In this document: in pieces, positions 1 to 54,384 of the stretch
Numbering within the stretch: position 1 is the stretch's first letter
Layout: every line of letters starts with the position of its first letter
Source of the DNA: Clostridia bacterium
GTDB lineage: Bacteria; Bacillota; Clostridia; Oscillospirales; CAG-272
Assembly: GCA_017463125.1 (NCBI GenBank)
Contig: JAFTPV010000001.1
Location: forward strand, 1-54,384
Direction: 5' to 3'
DNA length: 54,384 nt
Position numbers and translations under genes: made by a program
The notes under the pieces: model-generated
What the model was told of the DNA's origin: nothing
Seen by the model: only the letters and a program-made list of their open reading frames with translations
Database searches by the model: none

Positions 1-5
1 AATAT

Positions 6-79
<74 letters not shown>

Positions 80-82
80 AAT

Positions 83-158
83 GCGCCCTTAGCTCAGTGG
101 ATAGAGTGCCCGGCTACGAACCGGTAGGTCGAAGGTTCGAATCCTCCAGGGCGCGCCA
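83..158 (+). tRNA. tRNA-Arg (anticodon ACG)
   Basis: Acceptor arm GCGCCCT pairs with AGGGCGC, discriminator base G, encoded CCA. The anticodon loop CTACGAA gives anticodon ACG, normally edited to ICG by TadA to read CGU/CGC/CGA. The first anticodon-stem pair (27-43) looks like a C-T mismatch; the other four pairs are intact. It sits directly behind tRNA-Gly. Confidence 0.96.
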
Positions 159-197
159 CAAAAGAGAGACATCCCTTGCGGATGTCTCTCTTTTGTT
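158..197 (+). terminator. Intrinsic terminator of the tRNA pair
   Basis: A perfect 17-bp inverted repeat (158-174 with 180-196) around a 5-nt loop, with a T-rich 3' arm. The hairpin begins at the last A of the tRNA-Arg CCA end, so termination and 3' maturation are tightly coupled in space. Confidence 0.85.
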
Positions 198-323
198 ATG
201 CTTCCTGTTCAGATTAGAGCATTGCGCTTGTAAAGCAAGCGCGAAGGTTCTCATATCGCTTGCGGTATCTGCATAGCGTAACGAAGCATACCCTCCGGGG
301 CGCGCTTCCCTTGCTCTTTCTAT
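198..323. other. Non-coding spacer with hairpin; possible tRNA-derived or dispersed repeat
   Basis: No credible gene. There is a perfect 7-bp hairpin at 224-242 (GCGCTTG, loop TAAAG, CAAGCGC). The stretch around it (TAGAGCA, CTTGTAA, GAAGGTTC) loosely resembles the D-arm, anticodon loop and T-arm of a tRNA-Thr(TGT), but no acceptor stem closes it. It could be a decayed tRNA or a genome-specific repeat next to tRNA genes. Confidence 0.3.
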
Positions 324-2477
324 TTAAGCATCGTTAAGCTTTTTTTCTTTTACAACTATCGGTTCATATACGTATCTTAAGCGATATTCGTTTGAGTATT
401 CATCATTCGACTCAATTATCAGCTTTATATCCTCGGCGTTCTCGACTTTAGGCAATACACAGCAAACCGATACACACTCAACGTTTGATTTAGGAGCACA
501 GGTTGCTGAAAGATTATCTAAAAGAGAAATTTTCTTCTCTCCTATCTTAAGATAAACAGAAGCCTTTGCATCCACCTCTGCATTACTATCGTTAAGAAGC
601 CATATTTCCGCCTTGAATTTCTCGCCGTCCCTCCAGTCAAATTTAGGGATTCGCGCGCTAAAAATCACAGGACGCAGAGCGCTTTTTACCGTATAGTATG
701 CAGGCTTTGGCGTTGTGGGATAAATTATCAGACTGTTATTAGCAGCAGTGTACCAAGGCTCGTTGTAAACCCAGTTTATAGCTGCCGAACAGTGAGGCCA
801 CTGCCGTCTTGCTTCCTCAAATGCCGCACGGTACCCCTCGCACTGAAGCCAATTTGACTCACTAATCATATCTTCTATGCAATGTGGCTCTCCAAAATAT
901 CGCTCTAAAATGTCGGCACAAGCCCAAGACTGCTCGCCCCAGGCACGCTTTGCATGGTGCAAAACGTAAGAGTCGGTTGCCTCAATAGGAAAAATCTCGT
1001 TTTCCGGAATGATTTTTTTAAGAATATCAAGAGGTGCTATCGATGGCACTCCGAACTCGGTGTAAGCGGTATTATGCGCCCTCTGAAACGCGGTGAAGAT
1101 ATCTCCTCCCATCATTTTATCGTTATAGAAAACGTAACCGCCGTGTGCCATACCCATGATAGGCGATGTTTTAATAAACGGGTGCTCGCGGTCATACTCG
1201 TAACAGAGCTTGTCAAGAAGCCTTAAAGGCAAGCTCTGCTCGTCCATACCAGACCAGCCGTTAAACAGCTCATTTCCCCCGCACCAGAGAGCAAGACAAG
1301 CGTGACGTCTTAAAGAAAGAATGATGCTTTTTGCTTCTCGTTTCAGCACATCAAGATAATGCTTATCATCCGGATATTTATTGCAGGCAAGCATAAACTC
1401 CTGCCAAACAAGTATACCCATTCTGTCGCAGATTTCATAAAAGCACTCGTGCATAGGACCGGAGCCGCCCCACATACGAAAGATGTTCATATTGGCTTTC
1501 TTCGCAAGTCTGACAAGCTCCACGTAATGAGTTTTGGACGTTCTGCCCGGGAAAATATCGGCATTTACGAAGTTTGAGCCCTTCATAAATATCCGTCTGC
1601 CGTTAAGCTCTAGGGTTATTGGCGCGGGGTAACAGCTCATTGGGAATACTGGTACTTCATTAGCACCAATATTGCGAAGCAGCCTTACTCTGCGGAATCC
1701 TAACGTGCCTGTAACATAATGCTCATCATTCTCGGCGCGCCAAGAGTAAAGATAAGGTTCACCTTCTCCATTACACCACCAAAGACTTGGTGAATCTACC
1801 CGAAATTCTTTTTCGTTACCCGAATAAACGGTATTTCCGGACATATCGGTAAGAGTAAAAGTGCAATCCTTTTCGCAATCGACAAGAATTTTTACATCTG
1901 CATAACTGAAATCCTCACTTAATTCATAAGTAAATTCACAGCTTTTTATGTACCCATTGCTTCTCGTTTCAATATAGGCATCTCTGTACATGCCGGAAAC
2001 CAAAAGTCTGGGATTCCAGTCCCAGCCGTAGCACACGGGGGGCTTTGCGGAGTGGTCTGCCTCATCGCGAGAGCTTTTTGGAGAGCCCGGGCGCTTCGGG
2101 TGCGGAGCAATTCTAACGGCAAGGTTGTCAGCACCGTTCAGCTTATCCGTAATATCAAGCTGGGCGGTAGTATACATACCCTCATTAGCATAGATCTTCT
2201 CCCCGTTTAAGAATATCTCGTACTTATAGTCGATGCCTTTACTGACGAAATATACTCGCTCTCCATCTGTTTTTGTATATTCCAGAGTGGTGCTATATTC
2301 CCACGCGTCGTCTTCTAAAGCCTCGTATTGCCTACACCCACCGGCATAGTAAACGTCATTGAAATTGTTCGCCACACCGTAGTCGTATTGTATATTTCCG
2401 GGCACTTCTGCCTCGAATTTTTCTCCGAATATTCCATTTTTAATACGGCACCCTTGCCAATTTTGCTGAAAAATCAT
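324..2477 (-). CDS. Glycoside hydrolase family 2 protein, beta-mannosidase-like
   Basis: The 717-residue protein has the GH2 layout: an N-terminal jelly-roll (about 1-165, with an EVPGNIQ segment typical of beta-mannosidases), an Ig-like domain, then a TIM barrel from about 280. The GGNEL motif places the acid/base at Glu403, and TAYTEFG places the nucleophile at about Glu474. There is no signal peptide, so it should act in the cytoplasm on an imported oligosaccharide or glycoside, releasing a terminal sugar (mannose by family resemblance). It is somewhat shorter than the usual 800-plus residues. It is the last gene of an operon, 11 bp after the activase gene, with an AGGAG ribosome site overlapping the upstream stop. 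Fold and family are sure; the exact sugar is inferred. Confidence 0.88.
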   Translation of the reverse strand: MIFQQNWQGCRIKNGIFGEKFEAEVPGNIQYDYGVANNFNDVYYAGGCRQYEALEDDAWEYSTTLEYTKTDGERVYFVSKGIDYKYEIFLNGEKIYANEGMYTTAQLDITDKLNGADNLAVRIAPHPKRPGSPKSSRDEADHSAKPPVCYGWDWNPRLLVSGMYRDAYIETRSNGYIKSCEFTYELSEDFSYADVKILVDCEKDCTFTLTDMSGNTVYSGNEKEFRVDSPSLWWCNGEGEPYLYSWRAENDEHYVTGTLGFRRVRLLRNIGANEVPVFPMSCYPAPITLELNGRRIFMKGSNFVNADIFPGRTSKTHYVELVRLAKKANMNIFRMWGGSGPMHECFYEICDRMGILVWQEFMLACNKYPDDKHYLDVLKREAKSIILSLRRHACLALWCGGNELFNGWSGMDEQSLPLRLLDKLCYEYDREHPFIKTSPIMGMAHGGYVFYNDKMMGGDIFTAFQRAHNTAYTEFGVPSIAPLDILKKIIPENEIFPIEATDSYVLHHAKRAWGEQSWACADILERYFGEPHCIEDMISESNWLQCEGYRAAFEEARRQWPHCSAAINWVYNEPWYTAANNSLIIYPTTPKPAYYTVKSALRPVIFSARIPKFDWRDGEKFKAEIWLLNDSNAEVDAKASVYLKIGEKKISLLDNLSATCAPKSNVECVSVCCVLPKVENAEDIKLIIESNDEYSNEYRLRYVYEPIVVKEKKLNDA

Positions 2478-2488
2478 ATATTTTCTCC

Positions 2489-3361
2489 TTAATTTACCTT
2501 ATGTCCGCTAATTCGCCTTAACGTTTCTCTTGCGCGCTGGATTTCCTCTTTGGTTGGAATTTTTTCGGGCGACAAGTTCTTTGTACCCAGAGAAAGATAT
2601 TTTGAGTCCGCGTACTTATGATAAGGCAAAACCCGAATAAGCTTGATGTTTTTTATACCTTTAAGAAATTCAGCTATTTTTTCTATTTCCCCACTATTAT
2701 ATTCCGGTATATAAGGAATTCTTATCTCTATATTTTTACCTTTACTATCAATGAACTTAAGGTTATCGAGTATCAGTTCATTGCTCTTTCCCGTACAAGC
2801 TTTATGTACCTCGGGGTCGATTGCCTTTATATCATAAAGGAACGTATCGGCATAAGGGAGAATTTTTTCTATCGCCTCGCGGCTTACGTAACCGCAGGTG
2901 TCAATAGCGATGTTAATATCCCTTTCCTTCAATATCTTTGCAAGCTTTACGCAAAAGTCGGTCTGCATCAGAGGCTCACCACCCGAAAAGGTCACGCCAC
3001 CGCCGGAACCTTTGAAAAAGATTTCATCAAAGAGTACCTCTTCGGCAATTTCCTCTGCCGAGCGGTTGTCACCGTAAATACTATAAGCGCCTCTCGGACA
3101 AATGTCAATACACTCACCGCAAAAAGTGCATTTTGTTCTGTCAAAGATATGCTTATTGTCCTTGATAACGCTCGCATCACACAAAGAGGTACATCTACCG
3201 CATCTAATACAAAGCTCATCGTTATACGCTATTTCAGTTTCCCTGCTAAATGACTCGGGATTATGACACCACCTGCACCTTAAGGGACACCCCTTGAAGA
3301 ACACGGTGGTTCTTATCCCGTCGCCGTCGTGGGTTTCAAACCTTTTAATTGCAAAAATCAT
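2489..3361 (-). CDS. Glycyl radical enzyme activating enzyme (radical SAM)
   Basis: The 290-residue activase carries the radical SAM signature CPLRCRWC at Cys25/29/32 for the catalytic [4Fe-4S] cluster. It is followed by a ferredoxin-like insert with two cysteine sets (CIRCGRCTSLC and CTFCGECIDIC, about 52-95) that should bind two auxiliary clusters. This architecture belongs to activases of glycyl radical eliminases and decarboxylases rather than the short pyruvate formate-lyase activase. It would install the glycyl radical on the product of the upstream gene. The two genes overlap by four bases (ATGA), implying translational coupling. Confidence 0.95.
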   Translation of the reverse strand: MIFAIKRFETHDGDGIRTTVFFKGCPLRCRWCHNPESFSRETEIAYNDELCIRCGRCTSLCDASVIKDNKHIFDRTKCTFCGECIDICPRGAYSIYGDNRSAEEIAEEVLFDEIFFKGSGGGVTFSGGEPLMQTDFCVKLAKILKERDINIAIDTCGYVSREAIEKILPYADTFLYDIKAIDPEVHKACTGKSNELILDNLKFIDSKGKNIEIRIPYIPEYNSGEIEKIAEFLKGIKNIKLIRVLPYHKYADSKYLSLGTKNLSPEKIPTKEEIQRARETLRRISGHKVN

Positions 3362-5550
3362 TTTAGTTCGCTTTCTTTTATGAAATAGTCCTGTTTAGCT
3401 TTTGACATTCTTACAAAATATTCGTTCCAACCGCAAACTCTTATTTGAAGAGTTGAATAAGCTCTTGGGTCATTTTGTGCCGCCTTCAGAGTTTCTGAAT
3501 TAACTATATTTCCCTGTACGGCAAAACCGCCGCCATCAAAGAAAATTTTGATAAGCGAAACAAAATCAATGAGTCCCTTTTCACCCTCTATTGCCGAGGG
3601 ATGCATTGTAAAATCAAAAATAGCGGAATTAAGAAACGCCTCTGAATTTATTTTGAGTACTGACTGCATATAGCCCGTAATTCCCGCTCTGTCCATCCCA
3701 GGTGTTGCACAGAGGTTTCTCGAAACCACCTCTCCCGCGAGTCTGCCGTCGGGAGTTGCGGCGGTAACCCTTCCGCGATACAAATGCGTATCTATCGAAT
3801 CAAGACCGAAGCGCAAGCGTCTGCCATAGGAAAATTCCTTACCTACGTACTTCTCTTCAAGATGCTCGGTGATCCTTTGCATTATGTTATCGGGGAGCGC
3901 TCTTCCATTACCGTATTTATCTTTATCATTAAGTATTTTTATTCTTAAGTCTTCGTAGCCCGACCAGTTCTTTTCAAGAGCTCCTGTAAGTTCTTCAAGA
4001 CTAATTTCTCCATTTTCATAGACAAACTTTTTTATGGCGCAAAGTGAGTCAACAACAGTTGCAAGTCCAAAGCACTTAAGCGAGAAATTGTTGTATTTCA
4101 AGGAGTATTCGTGAACGTCTCTGCCCTTTTCAATACAGTTGGCAAAGGTTGAAGAGTAAATGGGCGACGGATTCATTAAAACATTGTATTTACTCTGCTT
4201 TTCCGCAAACTCGATTGCGAAATCAACAGTATAATCAAGCTGACGGAGATACCCGTCAAAAAGCTCGTCAAACGTGGCGTAGCTCTTATCCGTCTTAAGT
4301 CCCAAATACTTACCGGAGAGAATATCTCTGCCGCCTGTGAGCAAATATTCAATAGACTTTGCGGAATTTATCCATGCAACACCGACCTCTGCTTCCTCAA
4401 GACCCATAATTACAGGCTCGTAGCAGCCGAGCAGCACGTAGTTTTGCGAATCCTCTCTGGGAATCCCCAGTTTTTCATATCCTCTGAAGACCGCCTCGTC
4501 ATTTACGATACAAATGCTGCTGTTTCCCCGCCTTATCATAGAAAGAGCCTTCTTGAATATCTCGGGGTCAATATTTTTATGATATCTCAAGTGTATCTTG
4601 GGGTCAAGGATATTCAACTCGTCGTACACGTCAAGAATAAGGTGAGAAAGCTCGTTTGTTCTGTCGTTACCTAAAACGTCCGAGCCGCAGATGAGAAAAG
4701 GCTGCTGCGCAAAGCGCTTTGTAGCGGTAAAGTGTATGAAGAAATAACGGAACATCTCCTTTATTTCCTCCAGAGAAGCACCGCCGTCAAGCGCCGACTT
4801 ATAGAAGGGATAATACAGACTATCGATGGGGCCGAGGGTTCTTCCTCGCTCACAACCGATTTCTTCAAAATAGAGGAATAATACCGAGAAAAGCATAACC
4901 TCATATAAGGATTTAGGCGGTGCTATTGTCAAATTCTTAATAGCCTCGGAAAATTCCGGAACGTCAAAGCTCAAGGAATATTCGTAAATTCTCCTCATGC
5001 ACCCAAGTATTGCCTCGTAACGAATTATAACCGAGTCAAGAAACCTTACAGCGCGTGCGTCGCCGTCATTTTCGTGCTTTTTGCGGCTTGCTTTCGCATT
5101 TTCAAGAACTCCCGAAAATCCGAGAGGAATAATATAATCCCACCCAGGTACCGTGTGCCAAAAATCAGTGTAAATAAGGCTAAGGCCGGTAATGTCACCG
5201 TCTACCATGCGGGCGTAATCCTCAGGAAGCTTTTCCGAAAGCACCTTTTCCCTCTGCTTTCTAAATATCGCGCTGTCAAAAACGTCAATGCCTGCAAAGC
5301 CGGAATAATCCACTCCGATATTAAATTTCACCGCAAAGGGTGTATGCTCGTTAATTTCAAGCTGAAGTTTTTCTAAAAGAAATGCGTAAGCCTCGGCGCA
5401 AAAGCGTTCTCTCTCCAAATCACCGCTTTTCTCCTGCATTTCAGAAAGCTTGGTGTAAAGCTCCTCGGCAGAAAGTCCCGTTACGGCATCAAAGCTTGCC
5501 TCTTCAAATTCATTTTCGATGTATTTTCTGTTTTTGTTAAAGGGTTTCAT
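3358..5550 (-). CDS. Glycyl radical enzyme of unknown substrate (PFL/eliminase superfamily)
   Basis: The 730-residue protein has both superfamily hallmarks. One is a thiyl-radical loop GCYEP, with Cys376 and a Glu two residues on (Glu378), as in glycerol, propanediol and choline eliminases. The other is a C-terminal glycyl loop RVCGW with the radical at Gly707. The second conserved block reads ATPDGRLAGEVVSRNLC instead of the more usual GEPL-type continuation, so the active-site neighbourhood is divergent. The CxE motif argues for a dehydratase/lyase rather than a formate-lyase. It is first in the operon (SD AGGAGG, 8 nt spacing), followed by its activase and a GH2 glycosidase. The substrate may therefore be sugar- or polyol-derived, but I cannot name it. 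Confidence 0.92.
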   Translation of the reverse strand: MKPFNKNRKYIENEFEEASFDAVTGLSAEELYTKLSEMQEKSGDLERERFCAEAYAFLLEKLQLEINEHTPFAVKFNIGVDYSGFAGIDVFDSAIFRKQREKVLSEKLPEDYARMVDGDITGLSLIYTDFWHTVPGWDYIIPLGFSGVLENAKASRKKHENDGDARAVRFLDSVIIRYEAILGCMRRIYEYSLSFDVPEFSEAIKNLTIAPPKSLYEVMLFSVLFLYFEEIGCERGRTLGPIDSLYYPFYKSALDGGASLEEIKEMFRYFFIHFTATKRFAQQPFLICGSDVLGNDRTNELSHLILDVYDELNILDPKIHLRYHKNIDPEIFKKALSMIRRGNSSICIVNDEAVFRGYEKLGIPREDSQNYVLLGCYEPVIMGLEEAEVGVAWINSAKSIEYLLTGGRDILSGKYLGLKTDKSYATFDELFDGYLRQLDYTVDFAIEFAEKQSKYNVLMNPSPIYSSTFANCIEKGRDVHEYSLKYNNFSLKCFGLATVVDSLCAIKKFVYENGEISLEELTGALEKNWSGYEDLRIKILNDKDKYGNGRALPDNIMQRITEHLEEKYVGKEFSYGRRLRFGLDSIDTHLYRGRVTAATPDGRLAGEVVSRNLCATPGMDRAGITGYMQSVLKINSEAFLNSAIFDFTMHPSAIEGEKGLIDFVSLIKIFFDGGGFAVQGNIVNSETLKAAQNDPRAYSTLQIRVCGWNEYFVRMSKAKQDYFIKESELK

Positions 5551-5576
5551 ATCATAATCCTCCTTATTACGCTTTC

Positions 5577-5605
5577 AGTATATCACGCCATCTAGCCTTT
5601 GTGAA
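5577..5605 (-). promoter_or_regulatory. Sigma-A promoter of the glycyl radical enzyme operon
   Basis: On the minus strand, TTCACA, 17-bp spacer, then TATACT preceded by an extended -10 TG. It points at the gene starting at 5550. The imperfect -35 suits an activator-dependent promoter. An imperfect AATGT/ACATT inverted repeat lies between this promoter and the divergent one (about 5619-5640) and could be a regulator site. Confidence 0.65.
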
Positions 5606-5644
5606 TGAGAAAAAAATACTTAATGTGTTTTTCAAACATTTTTA

Positions 5645-5673
5645 TTGACACACGACGGCTTTTATGTTATACT
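5645..5673 (+). promoter_or_regulatory. Sigma-A promoter of the AraC-type regulator
   Basis: TTGACA, 17-bp spacer, TATACT. The predicted start near 5680 falls at the GGGAGGTG ribosome site, so the 5' UTR would be only about 11 nt. Confidence 0.75.
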
Positions 5674-5690
5674 GTCTTGGGAGGTGAAAT

Positions 5691-6476
5691 ATGGAGGAAA
5701 ATCTTATAATCGAAAAGGTTATCGCCGTTTACGAGGGTGAATTTAAGCCTGGAAAAGTAACAAGACGGAATATTAAAAGGAAATCTGACGGTTTTATTTA
5801 TTATTTGTCCGGTTCGGCTGACTATATATTTGAAGCCGAAACTATATCCGTTAGCGAGGGGGATCTGCTTTACTTACCGGAGGGTGCTATTTATAACATA
5901 AAAATAAACGAAACAACCTCTTATATTTGCATAGATTTTTCGTTCACAAAAAAGGAGCTCTCCCCCTCGGTTATCCATAATCTTCGAGGTATTAAGGGAC
6001 AGTTTTACAAGTTCTTTTACAACTATGTAAGCAACTCACCGTATAGAATTCCAAGAGCCTACGAAATAATAAACCGAATTTACTGCGAAATTCTTCGTAC
6101 ACAGAGTAAGGAATATTCAAAATCGAGCGAGCTATATTTTCGCGCTACTGAGATTATACTGCAAAGATACCGAGAACAAAATTTCACAGTTGAATATTTA
6201 GCCTCGGAGCTCGGAATTTCAACCGTACACTTACGAAGAATATTCTCTAGCTTTTCAGAAATATCTCCGATAAAATATATAAACAATATTCGCTTTGAGC
6301 AAGCAAAGATGTTGCTTTTATCATCAAACCTTACCGTCGGGGAAATTGCGATATCCGTTGGATTTTCAGATCCTTTTCATTTTTCAAAAGCATTCAAGGC
6401 GAGTGTTGGAATAGCGCCTTCAGAATACAGAGAGATAAAGGGTGACGGCGGTATAAACAAATATTATATTGGTTAA
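5691..6476 (+). CDS. AraC-family transcriptional regulator
   Basis: The 261-residue protein has an N-terminal cupin-like sensor half (about 1-100) and a C-terminal pair of helix-turn-helix motifs (about 165-255), ending with the family pattern IAISVGFSDPFHFSKAFK and a PSEYR tail. It is transcribed divergently from the glycyl radical enzyme operon, 140 bp between starts, which points to it as that operon's regulator; the nearby Gfo/Idh gene could be a second target. The start is fixed by GGGAGGTG 4-5 nt upstream. The inducer is unknown; for this domain order a sugar or related small molecule is usual. Confidence 0.92.
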   Translation: MEENLIIEKVIAVYEGEFKPGKVTRRNIKRKSDGFIYYLSGSADYIFEAETISVSEGDLLYLPEGAIYNIKINETTSYICIDFSFTKKELSPSVIHNLRGIKGQFYKFFYNYVSNSPYRIPRAYEIINRIYCEILRTQSKEYSKSSELYFRATEIILQRYREQNFTVEYLASELGISTVHLRRIFSSFSEISPIKYINNIRFEQAKMLLLSSNLTVGEIAISVGFSDPFHFSKAFKASVGIAPSEYREIKGDGGINKYYIG

Positions 6477-6477
6477 T

Positions 6478-6508
6478 AAAAAATCGAGTCATACTGACTC
6501 GATTTTTT
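6478..6508. terminator. Bidirectional intrinsic terminator
   Basis: A 14-bp perfect stem (6478-6491 with 6495-6508) and a 3-nt loop, with A-run on the left and T-run on the right. It serves both the AraC gene (+) and the convergent Gfo/Idh gene (-). Confidence 0.93.
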
Positions 6509-6513
6509 ATATA

Positions 6514-7545
6514 TTACTTAAGGTAAGGAGGCTCAACGGGAGCGCCGCCCTGTGCTGCGGACATAACGCACGCGTTGGCAACAGCAACGGTCTTTGAGCC
6601 CTCGAGCGCGGTACACTCGATCTCCTTGTCGTTAAGGATTGCATCAGCCATCTCTGCAACCTCTGCCGAAAGATTATGGTTGTTTATCTCAACGGGGATC
6701 TTCACGTCGGGGTAGATATTCTGACCGTTGTCGGTAACAGCGTGACGGAAGAGGGTGAGATCGGGAGAGGTGTTATCACAAATGATAGTTCCCTTCGTAC
6801 CGTAAAGGCAGGTACGCATAGTGTACTCTCTCTTTACTGCTGTACCGCAGAATATCTTACCGATAACGTTGTTCGGGAACTGCATAATAGCGATGGTGTT
6901 TTCGTCAACGGGCCAATCGGGGTTTGCCTTTTTGTTTGCAAGTGCCATAACCTTTTCGGGATTTCCTGCAATCCAACGGAGAAGGTCAATTGCGTGACAA
7001 CCGCCGCCAATAACGCCGTGACGAAGCTTTACGGGATCAAGGCGCCAATGCGCTTTGTTCATATATGAATAGTCGTGGGCATATTCAGACTCGATAAAGG
7101 TAAGCTCGCCGATCTCGCCATTGTCTACCAGCTCCTTTGCCTTTATGAAAGCGGGAGCCTTACGGCATACTTGACCTGTCATAAACTTTTTATCGCTCTT
7201 TTTTGTCGCTTCTACTATTTTTTCACATTCCTCCATAGTGAGAGCAAGAGGCTTTTCGCAAAGTACATGATAGCCCGCTTCAAGAGCTGCGACGGAATGC
7301 TCCATATGTATCTGGTCAGGAGTTCCGAGGATAACACAGTCGAATCCACCATCCTTGATCATCTCGTAAAAATCGGTGTAGTACTTATCCATTCCGTACT
7401 CTGCGGCGCGTTTCTTTGCTATCTCCTCGTTGTTTTCGCAAATAGCCGTCACCTCAGCGTTGGGAAGCTTATTAGTCGCTAAAACGTAGGCGTTTCCGAT
7501 AGATTTTAAGCCAACAACCGCAAATTTAACCTTCTTGTCATTCAT
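6514..7545 (-). CDS. Gfo/Idh/MocA family NAD(P)-dependent oxidoreductase
   Basis: The 343-residue protein has an N-terminal Rossmann fold (VVGLKSIG, about 11-18) and the family EKP motif (VLCEKPLAL, about 93-101) whose Lys is catalytic. The C-terminal alpha/beta domain carries a GGGCHAIDLLRW segment that supplies the catalytic His. Such enzymes oxidise or reduce a hydroxyl of a sugar, inositol or derivative. It is monocistronic, with a consensus promoter and two upstream palindromes, and sits next to the glycyl radical enzyme operon, so it may belong to the same pathway. The substrate is not predictable. The ribosome site AGAGAGG lies 8 nt before the ATG. Confidence 0.93.
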   Translation of the reverse strand: MNDKKVKFAVVGLKSIGNAYVLATNKLPNAEVTAICENNEEIAKKRAAEYGMDKYYTDFYEMIKDGGFDCVILGTPDQIHMEHSVAALEAGYHVLCEKPLALTMEECEKIVEATKKSDKKFMTGQVCRKAPAFIKAKELVDNGEIGELTFIESEYAHDYSYMNKAHWRLDPVKLRHGVIGGGCHAIDLLRWIAGNPEKVMALANKKANPDWPVDENTIAIMQFPNNVIGKIFCGTAVKREYTMRTCLYGTKGTIICDNTSPDLTLFRHAVTDNGQNIYPDVKIPVEINNHNLSAEVAEMADAILNDKEIECTALEGSKTVAVANACVMSAAQGGAPVEPPYLK

Positions 7546-7607
7546 TTTTTGTACCTCTCTCTGAATATAATCTTGTTTTGTTATTTTGCTTTATTCAGCT
7601 ATAATTA

Positions 7608-7636
7608 ATAATAAATTAAACGGCTTTTCGTGTCAA
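7608..7636 (-). promoter_or_regulatory. Sigma-A promoter of the Gfo/Idh gene
   Basis: On the minus strand, TTGACA, 17-bp spacer, TATTAT. The start near 7601 leaves about 55 nt of leader. The tandem palindromes at 7645-7684 sit immediately upstream of its -35 box. Confidence 0.8.
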
Positions 7637-7644
7637 GTGATTTA

Positions 7645-7684
7645 ACAACTAAAAGTTGAAAATTACAACTAAAAGTTGAAAATG
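7645..7684. repeat. Tandem 20-bp repeats with identical CAACTAAAAGTTG palindromes (putative operators)
   Basis: Two adjacent copies of a 20-bp unit (7645-7664, 7665-7684) differ only at the last base. Each contains the perfect palindrome CAACT-AAA-AGTTG. The copies are spaced exactly 20 bp, about two helical turns, on one DNA face. They lie just upstream of the -35 box of the Gfo/Idh promoter, a position fitting an activator or a cooperative repressor. The regulator is unknown; a perfect palindrome is less typical for AraC proteins, which prefer direct repeats. Confidence 0.7.
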
Positions 7685-7769
7685 ATAAACAGTAAAAAAA
7701 TCCACCAACCATTGTATATACTATAATATGAATATGATGCTATCCGATTTCGAGTTGGCGTTTATATGA

Positions 7770-7802
7770 AAAAAATCCGTCACGATTTGTGACGGATTTT
7801 TT
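7770..7802 (-). terminator. Intrinsic terminator downstream of leuS
   Basis: A 14-bp perfect stem (7770-7783 with 7789-7802), loop GATTT, followed on the minus strand by a T-run. It starts 4 bp after the leuS stop codon. Confidence 0.93.
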
Positions 7803-7805
7803 ATT

Positions 7806-10223
7806 TTACTTTACAACTATATTAATAATCTTTCCGGGGACTACGATTTCTTTAACGACAGTCTTACCTTCAATAGCTGCCATAACCTTCTCATCAGCCT
7901 TTACAGTAGCAATGATGGCGTCCTTGTCAGCATCCTTGGCAATCATAACGACCGAGCGAACCTTACCGTTTACCTGAACGGGCATCTCGATTGTGTCATC
8001 TACGCACTTCGCCGCGTCATACTGAGGCCAGGGCTCGTAAGCGATAGTTTCGCTGTGACCTAAGATCTGCCATATTTCCTCGCAAACGTGAGGAGTGATG
8101 CAGGACATCATCTTAATGAATCCTTCTGCATATTCCCTAGGACAGCTGCCATTCTTATAAACCTCATTGATGAATACCATCATTTGAGCGATAGCAGTAT
8201 TGAAGCCGAGAGTTTCAAAATCAGAGGTAATCTTCTTGACAGTCTGGTGGTAGAGCTTTGTCAGCTTACCATCATCGTTCTCTGTAATATTAGCCGGCTC
8301 TGTAAAGAAATTCCAAACACGGTTAATGAACTTTCTCGCACCCGCAACGGCTGAGGAGCTCCAAGGCTTGGAAACCTCGAGAGGACCCATAAACATCTCG
8401 TAAAGACGAAGAGTATCTGCGCCGTACTCACGAACAATGTCGCTGGGATTTACAACAAACTCGGGGAAACGCTTACCCATCTTTATGCCGTTCTCACCAA
8501 GAATCATACCCTGGTGCACAAGCTTCTTGAAGGGCTCCTTAACAGGAGAGATGCCATTGTCATAGAGGAATCTGTTCCAAATTCTCGAATACATAAGATG
8601 TCCGACAGCGTGCTCGGGACCGCCAACGTAAAGGTCAACGGGAAGCCAGTGCTTGAGAAGCTTGGGATCACACAAAGCCTTATCATTATCAGGATCAATG
8701 TATCGCATAAAGTACCAGGAAGAGCCTGCCGAGCCGGGCATTGTGGAGGTTTCGCGGATACCCTTTATACCATTTTTATAATACTGCTTCCACTCGGTAG
8801 CATTTTCAAGAGGCGCCTTGCCCCCCTTACCCTTGTAATCCTCAAGCTCGGGAAGAATAAGAGGAAGCTCCTCATCGGGAAGGAACACGGTCTCACCCTC
8901 CTCGGTGTAAACGCAAGGAACAGGCTCGCCCCAATAACGCTGACGGGCAAAGATCCACTCACGGAAGTGATAGTTGACCTTTCTTCTGGCAACACCTAAA
9001 GCCTCAAGCTTTGCGGTGATAGCTTCCTTTGCCTCCTCTACGGTGAGGCCGGTAAATTCCTCGGAGTTTACGAGCTTGCAGCCCTTACCAAGATAATCCT
9101 GCTTCTCAAAAGCACACTCGGAAACGTCACGGCCTTCAATTACCTGAATCATAGGAATATTATGTGCCACAGCGTACTCGAAGTCGCGCTGATCGTGGCT
9201 GGGAACCGCCATAACCGCGCCGGTACCGTAGTTAGCAAGAACGAAGTCGCCGATAAACACGGGAACCTCCTTGCCGTTTACGGGATTGATAGCGTAAACG
9301 CCCTTAAGATGACAACCGGTCTTGGTCTTGTTAAGCTCGGTTCTGTCCATATCACTCTTTTTAAGAGTTTCGGCTATATATGCCTCCACCTCTTCCCTGT
9401 TCTCTACTCTGTCGAGGAGCGACTGGGTAATTTTCCCGTCCGGAGCAAGAACCATAAAGGTAATACCGTAGATGGTTTCAATACATGTAGTATATATAGA
9501 AAATTCGCCGCCGCCCACAAGCTTAAAGTCAACCTCAACGCCGGTGGACTTGCCTATCCAGTTACGCTGAATTTCCTTTGTGGACTCGGGCCAGTCTATC
9601 TCGTTAAGACCGTCAAGCAGCTTCTCTGCAAATGCAGGCTGGTCAATAACCCATTGCATCATCATACGCTTCTCGACAGGATAGCCGCCGCGCTCGGATT
9701 TGCCATCGATAACCTCATCGTTGGAAAGAACCGTACCAAGCGCCTCGCACCAGTTTACAGGCATCTCAATGCGCTTTGCATAGCCTGCCTCATAAAGCTT
9801 CTTGAATATCCACTGAGTCCACTTGTAGAAGGACGGGTCAGAGGTTGCTATCATCTTTGACCAATCGTAATCAAATCCAAGCTCGCGAAGCTGCGCCGAG
9901 AAGGTCTTTATATTCTCCTGGGTGAAGCCGCTCGGATGATTACCCGTGCTTACAGCGTACTGCTCTGCAGGAAGTCCGAATGAATCGTATCCCATAGGAT
10001 GAAGAACGTTATAGCCCTGCATACGCTTCATACGCGACATAATATCGGTTGCGGTATAGCCTTCAGGATGTCCAGCGTGAAGTCCTACGCCGGAAGGATA
10101 CGGGAACATATCCAAAACATAATACTTCGGCTTCGAGAAATCCCACACGTCAGTCTTAAACGTTTCGTTCTCTTCCCAATATTTTTGCCATTTGGCTTCA
10201 ATATTTGAGTGTTCGTAATTCAT
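7806..10223 (-). CDS. leuS: Leucyl-tRNA synthetase
   Basis: The 805-residue class I synthetase charges tRNA-Leu. The HIGH-type motif is HAGH (about 49-52, after FPYPSGVGL). The connective editing domain lies in the middle, and the C-terminal anticodon-binding domain ends the protein. The usual KMSKS loop reads KMGKR at about 581-585 (then FPEFVVNPSDIV); I believe this variant recurs in LeuRS of some Clostridia. An in-frame TTG lies 15 nt upstream, but GAGGA sits 8 nt before the ATG at 10223, which decides the start. The gene follows rsfS and ends the housekeeping block. Confidence 0.97.
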   Translation of the reverse strand: MNYEHSNIEAKWQKYWEENETFKTDVWDFSKPKYYVLDMFPYPSGVGLHAGHPEGYTATDIMSRMKRMQGYNVLHPMGYDSFGLPAEQYAVSTGNHPSGFTQENIKTFSAQLRELGFDYDWSKMIATSDPSFYKWTQWIFKKLYEAGYAKRIEMPVNWCEALGTVLSNDEVIDGKSERGGYPVEKRMMMQWVIDQPAFAEKLLDGLNEIDWPESTKEIQRNWIGKSTGVEVDFKLVGGGEFSIYTTCIETIYGITFMVLAPDGKITQSLLDRVENREEVEAYIAETLKKSDMDRTELNKTKTGCHLKGVYAINPVNGKEVPVFIGDFVLANYGTGAVMAVPSHDQRDFEYAVAHNIPMIQVIEGRDVSECAFEKQDYLGKGCKLVNSEEFTGLTVEEAKEAITAKLEALGVARRKVNYHFREWIFARQRYWGEPVPCVYTEEGETVFLPDEELPLILPELEDYKGKGGKAPLENATEWKQYYKNGIKGIRETSTMPGSAGSSWYFMRYIDPDNDKALCDPKLLKHWLPVDLYVGGPEHAVGHLMYSRIWNRFLYDNGISPVKEPFKKLVHQGMILGENGIKMGKRFPEFVVNPSDIVREYGADTLRLYEMFMGPLEVSKPWSSSAVAGARKFINRVWNFFTEPANITENDDGKLTKLYHQTVKKITSDFETLGFNTAIAQMMVFINEVYKNGSCPREYAEGFIKMMSCITPHVCEEIWQILGHSETIAYEPWPQYDAAKCVDDTIEMPVQVNGKVRSVVMIAKDADKDAIIATVKADEKVMAAIEGKTVVKEIVVPGKIINIVVK

Positions 10224-10234
10224 AGGTCTTATCC

Positions 10235-10663
10235 TCAATTCTTATTAATATCAAATTTCTTATCTACCTCATCTATGAGAGACGAAATATCAACCTCACT
10301 GCCCTCGGGCAAATGACGGTCGAGATTATAGAACTCTCTTGAGGGCTTGTCAAAAATATTTACGATAACGTCACCAAAGTCGACGAGTATCCAAGCTCCT
10401 CCCTGACGCCCCTCAACACGCAATGCGTGTCTGCCGCGCTCGGCGATAAGATCCGTTACGTCGTCCGAGAGAGCAGAAACCTGCGTTGACGAGCGTCCTG
10501 TTGCGTTTACGTAATAATCGGTAACGCTGGTGTTCTCCTTAACGTAAAACAGCTTTACGTCGATAGCCTTTTTCTCAAGAAGTATCTTAACCGCCTCTCT
10601 TGCGAGAACGTCAGAGGTCGTATTTTTCAAATCTTCAATTTTATTTTCCATATTATTCTCCAT
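10235..10663 (-). CDS. rsfS: Ribosomal silencing factor RsfS
   Basis: The 142-residue DUF143-fold protein has the family segments SVTDYYVNATGRSSTQVSAL (about 46-65) and GGAWILVDFGDVIVNIF. RsfS binds L14 on the 50S subunit and blocks 30S joining when nutrients are short. It lies between yqeK and leuS, the common Firmicutes neighbourhood, but without the lytR-type gene often found there. A second ATG 12 nt inside (10651), preceded by GGAG, is an equally good start. Confidence 0.95.
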   Translation of the reverse strand: MENNMENKIEDLKNTTSDVLAREAVKILLEKKAIDVKLFYVKENTSVTDYYVNATGRSSTQVSALSDDVTDLIAERGRHALRVEGRQGGAWILVDFGDVIVNIFDKPSREFYNLDRHLPEGSEVDISSLIDEVDKKFDINKN

Positions 10664-10675
10664 TCTGCCTTGGTT

Positions 10676-11338
10676 TTAAGTCCGTTTCCCCGAATCTACA
10701 AGTCTTAAAATTTCATCTCGTCGTTTTATAAAGGCATCCCTTGTCAGAAGAGTGACGGGATGAACGAACATAGATTGTTCCTCAAGATGACTTACGGTAC
10801 ACGTAATAGATTCTATGACCGCACAGCAAAGAGCCAAGACCATATTTAATATACTGCCCGATTTGTCAAGCTCCGAATAGAGCTTCTCGCGAAGGCGTAC
10901 AGAAACATCGTACGTCCTGCCCTCCTCAATAAAATCGGCAACGAAAATTATAGCCTCTGCAACGTCCATATCAGGTCTGCCTACTGTATGACAGCTAATA
11001 GCAGATAGCACAAGCTCGTCTGCAAAGTGAGGATAATTTTCTATAATATATGGGGAAGCCGTCAGTGCGTGCAAGGTTTCGGGTGACATAAGATCCGACT
11101 CAGTAACCTTAATTTGATATTTCTCGATTAGAACCAGTTGTTCTTCATGAGAAAACTCTTTTGTAATATCGTGAAGAAGAGCCGCTGCTCTTATTTCGGA
11201 AATTGGCTCTTTAGCGCATTTTTCCGCGATCATTGCCGCAGCGCGCTCGACACCTAACGTGTGATTATACCGCCTAGGCGAAAGCTTATCCTTCACCGCA
11301 AGACGAAGCGAGTTCAGCTCGTTATCGGTAAATCTCAT
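10676..11338 (-). CDS. yqeK: YqeK-type HD-domain hydrolase (symmetrical Ap4A hydrolase family)
   Basis: The 220-residue protein has HD-domain metal ligands at His26 (RYNHTLGV) and His56-Asp57 (LLHDITKEF), and further His residues in SCHTVGRPDMD. YqeK homologues split diadenosine tetraphosphate into two ADP. It is about 25-30 residues longer than usual, with an extra C-terminal segment (VHPVTLLTRDAFIKRRDEIL). Its start overlaps the nadD stop as ATGA; AGGAGAAGGGG precedes it. Confidence 0.93.
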   Translation of the reverse strand: MRFTDNELNSLRLAVKDKLSPRRYNHTLGVERAAAMIAEKCAKEPISEIRAAALLHDITKEFSHEEQLVLIEKYQIKVTESDLMSPETLHALTASPYIIENYPHFADELVLSAISCHTVGRPDMDVAEAIIFVADFIEEGRTYDVSVRLREKLYSELDKSGSILNMVLALCCAVIESITCTVSHLEEQSMFVHPVTLLTRDAFIKRRDEILRLVDSGKRT

Positions 11339-11928
11339 CTGTATAACCCCTTCTCCTGAATATAGTTCTGCACCGCTTTGTGAAGATAGGGGACTCGACC
11401 GCCACGCTTTATATCAAGACGAAGCTGACTTGAAGAAACCTCGGTAACGCTATGCTCAATTTTAACGATTTTAGCGCCAAGCTTTTCATACTGCCGAATC
11501 TTTTCCTTGATTTTTTCATCATTTTGCTTATCAGACTCCCGTCTAGCATAGCAAATTGTGGCTAGCGAAAAGATATATTCGTACCTTTTCCAAAGGTCAA
11601 AGGTCAAAAGCATATCTGTTCCGCATAGGAAGAAAAGCTCGTTTCCCCCTTCCGAAAGCTCCTCAAGGGTGATATAAGTATAGCTCTTACCGCCACGCTT
11701 TATCTCGAGGTCCGAAACCTCTGCCATTGGGATAGAAGAAAATGCAAGCCTGCACATCTCGAGTCGGCGCTCTGCACCTGCCTCCTCTGAAAAATCCTTA
11801 TGAGGCGGTGTAAATGTCGGTATAACCAACAGCCTGTCCAGCTTCATCTGCTTGACGAATGCTGCCGCAGCCTCGGTATGTCCTATATGAGGCGGGCTGA
11901 ATGTTCCGCCGTAAATTCCAAGACGCAT
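11335..11928 (-). CDS. nadD: Nicotinate-nucleotide adenylyltransferase
   Basis: The 197-residue nucleotidyltransferase makes deamido-NAD from nicotinate mononucleotide and ATP. It carries GGTFSPPHIGH near the N-terminus (the GXFXPX(H/T)XXH motif) and the C-terminal VSSSQLRLDIKRG (SXTXXR-type) motif. A longer frame reaches 11952, but AAAGGAGAG sits right before the ATG at 11928, and the extra residues would overlap yhbY. It is coupled to yqeK by a four-base overlap. Confidence 0.96.
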   Translation of the reverse strand: MRLGIYGGTFSPPHIGHTEAAAAFVKQMKLDRLLVIPTFTPPHKDFSEEAGAERRLEMCRLAFSSIPMAEVSDLEIKRGGKSYTYITLEELSEGGNELFFLCGTDMLLTFDLWKRYEYIFSLATICYARRESDKQNDEKIKEKIRQYEKLGAKIVKIEHSVTEVSSSQLRLDIKRGGRVPYLHKAVQNYIQEKGLYR

Positions 11929-11938
11929 AATCTCTCCT

Positions 11939-12229
11939 TTAGTCAAGCTCAATGCGCTTTTTCTTTACCGATTCCTTATAAAGAACGAATTTCGTTCCGA
12001 CACAGCTAACAACGTCGCATCCAATAGCCTCTGCTATCTCTGCTGCAGCTTCCTTTGCAGTATAACCGCTATTATCAAGGACTCTAGCCTTGACAAGCTC
12101 TCTTGCCTCAAGTGCGTTTGCAAGCTGATTGCAAATTTCCTCTGTGATACCTCCCTTACCTATCTGGAAGATGGTATCAAGATTTTGTGAAAGCGCTCTT
12201 AAATACGCTCTCTGCTTACTTGTTAACAT
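11939..12229 (-). CDS. yhbY: YhbY-type RNA-binding protein (CRM domain)
   Basis: The 96-residue single CRM domain contains the GxxG-type loop GKGG (about 24-27) and the conserved start LTSKQRAYLRALSQ. YhbY associates with pre-50S ribosomal particles. It normally lies between obgE and nadD; here ftsY occupies the upstream position, so the block has been rearranged. Confidence 0.95.
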   Translation of the reverse strand: MLTSKQRAYLRALSQNLDTIFQIGKGGITEEICNQLANALEARELVKARVLDNSGYTAKEAAAEIAEAIGCDVVSCVGTKFVLYKESVKKKRIELD

Positions 12230-12246
12230 ATAAATACCTTTATCCT

Positions 12247-13155
12247 TTAATTCTCAAAAAGCGCTGATGCGAAATCCGAAGCATCAAAGGGCTTCATATC
12301 GTCTATCTGCTCACCGACACCGATAAATTTAACCGGAATTCCGAGCTCCTGACGTATTGAAATAACTATACCGCCCTTTGCCGTACCGTCAAGCTTTGTT
12401 AAAACAAGACCCGTAATTTTCGACGCCTCCTTAAACTCCTTTGCCTGATAGACGGCGTTCTGTCCCGTTGTGGCGTCAAGAACGAGCAAGGTTTCCTTTG
12501 CGGCATTTGGAAGCTCACGTCCGATTACCCTGTCAATTTTGGCAAGCTCATCCATAAGATTTTTCTTATTATGGAGTCTGCCGGCAGTATCAATAAGAAG
12601 GACGTCGGCGCCTCGGCTCTTAACGGCGTTTATAGCATCAAAAACCACCGAGGCGGGATCAGCGCCCGCACCCTGCTTTATAATATCGACGCCGGCCCTG
12701 TCACACCAAACGGATAGCTGCTCTGCCGCCGCCGCTCTGAATGTGTCTGCCGCCGCAACGACTACGCGCTTTCCCTTCTGCTTTAAGTCATTTGCGATCT
12801 TGCCGATTGAGGTAGTTTTACCAACGCCGTTTACACCGATAACCAAAATTACCGATGGAGTCGTTGAAAGATTAAGCGGCTCGTGCTCTCCTATCATGCC
12901 GCGAAGGATATTAAAAAGCTCCTCCTTAACAAGCTCGGGCTCCTTAATTTTTTTATCAATAACGGCCTCTCTTAAATCATCTAAAATCCGCTCGGTCGTA
13001 TTTACGCCGATGTCAGCCGATATAAGCAGCTCTTCAAGCTCGTCAAAGAGATCCTCGTCAACCCTTGCGAACTGCTTAAAAATATTATCAATTTTATCGA
13101 CTATCGCGCTCTTAGTCTTAAAAAGACCCTGCTTTAATTTGTCAAAGAACCCCAT
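12247..13155 (-). CDS. ftsY: Signal recognition particle receptor FtsY
   Basis: The 302-residue SRP GTPase has an N-terminal NG-domain helical bundle, P-loop GVNGVGKTTSIGKIA, DTAGRLHNK (G3), TKLDG (G4) and the C-terminal GVGEQIDDMKPF. It has no long acidic A-domain. It docks the ribosome-SRP complex (Ffh at 29369) at the membrane. The frame is open 11 codons further, but AGAAGGAG 7-8 nt before ATGGGG at 13155 fixes the start, which overlaps the smc 3' end by 14 bp. Confidence 0.97.
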   Translation of the reverse strand: MGFFDKLKQGLFKTKSAIVDKIDNIFKQFARVDEDLFDELEELLISADIGVNTTERILDDLREAVIDKKIKEPELVKEELFNILRGMIGEHEPLNLSTTPSVILVIGVNGVGKTTSIGKIANDLKQKGKRVVVAAADTFRAAAAEQLSVWCDRAGVDIIKQGAGADPASVVFDAINAVKSRGADVLLIDTAGRLHNKKNLMDELAKIDRVIGRELPNAAKETLLVLDATTGQNAVYQAKEFKEASKITGLVLTKLDGTAKGGIVISIRQELGIPVKFIGVGEQIDDMKPFDASDFASALFEN

Positions 13156-16100
13156 CGAGTAGCTCCTTCTGCTTTCCTTCAATTTCATTTACGTTAAGCT
13201 CTATTGCCTGCGAGATACCGCGCTGAGGCATCGTTACGCCGTAGAGCCTGTCGCCTATCTCCATAGTACCGCGACGGTGCGTAATAAGAATAAACTGCGT
13301 TCCGTCGTCGAACTTTTTAATATATTCGCCAAATCTGAATACGTTGACCTCGTCAAGCGCCGCCTCGATCTCGTCAAGAATGCAGAAGGGCGTGGGATTA
13401 ACCTTAAGTATAGCAAACAACAGGGCTATTGCAACAAACGACTGCTCACCACCCGAAAGAAGAGAAAGACTTTTGATTATCTTGCCGGGAGGCGCCGCCT
13501 TAATTTCAATTCCCGAAGTAAGAACGTCGTCCGGCTCGGTAAGAGATAGCTCGGCACTTCCTCCGCCGAACAGTTCTCTGAAGGTTATGCCGAAATTACG
13601 GTTAATAGCATCAAAGGCTGTGACAAAGCTCGTACGCATCTCGGACTCAAGCCTTGTAATAATCGTGGTCAGCTCATCGTAGGAATTCGTAAGGTCGACA
13701 AACTGCGTATTCAAGGAATCGTATCTGGTCTTAACCTCTGCATATTCCTCGATAGCGCCGGGATTATATCCGCCTAGTGCTCTTAGCTTTGAACGGCAGG
13801 ATGTCTGCACCGAGGCAACCTCGTCACGATTTTCCTCGGTTACGGCAGGATAACCAAGCGATACCGCTTCCTCATAGGTAATTTCATAATCGTCCCAAAG
13901 CTGCGAGCCGAGCTTATCCTGCTTTTCAACAAGCTGATTTAAGCGGTTCTCATTCTTAATAAGCGACTCGTAACAAACCTGCCTTGAAGCAGTCTTTTCC
14001 TTAACCTTTTGGCGAATAGAAACAAGCTCACGCTCAAACTCATCGTTACCGCTTTCAACCTCCTGACGCTTCTGCCTGAGGTTTTCTATCGTTTCTTCAA
14101 GTTCTTTATACTCTTCATTACTTTCAGTCTTGCGCTCATCAATATCCATACGCTTTGCATTAAGCTCGGAGATCCTTGCGTTTTGGGCTGATCTCTCCTC
14201 ATCAAGAGAAAGGATTCTGCCGTCGAGCTGTTCGATAAGAAGCTCGATGCTCTCAATATCCTTTTTCTGCTCGGCAATTTTAATCGAGAGATCGTTTGAT
14301 TTAGAAATAGACTCGTCACGCTGCTCATCGATAATGCCCATTTCCTCGCCGCGCTTTGCTCTATGAGATCTCAGAGCGGCAATCCTCTCAAGATTCGCCT
14401 CATATTCGTGAGATAGCCTTACGATCTCCTCGTCTGCCATCGTTTGCTGACCGAGAAGACCCTCGTAATCAGCACGAAGCTTCTCTATAATCTCGCGGTT
14501 AGCGTTATATTTCGCGTTAGCGTTATCAAGAGACGCGAACTGCGAGCGGGAGAGAGTTAAAAGAAGCTCCTTTTCCTGTTCGGTATTTTTCACCGTTTCC
14601 TTTACTGTGGAAATCTCCTTGTCAAGCGCATCAATATCAGCTGACTTTTTCTTTATTTCAATGTCAAGCGCCTGCATCTTTTCGGAAAGCTCCGAGATTG
14701 TCGTAAGTCTTGACAAAATTCCGCTATCACGCTTTGCGCTACCTCCGGTGAAGGCACCGCCCGCGTTGATCACCTGACCGTCAAGGGTTACTATCTTTAC
14801 CCTATAATTAATCTGCTTTGCCGCAGCGGCGGCAGAGTCAATATTATCAAATACAAGGGTTCTCAAAAGCAACCACTCAACGATAGAGCGGTATTTATTA
14901 TCAGAGGACACGAGCGTATCGGCTCTTCCGACAAAGCCGGACAGCTTCTTAGCCGCACGTATCTCATCGGTTTCGTTCGATGCCTTGATTGCGCTGATGG
15001 GATAGAAGGTTGCCCTACCCGCTCCTGCGCGCTTAAGAGCGCCTATCGCCGCCTTTGCGGTATCTTCATTTTCAACAACTATATTCTGAAGGCTTGCGCC
15101 AAGAGCTGTTTCAATAGCGGTGATATATTTCTTCTCAACCGTTATAAGTGAGGAGAGAGGTCCGTAAACCTTACCGGCAATACTACCTGACGCGTACTCC
15201 TTCATAACGAATCTTACGCTCTCGGCATACCCCTCAAAATGCTCATTCATACGCTTTAAGACGTCAACTCGCTGAATAAGAGTGTCGCGCTCTACTGTCC
15301 TTGCGTTAAGAGCTTGGGTAAGTGTATCGCGCTCTGCCAAAAGTGCATCAAGCCTTGCGTTAGCGTCGTTTAATATCTCATCCTTTTCTGCTAGGGAATG
15401 CTTAAAACCGGAGGCGTTTTTCTCACATCTGTCTGCCTCCGCCTTCAGAAGCTCACCCTCCTCCTCGTATCTTGCGATCTCGGAGGCAATATCACTGGTT
15501 TTAGAACCATCGTTGATTTTGGAATTCTTAAGAACTCCTATTCTTACGTTAAGGCTGGTTGCGGAATTTTCTTCAACCGTAAGCTCGTCAAGCGCTTCCT
15601 CAAGCTCACGCTTTATGCGCTCTATCTCACCCGTCAGCTTCTGCTGCTCCGCAAGATACTCAAGGCGAGTATCAAGAAGGCTCTTAAGCTTTGCGTCAAG
15701 CTCTGACTTATTGGACTCATAATCACGCTTTGTCTTTGCGATAGCTTCCTTTGAATTATCTATTTCGCCAATCCTTATCCTGCACTGCTCGATGAGCTCT
15801 GCGGAATGTGCAAAATCCGACTCTGCCACGCGAAGAGCATTGTCAAGCTGATGAAGCCTGTCTGTTGTGGTTCTGATCTGCTCAAGAAGTCTTTCGGAAC
15901 AAAGTCTGTTCTCTTGGGATTTATTATATAAATTCTCGTTCTGTGCCTCGAGGTCGGAGAGAAGCTGATCAACTATTTCAAGCTCGTGCTTTGAAAGCTT
16001 TACGGTATTCTGCGCCTCAGCAACATCCTCGCGTATCTTCTTGGTATCAAAGAGCCAAAGAGAAACGTCTGCCCTCTTCTTTTCCTCATAGAGAGCAAGT

Positions 16101-16750
16101 CCCTTGCGCGCTTTTTCTGCCTCCTTTTCAAGAGGCCCGACGCGGCTCTCAAGCTCGGTGAGAATATCCTTTACTCTATCGAGATTATCCTGAGTAGCCT
16201 TAAGCTTCCTCTCGGACTCCTCTTTTCTGTGACGGTATTTTGAAATACCCGCCGCCTCTTCAAAAATATTTCGTCTTTCGTCGCTTTTTTTAGAAATAAT
16301 CTCCGCAATCTTACCCTGACCGATAATGGAATATCCCTCGCGGCCAACACCGGTATTCATAAATAGCTCGTAAATATCGCGAAGGCGCCTTGGCTGACGG
16401 TTGATAAGATATTCACTCTCACCCGTTCTATAGTACCTACGGGTAACCACGACCTCGTCAAATTCTGAATCAAGTCTGTTCTCCGGATCAGAATTATCAA
16501 AGGTTACCGAAACCTCGGCAAAGCCCATAGGGCGTCTGTCGTCAGTACCGCCGAAGATTACGTCCTCCATCTTAGTGCCTCGGATATTACGGCTTGAAAG
16601 CTCACCAAGAACCCAACGCATAGCGTCGGAGATATTGGACTTACCGCTTCCGTTGGGGCCGACTATTACCGTCGCACCGCGCTCAAAGGATAAAACGGTT
16701 CTGTTCGGAAAGGATTTGAATCCGTGCAGCTCTAGTGATTTTAAGTACAT
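13142..16750 (-). CDS. smc: Chromosome segregation protein SMC
   Basis: The 1202-residue condensin ATPase has the N-terminal P-loop GPNGSGKS at 31-38, a long coiled coil and a central hinge (glycine-rich INAGGAFTGGSAKRD near 675). A second coiled coil precedes the C-terminal LSGGEQSFVAIALLFAI signature and Walker B FCILDEIEAALDE. It forms the SMC-ScpAB complex that compacts and segregates the origin regions. Placement between an Elp3-like gene and ftsY is conserved in Clostridia. Start ATG has GAGG 7 nt upstream. Confidence 0.98.
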   Translation of the reverse strand: MYLKSLELHGFKSFPNRTVLSFERGATVIVGPNGSGKSNISDAMRWVLGELSSRNIRGTKMEDVIFGGTDDRRPMGFAEVSVTFDNSDPENRLDSEFDEVVVTRRYYRTGESEYLINRQPRRLRDIYELFMNTGVGREGYSIIGQGKIAEIISKKSDERRNIFEEAAGISKYRHRKEESERKLKATQDNLDRVKDILTELESRVGPLEKEAEKARKGLALYEEKKRADVSLWLFDTKKIREDVAEAQNTVKLSKHELEIVDQLLSDLEAQNENLYNKSQENRLCSERLLEQIRTTTDRLHQLDNALRVAESDFAHSAELIEQCRIRIGEIDNSKEAIAKTKRDYESNKSELDAKLKSLLDTRLEYLAEQQKLTGEIERIKRELEEALDELTVEENSATSLNVRIGVLKNSKINDGSKTSDIASEIARYEEEGELLKAEADRCEKNASGFKHSLAEKDEILNDANARLDALLAERDTLTQALNARTVERDTLIQRVDVLKRMNEHFEGYAESVRFVMKEYASGSIAGKVYGPLSSLITVEKKYITAIETALGASLQNIVVENEDTAKAAIGALKRAGAGRATFYPISAIKASNETDEIRAAKKLSGFVGRADTLVSSDNKYRSIVEWLLLRTLVFDNIDSAAAAAKQINYRVKIVTLDGQVINAGGAFTGGSAKRDSGILSRLTTISELSEKMQALDIEIKKKSADIDALDKEISTVKETVKNTEQEKELLLTLSRSQFASLDNANAKYNANREIIEKLRADYEGLLGQQTMADEEIVRLSHEYEANLERIAALRSHRAKRGEEMGIIDEQRDESISKSNDLSIKIAEQKKDIESIELLIEQLDGRILSLDEERSAQNARISELNAKRMDIDERKTESNEEYKELEETIENLRQKRQEVESGNDEFERELVSIRQKVKEKTASRQVCYESLIKNENRLNQLVEKQDKLGSQLWDDYEITYEEAVSLGYPAVTEENRDEVASVQTSCRSKLRALGGYNPGAIEEYAEVKTRYDSLNTQFVDLTNSYDELTTIITRLESEMRTSFVTAFDAINRNFGITFRELFGGGSAELSLTEPDDVLTSGIEIKAAPPGKIIKSLSLLSGGEQSFVAIALLFAILKVNPTPFCILDEIEAALDEVNVFRFGEYIKKFDDGTQFILITHRRGTMEIGDRLYGVTMPQRGISQAIELNVNEIEGKQKELLDGVL

Positions 16751-16767
16751 CGTTTACCTCAAAAATA

Positions 16768-17781
16768 TCATTTATCTAAAACGGAAACATCTATATAGTG
16801 AGTGACGCAATCTTCCCTAAAAACGACGTCACGTACACCGAGCGTATCCGTTAAAAGAGTCTTGTTTTTTCTTTTTTGCCCGATAGCCTTTGAAAGCGTG
16901 CCTCGGGCAACCTTTACCAATAATATATCTTCTTTTTTCAAATTTAAGTATTTTGCTTTGTCATAAATATCATCAAAATACAGCTTGTTTTCCACAAGCT
17001 CACCAAGAGATGGGTGATTTGGTCCGGCAAAATATGTTTCCTCACTCAAAAGATTTTCAGAGGAACAAAGACCGATGCGTATTACCTTAACGCCCGAGGC
17101 TCTGAAAAGCCTTAATGTCGCCGCACTTCTCGTTACGGCATCCTCAAGCGAAAGCGGAGTATAGTCACCGCCGGCAGCCATATCGCAAAGCTCGGTGTCA
17201 CGAAAGACGACGGTTGGATAAATCCTCGCCCCAACGGCACCCGAATCTATAATAAAGCGTGTGGTTTCAATCTCGGATTCAATCGTCGAGCCGGGCAAAC
17301 CTATCATCATCTGACCGACGAGCGTAATGCCCGAGTCCACGATGAGCTTGCACGCCCGCACAGCGTCAGTTGCCGTATGGTTACGCTTCGACAGGCGGAG
17401 AACCTCCGGGTCAATGCTCTGAAGCCCAAGCTCCACCGTGCTTACGCCGTAGCGCTTAAGAGTCTTGATAATATTCTCGTCAATATAGTCCGGTCTTGTT
17501 GAGCAGCGAACAGACTTAACTGCCCCGCGCTCGATATACGAGTAGGCAATCTGCAAAAGTTCTGTCATAAGGTCAAAATCAATGCCTGTAAATGATCCGC
17601 CGAAAAAGGCTATTTCAACCTCGTCGTCAGCTGAAACGGTGGAAAGCGCATCGTCGATTATCCTTCTCGTATCAGAAGGGTCGAAGCTCTTGACTCCGGA
17701 GATTGTTCTTTGGTTACAAAAAACGCAGTTGTTCGGGCAACCGAGATGCGGAATAAAAACAGGAATGTTTATATGCCTCAT
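16768..17781 (-). CDS. Radical SAM protein, Elp3-like (no acetyltransferase domain)
   Basis: The 337-residue protein has the cluster motif CPNNCVFC (Cys15/19/22) near the N-terminus and FFGGSFTGI, as in the Elp3/YhcC/HemN-like group. Elp3 modifies tRNA wobble uridines, but this protein stops before a GNAT acetyltransferase domain would begin, so its reaction is uncertain. It sits between rnc and smc, a position held by this family in many Clostridia, and overlaps rnc by four bases (ATGA). Confidence 0.9.
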   Translation of the reverse strand: MRHINIPVFIPHLGCPNNCVFCNQRTISGVKSFDPSDTRRIIDDALSTVSADDEVEIAFFGGSFTGIDFDLMTELLQIAYSYIERGAVKSVRCSTRPDYIDENIIKTLKRYGVSTVELGLQSIDPEVLRLSKRNHTATDAVRACKLIVDSGITLVGQMMIGLPGSTIESEIETTRFIIDSGAVGARIYPTVVFRDTELCDMAAGGDYTPLSLEDAVTRSAATLRLFRASGVKVIRIGLCSSENLLSEETYFAGPNHPSLGELVENKLYFDDIYDKAKYLNLKKEDILLVKVARGTLSKAIGQKRKNKTLLTDTLGVRDVVFREDCVTHYIDVSVLDK

Positions 17782-18494
17782 ACGACAGCACCGAAGAGAA
17801 TAAGAGCTTCCCTTGCTGCAAGCATTTCAGCATCCTTTTTATTTGACGCGACACCCCGACCGACCTCGTTATTATTAACGAATGCCGCAACTGTGAAGGT
17901 CTTTTTGTGCTCGGGACCCGTTTGGTCTATCACTCTGTATTCAAGAAGCACCGCACCGTCTTGCTCTGCAAGTTGTTGAAGCCTCGTCTTATAATCGGTG
18001 GTCTGTGCGGAGGTCAAGAGTGAAAATTCCTTTTTATAAAATGCGAGAACAAGCTCTCGGCAGGCATTATCATCCTTTCCCTTTGAGTCAAGGTAAACCG
18101 CTCCTATAATTGCCTCGAGTGCATCGGCCAAAATCTTCGGCCTTTTTCGGCAATCGCTGATTTCCTCTCCGTGACCGAGATTCAGATACTTGCCTATTTC
18201 TAGTTCTGCCGCGATTTTTGATAGCATTTTTTCACAAACGAGTGACTGACGCATTTTCGTCAGCGCACCCTCGCGGTACTTTTTGAAATTGGTATACAGA
18301 TATTCCGATATAACCAGCTCCAGCACCGCATCACCAAGAAATTCGAGCCTCTCGTTAGAGGTTGTGTTAATCCCCCTAGAGCGCTGCTCGTTTGTGTAGG
18401 AGGAATGAGTAACAGCAAGCTCAAGGTAAGAAATATCAGAAAAGCTGTATCCCAAAACGCTCTGAAGCTCAAAAATTTCTTTTCCGATAGCCAT
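17778..18494 (-). CDS. rnc: Ribonuclease III
   Basis: The 238-residue dsRNA endonuclease has the signature ERLEFLGDAVLELVISEYLY in the catalytic domain, the second metal-site Asp/Glu in ILADALEAIIGAVYLD, and a C-terminal dsRNA-binding domain ending with the KKDAE-A-A helix. It processes rRNA precursors. An in-frame TTG at 18500 is only 1 nt from the GGAGGT site, while the ATG at 18494 is 7 nt away, so the ATG is chosen. The acpP gene usually found between plsX and rnc is absent. Confidence 0.97.
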   Translation of the reverse strand: MAIGKEIFELQSVLGYSFSDISYLELAVTHSSYTNEQRSRGINTTSNERLEFLGDAVLELVISEYLYTNFKKYREGALTKMRQSLVCEKMLSKIAAELEIGKYLNLGHGEEISDCRKRPKILADALEAIIGAVYLDSKGKDDNACRELVLAFYKKEFSLLTSAQTTDYKTRLQQLAEQDGAVLLEYRVIDQTGPEHKKTFTVAAFVNNNEVGRGVASNKKDAEMLAAREALILFGAVV

Positions 18495-18521
18495 ACGCAA
18501 ACCTCCAAAATAATTTATATA

Positions 18522-19559
18522 TTATACCTTTTCGTACATTTTCTCTGCATCGGAGAGCATTTTCTTATCATCGTAATCCTCTGCAAAGATAGCAATGTCA
18601 TCGTTTATACCCGTCTCAACGAAAAAGATCGCCTGCCTTACCGCGCTCTTGATAGCCTTTGCATCAGAGGAACCGTGTGCCTTGATGACGGGCTTGGAAA
18701 TTCCGAGAAGAGGTGCACCGCCGTGCTCGGAGGTATCAAAGCGCTTTCTCATTTCCTTAATCTTATCATACATAGTAAGTGTTGAGACCTTGGTAGCGAT
18801 ATTTGCCGTCAGAACCTCCTTGAAGGCTGACATAACGAACTTGGAAACGCCCTCAACGCTCTTTAAGAATATGTTACCGGAGAAGCCATCTGTTACAAGT
18901 ACGTCACAAACGTCGAAGGGCGCTTCCTTTGCCTCAACGTTACCGACAAAATTAAGACCCGACTCCGAGAGAAGCTGATAGGACTCAGTTTGAAGAGTAT
19001 TACCCTTATTATATTCGGTTCCGTTATTAAGCTGACCGACTCTCGGACGGTCGATACCGTATATTTTCTCCATATATTTCGAGCCCATAAAAGCAAACTG
19101 TATAATGTTATCGGAGGTTACGGTAAGGTTTGCGCCCGAGTCCATAAGCAGAACGGGACACCCGAGAGGCAGAACAGACGCAATAGCCGCTCTGTTTATA
19201 CCTCTTATACGTCTTACGATAATAGTAGCTCCCGTGAGAAGCGCTCCGGTATTACCCGCGCTTACGAATGCGTCAACCTCCCCTTTAGAGAGTGTCTTAA
19301 ATCCAACGCTCATCGAGGAGTCCTTTTTATCTCTGACAACTGAAAGAGGATTATCCTCCATAGTTATAACAGTATCAGCGTGAATTATCTCAATATCGTT
19401 GATGTTAAGCTCGTTTTTTACCGCTACGTCGGATATAACGTTCTCATCGCCGACGAGGACTATTTCATGATCCTTAAATTCCTTTGCGGCAAGGGCAGCT
19501 CCCTTAATAATTTCAAGAGGAGCGTTATCTCCGCTCATTGCGTCAATCAATATTCTCAT
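18522..19559 (-). CDS. plsX: Phosphate acyltransferase PlsX
   Basis: The 345-residue enzyme starts with the family pattern ILIDAMSGDNAP and carries SAGNTGALLTGA and VTDGFSGNIFLKSVEG. It converts acyl-ACP to acyl-phosphate, the acyl donor for PlsY in phospholipid synthesis. The start overlaps the end of trmFO by 17 bp and I see no strong Shine-Dalgarno, so translation may be coupled to trmFO. Usual fatty acid neighbours (fabD, fabG, acpP) are missing here. Confidence 0.97.
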   Translation of the reverse strand: MRILIDAMSGDNAPLEIIKGAALAAKEFKDHEIVLVGDENVISDVAVKNELNINDIEIIHADTVITMEDNPLSVVRDKKDSSMSVGFKTLSKGEVDAFVSAGNTGALLTGATIIVRRIRGINRAAIASVLPLGCPVLLMDSGANLTVTSDNIIQFAFMGSKYMEKIYGIDRPRVGQLNNGTEYNKGNTLQTESYQLLSESGLNFVGNVEAKEAPFDVCDVLVTDGFSGNIFLKSVEGVSKFVMSAFKEVLTANIATKVSTLTMYDKIKEMRKRFDTSEHGGAPLLGISKPVIKAHGSSDAKAIKSAVRQAIFFVETGINDDIAIFAEDYDDKKMLSDAEKMYEKV

Positions 19560-20907
19560 AATCAGTCAAAGCACCGAGGGATCCGCGTATTATTTTAAGC
19601 GAGCGCTCCGCATACGCTTCGTTACGGCACTTTTTTCCTCCTTTTATCTTTTTATCAAAGGGCGCTATAATTCCAAAATTCGCATTCATGGGCTGGAAAG
19701 ACGAGCTTACGCCGCCGTGACTTACGTAATGAGCCAAAGCGCCAATCTCCGTTTCCTGTGGGAAAACTATACTTTCCTTGCCGAGAGCTGCTCTTGCGGC
19801 GTTAACGCCTGCAACAAAGCCTGACGAGGTTGACTCAATATATCCCTCAACACCGGTCATCTGTCCGGCAAAAAATACATTTTTGCATTCTGCCATAGAA
19901 TAAGTGGCAGTTAAGAAGCCTGGCGAGTTTATATACGTGTTTCTGTGCATAACACCGTATCTGAAAAATTCTGCTGACTCAAGACCGGGGATTAGTCTAA
20001 AAACTCTTCTCTGCTCCTCGAATGTCAGATGAGTCTGGAAGCCGACGATGTTATACATCGTTCCCTCAACGTTCTCGCGCCTTAGCTGAACTGTCGCAAA
20101 GGCCTCGGCATTCGTCTTCGGGTCAACAAGGCCGACGGGCTTCATAGGACCGAATCGGAGAGTATCATACCCTCTCTTTGCCATAACCTCAACGGGCATA
20201 CAGCCCTCAAAGACTGTAAGCTCCTTTTCCTGAAACTCCTTATCAAACGCCTTAAGAGGTGCAGCCTTTGCGTTTATCAGCTCGTTATAAAAAACGTCGT
20301 ACTCCTCTTTAGTAAACGGACAGTTAAGGTAATCGGAGGGATCGCCCTTGCCGTATCTTGATGCAAAGAATGCCTTATCCGTATTTACAGACGTAAAATC
20401 AACTATCGGTGCTGCGGCATCAAAGAAATGAAGCTCACTGCCACCCGTTATCTCGGATATTCTATTCGACATATCCTCCGATGTAAGAGGACCCGTCGCA
20501 ACTACCGTGATAGCGTCAAAATCAATATCCGTTACCTCTTCCTCTATTACGGTTATGTCCGGATGATTTTTAATCTTTTCGGTCACGTAATCGCTGAAGC
20601 TGTCACGGTTTACCGCAAGAGCGGAGCCTGCCGGAACCATAGTGGCATACGCTGCCTCCATAATGAGCGAGCCCATAAGATTCAGCTCCTCCTTCAGAAG
20701 ACCGACAGCATTATTTAACTGATTTGACCTGAATGAATTAGAGCATACAAGCTCGGCAAAACTGGCCTTATGATGAGCGGGAGAAAATTTTTTCGGCTTC
20801 ATTTCATATAGCTCCACTCTTGCCCCTTGGCGTGCTGCCTGCCACGCGGCCTCACATCCCGCAAGACCTGCGCCAATTACCTTTACAAGCGGCTTATCAC
20901 TCATCAT
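19543..20907 (-). CDS. trmFO: Methylenetetrahydrofolate--tRNA (uracil-5-)-methyltransferase
   Basis: The 454-residue FAD-dependent enzyme has the dinucleotide-binding motif GAGLAGCEAAW near the N-terminus, the conserved LVCSNSFRS block, and GQMTGVEGYIES near the C-terminus. It makes m5U54 in the tRNA T-loop using methylene-THF. The first two codons are both Met and no strong ribosome site precedes them. The start overlaps the topA stop by four bases, suggesting coupling. The topA-trmFO order is common in Firmicutes. Confidence 0.97.
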   Translation of the reverse strand: MMSDKPLVKVIGAGLAGCEAAWQAARQGARVELYEMKPKKFSPAHHKASFAELVCSNSFRSNQLNNAVGLLKEELNLMGSLIMEAAYATMVPAGSALAVNRDSFSDYVTEKIKNHPDITVIEEEVTDIDFDAITVVATGPLTSEDMSNRISEITGGSELHFFDAAAPIVDFTSVNTDKAFFASRYGKGDPSDYLNCPFTKEEYDVFYNELINAKAAPLKAFDKEFQEKELTVFEGCMPVEVMAKRGYDTLRFGPMKPVGLVDPKTNAEAFATVQLRRENVEGTMYNIVGFQTHLTFEEQRRVFRLIPGLESAEFFRYGVMHRNTYINSPGFLTATYSMAECKNVFFAGQMTGVEGYIESTSSGFVAGVNAARAALGKESIVFPQETEIGALAHYVSHGGVSSSFQPMNANFGIIAPFDKKIKGGKKCRNEAYAERSLKIIRGSLGALTDYENID

Positions 20908-23174
20908 TCAATTACCGTCATTTCTTCTTCTCTCTTGTAAGAGCAGCTCTTTTCCTTACATACCACGAGCTTGCGGCTTTTGCGGTAATAGAGAGGTGCG
21001 TTACATACAGGACAATTTTCCTTAAGAGGCATATCCCAAGTAGAAAAATCGCATTCAGGATATCTCTCGCAGCTATAAAATAGCATTTTACCCTTACCGT
21101 GACGGGCAACTACTCTTGAATTACATTTCGGACAGCAGACACCCGTATCTGTAATCTTCTGCTTCGTAAAGGTGCAGGTGGGATAATTGATGCAAGCGTA
21201 AAAGGCGCCGTATCTTCCGCGTCTTATAACCATTTCACCGCCGCATATCTCGCACTTAAAGCCTGCAAGCTCGGGAGCCTCGGTCTTTGGCTCCGAGGGC
21301 TTTCCGTCCTTATCAAGAGCCTTGGTGTTTTTGCATTTAGGGTAACTAGGACAAGCAAGGAATTTACCGAACCTACCGGTTTTATAAACCATTTTAGCTC
21401 CGCATTTTTCGCAAATTACGTCACTCTCCTCCGGCTGAACGGCGAACTGGGATTTTTTATCAGCCAAAAGAGCCGTTTTTAAATCTATTTCAAACTTCTT
21501 ATAGAAATCTGATATAACACCGAGGGTAGTATTTTCTTTATTTTCAATAGAATCAAGCTTTTCTTCCATAGAAGCCGTGAATTCATAGTCGATTATATCC
21601 GGGAAATACTCACGCATAAAGTTCGTCGTAGCCTCCCCGAGAGGTGTTGCCACAAGGAACTTACCGTCACGCTTAATATAGTCGCGTGAAATGATTATAG
21701 AAATTATCGGTGCATAGGTAGAAGGTCTGCCTATTCCGTTCTCCTTAAAGAAATCTATAAGGGAGGCCTCCGTATATCTCTGTGGCGGTTCCGTGAAATG
21801 CTGGAGCTTTTTGAGCTCCGAGGCTGTGAGAATCTCACCTTCCTTTACGCTTGGAAGTCGAGTGAGAGACATCATCTCGTCATCAGAAGTATCGTTTTCC
21901 TTCTCGTATGCATCGTAAATAGCAAGATAGCCTCGGAACTTAATTATCTGACCGCCCGTCTTAAAGACGTAACCCGAATTTTCAATATCAACGGACACAG
22001 TATCCAGCTCGCAGGACTCCATCTGGCTCGCTATAAATCTATCCCAAATTAGCTTATAAAGCCTATATTGCTCAGATGTAAGCATCTTCTTAACACTCTT
22101 CGGGGTAAGCGAGGGAGTTGACGGGCGGATAGCCTCGTGGGCATCCTGGGAATTGGCGTTAGCCTTATAGGTTCTCTGTGATTTAGGCAAATATGCATCG
22201 CCGTAATTTTCGGAAATGTATGCAGCGGCAGCCGCCTCCGCAACAACGGAGACTCTGGTGGAGTCTGTACGCATATAAGTAATAAGACCCTGTACACCGC
22301 CAAGCTCGTGGCCGAGGTTAAGACCGTCGTACAGCTCTTGAGCGATCTTCATCGTCTTTTGTGACTGGAAGCCGAGCTTCTTCGACGCCTCTTGAAGAAG
22401 GCTTGAGGTGGTAAACGGAGGTGCAGGTGACTTATGCTTAACGGCGTGCTTTACCGACGTCACCTTATATTCCCCGCCCTCAAGAGCCTTAGTTATTTCA
22501 TCAGCCATATCCTGTGAGCCGATCTTTATCTTCTTTGCCCTGTCGCCGAAGAATCTTGCAGGAATAGATTCGGCTCGCTCGTTACCGAGCGTTACCTCAA
22601 TAGTCCAATATTCCTGAGGAACAAAGGCTCGTATCTCCTCCTCGCGCTCGGTTATGATGCGAGTGGCAACAGACTGCACACGTCCGCCGGAAAGACCGCT
22701 CCTCAAATTTTTCCAAAGAACCTCGCTGAGATTAAAGCCAACGAGTCTGTCGAGAATACGTCTTGCCTGCTGGGAATTGACGAGATCCTCGTTTATCCTA
22801 CGAGGATTTTTGATAGCCTCCTTTACAGCGCCCTTCGTAATCTCGTTAAAGGTTACTCTGCATTCCTTATCCTTCGGGATACCGAGTTCGTTTGCAATAT
22901 GCCATGATATAGCCTCGCCCTCACGGTCAGGGTCGGTTGCAAGAAAAATCTTAGAGGCTGCCTTTGCCTCTTTTTTCAGCTCCTTTATAACGTCCCCTTT
23001 GCCTCTTATATTTATATAATGAGGCTCGAAATTATTATCAACGTCGATACCCAGGGTACTCTTCGGAAGATCGCGGATATGTCCTTTAGAGGCTATAACC
23101 TTATAGCTCTGTCCGAGATAACCCTTTATTGTATTTGCCTTTGCAGGAGATTCAACTATTACAAGATTTACCAT
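20904..23174 (-). CDS. topA: DNA topoisomerase I
   Basis: The 756-residue type IA topoisomerase has an N-terminal TOPRIM domain (VIVESPAKANTIKGYLG; DPDREGEAISWH) and the active-site Tyr in GLITYMRTDSTRVS. The C-terminus holds four zinc-ribbon repeats with CxxC pairs (CEKCGAKM, CEICGGEM, CPKCNSRV, CPVCNAPL) from about residue 590. It relaxes negative supercoils. The start ATG lacks an adjacent ribosome site; one lies behind a small hairpin (see 23175-23204). Confidence 0.98.
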   Translation of the reverse strand: MVNLVIVESPAKANTIKGYLGQSYKVIASKGHIRDLPKSTLGIDVDNNFEPHYINIRGKGDVIKELKKEAKAASKIFLATDPDREGEAISWHIANELGIPKDKECRVTFNEITKGAVKEAIKNPRRINEDLVNSQQARRILDRLVGFNLSEVLWKNLRSGLSGGRVQSVATRIITEREEEIRAFVPQEYWTIEVTLGNERAESIPARFFGDRAKKIKIGSQDMADEITKALEGGEYKVTSVKHAVKHKSPAPPFTTSSLLQEASKKLGFQSQKTMKIAQELYDGLNLGHELGGVQGLITYMRTDSTRVSVVAEAAAAAYISENYGDAYLPKSQRTYKANANSQDAHEAIRPSTPSLTPKSVKKMLTSEQYRLYKLIWDRFIASQMESCELDTVSVDIENSGYVFKTGGQIIKFRGYLAIYDAYEKENDTSDDEMMSLTRLPSVKEGEILTASELKKLQHFTEPPQRYTEASLIDFFKENGIGRPSTYAPIISIIISRDYIKRDGKFLVATPLGEATTNFMREYFPDIIDYEFTASMEEKLDSIENKENTTLGVISDFYKKFEIDLKTALLADKKSQFAVQPEESDVICEKCGAKMVYKTGRFGKFLACPSYPKCKNTKALDKDGKPSEPKTEAPELAGFKCEICGGEMVIRRGRYGAFYACINYPTCTFTKQKITDTGVCCPKCNSRVVARHGKGKMLFYSCERYPECDFSTWDMPLKENCPVCNAPLYYRKSRKLVVCKEKSCSYKREEEMTVIE

Positions 23175-23204
23175 ATATTAAAGCGAGCTTGTCGCTTCCT
23201 TTCT
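23175..23204 (-). promoter_or_regulatory. Hairpin between Shine-Dalgarno and start codon of topA
   Basis: On the minus strand, AGAAAGG (23198-23204) is followed by a perfect 6-bp hairpin AAGCGA/TCGCTT with 5-nt loop (23181-23197), then 6 nt to the ATG. Linear spacing of 23 nt is too long for initiation; with the hairpin folded out it becomes 6 nt, near ideal. This suggests structure-dependent initiation, but is an inference. Confidence 0.45.
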
Positions 23205-23206
23205 AT

Positions 23207-24478
23207 TTAGAGTTTTCGCATTACGCGCTCACCGGGTAGCATTTCAATAAAGCTCCCCATCTCAAGCTTAAGTAAGCTTCGCATTACCTTGCGAAGGTCT
23301 GTATCTTCATCAACGAGCGACTCTATTGCACAGTCACCCGACGGTGGTATTTTTTTATAAACGGCTAAAGCATCCTTATCAAAGGAATCCTCGGTCGGAG
23401 CCTTTGCCGCATTTATCGTTTCCGATTGTTCTGCCTCCCGAGGCGTGCTTTTATTATCGGATATTGCTTTATTACTGCGCTTTGAATACGGGCTATGGAA
23501 AACATCGTCGTTTGGCGCAACAGCGACAACACCGTATCTTCTCAATGCATCCATCACGTTTACAGGACATTTCTCGGGCAGCTTAAAGGGATTTATCACC
23601 CCGGGATAGACGTCCTTAAAATCGCGTATAATATCATCAGCACATGTGAAGAGCATTGCCCCGTTTTTAATAAGCAAATTCGTTGCCTGACTGTTCTTTT
23701 CATTCACAGAGCCGGGCAAGGCGTATACGACTCTTCGCTGCTCTATCGCGTGTCTTGCGGTAATGAGAGAGCCACTGCGCTCCTTCCCTTCAACGACGAG
23801 CGTTGCTGCGCTAAGGCCGCTGATAATTCTGTTTCTCTTCGGGAAGGTGATTTTTGAGGGTCTTGTTCCGGGCGGGAATTCTGTTATAACACAGCCGTGC
23901 TTAACGATCTCTCTGGCAAGCTTCAAGTGTCCTTCCGGATAACAGACGTTGATACCCGTGCCGATAACCGCGACGGTAACGCCGTCAGCCGCAAGAGCGC
24001 CTGCATGAGATATACCGTCAATGCCCATTGCCATACCGGAAACGATTATAGCACCTGCCGAGGCAAGATCGTATGCAACGTTAAACGCCATACTTCTACC
24101 GTAATCGGAGATAGAACGGGTACCTACCATAGCAACGGAAAAGTGCTTGTTAAAGTCCGGGAAGGTGCCTCTGTAATACAAAAGAACCGGAGGGGACGGT
24201 ATCTCTCTTAAAGATTCCGGAAAACGCTCGTCGGGATAAGTAAGAATACCAACGTCGTTTTTTTGACAGAACTCCATAATCTCTGCCGCTCTGGTAAGGT
24301 CCTTATCGGCAAGAGCAGTTCTGTCAGAGGAGCGAAAGCCTATATGACGGGAAATTTCAGAAAGATCTGCCTCGTATATTTCTTTAGCATCTGCAAAATT
24401 AGATATCAAGCGCTTAAAGGTTCTGGTATCGGGAGTTACTGATAACGAAAGCCAAATCCAATAAATCAGATCATTCAT
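23207..24478 (-). CDS. dprA: DNA processing protein DprA
   Basis: The 423-residue protein has an N-terminal helical segment, then the DprA Rossmann domain (MVGTRSISDYG; GTGINVCYPEGH; SGLSAATLVVEGKERSGSLITARHA). A probably disordered linker (about 320-365) and a C-terminal winged-helix remnant follow. It loads RecA onto incoming single-stranded DNA. The dprA-topA-trmFO order is a Firmicutes hallmark. GGAGG lies 8 nt before the ATG. Confidence 0.96.
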   Translation of the reverse strand: MNDLIYWIWLSLSVTPDTRTFKRLISNFADAKEIYEADLSEISRHIGFRSSDRTALADKDLTRAAEIMEFCQKNDVGILTYPDERFPESLREIPSPPVLLYYRGTFPDFNKHFSVAMVGTRSISDYGRSMAFNVAYDLASAGAIIVSGMAMGIDGISHAGALAADGVTVAVIGTGINVCYPEGHLKLAREIVKHGCVITEFPPGTRPSKITFPKRNRIISGLSAATLVVEGKERSGSLITARHAIEQRRVVYALPGSVNEKNSQATNLLIKNGAMLFTCADDIIRDFKDVYPGVINPFKLPEKCPVNVMDALRRYGVVAVAPNDDVFHSPYSKRSNKAISDNKSTPREAEQSETINAAKAPTEDSFDKDALAVYKKIPPSGDCAIESLVDEDTDLRKVMRSLLKLEMGSFIEMLPGERVMRKL

Positions 24479-24499
24479 ATCAAAACCTCCAATAAAAAA

Positions 24500-25330
24500 T
24501 TATTTATTCTGCTCCCACATAAATATTGCCGCAGCAACAGATGCGTTAAGCGACTCGGTGCGCTCGGATATAGGAATATAAACACTGTCGGTGCAGATAG
24601 CCGATATATCCTCGGGTATGCCGTGTCCCTCGTTTCCTATCATGAAAATGTCGGATGGCAAAAGAGAAATTTCTTTTACCGATTTTGCGCCGGGACGTAA
24701 CTCTGCCGAAAAGATTCTCCTCCCCGATTCACGAGCTGTACTAACAAATGAAGCGAAGTCATTCACAACGGTAATCTTTACGGCAAATAGGTTTCCCATA
24801 GCGCTGCGAATGGTCTTTGGGTTATAAATATCTGCCGAATCTGAGGACACGACTATATGATCAACTCCAAACGCCACAGCGCTTCTGATAACAGAGCCGA
24901 GATTGCCCGGATCTCTCACGGAGCATAGAGCAATACATCTCTCGGACTCCGAAAGAAAAAACTCTTCCTTATATATTATATCCATATTCTTGAAAAAGTC
25001 AAGATATTTTATTACTGTTATTATTCCTTCGGGCGCTTTTTCTGTAGAAATTTTCTCGAAAGCAGAATCCGAGGTTATAATTATTTCGGTATCAGCAAAA
25101 GCGTCACCCGTAAGCGCAGACTGCAAAAAGGGTATGTTTTTTTCAGCAGCGGATTCCGAAATAAATATATAAAGTATCGGAAGCTCGTGCTTTATCGCTT
25201 CAAGCGTCAGCTTCTCCCCCTCTGCCAAAAAAGCGCATTCTTTATTTCTATCCTTCTTATTTGCCAAAGAAGATGCCCATTTTACAAGCGGATTATTGCG
25301 ACTGCTTAATATTTCCTGCCGAATTTTCAT
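24500..25330 (-). CDS. SpoU/TrmH-family RNA methyltransferase (23S rRNA 2'-O-methyltransferase type)
   Basis: The 276-residue protein has an N-terminal substrate-binding domain (SSRNNPLVKWASSL, ECAFLAEGEK) and the C-terminal SPOUT knot domain with three motifs: RDPGNLGSVIRSAVAFG, MIGNEGHGIP and IPISERTESLNASVAAAIFMWE. It transfers methyl from SAM to a ribose 2'-OH of rRNA or tRNA; the exact site is unknown. An upstream GTG (25360) with AAAGGA too close is possible, but the ATG at 25330 matches the family N-terminus. Confidence 0.92.
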   Translation of the reverse strand: MKIRQEILSSRNNPLVKWASSLANKKDRNKECAFLAEGEKLTLEAIKHELPILYIFISESAAEKNIPFLQSALTGDAFADTEIIITSDSAFEKISTEKAPEGIITVIKYLDFFKNMDIIYKEEFFLSESERCIALCSVRDPGNLGSVIRSAVAFGVDHIVVSSDSADIYNPKTIRSAMGNLFAVKITVVNDFASFVSTARESGRRIFSAELRPGAKSVKEISLLPSDIFMIGNEGHGIPEDISAICTDSVYIPISERTESLNASVAAAIFMWEQNK

Positions 25331-25389
25331 TTTTTCACCAAACGTGTATTCAGAACGCACGTTCCTTTCAAAAGTGTGAATATGAGTGT

Positions 25390-25436
25390 TAAAAAGAAAA
25401 AGAAACCCGATTTACCGTTAGAGCGGAAAATCGGGT
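25390..25436 (-). terminator. Intrinsic terminator after the infC-rpmI-rplT operon
   Basis: A 13-bp stem with one mismatch (25405-25417 with 25424-25436), 6-nt loop, followed on the minus strand by TTCTTTTTCTTTTT. It separates rplT from the methyltransferase gene. Confidence 0.88.
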
Positions 25437-25447
25437 GGTTCTTCAAA

Positions 25448-25801
25448 TCAAAGCGCAGCCTTTGCACGCTCGCAGATTGTTGCAAATGCTTCCTTATCAG
25501 AAACTGCAAGCTCTGCAAGCATCTTGCGGTTGAGGTCGATGCCTGCAACCTTAAGACCGTGCATAAGGGTAGAATAGTTCATGCCACAAACCTTAGCCTG
25601 TGCAGAAATTCTGGTGATCCAGAGAGAACGGAAATCTCTCTTCTTCATCTTACGGCCTGCGAAAGCGTAGTTACCGCTCTTAAGCACAGCCTGCTTAGCC
25701 ATCTTAAAGTGCTTGGACTTGGAGCCCCAGTAGCCCTTTGCAGCCTTGAGTATATTCTTTCTTCTCTTGCGCGTCATTATAGCGCCCTTAACTCTTGCCA
25801 T
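25448..25801 (-). CDS. rplT: 50S ribosomal protein L20
   Basis: The 117-residue basic protein matches L20 throughout ([34 protein letters not shown]). It binds 23S rRNA early in 50S assembly. In Bacillus L20 also represses its own operon through the infC leader, and the leader seen here at 26612-26767 would be the target. It is last in infC-rpmI-rplT. Confidence 0.98.
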
Positions 25802-25836
25802 TTTATATCATCCTCCTAATTTTCTATTCTGCCCTA

Positions 25837-26031
25837 TTACTTCTGAATAAGGGATCTGTAAGTGGGTGCGAAGCATTCGCTGAGTATAGCGCCCTTGCGA
25901 AGGCTTCTTTTACGCTTTGCGGTCTTAAGGCCGAGGTTGTGACGGTGGTTGTTGTGCGACATCTTTACTTTTCCGCTACCGGTAAGAGAAAATCTCTTAG
26001 CAGAAGCCTTATGTGTCTTGATCTTTCCCAT
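25837..26031 (-). CDS. rpmI: 50S ribosomal protein L35
   Basis: The 64-residue protein has the L35 pattern MGKIKTHKASAKRFSLTGSG followed by a basic HNNHRHNL segment. It is the middle gene of infC-rpmI-rplT, 46 bp after infC and 35 bp before rplT. Confidence 0.98.
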   Translation of the reverse strand: MGKIKTHKASAKRFSLTGSGKVKMSHNNHRHNLGLKTAKRKRSLRKGAILSECFAPTYRSLIQK

Positions 26032-26077
26032 TTTTATTCTCCTTTTTTGTAAGGGTGTAACCCTAAATTTAACAAAA

Positions 26078-26611
26078 TTATTTTTTATCCTGCTTTACAG
26101 GAGAGAGGATAATGGACATAAAGCGTCCCTCGAGAATAGGCTTTTTCTCAGCAACACCGGCGTCGCGGCATGCCTCCTCAAACTTCTCGATAACCTCACG
26201 TCCAAGCTCCATGTGCGACATTTCTCTGCCTTTGAAGCGCACAACAGCCTTAACCTTATTACCCTCTGCCAAAAACTTTTTAGCGTGATTGACTCTGGTA
26301 TCAAAATCATGCTGCTCAATACGACAGGAAAGCTGAACCTCTTTTACCTTAACGACAACCTGCTTTTTCTTAGCTTCCTTCTCTCTCTTGTCACGCTCGA
26401 AGCAGAACTTTCCGTAATCGATAGCGCGGCATACGGGAGGAGTAGCGTTTGCAACGATGAGAACGAGATCCACACCGTTATTATAAGCGTAATTACGAGC
26501 ATCGTCTATCTTCATAATGCCAACCTGCTCGTTATCGGGGCCGATAACTCTGACCTCTGTCGCCTTGATTTCCTCATTGATAGGTAAATCCTTCTGGTTA
26601 TTGGGTTTAAT
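26078..26611 (-). CDS. infC: Translation initiation factor IF-3, AUU start codon
   Basis: The 177-residue protein has the N-terminal domain with INEEIKATEVRVIGPDNEQ, a linker rich in Lys/Glu, and the C-terminal domain with FKGREMSHMELG. IF-3 keeps 30S subunits free and proofreads start codons. The start is ATT at 26611: GGAGG lies 9 nt upstream, and the protein then has the normal length. The frame is open further upstream (to 26707), but that part is the leader and includes the terminator hairpin. AUU lets IF-3 repress its own synthesis, as known in other bacteria. Confidence 0.95.
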   Translation of the reverse strand: MKPNNQKDLPINEEIKATEVRVIGPDNEQVGIMKIDDARNYAYNNGVDLVLIVANATPPVCRAIDYGKFCFERDKREKEAKKKQVVVKVKEVQLSCRIEQHDFDTRVNHAKKFLAEGNKVKAVVRFKGREMSHMELGREVIEKFEEACRDAGVAEKKPILEGRFMSIILSPVKQDKK

Positions 26612-26767
26612 GGCTTTGTACCTCCAAAAACAAAAAATGCATACGGAGAATTTCCGCACGCATACAACACTCCCAAAAGCGAGAGTAAAAGTATTAACCA
26701 TACGCACCCTTGTGGTATGGTGAGAACGGAAATTCTGCTTGAATTTTATGAAATATCTTTCAATTTC
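26612..26767 (-). promoter_or_regulatory. infC leader: attenuator, probable L20-type autoregulatory leader
   Basis: A terminator hairpin (minus strand, 26637-26647 with 26653-26663) is followed by a U-rich tract (26626-26637) that abuts the GGAGG of infC. Its loop-side strand CGGAAATTCT (26647-26656) is exactly complementary, 10 bp, to AGAATTTCCG at 26727-26736 near the transcript start, giving a mutually exclusive antiterminator. A further 7-bp hairpin (ACCATAC/GTATGGT, 26697-26721) lies between. The design and location match the L20 leader known from Bacillus. The RNA family assignment is by position and logic, not by alignment. Confidence 0.8.
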
Positions 26768-26773
26768 CTATGT

Positions 26774-26802
26774 ATTATACCACTCAGAATTCAGTTTGTC
26801 AA
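26774..26802 (-). promoter_or_regulatory. Consensus sigma-A promoter of infC-rpmI-rplT
   Basis: On the minus strand, TTGACA, 17-bp spacer, TATAAT: a perfect consensus. Start expected near 26767, giving a leader of about 156 nt. Confidence 0.9.
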
Positions 26803-26907
26803 TAGTTTTTTTAACTTTTTTTGAAATTCTTTTTATTTCGGCGATTTTTTCTACATTTTCTACTTATTACACAAACTTTTTCAAAATAAATTGTGAAAAA
26901 TACCATC

Positions 26908-26936
26908 TTTACAAAATAGCAAAAAAGGTGTATAAT
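26908..26936 (+). promoter_or_regulatory. Sigma-A promoter of the orphan ncRNA
   Basis: TTTACA, 17-bp spacer, TATAAT. The start is expected at about 26941-26944, exactly where the first stem of the structured RNA begins. Confidence 0.85.
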
Positions 26937-26940
26937 GTAA

Positions 26941-27140
26941 GAGCGCAAATCGGTAGGAGCATTTCTACCGTATATTTTTGCGCTATGATATGCTTACCCG
27001 AAGGAGCATCAATCTTATGATGTGAAAACACGGAGGGCGGCTACATATTTTAATATGGCGTGCGGAGTACTGCGCGCTGAATTCGAGCGTTACGCTCAAA
27101 CGGGAGTTGTCAAATGCAGGGACAGCTCCTTTTTTGTTTT
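26941..27140 (+). ncRNA. Unrecognised structured ncRNA, about 200 nt
   Basis: A free-standing RNA gene bounded by a promoter (26908-26936) and an intrinsic terminator (27103-27140); the next gene has its own promoter, so this is not a leader. Helices that can be drawn: an 8-bp stem AGCGCAAA/TTTGCGCT (26942-26949/26977-26984) enclosing CGGTAG/CTACCG (26951-26956/26965-26970); ATGCT/AGCAT (26990-26994/27005-27009); GCGTGC/GCGCGC (27058-27063/27072-27077); GAGCG/CGCTC (27085-27089/27093-27097). GGAGC near the first loop could pair with the terminator's GCTCC. There is no coding frame of note. It lacks T-box, tmRNA and SRP signatures, and its ends do not pair as in 6S RNA. The clostridial raiA RNA is one family worth testing; I cannot confirm it. 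Confidence 0.8.
27103..27140 (+). terminator. Intrinsic terminator of the ncRNA
   Basis: A 9-bp stem GGAGTTGTC/GACAGCTCC (one G-U pair), 9-nt loop, then TTTTTTGTTTT. Confidence 0.92.
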
Positions 27141-27166
27141 ATATATAATAAATGTAGCCTTTTCTA

Positions 27167-27195
27167 TTGACAAAATATAGATGTTATGGTATAAT
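27167..27195 (+). promoter_or_regulatory. Consensus sigma-A promoter of the SPFH gene
   Basis: TTGACA, 17-bp spacer, TATAAT. It starts 27 bp after the ncRNA terminator, separating the two transcription units. The leader is about 30 nt. Confidence 0.9.
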
Positions 27196-27231
27196 TATGA
27201 TATCAAAATAATATCAAAAGGAGAAAAAACC

Positions 27232-28248
27232 ATGCAAGAAAAGATTTTAACCACTAAAAAGCTAGGTATGCCGGTCATGCTTCTCACAATACTGATGATT
27301 GCGGCGTCTATAGCAGTTATCGTTCTCGGCGGATTTATGAGCACCGAGGAAGCGCCCTCCCCGATACTTTTCATCGGTATTTTCCTAACGTGCATCTCTT
27401 GGATACCCCTTACAGGTCTTAAGGTACTTAAGCCCCAGGAGGCTCTCGTTATCACCCTTTTCGGAAAATACAGAGGCTCACTTAAGGGCGACGGCTTCTA
27501 CTGGGTAAATCCTTTTTCCTCTTCTTTCAATCCTGCCGCAAAAACCAAGCTTAGTCAAAGCGCCGACGTTTCAACTCCTATTAACATACTCCAAGGAGCT
27601 CAAGGGGCGCAGAGCGTGGATCTTACTACGGTATCAAACAAAATTTCTCTTAAGATAATGACCCTTAACAACGCAAAGCAAAAAATAAACGACTGCCTTG
27701 GCAACCCTGTTGAAATAGGCATTGCGGTTACTTGGAAAATAGTTGATACCGCAAAGGCGGTATTTAACGTAGACAACTACAAGGAGTTCTTATCTCTTCA
27801 GTGCGACAGCGCTTTACGTAACGTTGTAAGAATATATCCTTACGACGTGGCGCCCGGAGTTGATACTACCGGTGACGGTGTTGCCGACGAGGGCAGCCTC
27901 AGAGGCTCCAGTGAGGTAGTTGCCGAGAGAATAAGAAACGAGATTCAAGCAAGAGTTGACGAGGCAGGTATTGAAATAGTTGAAGCAAGGATAACCTACC
28001 TCGCCTATGCCCCCGAGATAGCAGCGGTAATGCTTCAACGCCAGCAGGCGTCGGCAATAATCGACGCAAGACGAATGATCGTTGACGGAGCGGTTGGAAT
28101 GGTTGAGATGGCACTCGAACGTCTTGCACAGAACGAAACCGTTGTTCTTGACGACGAGAGAAAGGCGGTAATGGTATCAAACCTTCTCGTAGTTCTTTGC
28201 GGTAACAAGGACGCACAGCCCGTAGTAAACTCCGGAACCCTTTATTAA
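27232..28248 (+). CDS. SPFH/Band 7 domain membrane protein
   Basis: The 338-residue protein has two hydrophobic N-terminal segments (about 12-35 and 44-62), then an SPFH domain (QEALVITLFGKYRGSLKGDG...) up to about residue 250, and an Ala/Glu-rich C-terminal helical part. SPFH proteins form membrane-bound oligomeric rings or cages that organise proteases, lipids or receptors. The frame is open 17 codons further upstream, but AAGGAG before the ATG at 27232 sets the start. It is followed 13 bp later by a small ribbon-helix-helix protein, probably in one operon. Exact role unknown. Confidence 0.9.
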   Translation: MQEKILTTKKLGMPVMLLTILMIAASIAVIVLGGFMSTEEAPSPILFIGIFLTCISWIPLTGLKVLKPQEALVITLFGKYRGSLKGDGFYWVNPFSSSFNPAAKTKLSQSADVSTPINILQGAQGAQSVDLTTVSNKISLKIMTLNNAKQKINDCLGNPVEIGIAVTWKIVDTAKAVFNVDNYKEFLSLQCDSALRNVVRIYPYDVAPGVDTTGDGVADEGSLRGSSEVVAERIRNEIQARVDEAGIEIVEARITYLAYAPEIAAVMLQRQQASAIIDARRMIVDGAVGMVEMALERLAQNETVVLDDERKAVMVSNLLVVLCGNKDAQPVVNSGTLY

Positions 28249-28261
28249 CGAGGGTTTCACA

Positions 28262-28447
28262 ATGAAGGATACTTCGGATAATTCAAAGAAACAAGTTCCC
28301 TTAAGGCTTTCAAAAAAGCTATACGACGCAATAGCAAGCTGGGCGGATGATGATTTTCGCTCGGTGAACGGGCAGATAGAATTTCTTCTTACGGAGTGCG
28401 TTAAAAAACGAGGCGTAAAGGGATTTGATAAAAACGAAAACGGATAA
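28262..28447 (+). CDS. Small ribbon-helix-helix (Arc-like) protein
   Basis: The 61-residue protein reads like an Arc/MetJ-type fold: beta strand VPLRLSKKLYDAIASWADDD, then a helix pair with SVNGQIEFLLTECVKKRG. Such dimers bind DNA. It follows the SPFH gene with a GAGGG site 7 nt before the ATG and precedes a terminator, so the two are one unit. It might be the operon's own repressor or a partner of the SPFH protein; neither is shown by sequence. Confidence 0.75.
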   Translation: MKDTSDNSKKQVPLRLSKKLYDAIASWADDDFRSVNGQIEFLLTECVKKRGVKGFDKNENG

Positions 28448-28452
28448 ATTTA

Positions 28453-28483
28453 AGCAGCCGCGCAAAATGCGGCTGCTTTTTTG
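28453..28483 (+). terminator. Intrinsic terminator of the SPFH operon
   Basis: A 9-bp GC-rich stem AGCAGCCGC/GCGGCTGCT, 7-nt loop, then TTTTTT. Confidence 0.93.
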
Positions 28484-28486
28484 CAA

Positions 28487-28816
28487 TCAAAATATTCCTT
28501 TATTATACTTTATCATAGCGTAGAGACTGATAATAAGTCCTATTACAATACAAACTATCAGCTCTGCTGCTCCTAAAATGAGAAGCAACCCGTTTTGTGT
28601 CATATTAAACGCAAGGTAAAGCGTGCCGTAAAGAACGAGCGATATACCAATAATAAGCGTGCCGAGGCCTACGAGCTTGCCGAAGGGCTTTATGTCAGCT
28701 TCCGTCACTTTCATTCTGTGATAACGGTGGATAGAGGATATGTTCCCCGACATATTAATAACGCCGATAACAGCGATCAATATACCCATTGCTGCAGTTA
28801 TAATGAACGTTTCCAT
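28487..28816 (-). CDS. Small integral membrane protein (DUF3784-like)
   Basis: The 109-residue protein has three hydrophobic segments (about 5-24, 46-68, 75-99) and a polar stretch SSIHRYHRMKVTEADIKPFGK between the first two. That stretch resembles DUF3784-type membrane proteins of Firmicutes, whose function is unknown. It is monocistronic with its own promoter (28872-28900) and a good GGAGG site. Confidence 0.7.
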   Translation of the reverse strand: METFIITAAMGILIAVIGVINMSGNISSIHRYHRMKVTEADIKPFGKLVGLGTLIIGISLVLYGTLYLAFNMTQNGLLLILGAAELIVCIVIGLIISLYAMIKYNKGIF

Positions 28817-28871
28817 ATTATTCCACCTCCGCGCAATTTATTTTCAAAACATAATATTTTATTTCCACTTT

Positions 28872-28900
28872 ATTATATCAAGTTTTATTTTTCTTTTCAA
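28872..28900 (-). promoter_or_regulatory. Sigma-A promoter of the small membrane protein gene
   Basis: On the minus strand, TTGAAA, 17-bp spacer, TATAAT, divergent from the ylxM promoter 46 bp away. Confidence 0.7.
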
Positions 28901-28945
28901 CATATTTTCTGAAAAAATATTTTCAAAAATTATTTAATAAACCTA

Positions 28946-28974
28946 TTGACAAATTTGTTTTTATATGATATACT
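28946..28974 (+). promoter_or_regulatory. Sigma-A promoter of ylxM-ffh-rpsP-khpA
   Basis: TTGACA, 17-bp spacer, TATACT. The predicted start at about 28981 lies inside the 19-bp palindrome at 28976-28994. Confidence 0.85.
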
Positions 28975-28975
28975 T

Positions 28976-28994
28976 GTAAAGCAATTTGCTTTAC
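28976..28994. promoter_or_regulatory. 19-bp perfect palindrome over the ylxM-ffh transcription start
   Basis: GTAAAGCAATTTGCTTTAC: 9-bp arms around a single T, starting one base after the -10 box. Position and symmetry fit a repressor operator at +1; alternatively, much of it would be transcribed and could form a 5' stem-loop. No known operator of the SRP operon looks like this to me. Confidence 0.6.
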
Positions 28995-29016
28995 ACCACT
29001 TTTGGACGGTAAAATT

Positions 29017-29388
29017 ATGTTTGAGAAGAATATGAAAATTGCATATCTGCTCGACTTTTACGGTGACGCGCTAGACGACCATATCGGCAGCGTTATGCGC
29101 GCTTATTATAACGACGATCTATCGCTTGCCGAAATTGCCGCTGACGAGGGCATATCGCGCCAAGGGGTACGCCATCTTATCAAAAAAGGCGAGGAGCAGC
29201 TATTCTTTTTTGAAGAAAAATTCGGTCTTGCTAAAAGACACGGAGAGCTGACTCAAGCTTGCAAATTGCTTTCGGAAATTGCCGACACTCTCGAGGCTAA
29301 GCCCGATTGTGAAAAAGAGGCAGCACAAATTTCCGATATTATAGGAATAATATTGAAAGGAAATCAAGATGTTTCAGAATCTGACTGA
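29017..29388 (+). CDS. ylxM: YlxM-family helix-turn-helix protein (SRP-associated)
   Basis: The 123-residue protein has an N-terminal sigma70-region-4-like HTH (LAEIAADEGISRQGVRHLIKKGEEQL) and a helical C-terminal tail. YlxM homologues are encoded beside ffh and, in streptococci, bind SRP components and modulate its GTPase. A TTG 15 nt upstream is in frame, but the ATG at 29017 matches the family N-terminus (MFEKNMKIAYLLDFY). It overlaps ffh by 20 bp. Confidence 0.93.
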   Translation: MFEKNMKIAYLLDFYGDALDDHIGSVMRAYYNDDLSLAEIAADEGISRQGVRHLIKKGEEQLFFFEEKFGLAKRHGELTQACKLLSEIADTLEAKPDCEKEAAQISDIIGIILKGNQDVSESD

Positions 29389-30697
29389 AAAACTTGCAGG
29401 TGCTTTCAAGAAATTCAAGAACAAGGGCAAGCTCACCGAGGCTGACGTCAAGGAGGGTATGCGAGAGGTTAAGCTCGCGCTTCTCGAGGCCGACGTCAAC
29501 TTTAAGGTTGTAAAGGAGTTTGTAAAATCTGTCACCGAGCGTGCCGTAGGCGCACAGGTGCTTGAAAGTCTTCTTCCCGCACAGCATATAGTTAAAATTG
29601 TTAATGAAGAGCTTGTACGCCTTATGGGCGGTGAGACTCCTAAAATCAATATCAGTCCTAAGCCCCCGACAGTTATTATGATGGTCGGTCTTCAGGGCGC
29701 GGGTAAAACGACCCATGCAGGCAAAATTGCGGGTATGTATAAGCAGAAGAGCAAGAACCCCCTTCTCGTTGCATGTGACGTTTACCGTCCTGCCGCCGTT
29801 GATCAGCTTAAAATCGTTGGCGAATCTATTGGAATTCCCGTCTTCTCTATGGGGACTAAAATTTCGCCTGTTGAGATAGCCAAAGCAGGTCTTGAGCATG
29901 CTAAAAAGAACGGCAACGATATGGTTATCATTGATACCGCAGGCCGTTTGCATATAGACGAGCAGCTTATGGAAGAGCTTGTTAATATTAAGTCCGCTAC
30001 GGATCCCTCCGAGGTTCTCCTCGTGGTTGACGCTATGACAGGTCAGGACGCCGTAAACGTTGCAAAAACCTTTAACGATCTGCTTGATATAAGTGGCGTA
30101 GTTCTTACGAAGATGGATGGTGACACCCGAGGCGGTGCTGCCCTGTCTGTCAAATATATAACCGGCAAGCCTATCAAGTTCGTCGGAACCGGCGAAAAGC
30201 TTGATGCAATTGAGCTTTTCCACCCCGACAGAATGGCGTCAAGAATTCTCGGTATGGGTGATATTCTCTCACTTATTGAGAAGGCGGAGGCTGCGTATGA
30301 CGAAAAAAATGCCAAGGAGCTCGAGAAGAAGATGCGCGAGCAGACCTTCTCACTTGAAGATTTCCTTGACCAGATGCGCCAGCTCAAGAAGATGGGCAAC
30401 CTTGACCAAATTCTCGCTATGATGCCCGGTGCAAACACAGGAGCTCTTAAAAACGCGCAGATTGATGAAAAGCAGATGGCGCGAATTGAGGCGATAATCC
30501 TCTCTATGACACCGGAGGAAAGACTCAAGCCCGATATTATAAACGGCTCCCGCCGCAAGCGTATTGCAAAGGGCAGCGGCACGGAGGTTGAGGACGTAAA
30601 CCGCCTGCTCCGTCAGTTTGACCAGATGAAAAAGATGATGAAGCAATTCTCCGGTAAAAATATGAAAAAGCTTGCCGGAATGCGATTCCCTATGTAA
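29369..30697 (+). CDS. ffh: Signal recognition particle protein Ffh
   Basis: The 442-residue SRP54 GTPase has an N-terminal helical bundle, G-domain with P-loop GLQGAGKTTHAGKIA, DTAGRLHIDE and TKMDGDTRGG. The C-terminal methionine-rich M domain (from about 325) with QMRQLKKMGNLDQILAMMPG binds signal peptides and SRP RNA. Its receptor FtsY is encoded at 12247-13155. AAAGGAAATCAAG precedes the ATG. Confidence 0.98.
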   Translation: MFQNLTEKLAGAFKKFKNKGKLTEADVKEGMREVKLALLEADVNFKVVKEFVKSVTERAVGAQVLESLLPAQHIVKIVNEELVRLMGGETPKINISPKPPTVIMMVGLQGAGKTTHAGKIAGMYKQKSKNPLLVACDVYRPAAVDQLKIVGESIGIPVFSMGTKISPVEIAKAGLEHAKKNGNDMVIIDTAGRLHIDEQLMEELVNIKSATDPSEVLLVVDAMTGQDAVNVAKTFNDLLDISGVVLTKMDGDTRGGAALSVKYITGKPIKFVGTGEKLDAIELFHPDRMASRILGMGDILSLIEKAEAAYDEKNAKELEKKMREQTFSLEDFLDQMRQLKKMGNLDQILAMMPGANTGALKNAQIDEKQMARIEAIILSMTPEERLKPDIINGSRRKRIAKGSGTEVEDVNRLLRQFDQMKKMMKQFSGKNMKKLAGMRFPM

Positions 30698-30733
30698 TCA
30701 AAAAAATAAATATACATTTTGGAGGAAAAAGAA

Positions 30734-30979
30734 ATGGCAGTAAAAATCAGACTTACAAGAATGGGTAAAAAGAAGAACCCCTTCTACCGCGTTGTTGTTG
30801 CGGATCAGAGAGCTCGTCGTGACGGTGCTCCTATCGAGGAGATCGGTTACTACGATCCCATGACCGAGCCTGCAAACATCAACATCGATGCTGAAAAGGC
30901 TAAGAAGTGGCTTGCAAACGGCGCACAGCCTACCGATACTGTAAGAGCTCTTCTCAAGAAGAGCGAGATCATTAAGTAA
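30734..30979 (+). CDS. rpsP: 30S ribosomal protein S16
   Basis: The 81-residue protein has the S16 opening [19 protein letters not shown] and the YDPMTEP segment. GGAGGAAAAAG sits before the ATG at 30734; an in-frame extension of five codons upstream covers the ribosome site and is rejected. Third gene of ylxM-ffh-rpsP-khpA. Confidence 0.98.
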
Positions 30980-30997
30980 TTTCTCGTAGGTCCCGTG

Positions 30998-31231
30998 ATG
31001 GATTTCAAGAAAATACTTACTGACATCGCGCGCGCCCTCGTTGACGAGCCCGATGCTGTAGTGGTTACCGAAGCTGTTGAGGGGGACGACATAGAGCTAA
31101 CCCTCACAGTTGCGGAGAACGATACAGGTATGGTTATCGGCCGTCATGGCAGAATTGCCAAGGCTATTCGCCAGATAATGAAGGCTGCGGCTAACACCTG
31201 CGGCAAGCGCGTTACCGTTGAAATTAAATAA
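30998..31231 (+). CDS. khpA: KH-domain RNA-binding protein KhpA (YlqC)
   Basis: The 77-residue single type II KH domain has the GxxG loop GRHG (in MVIGRHGRIAKAIRQIMKAA). KhpA pairs with KhpB and affects cell-envelope growth and sRNA biology in Gram-positives. A GTG directly before the ATG (30995) is also possible. The expected downstream genes rimM, trmD and rplS are absent; a terminator follows. Confidence 0.96.
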   Translation: MDFKKILTDIARALVDEPDAVVVTEAVEGDDIELTLTVAENDTGMVIGRHGRIAKAIRQIMKAAANTCGKRVTVEIK

Positions 31232-31238
31232 TTTCTCG

Positions 31239-31276
31239 AAAATATGCTCTCACAGAGGGCATATTTTTCTTTTTAA
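31239..31276 (+). terminator. Intrinsic terminator of the ffh operon
   Basis: A 12-bp stem AAAATATGCTCT/AGGGCATATTTT (one G-U), loop CACAG, T-rich tail. Confidence 0.9.
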
Positions 31277-31278
31277 TA

Positions 31279-31307
31279 TTGACTTGCCAAAGAAAATATT
31301 ATATAAT
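31279..31307 (+). promoter_or_regulatory. Sigma-A promoter of fumC-malic enzyme
   Basis: TTGACT, 17-bp spacer, TATAAT, beginning directly behind the ffh-operon terminator. Leader about 24 nt. Confidence 0.85.
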
Positions 31308-31337
31308 TAATAAAAACTATCTTGTGAGAAAAACGCT

Positions 31338-32714
31338 ATGGAATACAGAACAGAACACGATTCTATGGGAGAAGTTAAGGTGCCCGCTGACAAGCTATGG
31401 GGCGCGCAGACTCAGCGCAGTCTTGAAAATTTCAAAATTGGTGTTAGTATGGAGCAGATGCCCGATGAAATAATCAGAGCATTCGGCATTTTGAAGCTTG
31501 CCGCAGCAGAGGCTAACCGCGAGCTTTTACCAAGTAAAATAACAAGTGATAAGCTCGCCGCAATAAAGTCTGCCTGCAACGAAATCATAGAGGGTAAGCT
31601 CTCCGAGCATTTTCCTCTCGTCGTCTTCCAGACAGGCTCGGGTACGCAGTCCAATATGAACGTCAACGAGGTCATTGCAAATCGTGCAAGCGAGATTTTG
31701 AAAACCTCAAAGCTTCACCCAAACAACGATGTAAACATGTCACAGTCATCAAACGACACCTTCCCTACGGCAATGCACATAAGTGCATATCTTGTAATCA
31801 AAAACAATCTTCTGCCCGAGATTAACTCGCTAATTCAAGAATTTATTCGTCTTGAAGAAGAAAACAAGGATGCTATTAAATGCGGCAGAACACATCTCCA
31901 GGACGCGACTCCAATAACCTTCGCTCAGGAAATATCAGGTTGGCGTGCATCACTTCAAAGAGACGCGCAAATGATCGAGCACTCCTCGTCTTCCCTCACC
32001 TATTTGGCACTTGGCGGCACGGCTGTTGGCACGGGGCTTAACGCACCCGTCGGATTTGATAGGCTCGTTGCGAAAAAGATTTCGGAGTTGACCGGCTACT
32101 CCTTCCAAACAGACGAAAATAAATTTCACGCTCTTACCTCAAAGGACGAATTAGTCTTTACACACGGGGCGATAAAGGCGCTGGCGGCCGATCTTATGAA
32201 AATAGCAAACGACGTACGTTGGCTTGCTTCAGGACCGCGTCTTGGGCTTGGGGAGATAACGATACCCGAAAACGAGCCCGGCTCCTCTATAATGCCCGGA
32301 AAGGTCAATCCTACGCAGTGTGAAGCAGTTACAATGGTTGCGGCACAGGTTATGGGTAATGACGTGACGATCGGAATTGCGGCATCACAGGGTAATTTTG
32401 AGCTTAACGTTTATATGCCCGTTTTGATATATAATTTTCTCCAGTCCTGCCGTCTGCTCTCGGACGCAATGCGCTCCTTCAGAATCAATTGCGTAAGAGG
32501 CATTAAGGCAAACAGAGAAAAAATGAAAAGCAACCTTGAGCGCTCGCTTATGCTGGTAACGGCTATCAGCCCGCATATCGGATACGAAAATGCGGCAAGA
32601 GTTGCAAAACTTGCTCACGAGGAATCCCTGACACTTAAGGAAGCAACGCTAAAGCTCGGTTATTTGACCGAAGACAAATTTGACGAATTATTTCACCCCG
32701 AACAAATGGTATAA
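31338..32714 (+). CDS. fumC: Class II fumarate hydratase
   Basis: The 458-residue enzyme interconverts fumarate and malate without an iron-sulfur cluster. It has the opening [27 protein letters not shown]-type region, [13 protein letters not shown], the [19 protein letters not shown] block and the superfamily signature [11 protein letters not shown] with the catalytic Ser. Its length is normal. Many strict anaerobes use a class I Fe-S fumarase, so an oxygen-stable class II enzyme is notable. Malic enzyme follows 11 bp later. The ribosome site is weak (GTGAG). Confidence 0.97.
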
Positions 32715-32725
32715 AGGAAAACACA

Positions 32726-33898
32726 ATGAACATTAGAGAAGAATCACTTCAAAAGCACTATGAATGGAACGGTAAAATCGAGGTTATCTCGCGTGTACCT
32801 ATCGAGAGTCGCGAGGATCTTTCGCTTGCTTACACTCCCGGCGTTGCCGAAGCCTGCCTTGAAATTGAGAAGGACGTCAATAAGTCCTACGAGCTGACGA
32901 GGAGAAACAACATCGTTGCAGTCATAACCGACGGCACGGCGGTTTTAGGTCTTGGTGACATCGGTCCCGAGGCTGGTATGCCCGTTATGGAGGGAAAATG
33001 CGCGCTGTTCAAGTCGTTTGCCGACGTTGACGCCTTCCCTCTTTGCATAAGGTCAAAGGACGTCGACGAGATAGTCAGAACAGTCTATCTGCTTTCGGGC
33101 AGCTTTGGCGGAATTAATCTTGAGGATATTGCCGCGCCAAGATGCTTTGAAATAGAGAAAAGGCTCAAGGAAATATGTGATATTCCCGTATTCCACGATG
33201 ACCAGCACGGTACTGCAATCGTCGTTGCTGCAGCCCTTATCAACGCTCTTAGAATAGTTAAAAAGGATATAGGAGCAATCAAGGTAGTTATCAACGGCGC
33301 GGGCGCCGCCGGTTGCGCTATCGGCAGACATATAATGAACGTTGGTGTCAAGCATCTGACTATGGTAGACAGATTCGGTATAATTTCCCGTGATGATGAC
33401 TCGCTCTATCCTGCACACAAGGAAATTGCCCTCTTGACAAACAAGGACTGTGTAAGAGGCACGCTTGCCGACGCTATGCGCGGTGCCGACGTATTCATTG
33501 GAGTTTCAGCTCCCGGAATTGTATCCGAGGAAATGGTAAAATCTATGGCAAATGACGCGATAGTGTTCCCAATGGCAAATCCGAGTCCCGAAATTATGCC
33601 AGACCTTGCAAAGAGAGCAGGTGCGAGAATCGTCGGAACAGGACGCTCCGATTTCCCTAACCAGATAAACAACGTGCTTGCATTTCCCGGTATTTTCAGA
33701 GGCGCGCTCGACTGCCGCGCTAGCTGCATAAACGAGGAGATGAAGGTAGCAACCTCTTATGCCTTAGCTTCCCTCATTCCCGAAAGCGAGCTTAATGAAG
33801 AAAATATTATCCCCTCTGCACTTGATAAAAACGTGGCAAAGGTTGTTGCCGAGGCGGTAATCAAGGCGGCTAAAGAAACGGGAGTTTCAAGAATATAA
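32726..33898 (+). CDS. NAD(P)-dependent malic enzyme (malate dehydrogenase, decarboxylating)
   Basis: The 390-residue bacterial-type malic enzyme has YTPGVAEACLEIE (catalytic Tyr), TDGTAVLGLGDIGPEAGMPVMEGK, the metal-binding FHDDQHGTA and the nucleotide fold INGAGAAGCAIG. It converts malate to pyruvate and CO2 with reduction of NAD(P). Directly behind fumC, it completes a fumarate-to-pyruvate route. AAAGGAAA precedes the ATG. The cofactor is not certain from sequence. Confidence 0.96.
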   Translation: MNIREESLQKHYEWNGKIEVISRVPIESREDLSLAYTPGVAEACLEIEKDVNKSYELTRRNNIVAVITDGTAVLGLGDIGPEAGMPVMEGKCALFKSFADVDAFPLCIRSKDVDEIVRTVYLLSGSFGGINLEDIAAPRCFEIEKRLKEICDIPVFHDDQHGTAIVVAAALINALRIVKKDIGAIKVVINGAGAAGCAIGRHIMNVGVKHLTMVDRFGIISRDDDSLYPAHKEIALLTNKDCVRGTLADAMRGADVFIGVSAPGIVSEEMVKSMANDAIVFPMANPSPEIMPDLAKRAGARIVGTGRSDFPNQINNVLAFPGIFRGALDCRASCINEEMKVATSYALASLIPESELNEENIIPSALDKNVAKVVAEAVIKAAKETGVSRI

Positions 33899-33908
33899 AT
33901 CACTATCA

Positions 33909-33941
33909 AAAAAATCCAAGGATAAAATCCTTGGATTTTTT
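33909..33941. terminator. Bidirectional intrinsic terminator
   Basis: A 14-bp perfect stem AAAAAATCCAAGGA/TCCTTGGATTTTTT around TAAAA, between convergent malic enzyme (+) and the oxidoreductase gene (-). Confidence 0.95.
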
Positions 33942-33946
33942 CAGTA

Positions 33947-34945
33947 TCAACAAAGGTCAAACGCCTTATTTTTAACGGTAAGAACGACCTTCCCGACGTT
34001 TTCGCCTCGGTAAAGTACAGCTTGAGCTGCATCGGCATCTTGAATTGGGAATGTTTTATATATCTTCAACTTCATTTCGCCATTTTCAAATTTGCACCAA
34101 GTCTTATCAACAAGCTCCGAGAGAAGCAGCCCCTTTTCCTCGGGAGTTTTACTTCTGAGGGTGCTGCCGATTATACGAATATTCTTGACAAATATGTTTC
34201 TAAAGTCAACGGCAGAAATATCACCCGCAAGGGTTGCTATCTGAATCCAGCGGTTGCCTCTTGCCACATATTTTAGGCATCTGCCAAGTGCTTCACCGCC
34301 AAGGCAGTCGATTGCAATATTAACAGGCGCACCGTTCTGTTCTTCCTCACGTAAAACCTCGGCTATATCCTCTTTTGTAGTATCAACAACTCGGTCTGCC
34401 TTAAGATAAGCTACCTCTTTTACCTTTTCTTCGCCTAGAACAGTAGTTATAACGCGAAGTCCAAATGCCTTTGCCATCGGAATAACCGCGCTGGCAAGTC
34501 CGCTCGCACCCGCATTCATCAGGAGCGTTTCGCCAGGCTTTGCATCGCCTACATAAAACAGGTTCAAATATGCGGTCATATAAACCTCCGGGATAGCCGC
34601 CGCCTCTACAAAACTGAGTCCCTTCGGAATAGGCATTACCATCTCGGCAGGCACGCTGACGTACTCGGCATATCCGCCACCGCCAAGAAGCGCGCATACC
34701 TTATCTCCGACCTTCCAGCGAGTTACATCGGGGGCAACCTCTTTAATAATACCCGCAACCTCAAGTCCCGGCCACTCGGGACAACCGGGAGGAGGCGGAT
34801 AATTTCCTTCTCTCTGCAAAAGGTCGGCGCGGTTTATAGCTGCTGCATAAACCTCGATTATAACCTCGCCCGGTTTTATCACAGGATTTTCAACATCGGT
34901 ATAGCTTAAGGTGTGGTCTTTTTTATTAATTACAATTGCTTTCAT
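33947..34945 (-). CDS. Zinc-free medium-chain dehydrogenase, quinone oxidoreductase (PIG3-type)
   Basis: The 332-residue protein has a GroES-like N-terminal half (ADLLQREGNYPPPPGCPEWPGLEVAG) and a Rossmann half with NAGASGLASAVIPMAKAFG. The zinc-binding residues of alcohol dehydrogenases are absent. The family reduces quinones or activated C=C bonds with NADPH. It is the last gene of a four-gene operon; its ATG shares one base with the stop of the MBL gene (TAATG), with AGGAGA upstream. Confidence 0.92.
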   Translation of the reverse strand: MKAIVINKKDHTLSYTDVENPVIKPGEVIIEVYAAAINRADLLQREGNYPPPPGCPEWPGLEVAGIIKEVAPDVTRWKVGDKVCALLGGGGYAEYVSVPAEMVMPIPKGLSFVEAAAIPEVYMTAYLNLFYVGDAKPGETLLMNAGASGLASAVIPMAKAFGLRVITTVLGEEKVKEVAYLKADRVVDTTKEDIAEVLREEEQNGAPVNIAIDCLGGEALGRCLKYVARGNRWIQIATLAGDISAVDFRNIFVKNIRIIGSTLRSKTPEEKGLLLSELVDKTWCKFENGEMKLKIYKTFPIQDADAAQAVLYRGENVGKVVLTVKNKAFDLC

Positions 34946-35547
34946 TAATTTTCTCCTATATATTTTTTACATTCATTTATACATTCTAAAACAGCCCCTC
35001 TGCCAAAAACGCAGTCACAGAACCAAGGCTCATAGGCATGAGAAAACAGAATGTTTTCAACCCTCTCATCTTGTTCTATTTTTTTTAGTGTTTTAAGATA
35101 TTCCTTGGCTGATGCAAGGCTGCATCTGTATTTATCAACCCCCGCGCCCTGAAGTCCGTCCGCAGAAATCAAGACTCGGTTGAGTAAATCAAGTACACCA
35201 ATAGAGTCTTTTGTATGCCCGGGCAAAGGATATATCAAAATTTCATCGTCTATATACTCTTCATCACTTACAACCCTTATATTTGGAGCTTTTTCAAGAA
35301 TAGAGCTTACCCCTCCTGCATGGTCAATGTGCGAATGCGAAATCACAATAGACCATAAGTCATCAAGACAGTATCCCATCTTGTTAAGTGCGGGAATAAT
35401 AAAATTATCAACGTCAAAAGCATTTGTTCCGCAATCGACAAGTACGGCTTTGTCACCCGATTTAATCAGAAAAACAGAGGTATAAACCGTGTCAAAAGGA
35501 ATTTTCAGCCTGTAAATATTCGCAAACTCCTTGATAAATTCAGACAT
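34945..35547 (-). CDS. Metallo-beta-lactamase-fold hydrolase
   Basis: The 200-residue protein has the metal-binding motif HSHIDH (His71, His73, Asp75, His76), a later LPGHT, SADGLQG (bridging Asp) and FSHAYEPW. These ligands indicate a dinuclear Zn/Fe hydrolase, such as a thioesterase, lactonase or glyoxalase II relative. In an operon with two oxidoreductases and a dehydratase-like enzyme, a lactonase or thioesterase step is plausible but unproven. It starts 2 bp after the SDR gene ends. Confidence 0.88.
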   Translation of the reverse strand: MSEFIKEFANIYRLKIPFDTVYTSVFLIKSGDKAVLVDCGTNAFDVDNFIIPALNKMGYCLDDLWSIVISHSHIDHAGGVSSILEKAPNIRVVSDEEYIDDEILIYPLPGHTKDSIGVLDLLNRVLISADGLQGAGVDKYRCSLASAKEYLKTLKKIEQDERVENILFSHAYEPWFCDCVFGRGAVLECINECKKYIGEN

Positions 35548-35549
35548 AA

Positions 35550-36314
35550 TCAGATACTTCTGTCCAACATAATGTGTCTGCCGCCGTCGATAAGAATATC
35601 AACACCGGTGTAGAACGAACCGTCCTCTGAGCAGTAATAAAGGATTGCATTTACCACTTCCTCCGGTGTTGCCGCTCTGCCTAGAGGTGTTTTCATATTT
35701 GCCATGCCGGGTCTTGTGAGAACGGGTCCGGGTGATACACAAACCGAACGAATACCATATCGTGCGCCAAGCTGAGCCATTGATATGGTGAGTCCGTTCA
35801 TTACACCGCTCTTTGATGCCGAGTAGCCGGGAACGGAAGGACCGCCTTCGACCCCTGTGACAGAGCCGATGTGTATAAGAACACCGCTTTGTTGCTCTTT
35901 CATTACTCCGAATACCGCATGGTCAAAATAAAGCTGGCTTCTTAGATTTACGTCAATGCTCCAATCAAACACCTCGATCGGAATTTTTTCAAAATTAGGT
36001 TCTGTAACCTTAAGCATTCTCGTCTCTGCTCCGCCTGCAAAAGGAACGGTTATATCAACTCTGCCAAAGTTTTTCACTGCAATATCAATCAAGTTCTTAA
36101 CTTCATCATATTTTCTAACGTCGCACACAGCGCCGATGGCAGCACCATCACGGATAGAATTTACTTCATTTACCGCTGTGTCAAGGGCTTCCTTGTTTAT
36201 GTCAGACATAACAATCGAGCCGCCTGATTCAACAAACTTCTTTGAGAAAACAAATCCCATTCCCGAAGCCGCCCCCGAGATTACTGCCACCTTACCAAAA
36301 AAATCAAATACCAT
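35550..36314 (-). CDS. Short-chain dehydrogenase/reductase (SDR)
   Basis: The 254-residue classical SDR has the cofactor motif GAASGMG (about 14-20), acidic Asp38 at the end of beta-2 that favours NAD, and the catalytic Ser151-Tyr164-Lys168 (YSASK). The NAG motif is altered to FAGG (about 92-95). It would oxidise or reduce a secondary alcohol of an unknown substrate, second gene of the operon after the dehydroquinase-like enzyme. Confidence 0.92.
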   Translation of the reverse strand: MVFDFFGKVAVISGAASGMGFVFSKKFVESGGSIVMSDINKEALDTAVNEVNSIRDGAAIGAVCDVRKYDEVKNLIDIAVKNFGRVDITVPFAGGAETRMLKVTEPNFEKIPIEVFDWSIDVNLRSQLYFDHAVFGVMKEQQSGVLIHIGSVTGVEGGPSVPGYSASKSGVMNGLTISMAQLGARYGIRSVCVSPGPVLTRPGMANMKTPLGRAATPEEVVNAILYYCSEDGSFYTGVDILIDGGRHIMLDRSI

Positions 36315-36325
36315 TTTTATTTACC

Positions 36326-37099
36326 TCACTTTACAATTATCAAATTATCTCTAATAGCCTTTGAGGATGCCAACGAAGGCTGAACCTTATTTGTGAGTTC
36401 GTTATAATGCTCAACACAAAGGCAAATATCAACACCGAAAGCAATACCAACCTGTCTTACGGTATAGGAATACTTTCCGCTTGAAAGGTAGAGTAGCGGA
36501 GCATCGATCTCTTCCTTGATTTTTGTTATAATATCAATGTTTGAGATAAGCTCTTCCTTTGTATTTGCTTTTGTAACAATTTTAATCACATCAGCACCAC
36601 GTCTTACCTGCTCTCTTGCCTGCCTTATAATTTCTTTTTCGCCAAGAAAATCGGCATGATGCACAGAATACAAAACCTCGCATCCGAGCGCATGAATCTT
36701 GTCAGCAAGCTCCATTTGCTTTTTAACCACTGCCTCATCGTCAGAAAATCCGCCCGGCACTTTGCCAAACATATCGCACATAATGTCGCAAATCACATTT
36801 CCGTATTTTGAGGCACATTTAGCGGCAAAAAGAAGATATTCCGCACACTCCTCGTGGGAAAATGCAGAGCTTTCAACCTCGGGATAAGAATAAAGATATG
36901 CAGGCTTTCCCGCGCAGGCTGAGAAAATACGGTCAAGATTCTCTTCGTTTCTGTATTCTTTTTTCAAAAAGCCAAGACCAAAGCCCAAAGCATCAGCTCC
37001 GCCGTATATTGAATTTGCTATGTATGCAAGCGCGGACTTTATCTCAGTCTCTGTAACCATAGAGACAAGCATCGGTTTTTTGTTATCAGTAAATGCCAT
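36326..37099 (-). CDS. Type I 3-dehydroquinase-like (beta/alpha)8 enzyme, altered active site
   Basis: The 257-residue protein resembles type I dehydroquinate dehydratase: the Schiff-base Lys is at about 173 (GADVIKIVTKA), a His pair at 147-148 (YSVHHADF) sits at the general-acid/base position, and Arg215 (TVRQVG) fits the carboxylate-binding Arg. The usual E-x-R-x-D strand is replaced by GADALGFGLGFL, and the SAPGQ loop by QPSLASSK, so substrate recognition differs. It heads a catabolic-looking operon rather than a shikimate cluster. It probably dehydrates or cleaves a different hydroxy-ketone or acid. The start is the ATG at 37099 behind GAGGTG, not the GTG at 37108. Confidence 0.75.
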   Translation of the reverse strand: MAFTDNKKPMLVSMVTETEIKSALAYIANSIYGGADALGFGLGFLKKEYRNEENLDRIFSACAGKPAYLYSYPEVESSAFSHEECAEYLLFAAKCASKYGNVICDIMCDMFGKVPGGFSDDEAVVKKQMELADKIHALGCEVLYSVHHADFLGEKEIIRQAREQVRRGADVIKIVTKANTKEELISNIDIITKIKEEIDAPLLYLSSGKYSYTVRQVGIAFGVDICLCVEHYNELTNKVQPSLASSKAIRDNLIIVK

Positions 37100-37129
37100 A
37101 AAAATCACCTCTATGTATTAATTAACTTG

Positions 37130-37158
37130 ATTATATTCCTTTTTTGAAATTAAGGCAA
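37130..37158 (-). promoter_or_regulatory. Promoter of the dehydroquinase-like operon
   Basis: On the minus strand, TTGCCT, 17-bp spacer, TATAAT. The weak -35 fits activation by the divergent AraC regulator. Confidence 0.65.
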
Positions 37159-37209
37159 TAGTAAAAACAGAATTATTTAACATTTTCGATACTTTTTTTG
37201 AAAAAAACA

Positions 37210-37238
37210 TTGAATATTTTTAAGATATGCGATAAAAT
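37210..37238 (+). promoter_or_regulatory. Promoter of the second AraC regulator
   Basis: TTGAAT, 17-bp spacer, TAAAAT, 25 bp before the start codon. AACATT occurs twice upstream and inside it (about 37179 and 37207), possible half-sites. Confidence 0.55.
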
Positions 37239-37263
37239 AATATAGAGAAAGGTTGGTGAGCTT

Positions 37264-38010
37264 ATGCAGTTAAAAAATGCGGTTATCACATCTGTTTTGG
37301 GCGTATTTACAATTCCGACAAGCAAGGATAGATTTTTGAAAATAATAAAACGGCCAAGCTATGCCCTATCCTTTTGCACTGATGACGGAGTTATCGTCTA
37401 TAATAAAGACGGAAAGAAAACCGTTTCTGACAAAAGCCGTGCAGTAATATTGCCACAGGGTCAAAACTACACACTTTACAACGAGGAGGGCGGCAATTTC
37501 CCGATAATTAACTTTTTAACCGAAAAACCAATAACCGAGGAATTTGTTGAAATCAAAATTAAAAATCCACAGGTTTACATAAGCGGTTTTGAAAAAATGC
37601 GTGCTTTATGGCTCAGCGGAAACGACCAGGCAAAGCTCTTTTCTATACTTTACGATATGCTATCAAGGCTGTGCGAGGAAAACGCACCTATCAATCCTGT
37701 GCTTTCGGGCTCTATAAATTTTATTTATGAGAATATTCACAATCCACTTTTAACAAATACGCTACTAGCGCAAAGAGCAAAGGTAAGCGAGGTTTATTTC
37801 AGACGGCTATTTAAGGAAGAATACGGAACTACCCCGAAACAGTACATACTAAATCTAAGGATAGAAAACGCAAAAAAATTATTAAGCGAGGGCATAAGCT
37901 CTGTTGCCAAGATATCTGAATCGTGCGGTTTTTCCAGCGTTTATCATTTCAGCAGAGCGTTTAAGCTTGTGACCGGGTATACACCAAGCGAATATTCAAG
38001 GAAAAGTTGA
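37264..38010 (+). CDS. AraC-family transcriptional regulator
   Basis: The 248-residue protein has an N-terminal cupin-like sensor domain (about 20-110) and two C-terminal HTH motifs (about 148-246): LLAQRAKVSEVYFRRLFKEE and KISESCGFSSVYHFSRAFK. It is divergent from the dehydroquinase-like operon, 164 bp between starts, and is the likely regulator of it. The glpK promoter overlaps its stop codon, so glpK may also be read through from here. Effector unknown. Confidence 0.92.
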   Translation: MQLKNAVITSVLGVFTIPTSKDRFLKIIKRPSYALSFCTDDGVIVYNKDGKKTVSDKSRAVILPQGQNYTLYNEEGGNFPIINFLTEKPITEEFVEIKIKNPQVYISGFEKMRALWLSGNDQAKLFSILYDMLSRLCEENAPINPVLSGSINFIYENIHNPLLTNTLLAQRAKVSEVYFRRLFKEEYGTTPKQYILNLRIENAKKLLSEGISSVAKISESCGFSSVYHFSRAFKLVTGYTPSEYSRKS

Positions 38011-38035
38011 CAATATAATATATTTTTGTTATAAT
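38007..38035 (+). promoter_or_regulatory. Consensus sigma-A promoter of glpK
   Basis: TTGACA, 17-bp spacer, TATAAT. The -35 box contains the TGA stop of the AraC gene (38008-38010). Confidence 0.88.
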
Positions 38036-38072
38036 TGATATGAAAATATTTTATTTATGAGAGGTTTACGTG

Positions 38073-39563
38073 ATGAAAAAATACATTATGGCTCTTGACC
38101 AAGGTACGACAAGCTCAAGATGTATTCTTTTTGAAAAATCTGGCAGAATCGCAAGCCTTGTTCAAAGAGAATTCGCGCAGATTTTCCCCAAGGAAGGCTG
38201 GGTTGAGCATGACCCGATGACGATATGGTCAACGCAGATGTCTGCCGTTACGGAGGCGCTTCTCAAAATTGGCGCAAGCTGGGACGAGATTGCCGGTATC
38301 GGAATAACAAACCAGCGTGAAACCGTCGTTGTTTGGGACAAAAAAACCGGCGCACCAGTATATAACGCTATCGTGTGGCAATGCAGAAGAACTGCAGATT
38401 TTTGCAAAAAACTTGAGTCAGACGGCTACGGCGAGCTTATAAGGTCTAAAACGGGACTTTTAATCGATCCGTATTTTTCAGCCACGAAGATTGCATGGAT
38501 TCTCGACAATGTGGAAGGCGCAAGAGAGAGAGCTGATCGCGGTGAGCTTTGCTTCGGTACTATCGACTCATGGCTCATTTATAATATGACGGGAGGTAAG
38601 GTACACGCTACCGACTACTCAAACGCATCAAGAACGATGCTCTTTAATATCAAGACGCTTACGTGGGACGAGGATCTGCTTTCTCTTTTCCGTATCCCTG
38701 CCGTATGTTTGCCAAGCGTCTACCCTTCCTCGTATATTTTCGGCTATACCGATTCCGCTATTTTCGGCGCTTCTCTTCCGATTTCAGGCGTGTGCGGTGA
38801 CCAGCAGGCAGCCCTATTCGGACAATGCAGATTTAACGAGGGAGAATTAAAGAACACCTACGGTACGGGCGGATTTTTACTGATGAATACAGGCTCGGAG
38901 CCTTATATCACGGACTCGGGGCTTCTGACGACTATCGCTTGGGGGCTTGACGGGAAGGTTACCTATGCGCTCGAGGGATCGGTATTCGTCTGCGGTGCGG
39001 CACTGCAATGGCTACGAGACGGGCTTAAGATAATCGACTCTGCCGCTGACAGCGAATATTATTCCAAAAAGGTGAAGGACTCCGGCGGTGTTCTTGTAGT
39101 ACCCGCATTCTCCGGGCTTGGCGCTCCTTGGTGGGACCCTTATGCAAGAGGTATTATTATCGGTATAACGAGAGCTACGAACAAATATCACATCATTAGA
39201 GCCACGCTTGAGTCTATGGCTTATCAGACGGCAGACGTTATCGACCTTATGCAAAGGGCGGCAGGAATTAAGGTTTCGGCTCTTGCGGTTGACGGCGGTG
39301 CTTCAGCAAACAACTTGCTTCTGGAGTTCCAAGCGGATATTCTCGGAGTTCCCGTAGAGCGCCCCGAATGTGTCGAAACTACGGCTCTGGGGGCTGCGTA
39401 TCTTGCAGGACTTGCAACAGGCTTTTATTCCTCACTTGATGAAATCAAACAAAACAGAAAAATTTCTCAAGCCTTTACACCAAAAATGGAAGAAGAAACA
39501 AGATCCTTGCTTATTAAAAAATGGCGCCGCGCAGTCGAGCGCTCACTTAACTGGAACGAATAA
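38073..39563 (+). CDS. glpK: Glycerol kinase
   Basis: The 496-residue FGGY kinase phosphorylates glycerol to glycerol-3-phosphate. It shows [17 protein letters not shown], the substrate-contact region [20 protein letters not shown], the [13 protein letters not shown] block and [12 protein letters not shown] in the second domain. The ATG at 38073 with AGAGG 9 nt upstream is preferred over the GTG one codon earlier. No glpF or glpD is near; regulators of the AraC type flank it on both sides. Confidence 0.97.
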
Positions 39564-39576
39564 AATTCAAAATAAT

Positions 39577-39613
39577 GACCTCGCACAGTCAAAAACGTGC
39601 GAGGTCGTCTTTT
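39577..39613 (+). terminator. Intrinsic terminator of glpK
   Basis: A 10-bp stem GACCTCGCAC/GTGCGAGGTC, 10-nt loop, then GTCTTTTT. It abuts the stop of the convergent AraC gene. Confidence 0.88.
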
Positions 39614-40404
39614 TATATTTCGGTAAGCCTTTTCATATACTCCTTCGGAGGACAGCCGAATTCCTCATAAAAAGCGCGGTAGAAGGTTCGCATTGAAGAA
39701 AATCCGCCCTCCATCGCGCAATAAGTAATATTGTGTTTTTTTTCGTGCATTAATAGAACAACGTTTTTCAGGCGGATAACGGTCAAGTACTTATTTAACG
39801 TTGCGCCAAAGCTTTTCTTAAAATAACGTGAAATATAGCTTTGAGAATAGCCGAAGTGCTTTGACACGGAAGCAGGCGTTATGTTATTTTTATAATTTTC
39901 ATTTATGTAGATCAGTATTTTAGAGCATAGCTCGGCATCCATAGTATCACCGACCGTCTCGAAGGAGAGATTTTTCATCACAATGCCGAGTATTACATAG
40001 ATATAACCGAGACGCTCTATCTCACCCGTGTCCTCTCGCTTTATCAGCTCGTAATATCCCTTTATCCTCTCGACCTCTCCCCTGTCACGTATAAACGGGC
40101 TTGCCACCCTCTTATCCCTAGTTGCCAAGACAAACTCCTCGCAAAGATACGTAGGTATTATCAAGGCGCTGGAGGCGGAGCTTTGCGGTGTTCTGTAACC
40201 GTGAGGATTAAAGCTTAAAGCCACAGACATCTCGCCCTTTTTCAGCATAGCGCGCCTGTCGTTTACTACAACCTCCATCTCACCGTCGTCCACAAAATAC
40301 AGCTCTATCTGTGAATGAAAATGATAAACGCCCTTGTCGTTTGTCCACGATTTATAAAACAGTCTGTTGTTATTCTCACGCTTTATTCCGAATTCTGCCT
40401 TCAT
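39613..40404 (-). CDS. AraC-family transcriptional regulator
   Basis: The 263-residue protein has an N-terminal cupin sensor (GVYHFHSQIELYFVDDGEM, about 22-40) and C-terminal HTH pair with HFGYSQSYISRYFKKSFG and EGGFSSMRTFYRAFYEEFG, ending PKEYMKRL. A longer frame to 40437 exists, but GGAGAAGA before the ATG at 40404 fixes the start. It is divergent from an EamA transporter gene and convergent with glpK; the transporter is its best candidate target. Confidence 0.92.
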   Translation of the reverse strand: MKAEFGIKRENNNRLFYKSWTNDKGVYHFHSQIELYFVDDGEMEVVVNDRRAMLKKGEMSVALSFNPHGYRTPQSSASSALIIPTYLCEEFVLATRDKRVASPFIRDRGEVERIKGYYELIKREDTGEIERLGYIYVILGIVMKNLSFETVGDTMDAELCSKILIYINENYKNNITPASVSKHFGYSQSYISRYFKKSFGATLNKYLTVIRLKNVVLLMHEKKHNITYCAMEGGFSSMRTFYRAFYEEFGCPPKEYMKRLTEI

Positions 40405-40481
40405 ATTCTTCTCCAATAATATCAAAAAATGGCACATTTATCTCGTATTCAGGCAAGAAAACGCCTTTATATGATGGTATA

Positions 40482-40510
40482 ATTATAGCACAGCTGATTT
40501 TATCTGTCAA
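40482..40510 (-). promoter_or_regulatory. Consensus sigma-A promoter of the third AraC regulator
   Basis: On the minus strand, TTGACA, 17-bp spacer, TATAAT. The divergent transporter gene has a TATAAT-like box on the other strand in the same bases (40478-40483) but no good -35, so it may need activation. Confidence 0.82.
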
Positions 40511-40537
40511 CCGAATTTTCCGCCAGAGGATAAACGA

Positions 40538-41494
40538 ATGAACATTTTACCATACCTTGCAGTGTTTTTCAAATGCTGTATTTACGGCAGCACAATATAT
40601 TTTACAGGCAATCTGACAAGAAGTCTTGACGTGCTTGACGTTTTGGCTTTAAGATTTCTTTTAAGCTTTGTTCTAATGTTCCTTTTAAAGAAGATTGGAA
40701 TTCTAAAAATAAAGATTGGAGTTAGAGATTTCTTTGTAAAAAACGAGAGAACGCCTTATTTGAAAAATATACTTTTGGCGGCGATCTTTGAGCCGATATT
40801 ATATATGCTTTTTGAAACGCTTGGAATTTCTATGACAACGGGTGTTACGACGGCGGTAATACTTTCCCTCAGCCCCATAGTAACCTGTATTATCGAGGAG
40901 CTGGTGGTTAAGGAAAAAAGCAGCATTTTACAAAAAATATTTCTTGGTGCGGGAATATTCGGAGTTATATTTATAGCTGTGAACACTAATACTACCGACG
41001 GCACTAACAGCCCGACGGGAATCGTATGCCTCGTCCTTGCGATAACTGTTTCGGGAATGTTTTGCGTTTTTTCAAAAAGGTCGTCGAAAAATTTCTCATC
41101 CTTGGAGATAACCTACGTTTCCTGTATGCTGGGAACTATAGCGTTTAATTTCATAAACGTCGTGCGCCATCTAATAGCGGGAGATATACTCTCGTATTTT
41201 CACCCATATTTCAATGTCGATAATCTGATAGGCTTCGCCTTTTTGTCGGTATTTGCCTCGATAATTGCAGTATGCTTAAGCAACTACTCGTTATCAAAGA
41301 TACAGATGTCCTCCTCTGCCGCCTTTGGCGGAGTGTCAACGATAGTAACGGTTTTAATTGACGTTATCTTCAACGGAGCTATACTATATAACTATCACTA
41401 TATAGGATTTATATTCATACTCGCAAGAATGATCGGTGTAAGTGTTATTTCCATACGGCGCGATAAAATAAAAAAAGAAAAACCGCAGCATTAA
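40538..41494 (+). CDS. EamA/DMT-superfamily transporter
   Basis: The 318-residue protein has about ten hydrophobic segments in two EamA halves. One half contains LALRFLLSFVLMFLL and LGISMTTGVTTAVILSLSPIVTCIIEEL; the other ends in FAGGV-like SSAAFGGVSTIVTVLIDVIF. The family exports or imports metabolites such as amino acids, sugars or nucleotides. Divergent from an AraC gene, so probably induced by its substrate. GAGGA is 8 nt before the ATG. Confidence 0.9.
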   Translation: MNILPYLAVFFKCCIYGSTIYFTGNLTRSLDVLDVLALRFLLSFVLMFLLKKIGILKIKIGVRDFFVKNERTPYLKNILLAAIFEPILYMLFETLGISMTTGVTTAVILSLSPIVTCIIEELVVKEKSSILQKIFLGAGIFGVIFIAVNTNTTDGTNSPTGIVCLVLAITVSGMFCVFSKRSSKNFSSLEITYVSCMLGTIAFNFINVVRHLIAGDILSYFHPYFNVDNLIGFAFLSVFASIIAVCLSNYSLSKIQMSSSAAFGGVSTIVTVLIDVIFNGAILYNYHYIGFIFILARMIGVSVISIRRDKIKKEKPQH

Positions 41495-41503
41495 TTCTGC
41501 TGC
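41470..41503 (-). terminator. Intrinsic terminator of rsmA, inside the 3' end of the convergent transporter gene
   Basis: A 6-bp stem GCAGCA/TGCTGC with 7-nt loop, followed on the minus strand by GGTTTTTCTTTTTTT. The hairpin covers the last codons of the transporter gene. Confidence 0.75.
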
Positions 41504-41513
41504 AGTCTAGCTT

Positions 41514-42368
41514 TTATTTTACTAATTCGTTTGCAAGCTTTGCAAAATCCTCGGTCGATAGGCGCTCTCCTCTTACCTTCTCGTCCTTACCGATAGCGAG
41601 TATGGCAGCAGTTATCTGCTCCTTCGTATAGCCCGCAAGCTTTGCAGAAATAGCATTAAGCAGAGTCTTTCTGCGCATTTCAAAGGCGGCTTTAATAAGG
41701 TTGAAAAAGAGCTTTTCGTCCTTTATATCAAATGGCGGCAAATCGTGCAGGTCTATTCGCACAACGGCGCTATCCACCTTCGGCGCAGGGACGAAGCAGC
41801 CAGCAGATACCTTAAAGAGCTTACGCACCCTGCCGTAGTAACCAAGGACAGCGGTTATCGCTCCGTAGTCGGCAGTCCCCTCCTTTGCTACAAGGCGGGA
41901 GGCGACCTCGCTTTGCACCATTACGGTTATGGAAGAGAACTTTACTCCCGATTCCAGCAGGCGCATAAGTATCGGCGTCGTGATATAATAAGGCAAATTT
42001 GCACAGACGGACACAGGCATTCCTTCAGAATACTCGGCAACGAGTGCAGCAAGATCAATCTTCATAATATCATCGTTTATGACAGTTATATTATCGTATT
42101 CAGCAAGGGTCCTTGAAAGCACGGGGATAAGACCTCGGTCTATCTCTACAGCAACGACCTTCTTATATCTCAACGCCAGCTCCTGCGTAAGACAACCTAT
42201 CCCGGGGCCTATCTCGAGAATCATTCTCTCGGAGGTGTCAGCACAGCTTTCGGCTATATCCTCGGGTATCATTCTGTTAGTTAAAAAGTTTTGACCAAAC
42301 TCCTTACGAAACGTGATTCCCGCATCAGCCATCACCGATTTAATTACAGATAAGTTACATAAGTCCAT
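41514..42368 (-). CDS. rsmA: 16S rRNA (adenine1518-N6/adenine1519-N6)-dimethyltransferase
   Basis: The 284-residue SAM-dependent enzyme (KsgA) has FGQNFLTN, the SAM motif LEIGPGIGCLTQEL, the catalytic NLPYYITTPI and FxPAPKVDSAVV. It dimethylates two adjacent adenines at the 3' end of 16S rRNA. GAGGTAATT precedes the ATG. A tRNA-Thr gene with terminator lies directly upstream. Confidence 0.98.
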   Translation of the reverse strand: MDLCNLSVIKSVMADAGITFRKEFGQNFLTNRMIPEDIAESCADTSERMILEIGPGIGCLTQELALRYKKVVAVEIDRGLIPVLSRTLAEYDNITVINDDIMKIDLAALVAEYSEGMPVSVCANLPYYITTPILMRLLESGVKFSSITVMVQSEVASRLVAKEGTADYGAITAVLGYYGRVRKLFKVSAGCFVPAPKVDSAVVRIDLHDLPPFDIKDEKLFFNLIKAAFEMRRKTLLNAISAKLAGYTKEQITAAILAIGKDEKVRGERLSTEDFAKLANELVK

Positions 42369-42392
42369 AATTACCTCAAATCAGCATAGAGT

Positions 42393-42420
42393 TAAAAAAG
42401 CACCTCGTAACGAAGTGCTT
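42393..42420 (-). terminator. Intrinsic terminator of tRNA-Thr
   Basis: On the minus strand, stem AAGCACTTCG/CGAGGTGCTT (10 bp, one G-U), loop TTA, then TTTTTT. Confidence 0.88.
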
Positions 42421-42423
42421 AAT

Positions 42424-42499
42424 TGGAGCTGATGGCGGGACTCGGACCCGCGACCTGTTGATTACGAATCAACTGCTCTACCAACTGAGCCACATCAGC
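42424..42499 (-). tRNA. tRNA-Thr (anticodon CGT)
   Basis: On the minus strand, acceptor GCTGATG/CATCAGC, anticodon stem GTTGA/TCAAC with loop TTCGTAA (anticodon CGT), T-arm GCGGG/CCCGC, encoded CCA at 42424-42426. It reads ACG codons. It has its own promoter and terminator. Confidence 0.97.
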
Positions 42500-42512
42500 G
42501 TTTTACTAATAT

Positions 42513-42541
42513 ATTTTATCACTTTTTCTTCTGTTTGTCAA
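42513..42541 (-). promoter_or_regulatory. Sigma-A promoter of tRNA-Thr
   Basis: On the minus strand, TTGACA, 17-bp spacer, TAAAAT, starting about 6-8 nt before the mature tRNA 5' end. Confidence 0.82.
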
Positions 42542-42618
42542 TAGGAATAGAAAAAATATATTATCAAAATCGTTTTATAATTATATAGACCGAGCCAACA
42601 AGTGACTCGGCCGTTTTA

Positions 42619-43227
42619 TCATTTACCGATAAACATCTGTGTCCAGTAGTTACCGCTCGCTACGTACCCTACACCAATATGCGTGAATGACGAATTAAGT
42701 ATATTGGCTCTGTGGCCTGAGGAGTTCATCCAGGCGTTTACAACAGCGGCAGGAGTTTTTTGTCCTTTCGCGATATTCTCGCCTGCCGTACGGTAGGATA
42801 TACCAAAGCTCTTCATCATATTAAACGGGGAGCCATAGGTAGGACTTGTGTGCGAGAAATATGAATTGTCTTTCATATCCTGGGACTTATATCTCGCGAC
42901 TCTTGTAAGCTGCCAATCCTGCTCAAGCGCTTTAAGACCTCTGCTTGTTCGTTCTACGTTTACAAGCCTTACGACCTCTTTCTCATAGCTCGATACGGTA
43001 CTGTCAACGCTCGGAATATTGATAACGTCACCCGGATATATAAGCGCGGTGTTCTTTATATGTGGGTTTGCCGAGGCGAGCTCAGAGAGGCCGACCTGAT
43101 AGGTTACGGCTATTTTCCACATAGTATCGCCACGCTTTACCGTATGGGTCGTGGCTGCCGAAGCGCAAAAAGAAAATACTGTCACAAATGATAAGCATAT
43201 TAAAAGTGTACTGATAAACTTTTTCAT
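42619..43227 (-). CDS. Secreted LysM-CAP domain protein (SafA/YkwD-like)
   Basis: The 202-residue protein has a signal peptide (about 1-24, cleavage near CASAA-TT), a LysM domain (about 27-72: HTVKRGDTMWKIAVTYQVG... PGDVINIP) that binds peptidoglycan, and a CAP/SCP domain (about 82-201) with HTSPTYGSPF, AGENIAKG and WMNSSGHRANIL. Similar proteins lie in the cell wall or spore coat. It has a strong promoter and an unusual 120-nt leader. GAGAGGAAGG precedes the ATG. Confidence 0.93.
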   Translation of the reverse strand: MKKFISTLLICLSFVTVFSFCASAATTHTVKRGDTMWKIAVTYQVGLSELASANPHIKNTALIYPGDVINIPSVDSTVSSYEKEVVRLVNVERTSRGLKALEQDWQLTRVARYKSQDMKDNSYFSHTSPTYGSPFNMMKSFGISYRTAGENIAKGQKTPAAVVNAWMNSSGHRANILNSSFTHIGVGYVASGNYWTQMFIGK

Positions 43228-43263
43228 ATAAATACCTTCCTCTCTTCTTTTTGGGATAGCTCC

Positions 43264-43341
43264 CTAAAATTTATTAAACCACCTCCAATTTTTATATAAG
43301 AATACAAAAACCACAGAGTTATCCTCTGGTAGCAAAAGCAT
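43264..43341 (-). other. Structured leader with possible 25-codon peptide, upstream of the LysM-CAP gene
   Basis: Within the 5' leader, ATG (43341) to TAG (43264) gives a 25-residue, Val/Phe/Trp-rich peptide; AAAAGG directly abuts the ATG, so a ribosome site is poor. The same bases hold a hairpin CAGAG/CTCTG with loop GATAA followed by TGGTTTTTG, a weak terminator shape. A second small hairpin GGGA/TCCC (43251-43262) lies near the SD of the main gene. Either an attenuator or a leader peptide is possible; I recognise neither. Confidence 0.35.
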
Positions 43342-43355
43342 CCTTTTCGTAATAC

Positions 43356-43384
43356 ATTATACCATATTTGGCTAAGAAAGTCAA
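43356..43384 (-). promoter_or_regulatory. Sigma-A promoter of the LysM-CAP gene
   Basis: On the minus strand, TTGACT, 17-bp spacer, TATAAT; start near 43349, leader about 120 nt. Confidence 0.82.
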
Positions 43385-43438
43385 ATGTACTTTATGGGTA
43401 AAATGTCAAATGCAAGATATATTTCCAGGCAGACAACA

Positions 43439-43465
43439 AAAGCACCGACAACACGTCGGTGCTTT
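43439..43465 (-). terminator. Intrinsic terminator after the alpha/beta hydrolase gene
   Basis: An 11-bp perfect stem AAAGCACCGAC/GTCGGTGCTTT, 5-nt loop, T-tail on the minus strand. It ends the yqfC-to-hydrolase gene string. Confidence 0.92.
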
Positions 43466-43470
43466 CCATA

Positions 43471-44190
43471 TTAAAACGTATCAATTATATTACAAATAAG
43501 CTTCACGTCCGAGTGACCGTGAGGGTGATGCTTACGAGCGGAGTCGATAAAGACCGATATTTCACCGCCGTTTTCCTTATAGTATTTTTCGAGATTTTGA
43601 CCGTTTTCCGAATACGGCACAACCTCGTCAGAGCCGCCTGCCACAAGGACTATTGGTATTTCGTTCTCTAGGAGAATATGCATTTTGTCAATAGGGCTAT
43701 CCCTGTATGAGAGCATCTCGCTTACGGTGCGGCCTGTTACCGAATAATATTCGTCGTAGAGCGACACCTCGCTTTTACCAAGAGCGCAGGGGCAGCTTAA
43801 AAGATTCATAACAGGGGCGTCAAGGTACATTCCTCTGACAGGCTCGGGATAAAGCGCCGCGAGCTTTACTGCATATAGACCTCCGCAGCTCATTCCGATA
43901 AGAACACAGCGCTTATCCAGCCTGAATGTTTCAGAAACGAATTTAATAAATTCACCCTTCCTATGTAAATCATAATCCTCTGCCCATCTGTTACGGTTTT
44001 CGTTGTAGGCTATATGATAACCTCGCCGAAGAAGCTCGATTTCGGTTTCCGGAAAAGCGTCAAAATACTCGGTTTTCAGGGCCCATTTACCGTTTGGCGC
44101 AACGTTTGGCTTCACGAGCTTAGCTCCGAGACCAAGGAACTCAAGCTCAATACATTCAAAACCTCGCCAATCTGTTTTTTGAAAATTCAT
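43471..44190 (-). CDS. Alpha/beta hydrolase fold protein
   Basis: The 239-residue protein has the nucleophile elbow GMSCGG (Ser at about 100), a late Asp in GGSDEVVPY and the His in HHPHGHSD, forming a plausible catalytic triad. It has no signal peptide. The substrate is unknown; esterase or peptidase activity is typical of the fold. Its start touches the end of the upstream membrane protein gene. Confidence 0.8.
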   Translation of the reverse strand: MNFQKTDWRGFECIELEFLGLGAKLVKPNVAPNGKWALKTEYFDAFPETEIELLRRGYHIAYNENRNRWAEDYDLHRKGEFIKFVSETFRLDKRCVLIGMSCGGLYAVKLAALYPEPVRGMYLDAPVMNLLSCPCALGKSEVSLYDEYYSVTGRTVSEMLSYRDSPIDKMHILLENEIPIVLVAGGSDEVVPYSENGQNLEKYYKENGGEISVFIDSARKHHPHGHSDVKLICNIIDTF

Positions 44191-44678
44191 TACGTATCCT
44201 TTCTTTTATTTGAGTTTATTCTATATGTAATTTTTAAGGCTCGGAAGATATACCGCTTAATAAGCGACTGCTTGCCGAACTCACCCTTAAACATCATAAG
44301 ATCGAATAAAACAAGGAAAATTGCCGTTACCGGAATCCCCTTAACTATTATCGCCTGACATATTACCACTACGAGCAGTGCTAAAAATATCGAATGATAA
44401 ATAGGAGCTGTCATTATAAGCCCCCTAATGCGCGAGCTTTGCCCTTTTTGCGTAAGAGAACCTAGAAAATAGGTTCCCTCAAGAAAAGCGTTATCCTTCG
44501 TAGGACGCTCGGTCATTTCGCATTTGATTTTAAGACGGTTTCCTTTTGATTTTATATGCATTTTGGGCTTGCCGTTTGCAGTATCGTAATTTTCCTCGGA
44601 AACGACGAGGTCGTTATTCATTATATTCGAGAGCAAAAGCTCTCTGTCTGCATCTATCTTATAATTTACAAAAAGCAT
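44190..44678 (-). CDS. Hypothetical membrane protein
   Basis: The 162-residue protein is soluble and charged for about 90 residues, then has two hydrophobic segments (about 90-108 and 113-130) and a basic tail. The gene lies 4 bp after mutS2 ends and overlaps the hydrolase start by one base, so it is co-transcribed. I do not recognise the family; the N-terminal half followed by a pair of helices resembles YcxB-like proteins only in layout. Confidence 0.6.
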   Translation of the reverse strand: MLFVNYKIDADRELLLSNIMNNDLVVSEENYDTANGKPKMHIKSKGNRLKIKCEMTERPTKDNAFLEGTYFLGSLTQKGQSSRIRGLIMTAPIYHSIFLALLVVVICQAIIVKGIPVTAIFLVLFDLMMFKGEFGKQSLIKRYIFRALKITYRINSNKRKDT

Positions 44679-44681
44679 ATT

Positions 44682-47078
44682 TTATCCAAGCGTCAACACC
44701 GTGACGCCCGCATCTCCTTCGCCATACTCACCGTGACGATAAGACTTTATTCTCCTATCCGACTTGAAATATTTCCATAGTGCCGCGCGCAGAGCGCCTG
44801 TACCCTTACCGTGAATTATCCTGACCGTAGGAATATTCATCAACACCGCGTCGTCAATATATTTATCAACGACGAACCATGCGTCATCGCCAATCATTCC
44901 TCTGACGTCAATTTCAGGTTTGAATGAAGTATTTACCGTCTTTTTTACCTTTCCTTCATTGACCTTTGGAGCTTCTCTTGAAACATATTTGACACCGTCT
45001 ACGATAAGCCGTATCTTATCCTCCGATACCTTGGTTTTTAGTATTCCGGAGGTTACTGATATCTGCCCCTTCTTATCGGCAAGAGCGGTAACAACGCCTT
45101 CCTTGGATATAGTGGTAAGGAAAACCTTATCGCCAACCTTAAGGGGTCGCGGTAGCTTATAATCCTCGTCAAGAGAAATATCCTTGATAGATATTCCTTC
45201 CATAAGGCTCTCGCTCTCACGGAATCTCTTACGCATTTCCTCGCGCGCATAGCTCATCATTTCGTTGCGCTTGTCCTTATCCTCCTGCTTCTTCAATTCC
45301 TCGAGCTGACGGAATATAAACTCGCTGGAGGCTCTTGCGCTATCCAAAATCTGCCTAGCTTTAAGAGTCTGTTTTGCGATTTCCTCTTCGCTTTTTGCAA
45401 TTTTTTCTTTCAGATCCGCCTCCGCTTTTAATTTGAAGGTCTCATACTCAGCGCGCATTTTTTCGGCCTTGTCGCGCTCCTTTTCCATCTCGATACGGTT
45501 GGTATCGAGGCGCTCGATAACATCCTCAAAGCGCTTGTTATCCCGCTCAATAAGCTCCTCTGCCCTTGATATTATTTCCTCGGAAATACCAAGCCTCTCG
45601 GAGATTGCAAAGGCGTTTGATTTACCCGGAGTTCCGACTACGAGGCGGTAGGTAGGACGCAGAGTTTCAATATCGAACTCGCAAGAGGCGTTTTGCACCC
45701 CCTCGGTTTCAAGAGCGTATACCTTAAGCTCCGAATAATGAGTCGTTGCGGCAGAAAGCGCTCCCATTGCCTTGGTTTTTTCGAGAATAGCGGTAGCAAG
45801 AGCCGCGCCCTCAATGGGGTCGGTTCCCGAGCCAAGCTCGTCAAAGAGCACGAGAGAGCCATTGCCTACTCTGCCCAAAATATCGGCAACGTTTACCATG
45901 TGAGACGAAAATGTGGAAAGAGATGCCTCAATGCTTTGCTCGTCACCGATATCCACGAGCACCTCGGAGAAAATGCCCATAACGGAGCTATCGAGCGAGG
46001 GTATCTGGAGTCCAGCCTGCGTCATAAGCGCGAAAAGCCCCATCGTCTTCAGCGTTACGGTCTTACCACCTGTGTTCGGGCCTGTTATGACGAGGGTTTT
46101 GTATCCGCCGCCAAGCGAAACGTCAATCGGCACAACCCTTTCCCTGCTTATAAGCGGGTGCCGCGCTTGCTTGAGGTCAATTTTAGGCTCTCTTGAAATA
46201 TTAGGCTTTTCCGCTCTCATATTCATAGCGAGAGTAGCCGTCGCAAAATAGAAAGCGATTTCGGTTATGTTATGATAATCAAGTGTGATAACAGACGAGC
46301 ATGCAGCGCACTCGGCAGAAAGGCTTGACAAAATGCGGTCAATCTCGTGCTCCTCCTCCGCTGTCAGAGCCTTCAGCTCGTTATTTGCCTCAACTATCGA
46401 CATTGGCTCAACGAAAAGAGTTGCACCCGAGCTTGATGTATCGTGAACAAGGCCTGAAAGCTCGTTTCTGTACTCGCTCTTGACGGGAACGACGTATCTG
46501 CCGTTTCTCATAGTTACGATGTTTTCCTGAAGATATTTCAGCCTAACTCCGCCCATAAAGCTCTGAAGGGTATCTTTTATTTTATTATTCGTGTTTTTGA
46601 TTTTCCTTCTAATGTCAGCAAGAGCGGGACTTGCCTCGTCTGCAATCATATCCTCGGAAAGAATAGATCTGGTAATTCTCTCCTCAAGCACCCTGTTTTG
46701 CAGCAAGCGGGCAAATATTGCATCAAGCGAGGTTACAAACGGCTTGTCCGTGCTGATATAGTCAATAAGAGCTCTTGCCGATCGCAAAAGTGCGGCTATT
46801 TCAAGGAGCTCTGAGGGGGAAAGCACTGCACCCTTATAGGCACGCTCTGCCGACGCGCTTACTCTCTCACTAGCCGAAAAGGCAGGATAGCCCTTGGCAT
46901 TTATAAGCCTTTTAGCATCGTCGGTACGCGTCTGACGCTCCACAACGATATCGTAATCGTCGCTCGGTCTTAAAGTGCGCGCTCTTGCCCTTGCGCCGTC
47001 CGTTGCGGCACAATCAGCGAGCATATTTATTATTTTATCGAACTCAAGTGTTTTTAACGTCTTTTCAGAAAAATGCAT
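44682..47078 (-). CDS. mutS2: Endonuclease MutS2 / ribosome-collision factor
   Basis: The 798-residue protein lacks the MutS mismatch-binding domain and starts with the lever region. It has P-loop GPNTGGKTVTLKTMG (about 331-345), Walker B LVLFDELGSGTDP, a long coiled coil (about 510-620) and the C-terminal Smr domain with DVRGM and HGKGTGALR. MutS2 is known to limit recombination and to rescue collided ribosomes in Bacillus. It is followed by two uncharacterised genes. Confidence 0.97.
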   Translation of the reverse strand: MHFSEKTLKTLEFDKIINMLADCAATDGARARARTLRPSDDYDIVVERQTRTDDAKRLINAKGYPAFSASERVSASAERAYKGAVLSPSELLEIAALLRSARALIDYISTDKPFVTSLDAIFARLLQNRVLEERITRSILSEDMIADEASPALADIRRKIKNTNNKIKDTLQSFMGGVRLKYLQENIVTMRNGRYVVPVKSEYRNELSGLVHDTSSSGATLFVEPMSIVEANNELKALTAEEEHEIDRILSSLSAECAACSSVITLDYHNITEIAFYFATATLAMNMRAEKPNISREPKIDLKQARHPLISRERVVPIDVSLGGGYKTLVITGPNTGGKTVTLKTMGLFALMTQAGLQIPSLDSSVMGIFSEVLVDIGDEQSIEASLSTFSSHMVNVADILGRVGNGSLVLFDELGSGTDPIEGAALATAILEKTKAMGALSAATTHYSELKVYALETEGVQNASCEFDIETLRPTYRLVVGTPGKSNAFAISERLGISEEIISRAEELIERDNKRFEDVIERLDTNRIEMEKERDKAEKMRAEYETFKLKAEADLKEKIAKSEEEIAKQTLKARQILDSARASSEFIFRQLEELKKQEDKDKRNEMMSYAREEMRKRFRESESLMEGISIKDISLDEDYKLPRPLKVGDKVFLTTISKEGVVTALADKKGQISVTSGILKTKVSEDKIRLIVDGVKYVSREAPKVNEGKVKKTVNTSFKPEIDVRGMIGDDAWFVVDKYIDDAVLMNIPTVRIIHGKGTGALRAALWKYFKSDRRIKSYRHGEYGEGDAGVTVLTLG

Positions 47079-47103
47079 TAAACCTTTACCTTTCGGTTAA
47101 AAA

Positions 47104-47880
47104 TCAGCGCTTGACTTCCCTGTAAAAGTCCAGCGTCTTATAAGAATGTCCCAGCTGGTTTAGCAGATATTCCTCTGCCGCTCTCGAAAACAAGCGCATA
47201 TCCTCGTCGGATAAATTGAAGGAAAATACTTTTTCAAGCGGGGAGTATATTGCATATCCCAGCGCATCCTTTGCTCCGGGAGAAAGTATCGTTATTATTT
47301 TTGACTCATGAGGGTCGCTTGGCAGCTCGCGCTCAAGTATCGCTTTATCACGGCACTCTCTGCACTCAATAACGCCGCCCATAATATCAAAGAAGAAATC
47401 ACCATCCTTGCCGTGACACTTGTGGCAGAAAATCACGTCCGGCATAAAGCCGATAATAGACGCCGTTCTGATTTCAAACACTGCCTTAATTTTGTCAAGC
47501 GAGTAACGTCCCTTGGCAATAGCGTAAAGGGTGTTGAGCGACAGGCGTAAAAGGTCACGCTCTGCTTCTTCAACAGTAACGTCGGAGAGTATTTCCGCAA
47601 TATAATTTGCAAGTGCTAGTCCCTCAATGGTTTGCCTTATATCAAAGAAGCTTTCGATAAGCTCGGCTTCCTTTACCCAAAGCTTGTCCCCCTGCTGATA
47701 GAGGACATAATTACCGTAACAGAACTGCATTGTTGCCGCGAGCTTTCGGCTCTTTAGCGACCTTGCACCTCTGGCAAGTGCGCTGATGGCACCGCGCTCC
47801 TCGGTAAATATGGTCACCAGCCTATCTGTTTCTTTTATATCAACGGTCCTGATTACAAGTCCGCGAACCTCAAAAAGCAT
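47104..47880 (-). CDS. recO: DNA repair protein RecO
   Basis: The 258-residue protein has an N-terminal OB fold (VRGLVIRTVDIKETDRLVTIFTEERG), a helical core and a zinc finger CHKCHG...CREC (about 152-175). It helps RecR load RecA on gapped DNA. Its start shares one base with the era stop, a common era-recO arrangement. Confidence 0.96.
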   Translation of the reverse strand: MLFEVRGLVIRTVDIKETDRLVTIFTEERGAISALARGARSLKSRKLAATMQFCYGNYVLYQQGDKLWVKEAELIESFFDIRQTIEGLALANYIAEILSDVTVEEAERDLLRLSLNTLYAIAKGRYSLDKIKAVFEIRTASIIGFMPDVIFCHKCHGKDGDFFFDIMGGVIECRECRDKAILERELPSDPHESKIITILSPGAKDALGYAIYSPLEKVFSFNLSDEDMRLFSRAAEEYLLNQLGHSYKTLDFYREVKR

Positions 47881-48767
47881 TACTCTTCTTCCTTATAGCC
47901 GAAATCGGATATGTTAAAATTACTGTCGCGCCAATTTTCCTTAACTCTTACATAGAGATCGAGAAAGACCCTTGCGTCAAGTATTTTTTCTATATCCTCC
48001 CTTGCCTGCGTTCCTATCTTCTTTATAAGAGAGGCGCCTTTACCGATGATTATACCCTTGTGCGAGGCCTTCTCACAATATATCTCTGCTCTTATAGATA
48101 CCTTTCCGCGACTCTCGCGCCATTCCTCAATCGTCACGGCGGTGCCGTGAGGAATTTCCTCATCAAGATTACGGAGCAGCTTTTCTCTTATGATCTCTGC
48201 CGCAATCTGACGCTCCGGCTGGTCGGTTACGATATCGTCCGAGAAGAACCAATCGCTCTCGTAAAGATATCTTTCACACTCACTGATAAGGATTTCAACG
48301 CCCTTCCCGTTCTTTGCAGATACGGGGACTACGGCATCAAAATCAAAAGTCTCGGCATACGCGGCTATCGTCTTTGCAATAGCGGGAGCACGGAAGGCGT
48401 CAATCTTGTTTATTACAAGAGTAGCGCTCATACCATCCTGCTTAAATCTTTTAATTATCTCGGCCTCAATATCTCCGACTGCCTCTCTCGGCTCAACGAC
48501 CAAAATAGCGCCGTCAACACCGCCGAGTGTCTGACTGACCGTCTTTACCATAAAGTCACCAAGACGGGTTCTCGGCTTGTGCATACCCGGAGTGTCGAGG
48601 AAAACGTACTGGTTCTCCCCTTCCGTATGTATGCCGGTAATACGATTTCTCGTGGTCTGCGGCTTTTTAGAAACTATCGCGACCTTCTCACCTAGTATCG
48701 AGTTAAGAAGAGTTGATTTACCTACATTGGGACGTCCTACTATTGCTATAAATCCTGTTTTTTTCAT
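47880..48767 (-). CDS. era: GTPase Era
   Basis: The 295-residue protein has G1 GRPNVGKST, G3 DTPG, G4 NKID and the C-terminal KH domain with GIIIGKGASLIKKIG. Era assists 30S maturation by binding the 3' end of 16S rRNA. It lies between ybeY and recO; the dgkA and cdd genes often found here are absent. Confidence 0.98.
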   Translation of the reverse strand: MKKTGFIAIVGRPNVGKSTLLNSILGEKVAIVSKKPQTTRNRITGIHTEGENQYVFLDTPGMHKPRTRLGDFMVKTVSQTLGGVDGAILVVEPREAVGDIEAEIIKRFKQDGMSATLVINKIDAFRAPAIAKTIAAYAETFDFDAVVPVSAKNGKGVEILISECERYLYESDWFFSDDIVTDQPERQIAAEIIREKLLRNLDEEIPHGTAVTIEEWRESRGKVSIRAEIYCEKASHKGIIIGKGASLIKKIGTQAREDIEKILDARVFLDLYVRVKENWRDSNFNISDFGYKEEE

Positions 48768-48782
48768 TTTCTATTCCTCAAT

Positions 48783-49259
48783 TTATATTTCAAGAGTTGC
48801 CATAATCTCGCGCTGTGCCTGACACTGCGCCTCGTCGTCCTCGGCACTCCGCTCGTGGTCGTAGCCGAGAAGATGGAGAGTTGAGTGTACCGCTAGGAAT
48901 GCTACCTCGGTAAGAAAGGTGTTACCAAGCTCCCTTGCCTGCGCCTTCGCTCTCTCGATAGAAATGACAATATCTCCGAGAGGTACGGTATCATCTACAC
49001 CGAAAAGCTCCTCTGTAGAAAAATCGTAAAGCGGGAAAGAAAGCACGTCTGTCGCGCTATCCTTATCTCTGTACTGCTTATTAATTCTTCTTATATAATC
49101 GTTGTCGCATAGCGTAACCGAAGCCTCTGCGTTAAAGAGCACGCCCTCATGCTCAAGCGTCGCGAGTATTGCACGGCGTATAACCAGCTTAAAATAATAG
49201 TCGCACTCCTCAAACTTTTTTGTTGAGGAAAAATCTATAAAAAGCTTTACGTCCTTCAT
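48783..49259 (-). CDS. ybeY: Endoribonuclease YbeY
   Basis: The 158-residue protein has the zinc motif HSTLHLLGYDH at the C-terminal end and TDVLSFPL in the middle, as expected for YbeY. It takes part in 16S rRNA 3' end processing and quality control. It is placed between phoH and era as usual. Confidence 0.97.
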   Translation of the reverse strand: MKDVKLFIDFSSTKKFEECDYYFKLVIRRAILATLEHEGVLFNAEASVTLCDNDYIRRINKQYRDKDSATDVLSFPLYDFSTEELFGVDDTVPLGDIVISIERAKAQARELGNTFLTEVAFLAVHSTLHLLGYDHERSAEDDEAQCQAQREIMATLEI

Positions 49260-49271
49260 TTTTGAATATCC

Positions 49272-50285
49272 TTACTGTTTATTTTTGTTTTCTGCCCTGA
49301 ATTTTTTAGCCTGTATATCTGCTTCATACTTTTCATACGCCGAAATAATGCGCTTAACCAAATGGTGTCTTACAACATCACGCTCGGTAAATTTATGAAT
49401 TCCTATACCGTCAATATTATCAAGTATCCTTGCCGCTATTGAGAGTCCGCTCTTCTTTCCGAAGGGGAGATCCGTCTGCGAGAGATCACCGGTGACAACG
49501 GCCTTTGAATTATAGCCGAGTCTTGTGAGGAACATCTTCATTTGCTCGGGCGTCGTGTTCTGCGCCTCGTCGAGAATAATAAAAGAATCGTCAAGCGTTC
49601 TGCCACGCATATAAGCAAGAGGCGCTATCTCAATTGTACCGCGCTCCATATGTCGCTGATAATTTTCGGGGCCGAGCATCTCAAATAACGCATCGTAAAG
49701 AGGACGTAGATACGGGTCAATCTTACTTTGAAGGTCGCCGGGTAAAAATCCGAGCCTCTCTCCTGCCTCAACGGCCGGACGCGTCAAAATAATCCGACTG
49801 ACGTTTTTGTTACGAAGCTCCTCGACCGCCATTGCTACTGCAAGAAACGTCTTACCGGTTCCCGCAGGACCAAGACCGAGGACTATGGTGTTTTTCTTTA
49901 TCGTTTCAATATATTTTTTCTGACCGATGGTTTTTGCCTTTATGGGCTTTCCTTTATTCGTAACGCAAATAACGTCACGCGAGAGCTCCTCTGCTCCCTC
50001 GTCGGCATTATCCCTTACGAGTCCGATAACATACTCAACGCTTGAATCGCTTATAGTTTCGCCTGCACCGCTCATGTGCTTTAAGTACTCGAGAGTTCTT
50101 GTAGCCTTATCAACGTCGGCAGCCTCTCCCGTAACGACGATACAGTCCCCTACATCATCGTGAGAGGTACTGTTTGAGATACGGACATTAAAACTACGCT
50201 CAATTATTCTTATATTGGAATCAAAGGCTCCGAAGATAGCCGCCGTTGACTCGCTGGAATTTGTAACAACGATTTTTTCGGTCAT
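49272..50285 (-). CDS. phoH: PhoH-like ATPase
   Basis: The 337-residue protein has P-loop GPAGTGKTFLA (about 136-146), Walker B FIILDEAQNTTPEQ and TGDLSQTDLP. PhoH-like proteins are linked to RNA metabolism; the gene is almost always beside ybeY. An N-terminal KH-like segment (about 20-80) precedes the ATPase domain. Confidence 0.95.
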   Translation of the reverse strand: MTEKIVVTNSSESTAAIFGAFDSNIRIIERSFNVRISNSTSHDDVGDCIVVTGEAADVDKATRTLEYLKHMSGAGETISDSSVEYVIGLVRDNADEGAEELSRDVICVTNKGKPIKAKTIGQKKYIETIKKNTIVLGLGPAGTGKTFLAVAMAVEELRNKNVSRIILTRPAVEAGERLGFLPGDLQSKIDPYLRPLYDALFEMLGPENYQRHMERGTIEIAPLAYMRGRTLDDSFIILDEAQNTTPEQMKMFLTRLGYNSKAVVTGDLSQTDLPFGKKSGLSIAARILDNIDGIGIHKFTERDVVRHHLVKRIISAYEKYEADIQAKKFRAENKNKQ

Positions 50286-50295
50286 TATTTACCAC

Positions 50296-51465
50296 CTAGT
50301 CAATTTCAAATTCTTGCGTTCTTCCTACCTCGTCGGTAAAGACGATTTCCGAATACATTCTGTAACCTGTATCGGTAAAGCTGCCGTAGGTGCGTATTTT
50401 ATCAAGATCAGCCCCCGAAAGCCTCGTTATAGTTTTTGAATTAAGTCTAACGGTTGCTAAACTGATAAGCTCGTCGTCAGTATACAGGGCGTCCTTGGTT
50501 ATACGCTGAGTGGCGTATGTTGTTACAAAAGATATAGGAAGCCTCTTATCGCTCGGTAGAGAAAACACTTTTACATCTTCTATTATATCACATCCTTCAT
50601 ACGAATTTCCATATCTTTTGAAAATATTTATAGGAAAATTAAATATTTTTATGCTTCCACCTATCGCGTTTTGCACTATCCCTACGTTCTTTTCGTATTT
50701 TCTGTCAACCTCTGCCACAACGACGTCACTCATCTTACCGATGACCTCCCCCTCGGCGTAGCAAAATCCGCCGCCCGCACTGATTGGCAGAACGCCGGAA
50801 ATTAAAATATCCCCCGCCTTCACCACGTCCCCGACCTTTACTTCAGCACACCCACGCTTTACGGTTATATCAACTATTATACAGTCGGAGGTGGCTACTA
50901 TATTAGCGTATCCGCCGGCAGCCTCCTTTTGCTCATAGCTTATCTCTTTATTTTTTTCGATAACGCTGACATACGCAACGCTGCCCCGTCTGTTTATATT
51001 TACCCACGAAATATTCTCCGATTTTGATAACAGCTCCGATTCAACCTCGGCAGTATCAGTATCACTCCATATATTTCCGATACCAAAGCCGGAGGAGTAA
51101 AGCTCGTAAATTACGGCGCTGTCAGATATAGTATCGTTCCCGTCAACTCTTACGTCCCAAACGACGTTTTGAAGCAGGACGCACATAAAAATTGAAAATA
51201 TTATCCCGAGCAAGATACCTATCTTGTTTTTCACACGTAAAAGCGAACCGAGAAGCCCCTGAGTATCACTTAACTCATATTCACCAAGCTTTGTTAATAT
51301 TTCCTCTGCTCTTTTTGCCTCACGCTCTTTTATATAAATAGTTCCGTCAGACTCTGCATACGGCGTTAAGCCATCTTTAATAAAACGTGAAACCGCATCG
51401 GCAAGAGCCTCACTCTGAATACATACTTTTCTATATCCTAACAGAAAAAAACTAATTTTTACCAT
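50296..51465 (-). CDS. yqfD: Sporulation protein YqfD
   Basis: The 389-residue protein has an N-terminal soluble segment (about 1-70), one membrane span (IGILLGIIFSIFMCVLLQNVVW, about 83-104) and a large extracytoplasmic part (FGIGNIWSDTDTAEVE; ISYEQKEAAGGYANIVA). yqfD is expressed in the mother cell in Bacillus and supports endospore formation. It overlaps yqfC by 14 bp and precedes phoH by 10 bp. Confidence 0.93.
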   Translation of the reverse strand: MVKISFFLLGYRKVCIQSEALADAVSRFIKDGLTPYAESDGTIYIKEREAKRAEEILTKLGEYELSDTQGLLGSLLRVKNKIGILLGIIFSIFMCVLLQNVVWDVRVDGNDTISDSAVIYELYSSGFGIGNIWSDTDTAEVESELLSKSENISWVNINRRGSVAYVSVIEKNKEISYEQKEAAGGYANIVATSDCIIVDITVKRGCAEVKVGDVVKAGDILISGVLPISAGGGFCYAEGEVIGKMSDVVVAEVDRKYEKNVGIVQNAIGGSIKIFNFPINIFKRYGNSYEGCDIIEDVKVFSLPSDKRLPISFVTTYATQRITKDALYTDDELISLATVRLNSKTITRLSGADLDKIRTYGSFTDTGYRMYSEIVFTDEVGRTQEFEID

Positions 51466-51721
51466 AAATGAACCTTATATCCTCAACCAGCCCTTTTACC
51501 TCGACGGTATGATTTTCATACGCTCCGACATTCAAATCTCTTCCGCTTATTACAACCCGTGCTCTGTGGCTCTTAAGACTAACAGTTTCCTCGGTAAAGG
51601 CGTTTATAGAGATTATTCCGCAAATAAAAACACTCATGCCCCCTCCTGTTCGGTCTGCTTCCAGATGAAAGGACGGGATTGCCACAGGAGAAGACTCGCT
51701 TTTTTTCTCTTTGCCTTGCAT
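51452..51721 (-). CDS. yqfC: Sporulation protein YqfC (YabP family)
   Basis: The 89-residue protein fits the YabP/YqfC family (VFICGIISINAFTEETVSLKSH; VVISGRDLNV). The frame is open four codons upstream, but the ATG at 51721 stands 11 nt after GAAGGAG, while the upstream GTG overlaps that site. Its promoter looks sigma-E-like (51755-51783), in line with mother-cell expression known for yqfCD. Confidence 0.9.
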   Translation of the reverse strand: MQGKEKKSESSPVAIPSFHLEADRTGGGMSVFICGIISINAFTEETVSLKSHRARVVISGRDLNVGAYENHTVEVKGLVEDIRFIYGKN

Positions 51722-51754
51722 TTTAATTACCACTCCTTCATAAACCTATAATAA

Positions 51755-51783
51755 AATGTATGCCGAAGGTAATAAAAAATGAC
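51755..51783 (-). promoter_or_regulatory. Sigma-E-like sporulation promoter of yqfC-yqfD
   Basis: On the minus strand, GTCATTTT, 13-bp spacer, CATACATT, close to the Bacillus sigma-E pattern (GTCATATT...CATACAAT). It lacks a sigma-A -10. The -35 element includes the start codon of the divergent ylbJ gene. Confidence 0.65.
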
Positions 51784-52705
51784 GGGCTTAAAGAAAGATA
51801 ATACAATAAAACGTTATTTACTGCTTATACTGTCAGCAGCCGTTACGGCACTGCTGATTGTTTACGCCTCTGAGATTAAAGACTCCGTATTAAGCGGAGC
51901 AAGGATAGCTTTCCTTACGGTTGTGCCAACCCTTTTTCCATTTATGATAGTTTCAGACATTTTCGCCGCACTCCCACAGAAAAGCTCGGGAGCAATTCCA
52001 CGTAGCTTTGGAAGACTGTTTTGCGGGGCAAGCTCTGCTCTTAATATATTCATTTTGGGAAGTGTATGCGGCTTTCCGTTAGGGGTCAAGTGTGCCAGTG
52101 AAAAATATAAGACAAAAGAGATTTCTAAAGAAGAGTGCGAGGAGCTTATCGGCTTTGTCAACAACCCTTCATTAGCCTTCGTTATATCGGGGGTTGGGCT
52201 TGGAATGATGGGCAGTATACGAATAGGCGTTTTTCTGTATTCGGCAGTAATTATATCGTCTCTCGCCGTTGCGGCTATGTTTTGCCGCAAGGTACAAAAA
52301 GCGAAAAATATCAATGATTTTTTAGAGCAGAAATTCGATTTAGCGCTATCGATTAAAAATTCCGCCCTGCAATGCATTAACATTTCGGCATATATAATTT
52401 TCTTCTCAACACTACTCGGACTAATAAAATCTGTAAGTAGAAACGCAAAATTCACCGAGCTCATCTCACCTCTTCTCGAAATTGGGAATGCGGTGTCTTT
52501 ACTAGTAAACAGTGGACATTTTTCAGATAAAATGTCCTTCATTTTACTTGGCTTTGCTCTGGGATTTTCCGGCTTTTCGGTACATTTGCAGGCCTTCTCT
52601 CTTTTGCCAAAGGAGATATCCAAAAGAAAATATATTATTATGAAAATCACCCAAGGAATAATATGCGCTCTTATTTGTGCTGTGTTCTATCGTTTTATAA
52701 TATAA
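51779..52705 (+). CDS. ylbJ: Sporulation integral membrane protein YlbJ (SpoVV-like)
   Basis: The 308-residue protein has multiple membrane spans and the nucleoside-recognition/Gate-type sequence (GARIAFLTVVPTLFPFMIVSDIF; GSVCGFPLGVKCA; FVNNPSLAFVISGVG). In Bacillus the homologue SpoVV moves dipicolinic acid across the outer forespore membrane. It is slightly shorter than Bacillus YlbJ. It is divergent from yqfCD, with only 57 bp between start codons, so both are probably sporulation-controlled. Confidence 0.88.
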   Translation: MTGLKKDNTIKRYLLLILSAAVTALLIVYASEIKDSVLSGARIAFLTVVPTLFPFMIVSDIFAALPQKSSGAIPRSFGRLFCGASSALNIFILGSVCGFPLGVKCASEKYKTKEISKEECEELIGFVNNPSLAFVISGVGLGMMGSIRIGVFLYSAVIISSLAVAAMFCRKVQKAKNINDFLEQKFDLALSIKNSALQCINISAYIIFFSTLLGLIKSVSRNAKFTELISPLLEIGNAVSLLVNSGHFSDKMSFILLGFALGFSGFSVHLQAFSLLPKEISKRKYIIMKITQGIICALICAVFYRFII

Positions 52706-52734
52706 AAAATCCAACCCGGCGGGTTGGATTTTTT
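52704..52734. terminator. Bidirectional intrinsic terminator
   Basis: A 14-bp perfect stem AAAAAATCCAACCC/GGGTTGGATTTTTT, loop GGC, between convergent ylbJ and the lipoprotein gene. The stem begins in the ylbJ stop codon. Confidence 0.94.
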
Positions 52735-52745
52735 GTCATTAAATT

Positions 52746-53180
52746 TTATTTCAAGTACTCATCCTTAACGTCATCAATCATAGTAAGCAGTCTGTCGAGT
52801 GCAGCGTCACGAAGCTCGTCTGAAGAAAAATAATAGTTTTCCTCGGATAATATCTCCTTTGTTTCTCCGTCAAGCTCGGCGCAGTAATAAACGCTGGAAG
52901 AATCTATTATATCTTCGCCCTCTAAAATATCAACTATCATTATATAATAAACGACTCCGTCATTTTCAAGCCCTGCACCATCACCGTATTCAACAAGCTC
53001 CTGGTAACTAGGATACCCGTTTGTACTGAACGGATGATAATTGGTAATAGAAACTATTCCTCCGGAGGAGCGCAGATAGTAGCCCTCGTATTCACCCTCA
53101 AGCGCGTACGTACCAAGCGAGCAGGAAGCAAGAGTTATTATCAGAAATAACGAGCAAAGCACAAAGCCTATCCTTTTCAT
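52746..53180 (-). CDS. Putative lipoprotein of unknown function
   Basis: The 144-residue protein has a lipoprotein signal peptide: MKRIG, a hydrophobic stretch and lipobox LASC with the modified Cys at about 20. The mature part is acidic and Tyr-rich (GEYEGYYLRSSGG; VVYYIMIVDILEGEDI) and ends in a charged helix. I know no family for it. AAGGAG 6-7 nt before the ATG at 53180 sets the start rather than the longer frame to 53216. Confidence 0.8.
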   Translation of the reverse strand: MKRIGFVLCSLFLIITLASCSLGTYALEGEYEGYYLRSSGGIVSITNYHPFSTNGYPSYQELVEYGDGAGLENDGVVYYIMIVDILEGEDIIDSSSVYYCAELDGETKEILSEENYYFSSDELRDAALDRLLTMIDDVKDEYLK

Positions 53181-53206
53181 AAAAATCTCCTTAACATTTT
53201 TATTAT

Positions 53207-53235
53207 ATGTTAGCACAATTTTCCTATTTTGTCAA
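53207..53235 (-). promoter_or_regulatory. Promoter of the lipoprotein gene
   Basis: On the minus strand, TTGACA, 17-bp spacer, TAACAT. A TATAAT four bases further down is an alternative with a 21-bp spacer. It begins 8 bp past the pckG terminator. Confidence 0.65.
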
Positions 53236-53242
53236 TAGTAAA

Positions 53243-53268
53243 AGGGACTGCTGATTTTAGCAGTCCCT
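53243..53268 (-). terminator. Intrinsic terminator of pckG
   Basis: A 10-bp perfect stem AGGGACTGCT/AGCAGTCCCT, loop of 6, followed on the minus strand by TTTTAC. Confidence 0.85.
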
Positions 53269-53280
53269 AATATTACTGAA

Positions 53281-54384
53281 TTACTTGGAAAGTCTTGCTT
53301 CAAGAGCTGCGAGCTCATCGTAAAGCTCTGCGGGAACTCTGTCGCCAACCTGAGCGTAGAACTCACGGATAGCCTTGCAATCCTCAAGCCAAAGTGCCTT
53401 ATCAACGGAGAGAAGCTCCTTGATGGTATCAACAGTGATGTCAAGTCCTTCAACATTGATGTCCTCTGCATTGGGAACGTAGCCGATAGGTGTTTCAACC
53501 GCGTCAACCTTGCCCTCACATCTTGCGAGAATCCACATAAGAACTCTCATATTGTCACCGAAGCCGGGCCAGATGAAGTGACCCTCGTCATCGGTTCTGA
53601 ACCAGTTAACGTGGAAGATCTTGGGAGCGTTCTTAATAACCTTGCCCATAGCGAGCCAGTGTGCCCAATAGTCACCCATATCGTAACCAACGAAGGGACG
53701 CATAGCCATAGGATCGCGGCGAACTACACCGACAGCGCCTGCTGCGGCTGCAGTAGTCTCGGAAGCCATGATAGAGCCAACGAAGGTACCGTGTTGCCAA
53801 GAGGTAGACTGATATACAAGAGGAGCAGTCTTTGCACGTCTGCCGCCGAATACGATAGCAGAGATCGGAACGCCTGCGGGATCGTTGAACTTATCGGAGA
53901 TGCAGGGGCAGTTAGCTGCAAGAGCAGTAAATCTGGAGTTAGGATGAGCACCGGAGGTGTTAACCTTATCCTTCTTGTCATACTTGGTGTAATCCCACTT
54001 CTCGCCCTTCCAGTTAAGAGCGTTCTTGGGAGGATTATCGTTAAGGCCTTCCCACCAAACAGTATTGTTGTCAAGGTCGTGACAAACGTTGGTGAAGATA
54101 CAATCCTTCATAGCGGTGTGAAGAGCGTTGGGGTTAGAGTGCTCGTTAGTACCGGGAGCAACACCGAAGAAGCCGTTCTCGGGGTTAACTGCCCAAAGTC
54201 TGCCGTCAGAGCCAACTCTGAGCCAAGCGATGTCATCACCTACGCACCAAACCTTATAGCCCTGCTTTCTGTAAAGCTCCGGAGGAATAAGCATTGCAAG
54301 GTTGGTCTTACCGCATGCGGAGGGGAATGCAGCGGAAATATACTTGATATCACCGTCGGGAGACTGAACACCGAGAATGAGCAT
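53281..54384 (-). CDS. pckG: Phosphoenolpyruvate carboxykinase (GTP-type), C-terminal part
   Basis: The 367 residues visible run to the window edge; the N-terminal 230-250 residues of this roughly 600-residue enzyme lie outside. The kinase P-loop region is FPSACGKTNLAML, followed by GDDIAWLR (metal site), NPENGFFGVAPGTN and the GTP-specific FGGRRAKTAPLVYQ block. It interconverts oxaloacetate plus GTP with PEP plus CO2. Most Firmicutes carry the ATP-type enzyme, so the GTP type is a useful lineage marker. The first visible Met is internal, not the start. Confidence 0.96.
   Translation of the reverse strand: MLILGVQSPDGDIKYISAAFPSACGKTNLAMLIPPELYRKQGYKVWCVGDDIAWLRVGSDGRLWAVNPENGFFGVAPGTNEHSNPNALHTAMKDCIFTNVCHDLDNNTVWWEGLNDNPPKNALNWKGEKWDYTKYDKKDKVNTSGAHPNSRFTALAANCPCISDKFNDPAGVPISAIVFGGRRAKTAPLVYQSTSWQHGTFVGSIMASETTAAAAGAVGVVRRDPMAMRPFVGYDMGDYWAHWLAMGKVIKNAPKIFHVNWFRTDDEGHFIWPGFGDNMRVLMWILARCEGKVDAVETPIGYVPNAEDINVEGLDITVDTIKELLSVDKALWLEDCKAIREFYAQVGDRVPAELYDELAALEARLSK

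What the first reader, a model, noticed from the sequence alone, without database searches (positions are those of the whole stretch)
26941..27140. Orphan structured ncRNA gene with its own promoter and terminator
About 200 nt between infC and an SPFH gene carry a near-consensus promoter (TTTACA-17-TATAAT), several GC-rich helices including a compensated double stem at its 5' end, and an intrinsic terminator. The next gene has its own perfect promoter 27 bp later, so this is a separate RNA gene, not a riboswitch. It lacks signs of T-box, tmRNA, SRP or 6S RNA. It could be a member of a large clostridial RNA class such as raiA, or new.
Basis: partly seen in the sequence, partly recalled or inferred. 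Interest (0 to 1): 0.78.

Follow-up and report, generated by a model that had tools for sequence, protein, structure and literature searches.

The report
New small RNA family beside infC
The stretch looks like a separate gene for a small folded RNA that belongs to an RNA family not in the Rfam catalogue, found in one large family of uncultured gut Clostridia; what the RNA does is still unknown.

Summary
Window 26908-27135 carries a promoter TTTACA-17-TATAAT, about 195 nt that fold well (z -2.98) and an intrinsic terminator; the next gene (SPFH) has its own perfect promoter. Rfam 15 gives only chance-level hits. DNA search of 59 genomes found no relative, but synteny, patterns and three covariance models led to 64 distinct loci, window included. 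They share a hairpin NNNUCA-ANCNNA-UGANNN with compensated stems. Outside the window's clade the RNA is a rod whose outer stem plus U-run is the terminator; in 43 aligned rods 19 of 21 pairs show double-sided changes. Matrices trained outside the window's genus rank 26881 (promoter) and 27001 (hairpin) first in the window. The last model hit 17 of 41 genomes of the family and, in the order, 10 of 247, all in that family. The RNA lies near infC and lon (SPFH or recG in the window's clade) and in some genomes is turned round, so it is not a leader. 6S lies elsewhere. A new orphan RNA family; protein binding at the hairpin is my best guess, untested. No transcript data.

The parts
26881..26936 (+). 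conserved promoter region: upstream element, -35 TTTACA 26908-26913, -10 TATAAT 26931-26936
   Evidence: held-out matrix gives 33.6 bits here, next best in the window 11.5
26942..27135 (+). inferred transcript, about 195 nt (start inferred from the -10 box)
   Evidence: fold z -2.98 (26941-27140); promoter and terminator positions
26942..26984 (+). 5' double stem-loop domain; lineage-specific, compensated in G075
26983..27053 (+). stretch matched by the family rod model R3; P1 and P2 are eroded here
   Evidence: 21.2 bits, E 0.022, best in window, next 16.8
27006..27023 (+). P3, the conserved apical hairpin: stem 27006-27011/27018-27023, loop AUCUUA 27012-27017
27057..27078 (+). extra hairpin, not seen in G075
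   Evidence: by eye
27085..27097 (+). hairpin GAGCG-UUA-CGCUC; G075 has GAGCU-UUUU-AGCUC here
27102..27135 (+). intrinsic terminator with loop AAAUGCAGG conserved in G075, then U-run
27167..27195 (+). promoter of the next gene
   Evidence: 12 of 12
27232..28248 (+). SPFH/Band_7 gene; neighbour, not part of the RNA gene
   Evidence: PF01145, E 6.5e-24; ORF end
26078..26611 (-). infC (IF-3), divergent neighbour; start codon inferred as ATT
   Evidence: PF00707 and PF05198; ORF list

Best explanation
Shown by comparison: the window holds a stand-alone gene for a small structured RNA of a family not in Rfam 15, seen so far in one family of uncultured Clostridia and once per genome in the model searches. 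It is preceded by a conserved sigma-A-type promoter sequence and ended by its own terminator. Its constant part is a rod topped by hairpin P3 (NNNUCA-ANCNNA-UGANNN) with an asymmetric internal loop below it (consensus GCGGA / CAAC). A 5' domain of 0-61 nt varies by lineage. In the window's clade the lower rod has eroded and a separate terminator hairpin is present. Inferred: the RNA is made constitutively and acts in trans as an RNA-protein particle, P3 with its flanking loop being the protein's recognition site (sponge or scaffold) and the variable domains tuning stability or partners. Neither the protein nor the target is known.
For: Structure: 43 rods, 91.5% of cells paired against 73.8% in shuffles and at most 59.2% when slid, 19 of 21 pairs changed on both sides; the five column pairs with the highest mutual information are all model pairs. 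P3: 26 stem versions in 64 loci, each with at least 5 of 6 pairs; 36 of 36 loci listed by the RNA-only models carry the P3 letters. Promoter: 35 of those 36 have one at 11 of 12 or better upstream, against 29 of 720 control windows, and 33 of 36 end in TTTT. Membership of the window: held-out matrices from 35 promoters and 38 hairpins give a joint 53.3 bits, next -4.8; no random window of 60 exceeded 0. Independence: the gene downstream is lon, SPFH, recG or infC. For protein rather than Hfq-antisense: Hfq found in 0 of 19 genomes of the genus and 5 of 11 others of the order; P3 stem letters change while the loop keeps A, C and A.
Against: No transcript, protein or target evidence. Alignment A6 was fitted to a model of the same structure, which favours it. 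The window's own copy fits the rod model weakly (E 0.022, several broken pairs), and genome searches with R2 and R3 did not list the own genome as a match. The loop letters were demanded by the expressions used and weighted by the models. Detection is patchy even in the family (17 of 41), so either the models miss many copies or the RNA is dispensable. The protein-binding step is inference only.
Confidence: 0.5

Rival explanations
1. It is a trans-acting antisense regulator: exposed loops (C-rich or CCAAU loops of the 5' hairpin in some genera, the conserved terminator loop in the window's clade) pair with mRNAs.
For: By eye, 5' loops recur within genera: CCCCAA in L188, L200, L202 (genus g150), GGCCAAU in L192, L194, L197 (g160) and L196 (g201), CCCCCC in L181, L186, L187 (g152); the terminator loop AAAUGCAGG is identical in the window and G075 and G014 keeps a related loop; four sister species share a nearly identical stretch GGUUAUUGGUACAUAUUG.
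Against: The 5' domain is all but absent in several members (0-1 nt in L068, L069, L144, L146, L177, L206), so it cannot be the common mechanism. Hfq not found in 19 genus genomes. I did no target search.
Confidence: 0.28
2. It is a cis-acting leader or attenuator of the downstream gene, originally lon.
For: lon lies downstream on the same strand, 99-955 nt away, in 35 of 64 loci; the rod's outer stem is itself a terminator.
Against: 29 of 30 tested loci (of those 35) have a promoter-like site of 9 of 12 or better between the RNA and lon; no control was made. In 6 loci SPFH is downstream, in one recG, and in 6 infC is downstream on the same strand, at 224-300 nt in five and 1865 nt in the sixth. 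The window's SPFH has a perfect promoter.
Confidence: 0.07
3. It is a divergent copy of a known RNA (raiA/ModT, 6S, SRP and others).
Against: Only chance-level Rfam hits on the window region (best snoZ39, 21.7 of 39 bits, E 0.17), none on the RNA in five genus loci or 20 family loci. The genome has a 6S RNA elsewhere, 66.5 bits. The smallest members are about 80 nt single rods. SRP RNA was not looked for in the genome.
Confidence: 0.04
4. It encodes a small peptide starting at the ATGATG inside P3.
For: AAGGAG lies 10 nt before ATGATG in the window and in G075.
Against: In the window the ORF is ATG ATG TGA; the SD-like letters are not kept in the four sister species and frames differ between them, by eye. 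The only ORF of 12 or more codons wholly inside the RNA has 15 codons, starts with TTG and has no SD.
Confidence: 0.02

Closest known systems
raiA motif RNA / ModT (RF03072)
   Same: structured RNA in Clostridia, model of 209 positions, reported as very abundant and, by a section title, acting in trans (abstract and section list of PMC11706538)
   Different: no raiA match on the region even at E <= 10
6S RNA (RF00013)
   Same: stand-alone rod-shaped RNA (recalled)
   Different: the genome has a separate 6S; no large central bubble in the predicted folds and small members of about 80 nt
L20 leader (RF00558)
   Same: lies in the same infC region of the relatives
   Different: it precedes infC itself (on the other strand in the common orientation) and scores below the cut-off there; unrelated to this RNA
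Candidate structured RNAs of human microbiomes (PMC8040213)
   Same: 3161 intergenic candidates were predicted there (passages); this RNA could be among them
   Different: the main text names neither infC nor lon; its candidate list is a supplement that I could not open

Membership tests
new family: infC/lon-linked rod RNA (defined here) | P3 hairpin NNNUCA-ANCNNA-UGANNN with compensated stem | tested here: met
   window 27006-27023; best hairpin-matrix site in the window, 19.7 bits against 4.4 for the next
new family: infC/lon-linked rod RNA (defined here) | conserved promoter sequence upstream of the RNA | tested here: met
   33.6 bits from a matrix trained outside the genus
new family: infC/lon-linked rod RNA (defined here) | full rod, with P1 as terminator and P2 | tested here: not met
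   R3 in the window: 21.2 bits, E 0.022, several broken P1/P2 pairs, separate terminator at 27102; homology rests on P3, promoter, synteny and genus intermediates
new family: infC/lon-linked rod RNA (defined here) | location near infC or lon | tested here: met
   infC divergent in the window; infC and/or lon in the fetched stretch in 54 of 64 loci (one of the ten misses, L144, was left out of the database, and one search shows infC about 1.2 kb from it)
raiA / ModT RF03072 | match to the covariance model | tested here: not met
   window region, E <= 10: no raiA hit; 0 of 24 relatives, but no control genome rang
6S RNA RF00013 | match to the covariance model | tested here: not met
   no hit in the region; the 6S gene is at G000:C20:9787-10010
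riboswitch or leader | constant downstream gene in the same orientation | tested here: not met
   lon, SPFH, recG or infC downstream; orientation turns
Hfq-dependent sRNA | Hfq in the host | tested here: not met
   0 of 19 genus genomes match PF17209, control rings in 5 of 14; several are incomplete MAGs

The most novel reading that the evidence does not exclude
A family-wide RNA-protein particle of unknown job in gut Clostridia that seem to lack Hfq: a constitutive rod RNA whose constant tip binds one conserved protein, while interchangeable 5' and 3' modules give each lineage its own targets.
Probability: 0.3. Interest if true: 0.75.

Novelty: new member of a known kind. Interest (0 to 1): 0.55.

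Why it matters
It adds an RNA family with strong covariation, models and over 60 loci to a group of uncultured animal-gut Clostridia. If the apical hairpin binds a protein, it gives a bait to find a new RNA-binding protein in bacteria that seem to lack Hfq.

Tried and rejected
Plain DNA searches found nothing beyond the own genome: 59 genomes, own included, and the phage collection. The second R1 hit in the own genome (G000:C5) proved to be a promoter only, before a gene that looks like nagB (name from memory); the other weak R1 hits that I read were promoters of tRNA or protein genes. Most of the 76 genomes listed were not read. Of 34 genomes with an SPFH match I read 30 loci; the RNA stood before SPFH in 6, the window included. 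Pattern hits with GCATGAAGCTTATGATG are inside a coding gene, by eye glycogen phosphorylase. Of 52 genome contigs pattern hits, 20 have 0-1 extra stem pairs and were dropped (some of these are labelled Clostridia too); of the 32 with two or more, two (Flavobacterium, Seramator) were dropped as chance, leaving 30. A CsrA-sponge reading was dropped: only 6 GGA in 195 nt. A peptide reading was dropped (and by eye). The class search found 0 of 392, but it also missed the own genome, so it says little about eroded copies. The random-window control records 0 also when no promoter site passed 5 bits. The pair counts are wrong (a bad expression, then an off-by-one) and are not used. One search stopped on an error and was rerun. 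In one search one locus (L144) was missing from the neighbour database and so counts as having no neighbour.

Literature: searches (listings and starts of abstracts only); passages of PMC8040213 and PMC8632094; abstract and section list of PMC11706538. No listed title or abstract start describes an RNA beside infC or lon in these bacteria. Supplements could not be opened, and no preprints are held.

Full report
WHAT IS THERE. Between divergent infC (IF-3 domains) and an SPFH/Band_7 gene there is a promoter sequence TTTACA-17-TATAAT (26908-26936), then about 195 nt of strongly folding sequence (z -2.98; 1 of 200 shuffles as good), ending in a terminator (27102-27135). The SPFH gene has its own perfect promoter at 27167-27195. 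Rfam finds three tRNAs in the window and nothing here at gathering thresholds; a permissive scan gives three chance-level hits, the best snoZ39 with 21.7 of 39 bits, E 0.17.

FINDING RELATIVES. Nucleotide search of 59 genomes found only the own genome. I therefore looked at the same place in other genomes of the genus. SPFH homologues were found in 34 of 69; of 30 such loci read, six, the window included, hold the same promoter and a hairpin with stem CAUCA/UGAUG before SPFH. A pattern for that hairpin added loci with other downstream genes: recG in G014, lon in G078, a contig end in G061. A model of promoter plus hairpin (R1, nine seeds) found 19 of 69 genomes of the genus at E < 1e-6, nine of them its own seeds; in the order search I recognised four more in other genera of the family (read). 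One scan of GenBank genomes gave 52 matches, 30 of which I kept as having an extended stem: 29 are labelled Clostridia, Clostridiales or Oscillospiraceae and one 'uncultured bacterium', and 21 of the 30 titles name ruminant-gut RGIG MAGs. Several are the same genomes as those met under unnamed handles. The GTDB family name is not known to me.

THE FAMILY'S SHAPE. Outside the window's clade the RNA is a single rod: outer stem P1 (GCAC.../...GUGC) followed directly by the U-run, so that P1 is the terminator; a variable P2; then, by consensus, GCGGA-[P3]-CAAC. Two RNA-only models were built (R2 from 10, R3 from 43 members). Over 43 aligned rods 91.5% of 883 cells are paired, against 73.8% in shuffles and at most 59.2% in slid versions, and 19 of 21 pairs show changes on both sides (the alignment was fitted to the R2 structure, which favours it). 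As a second view, the five column pairs with the highest mutual information among all pairs are model pairs. P3 has 26 stem versions in 64 distinct loci, window included, each with 5 or 6 of 6 pairs. The loop reads ANCNNA in all 64, but the expression used for the count demands this; no listed locus failed it, and 36 of 36 loci listed by the RNA-only models also have it.

IS THE WINDOW A MEMBER? Directly, the full rod fits poorly: R3 gives its best hit of the window at 26983-27053, 21.2 bits, E 0.022, with broken P1 and P2 pairs, and genome searches with R2 and R3 did not list the own genome as a match. But weight matrices trained on 35 promoters and 38 hairpins from loci outside the window's genus (genome-contig loci carry no genus label and were taken if infC was at most 63% identical or not seen) pick 26881 (33.6 bits; next 11.5) and 27001 (19.7; next 4.4); the joint score is 53.3, the next -4.8, and no Markov window of 60 exceeded 0 (0 also stands for windows without any promoter site over 5 bits). 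Together with synteny and intermediate genus members I take homology as secure. The window's clade has kept promoter and P3, eroded the lower rod and has a terminator hairpin of its own.

PROMOTER AND TERMINATOR. Of 36 loci listed by the RNA-only models, 35 have a promoter of at least 11 of 12 within 110 nt upstream (32 perfect), against 29 of 720 control windows; 33 end in TTTT. At least six of the 36 had first been met through the promoter, so the test is not wholly independent.

WHY NOT A LEADER. In 64 distinct loci lon is downstream on the same strand in 35 (99-955 nt away), SPFH in 6, recG in one; in 6 infC is downstream on the same strand (224-300 nt in five, 1865 nt in one), four of these with lon behind the RNA. 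In 29 of 30 tested loci, of the 35 with lon downstream, a promoter-like site of at least 9 of 12 lies between the RNA and lon (no control made). Such swaps and turns fit an independent gene.

DISTRIBUTION. R2: 52 of 146 family genomes at E <= 0.01. R3: 17 of 41 family genomes at E <= 0.1; 10 of 247 in the order at E <= 0.01, all ten in the window's family, of which about 24 were sampled, so none of about 223 others; 0 of 392 in the class, where the own genome was also missed. One match per genome wherever one was found.

WHAT IT IS NOT. The genome's 6S RNA is at G000:C20:9787-10010. raiA gave no match on the region; the raiA search of 24 relatives is uninformative because no control rang. Rfam on 5 genus and 20 family loci shows no hit on the RNA; the recurrent hits are sub-threshold L20 leaders in the infC region. 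SRP, RNase P and tmRNA genes were not looked for elsewhere in the genome.

HOW IT MAY WORK. Inference: the constant element is a hairpin whose stem letters change while its loop letters A, C, A and the flanking internal loop stay. That is what a protein-recognition site looks like, more than an antisense seed. Hfq was found in 0 of 19 genomes of the genus. I therefore favour an RNA-protein particle, with antisense pairing by the variable modules as the main rival. No target, protein or transcript is shown.

NOVELTY. No Rfam 15 family; five literature searches (listings only) show no description. It may be one of the candidates in the supplement of PMC8040213, which I could not open. I call it a new family within the known kind of small stand-alone bacterial RNAs.

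Noticed in passing
L004, L005, L006, L008 (sister species), between P3 and terminator: A stretch GGUUAUUGGUACAUAUUG is nearly identical in four species, and their terminator hairpin keeps CGUGGGGGCG unchanged.
   Followed up: partly
window about 26637-26760, - strand, and the same place in relatives: The infC leader with a terminator-like hairpin; relatives match L20_leader (RF00558) below its cut-off. infC seems to start with ATT.
   Followed up: partly
genus genomes G000-G018: No Hfq match in 19 of 19 genomes, whereas 5 of 11 genomes of other families in the order have it.
   Followed up: partly
L116, L146, L160, L192, L201 and others, upstream of lon: lon carries a recurring promoter-like site, -35 TGGAAA or TAGAAA with extended -10 TGNTATAAT.
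   Followed up: no
L181, L186, L187, 5' domain: A hairpin UUUGCC-CCCC-GGCAAA with a C loop precedes the rod in one genus; other genera show CCAAU or CCCCAA loops.
   Followed up: no
G000:C5:14458-14551 (L111): A promoter similar to the RNA's lies before a protein gene that looks like nagB; no RNA there.
   Followed up: yes
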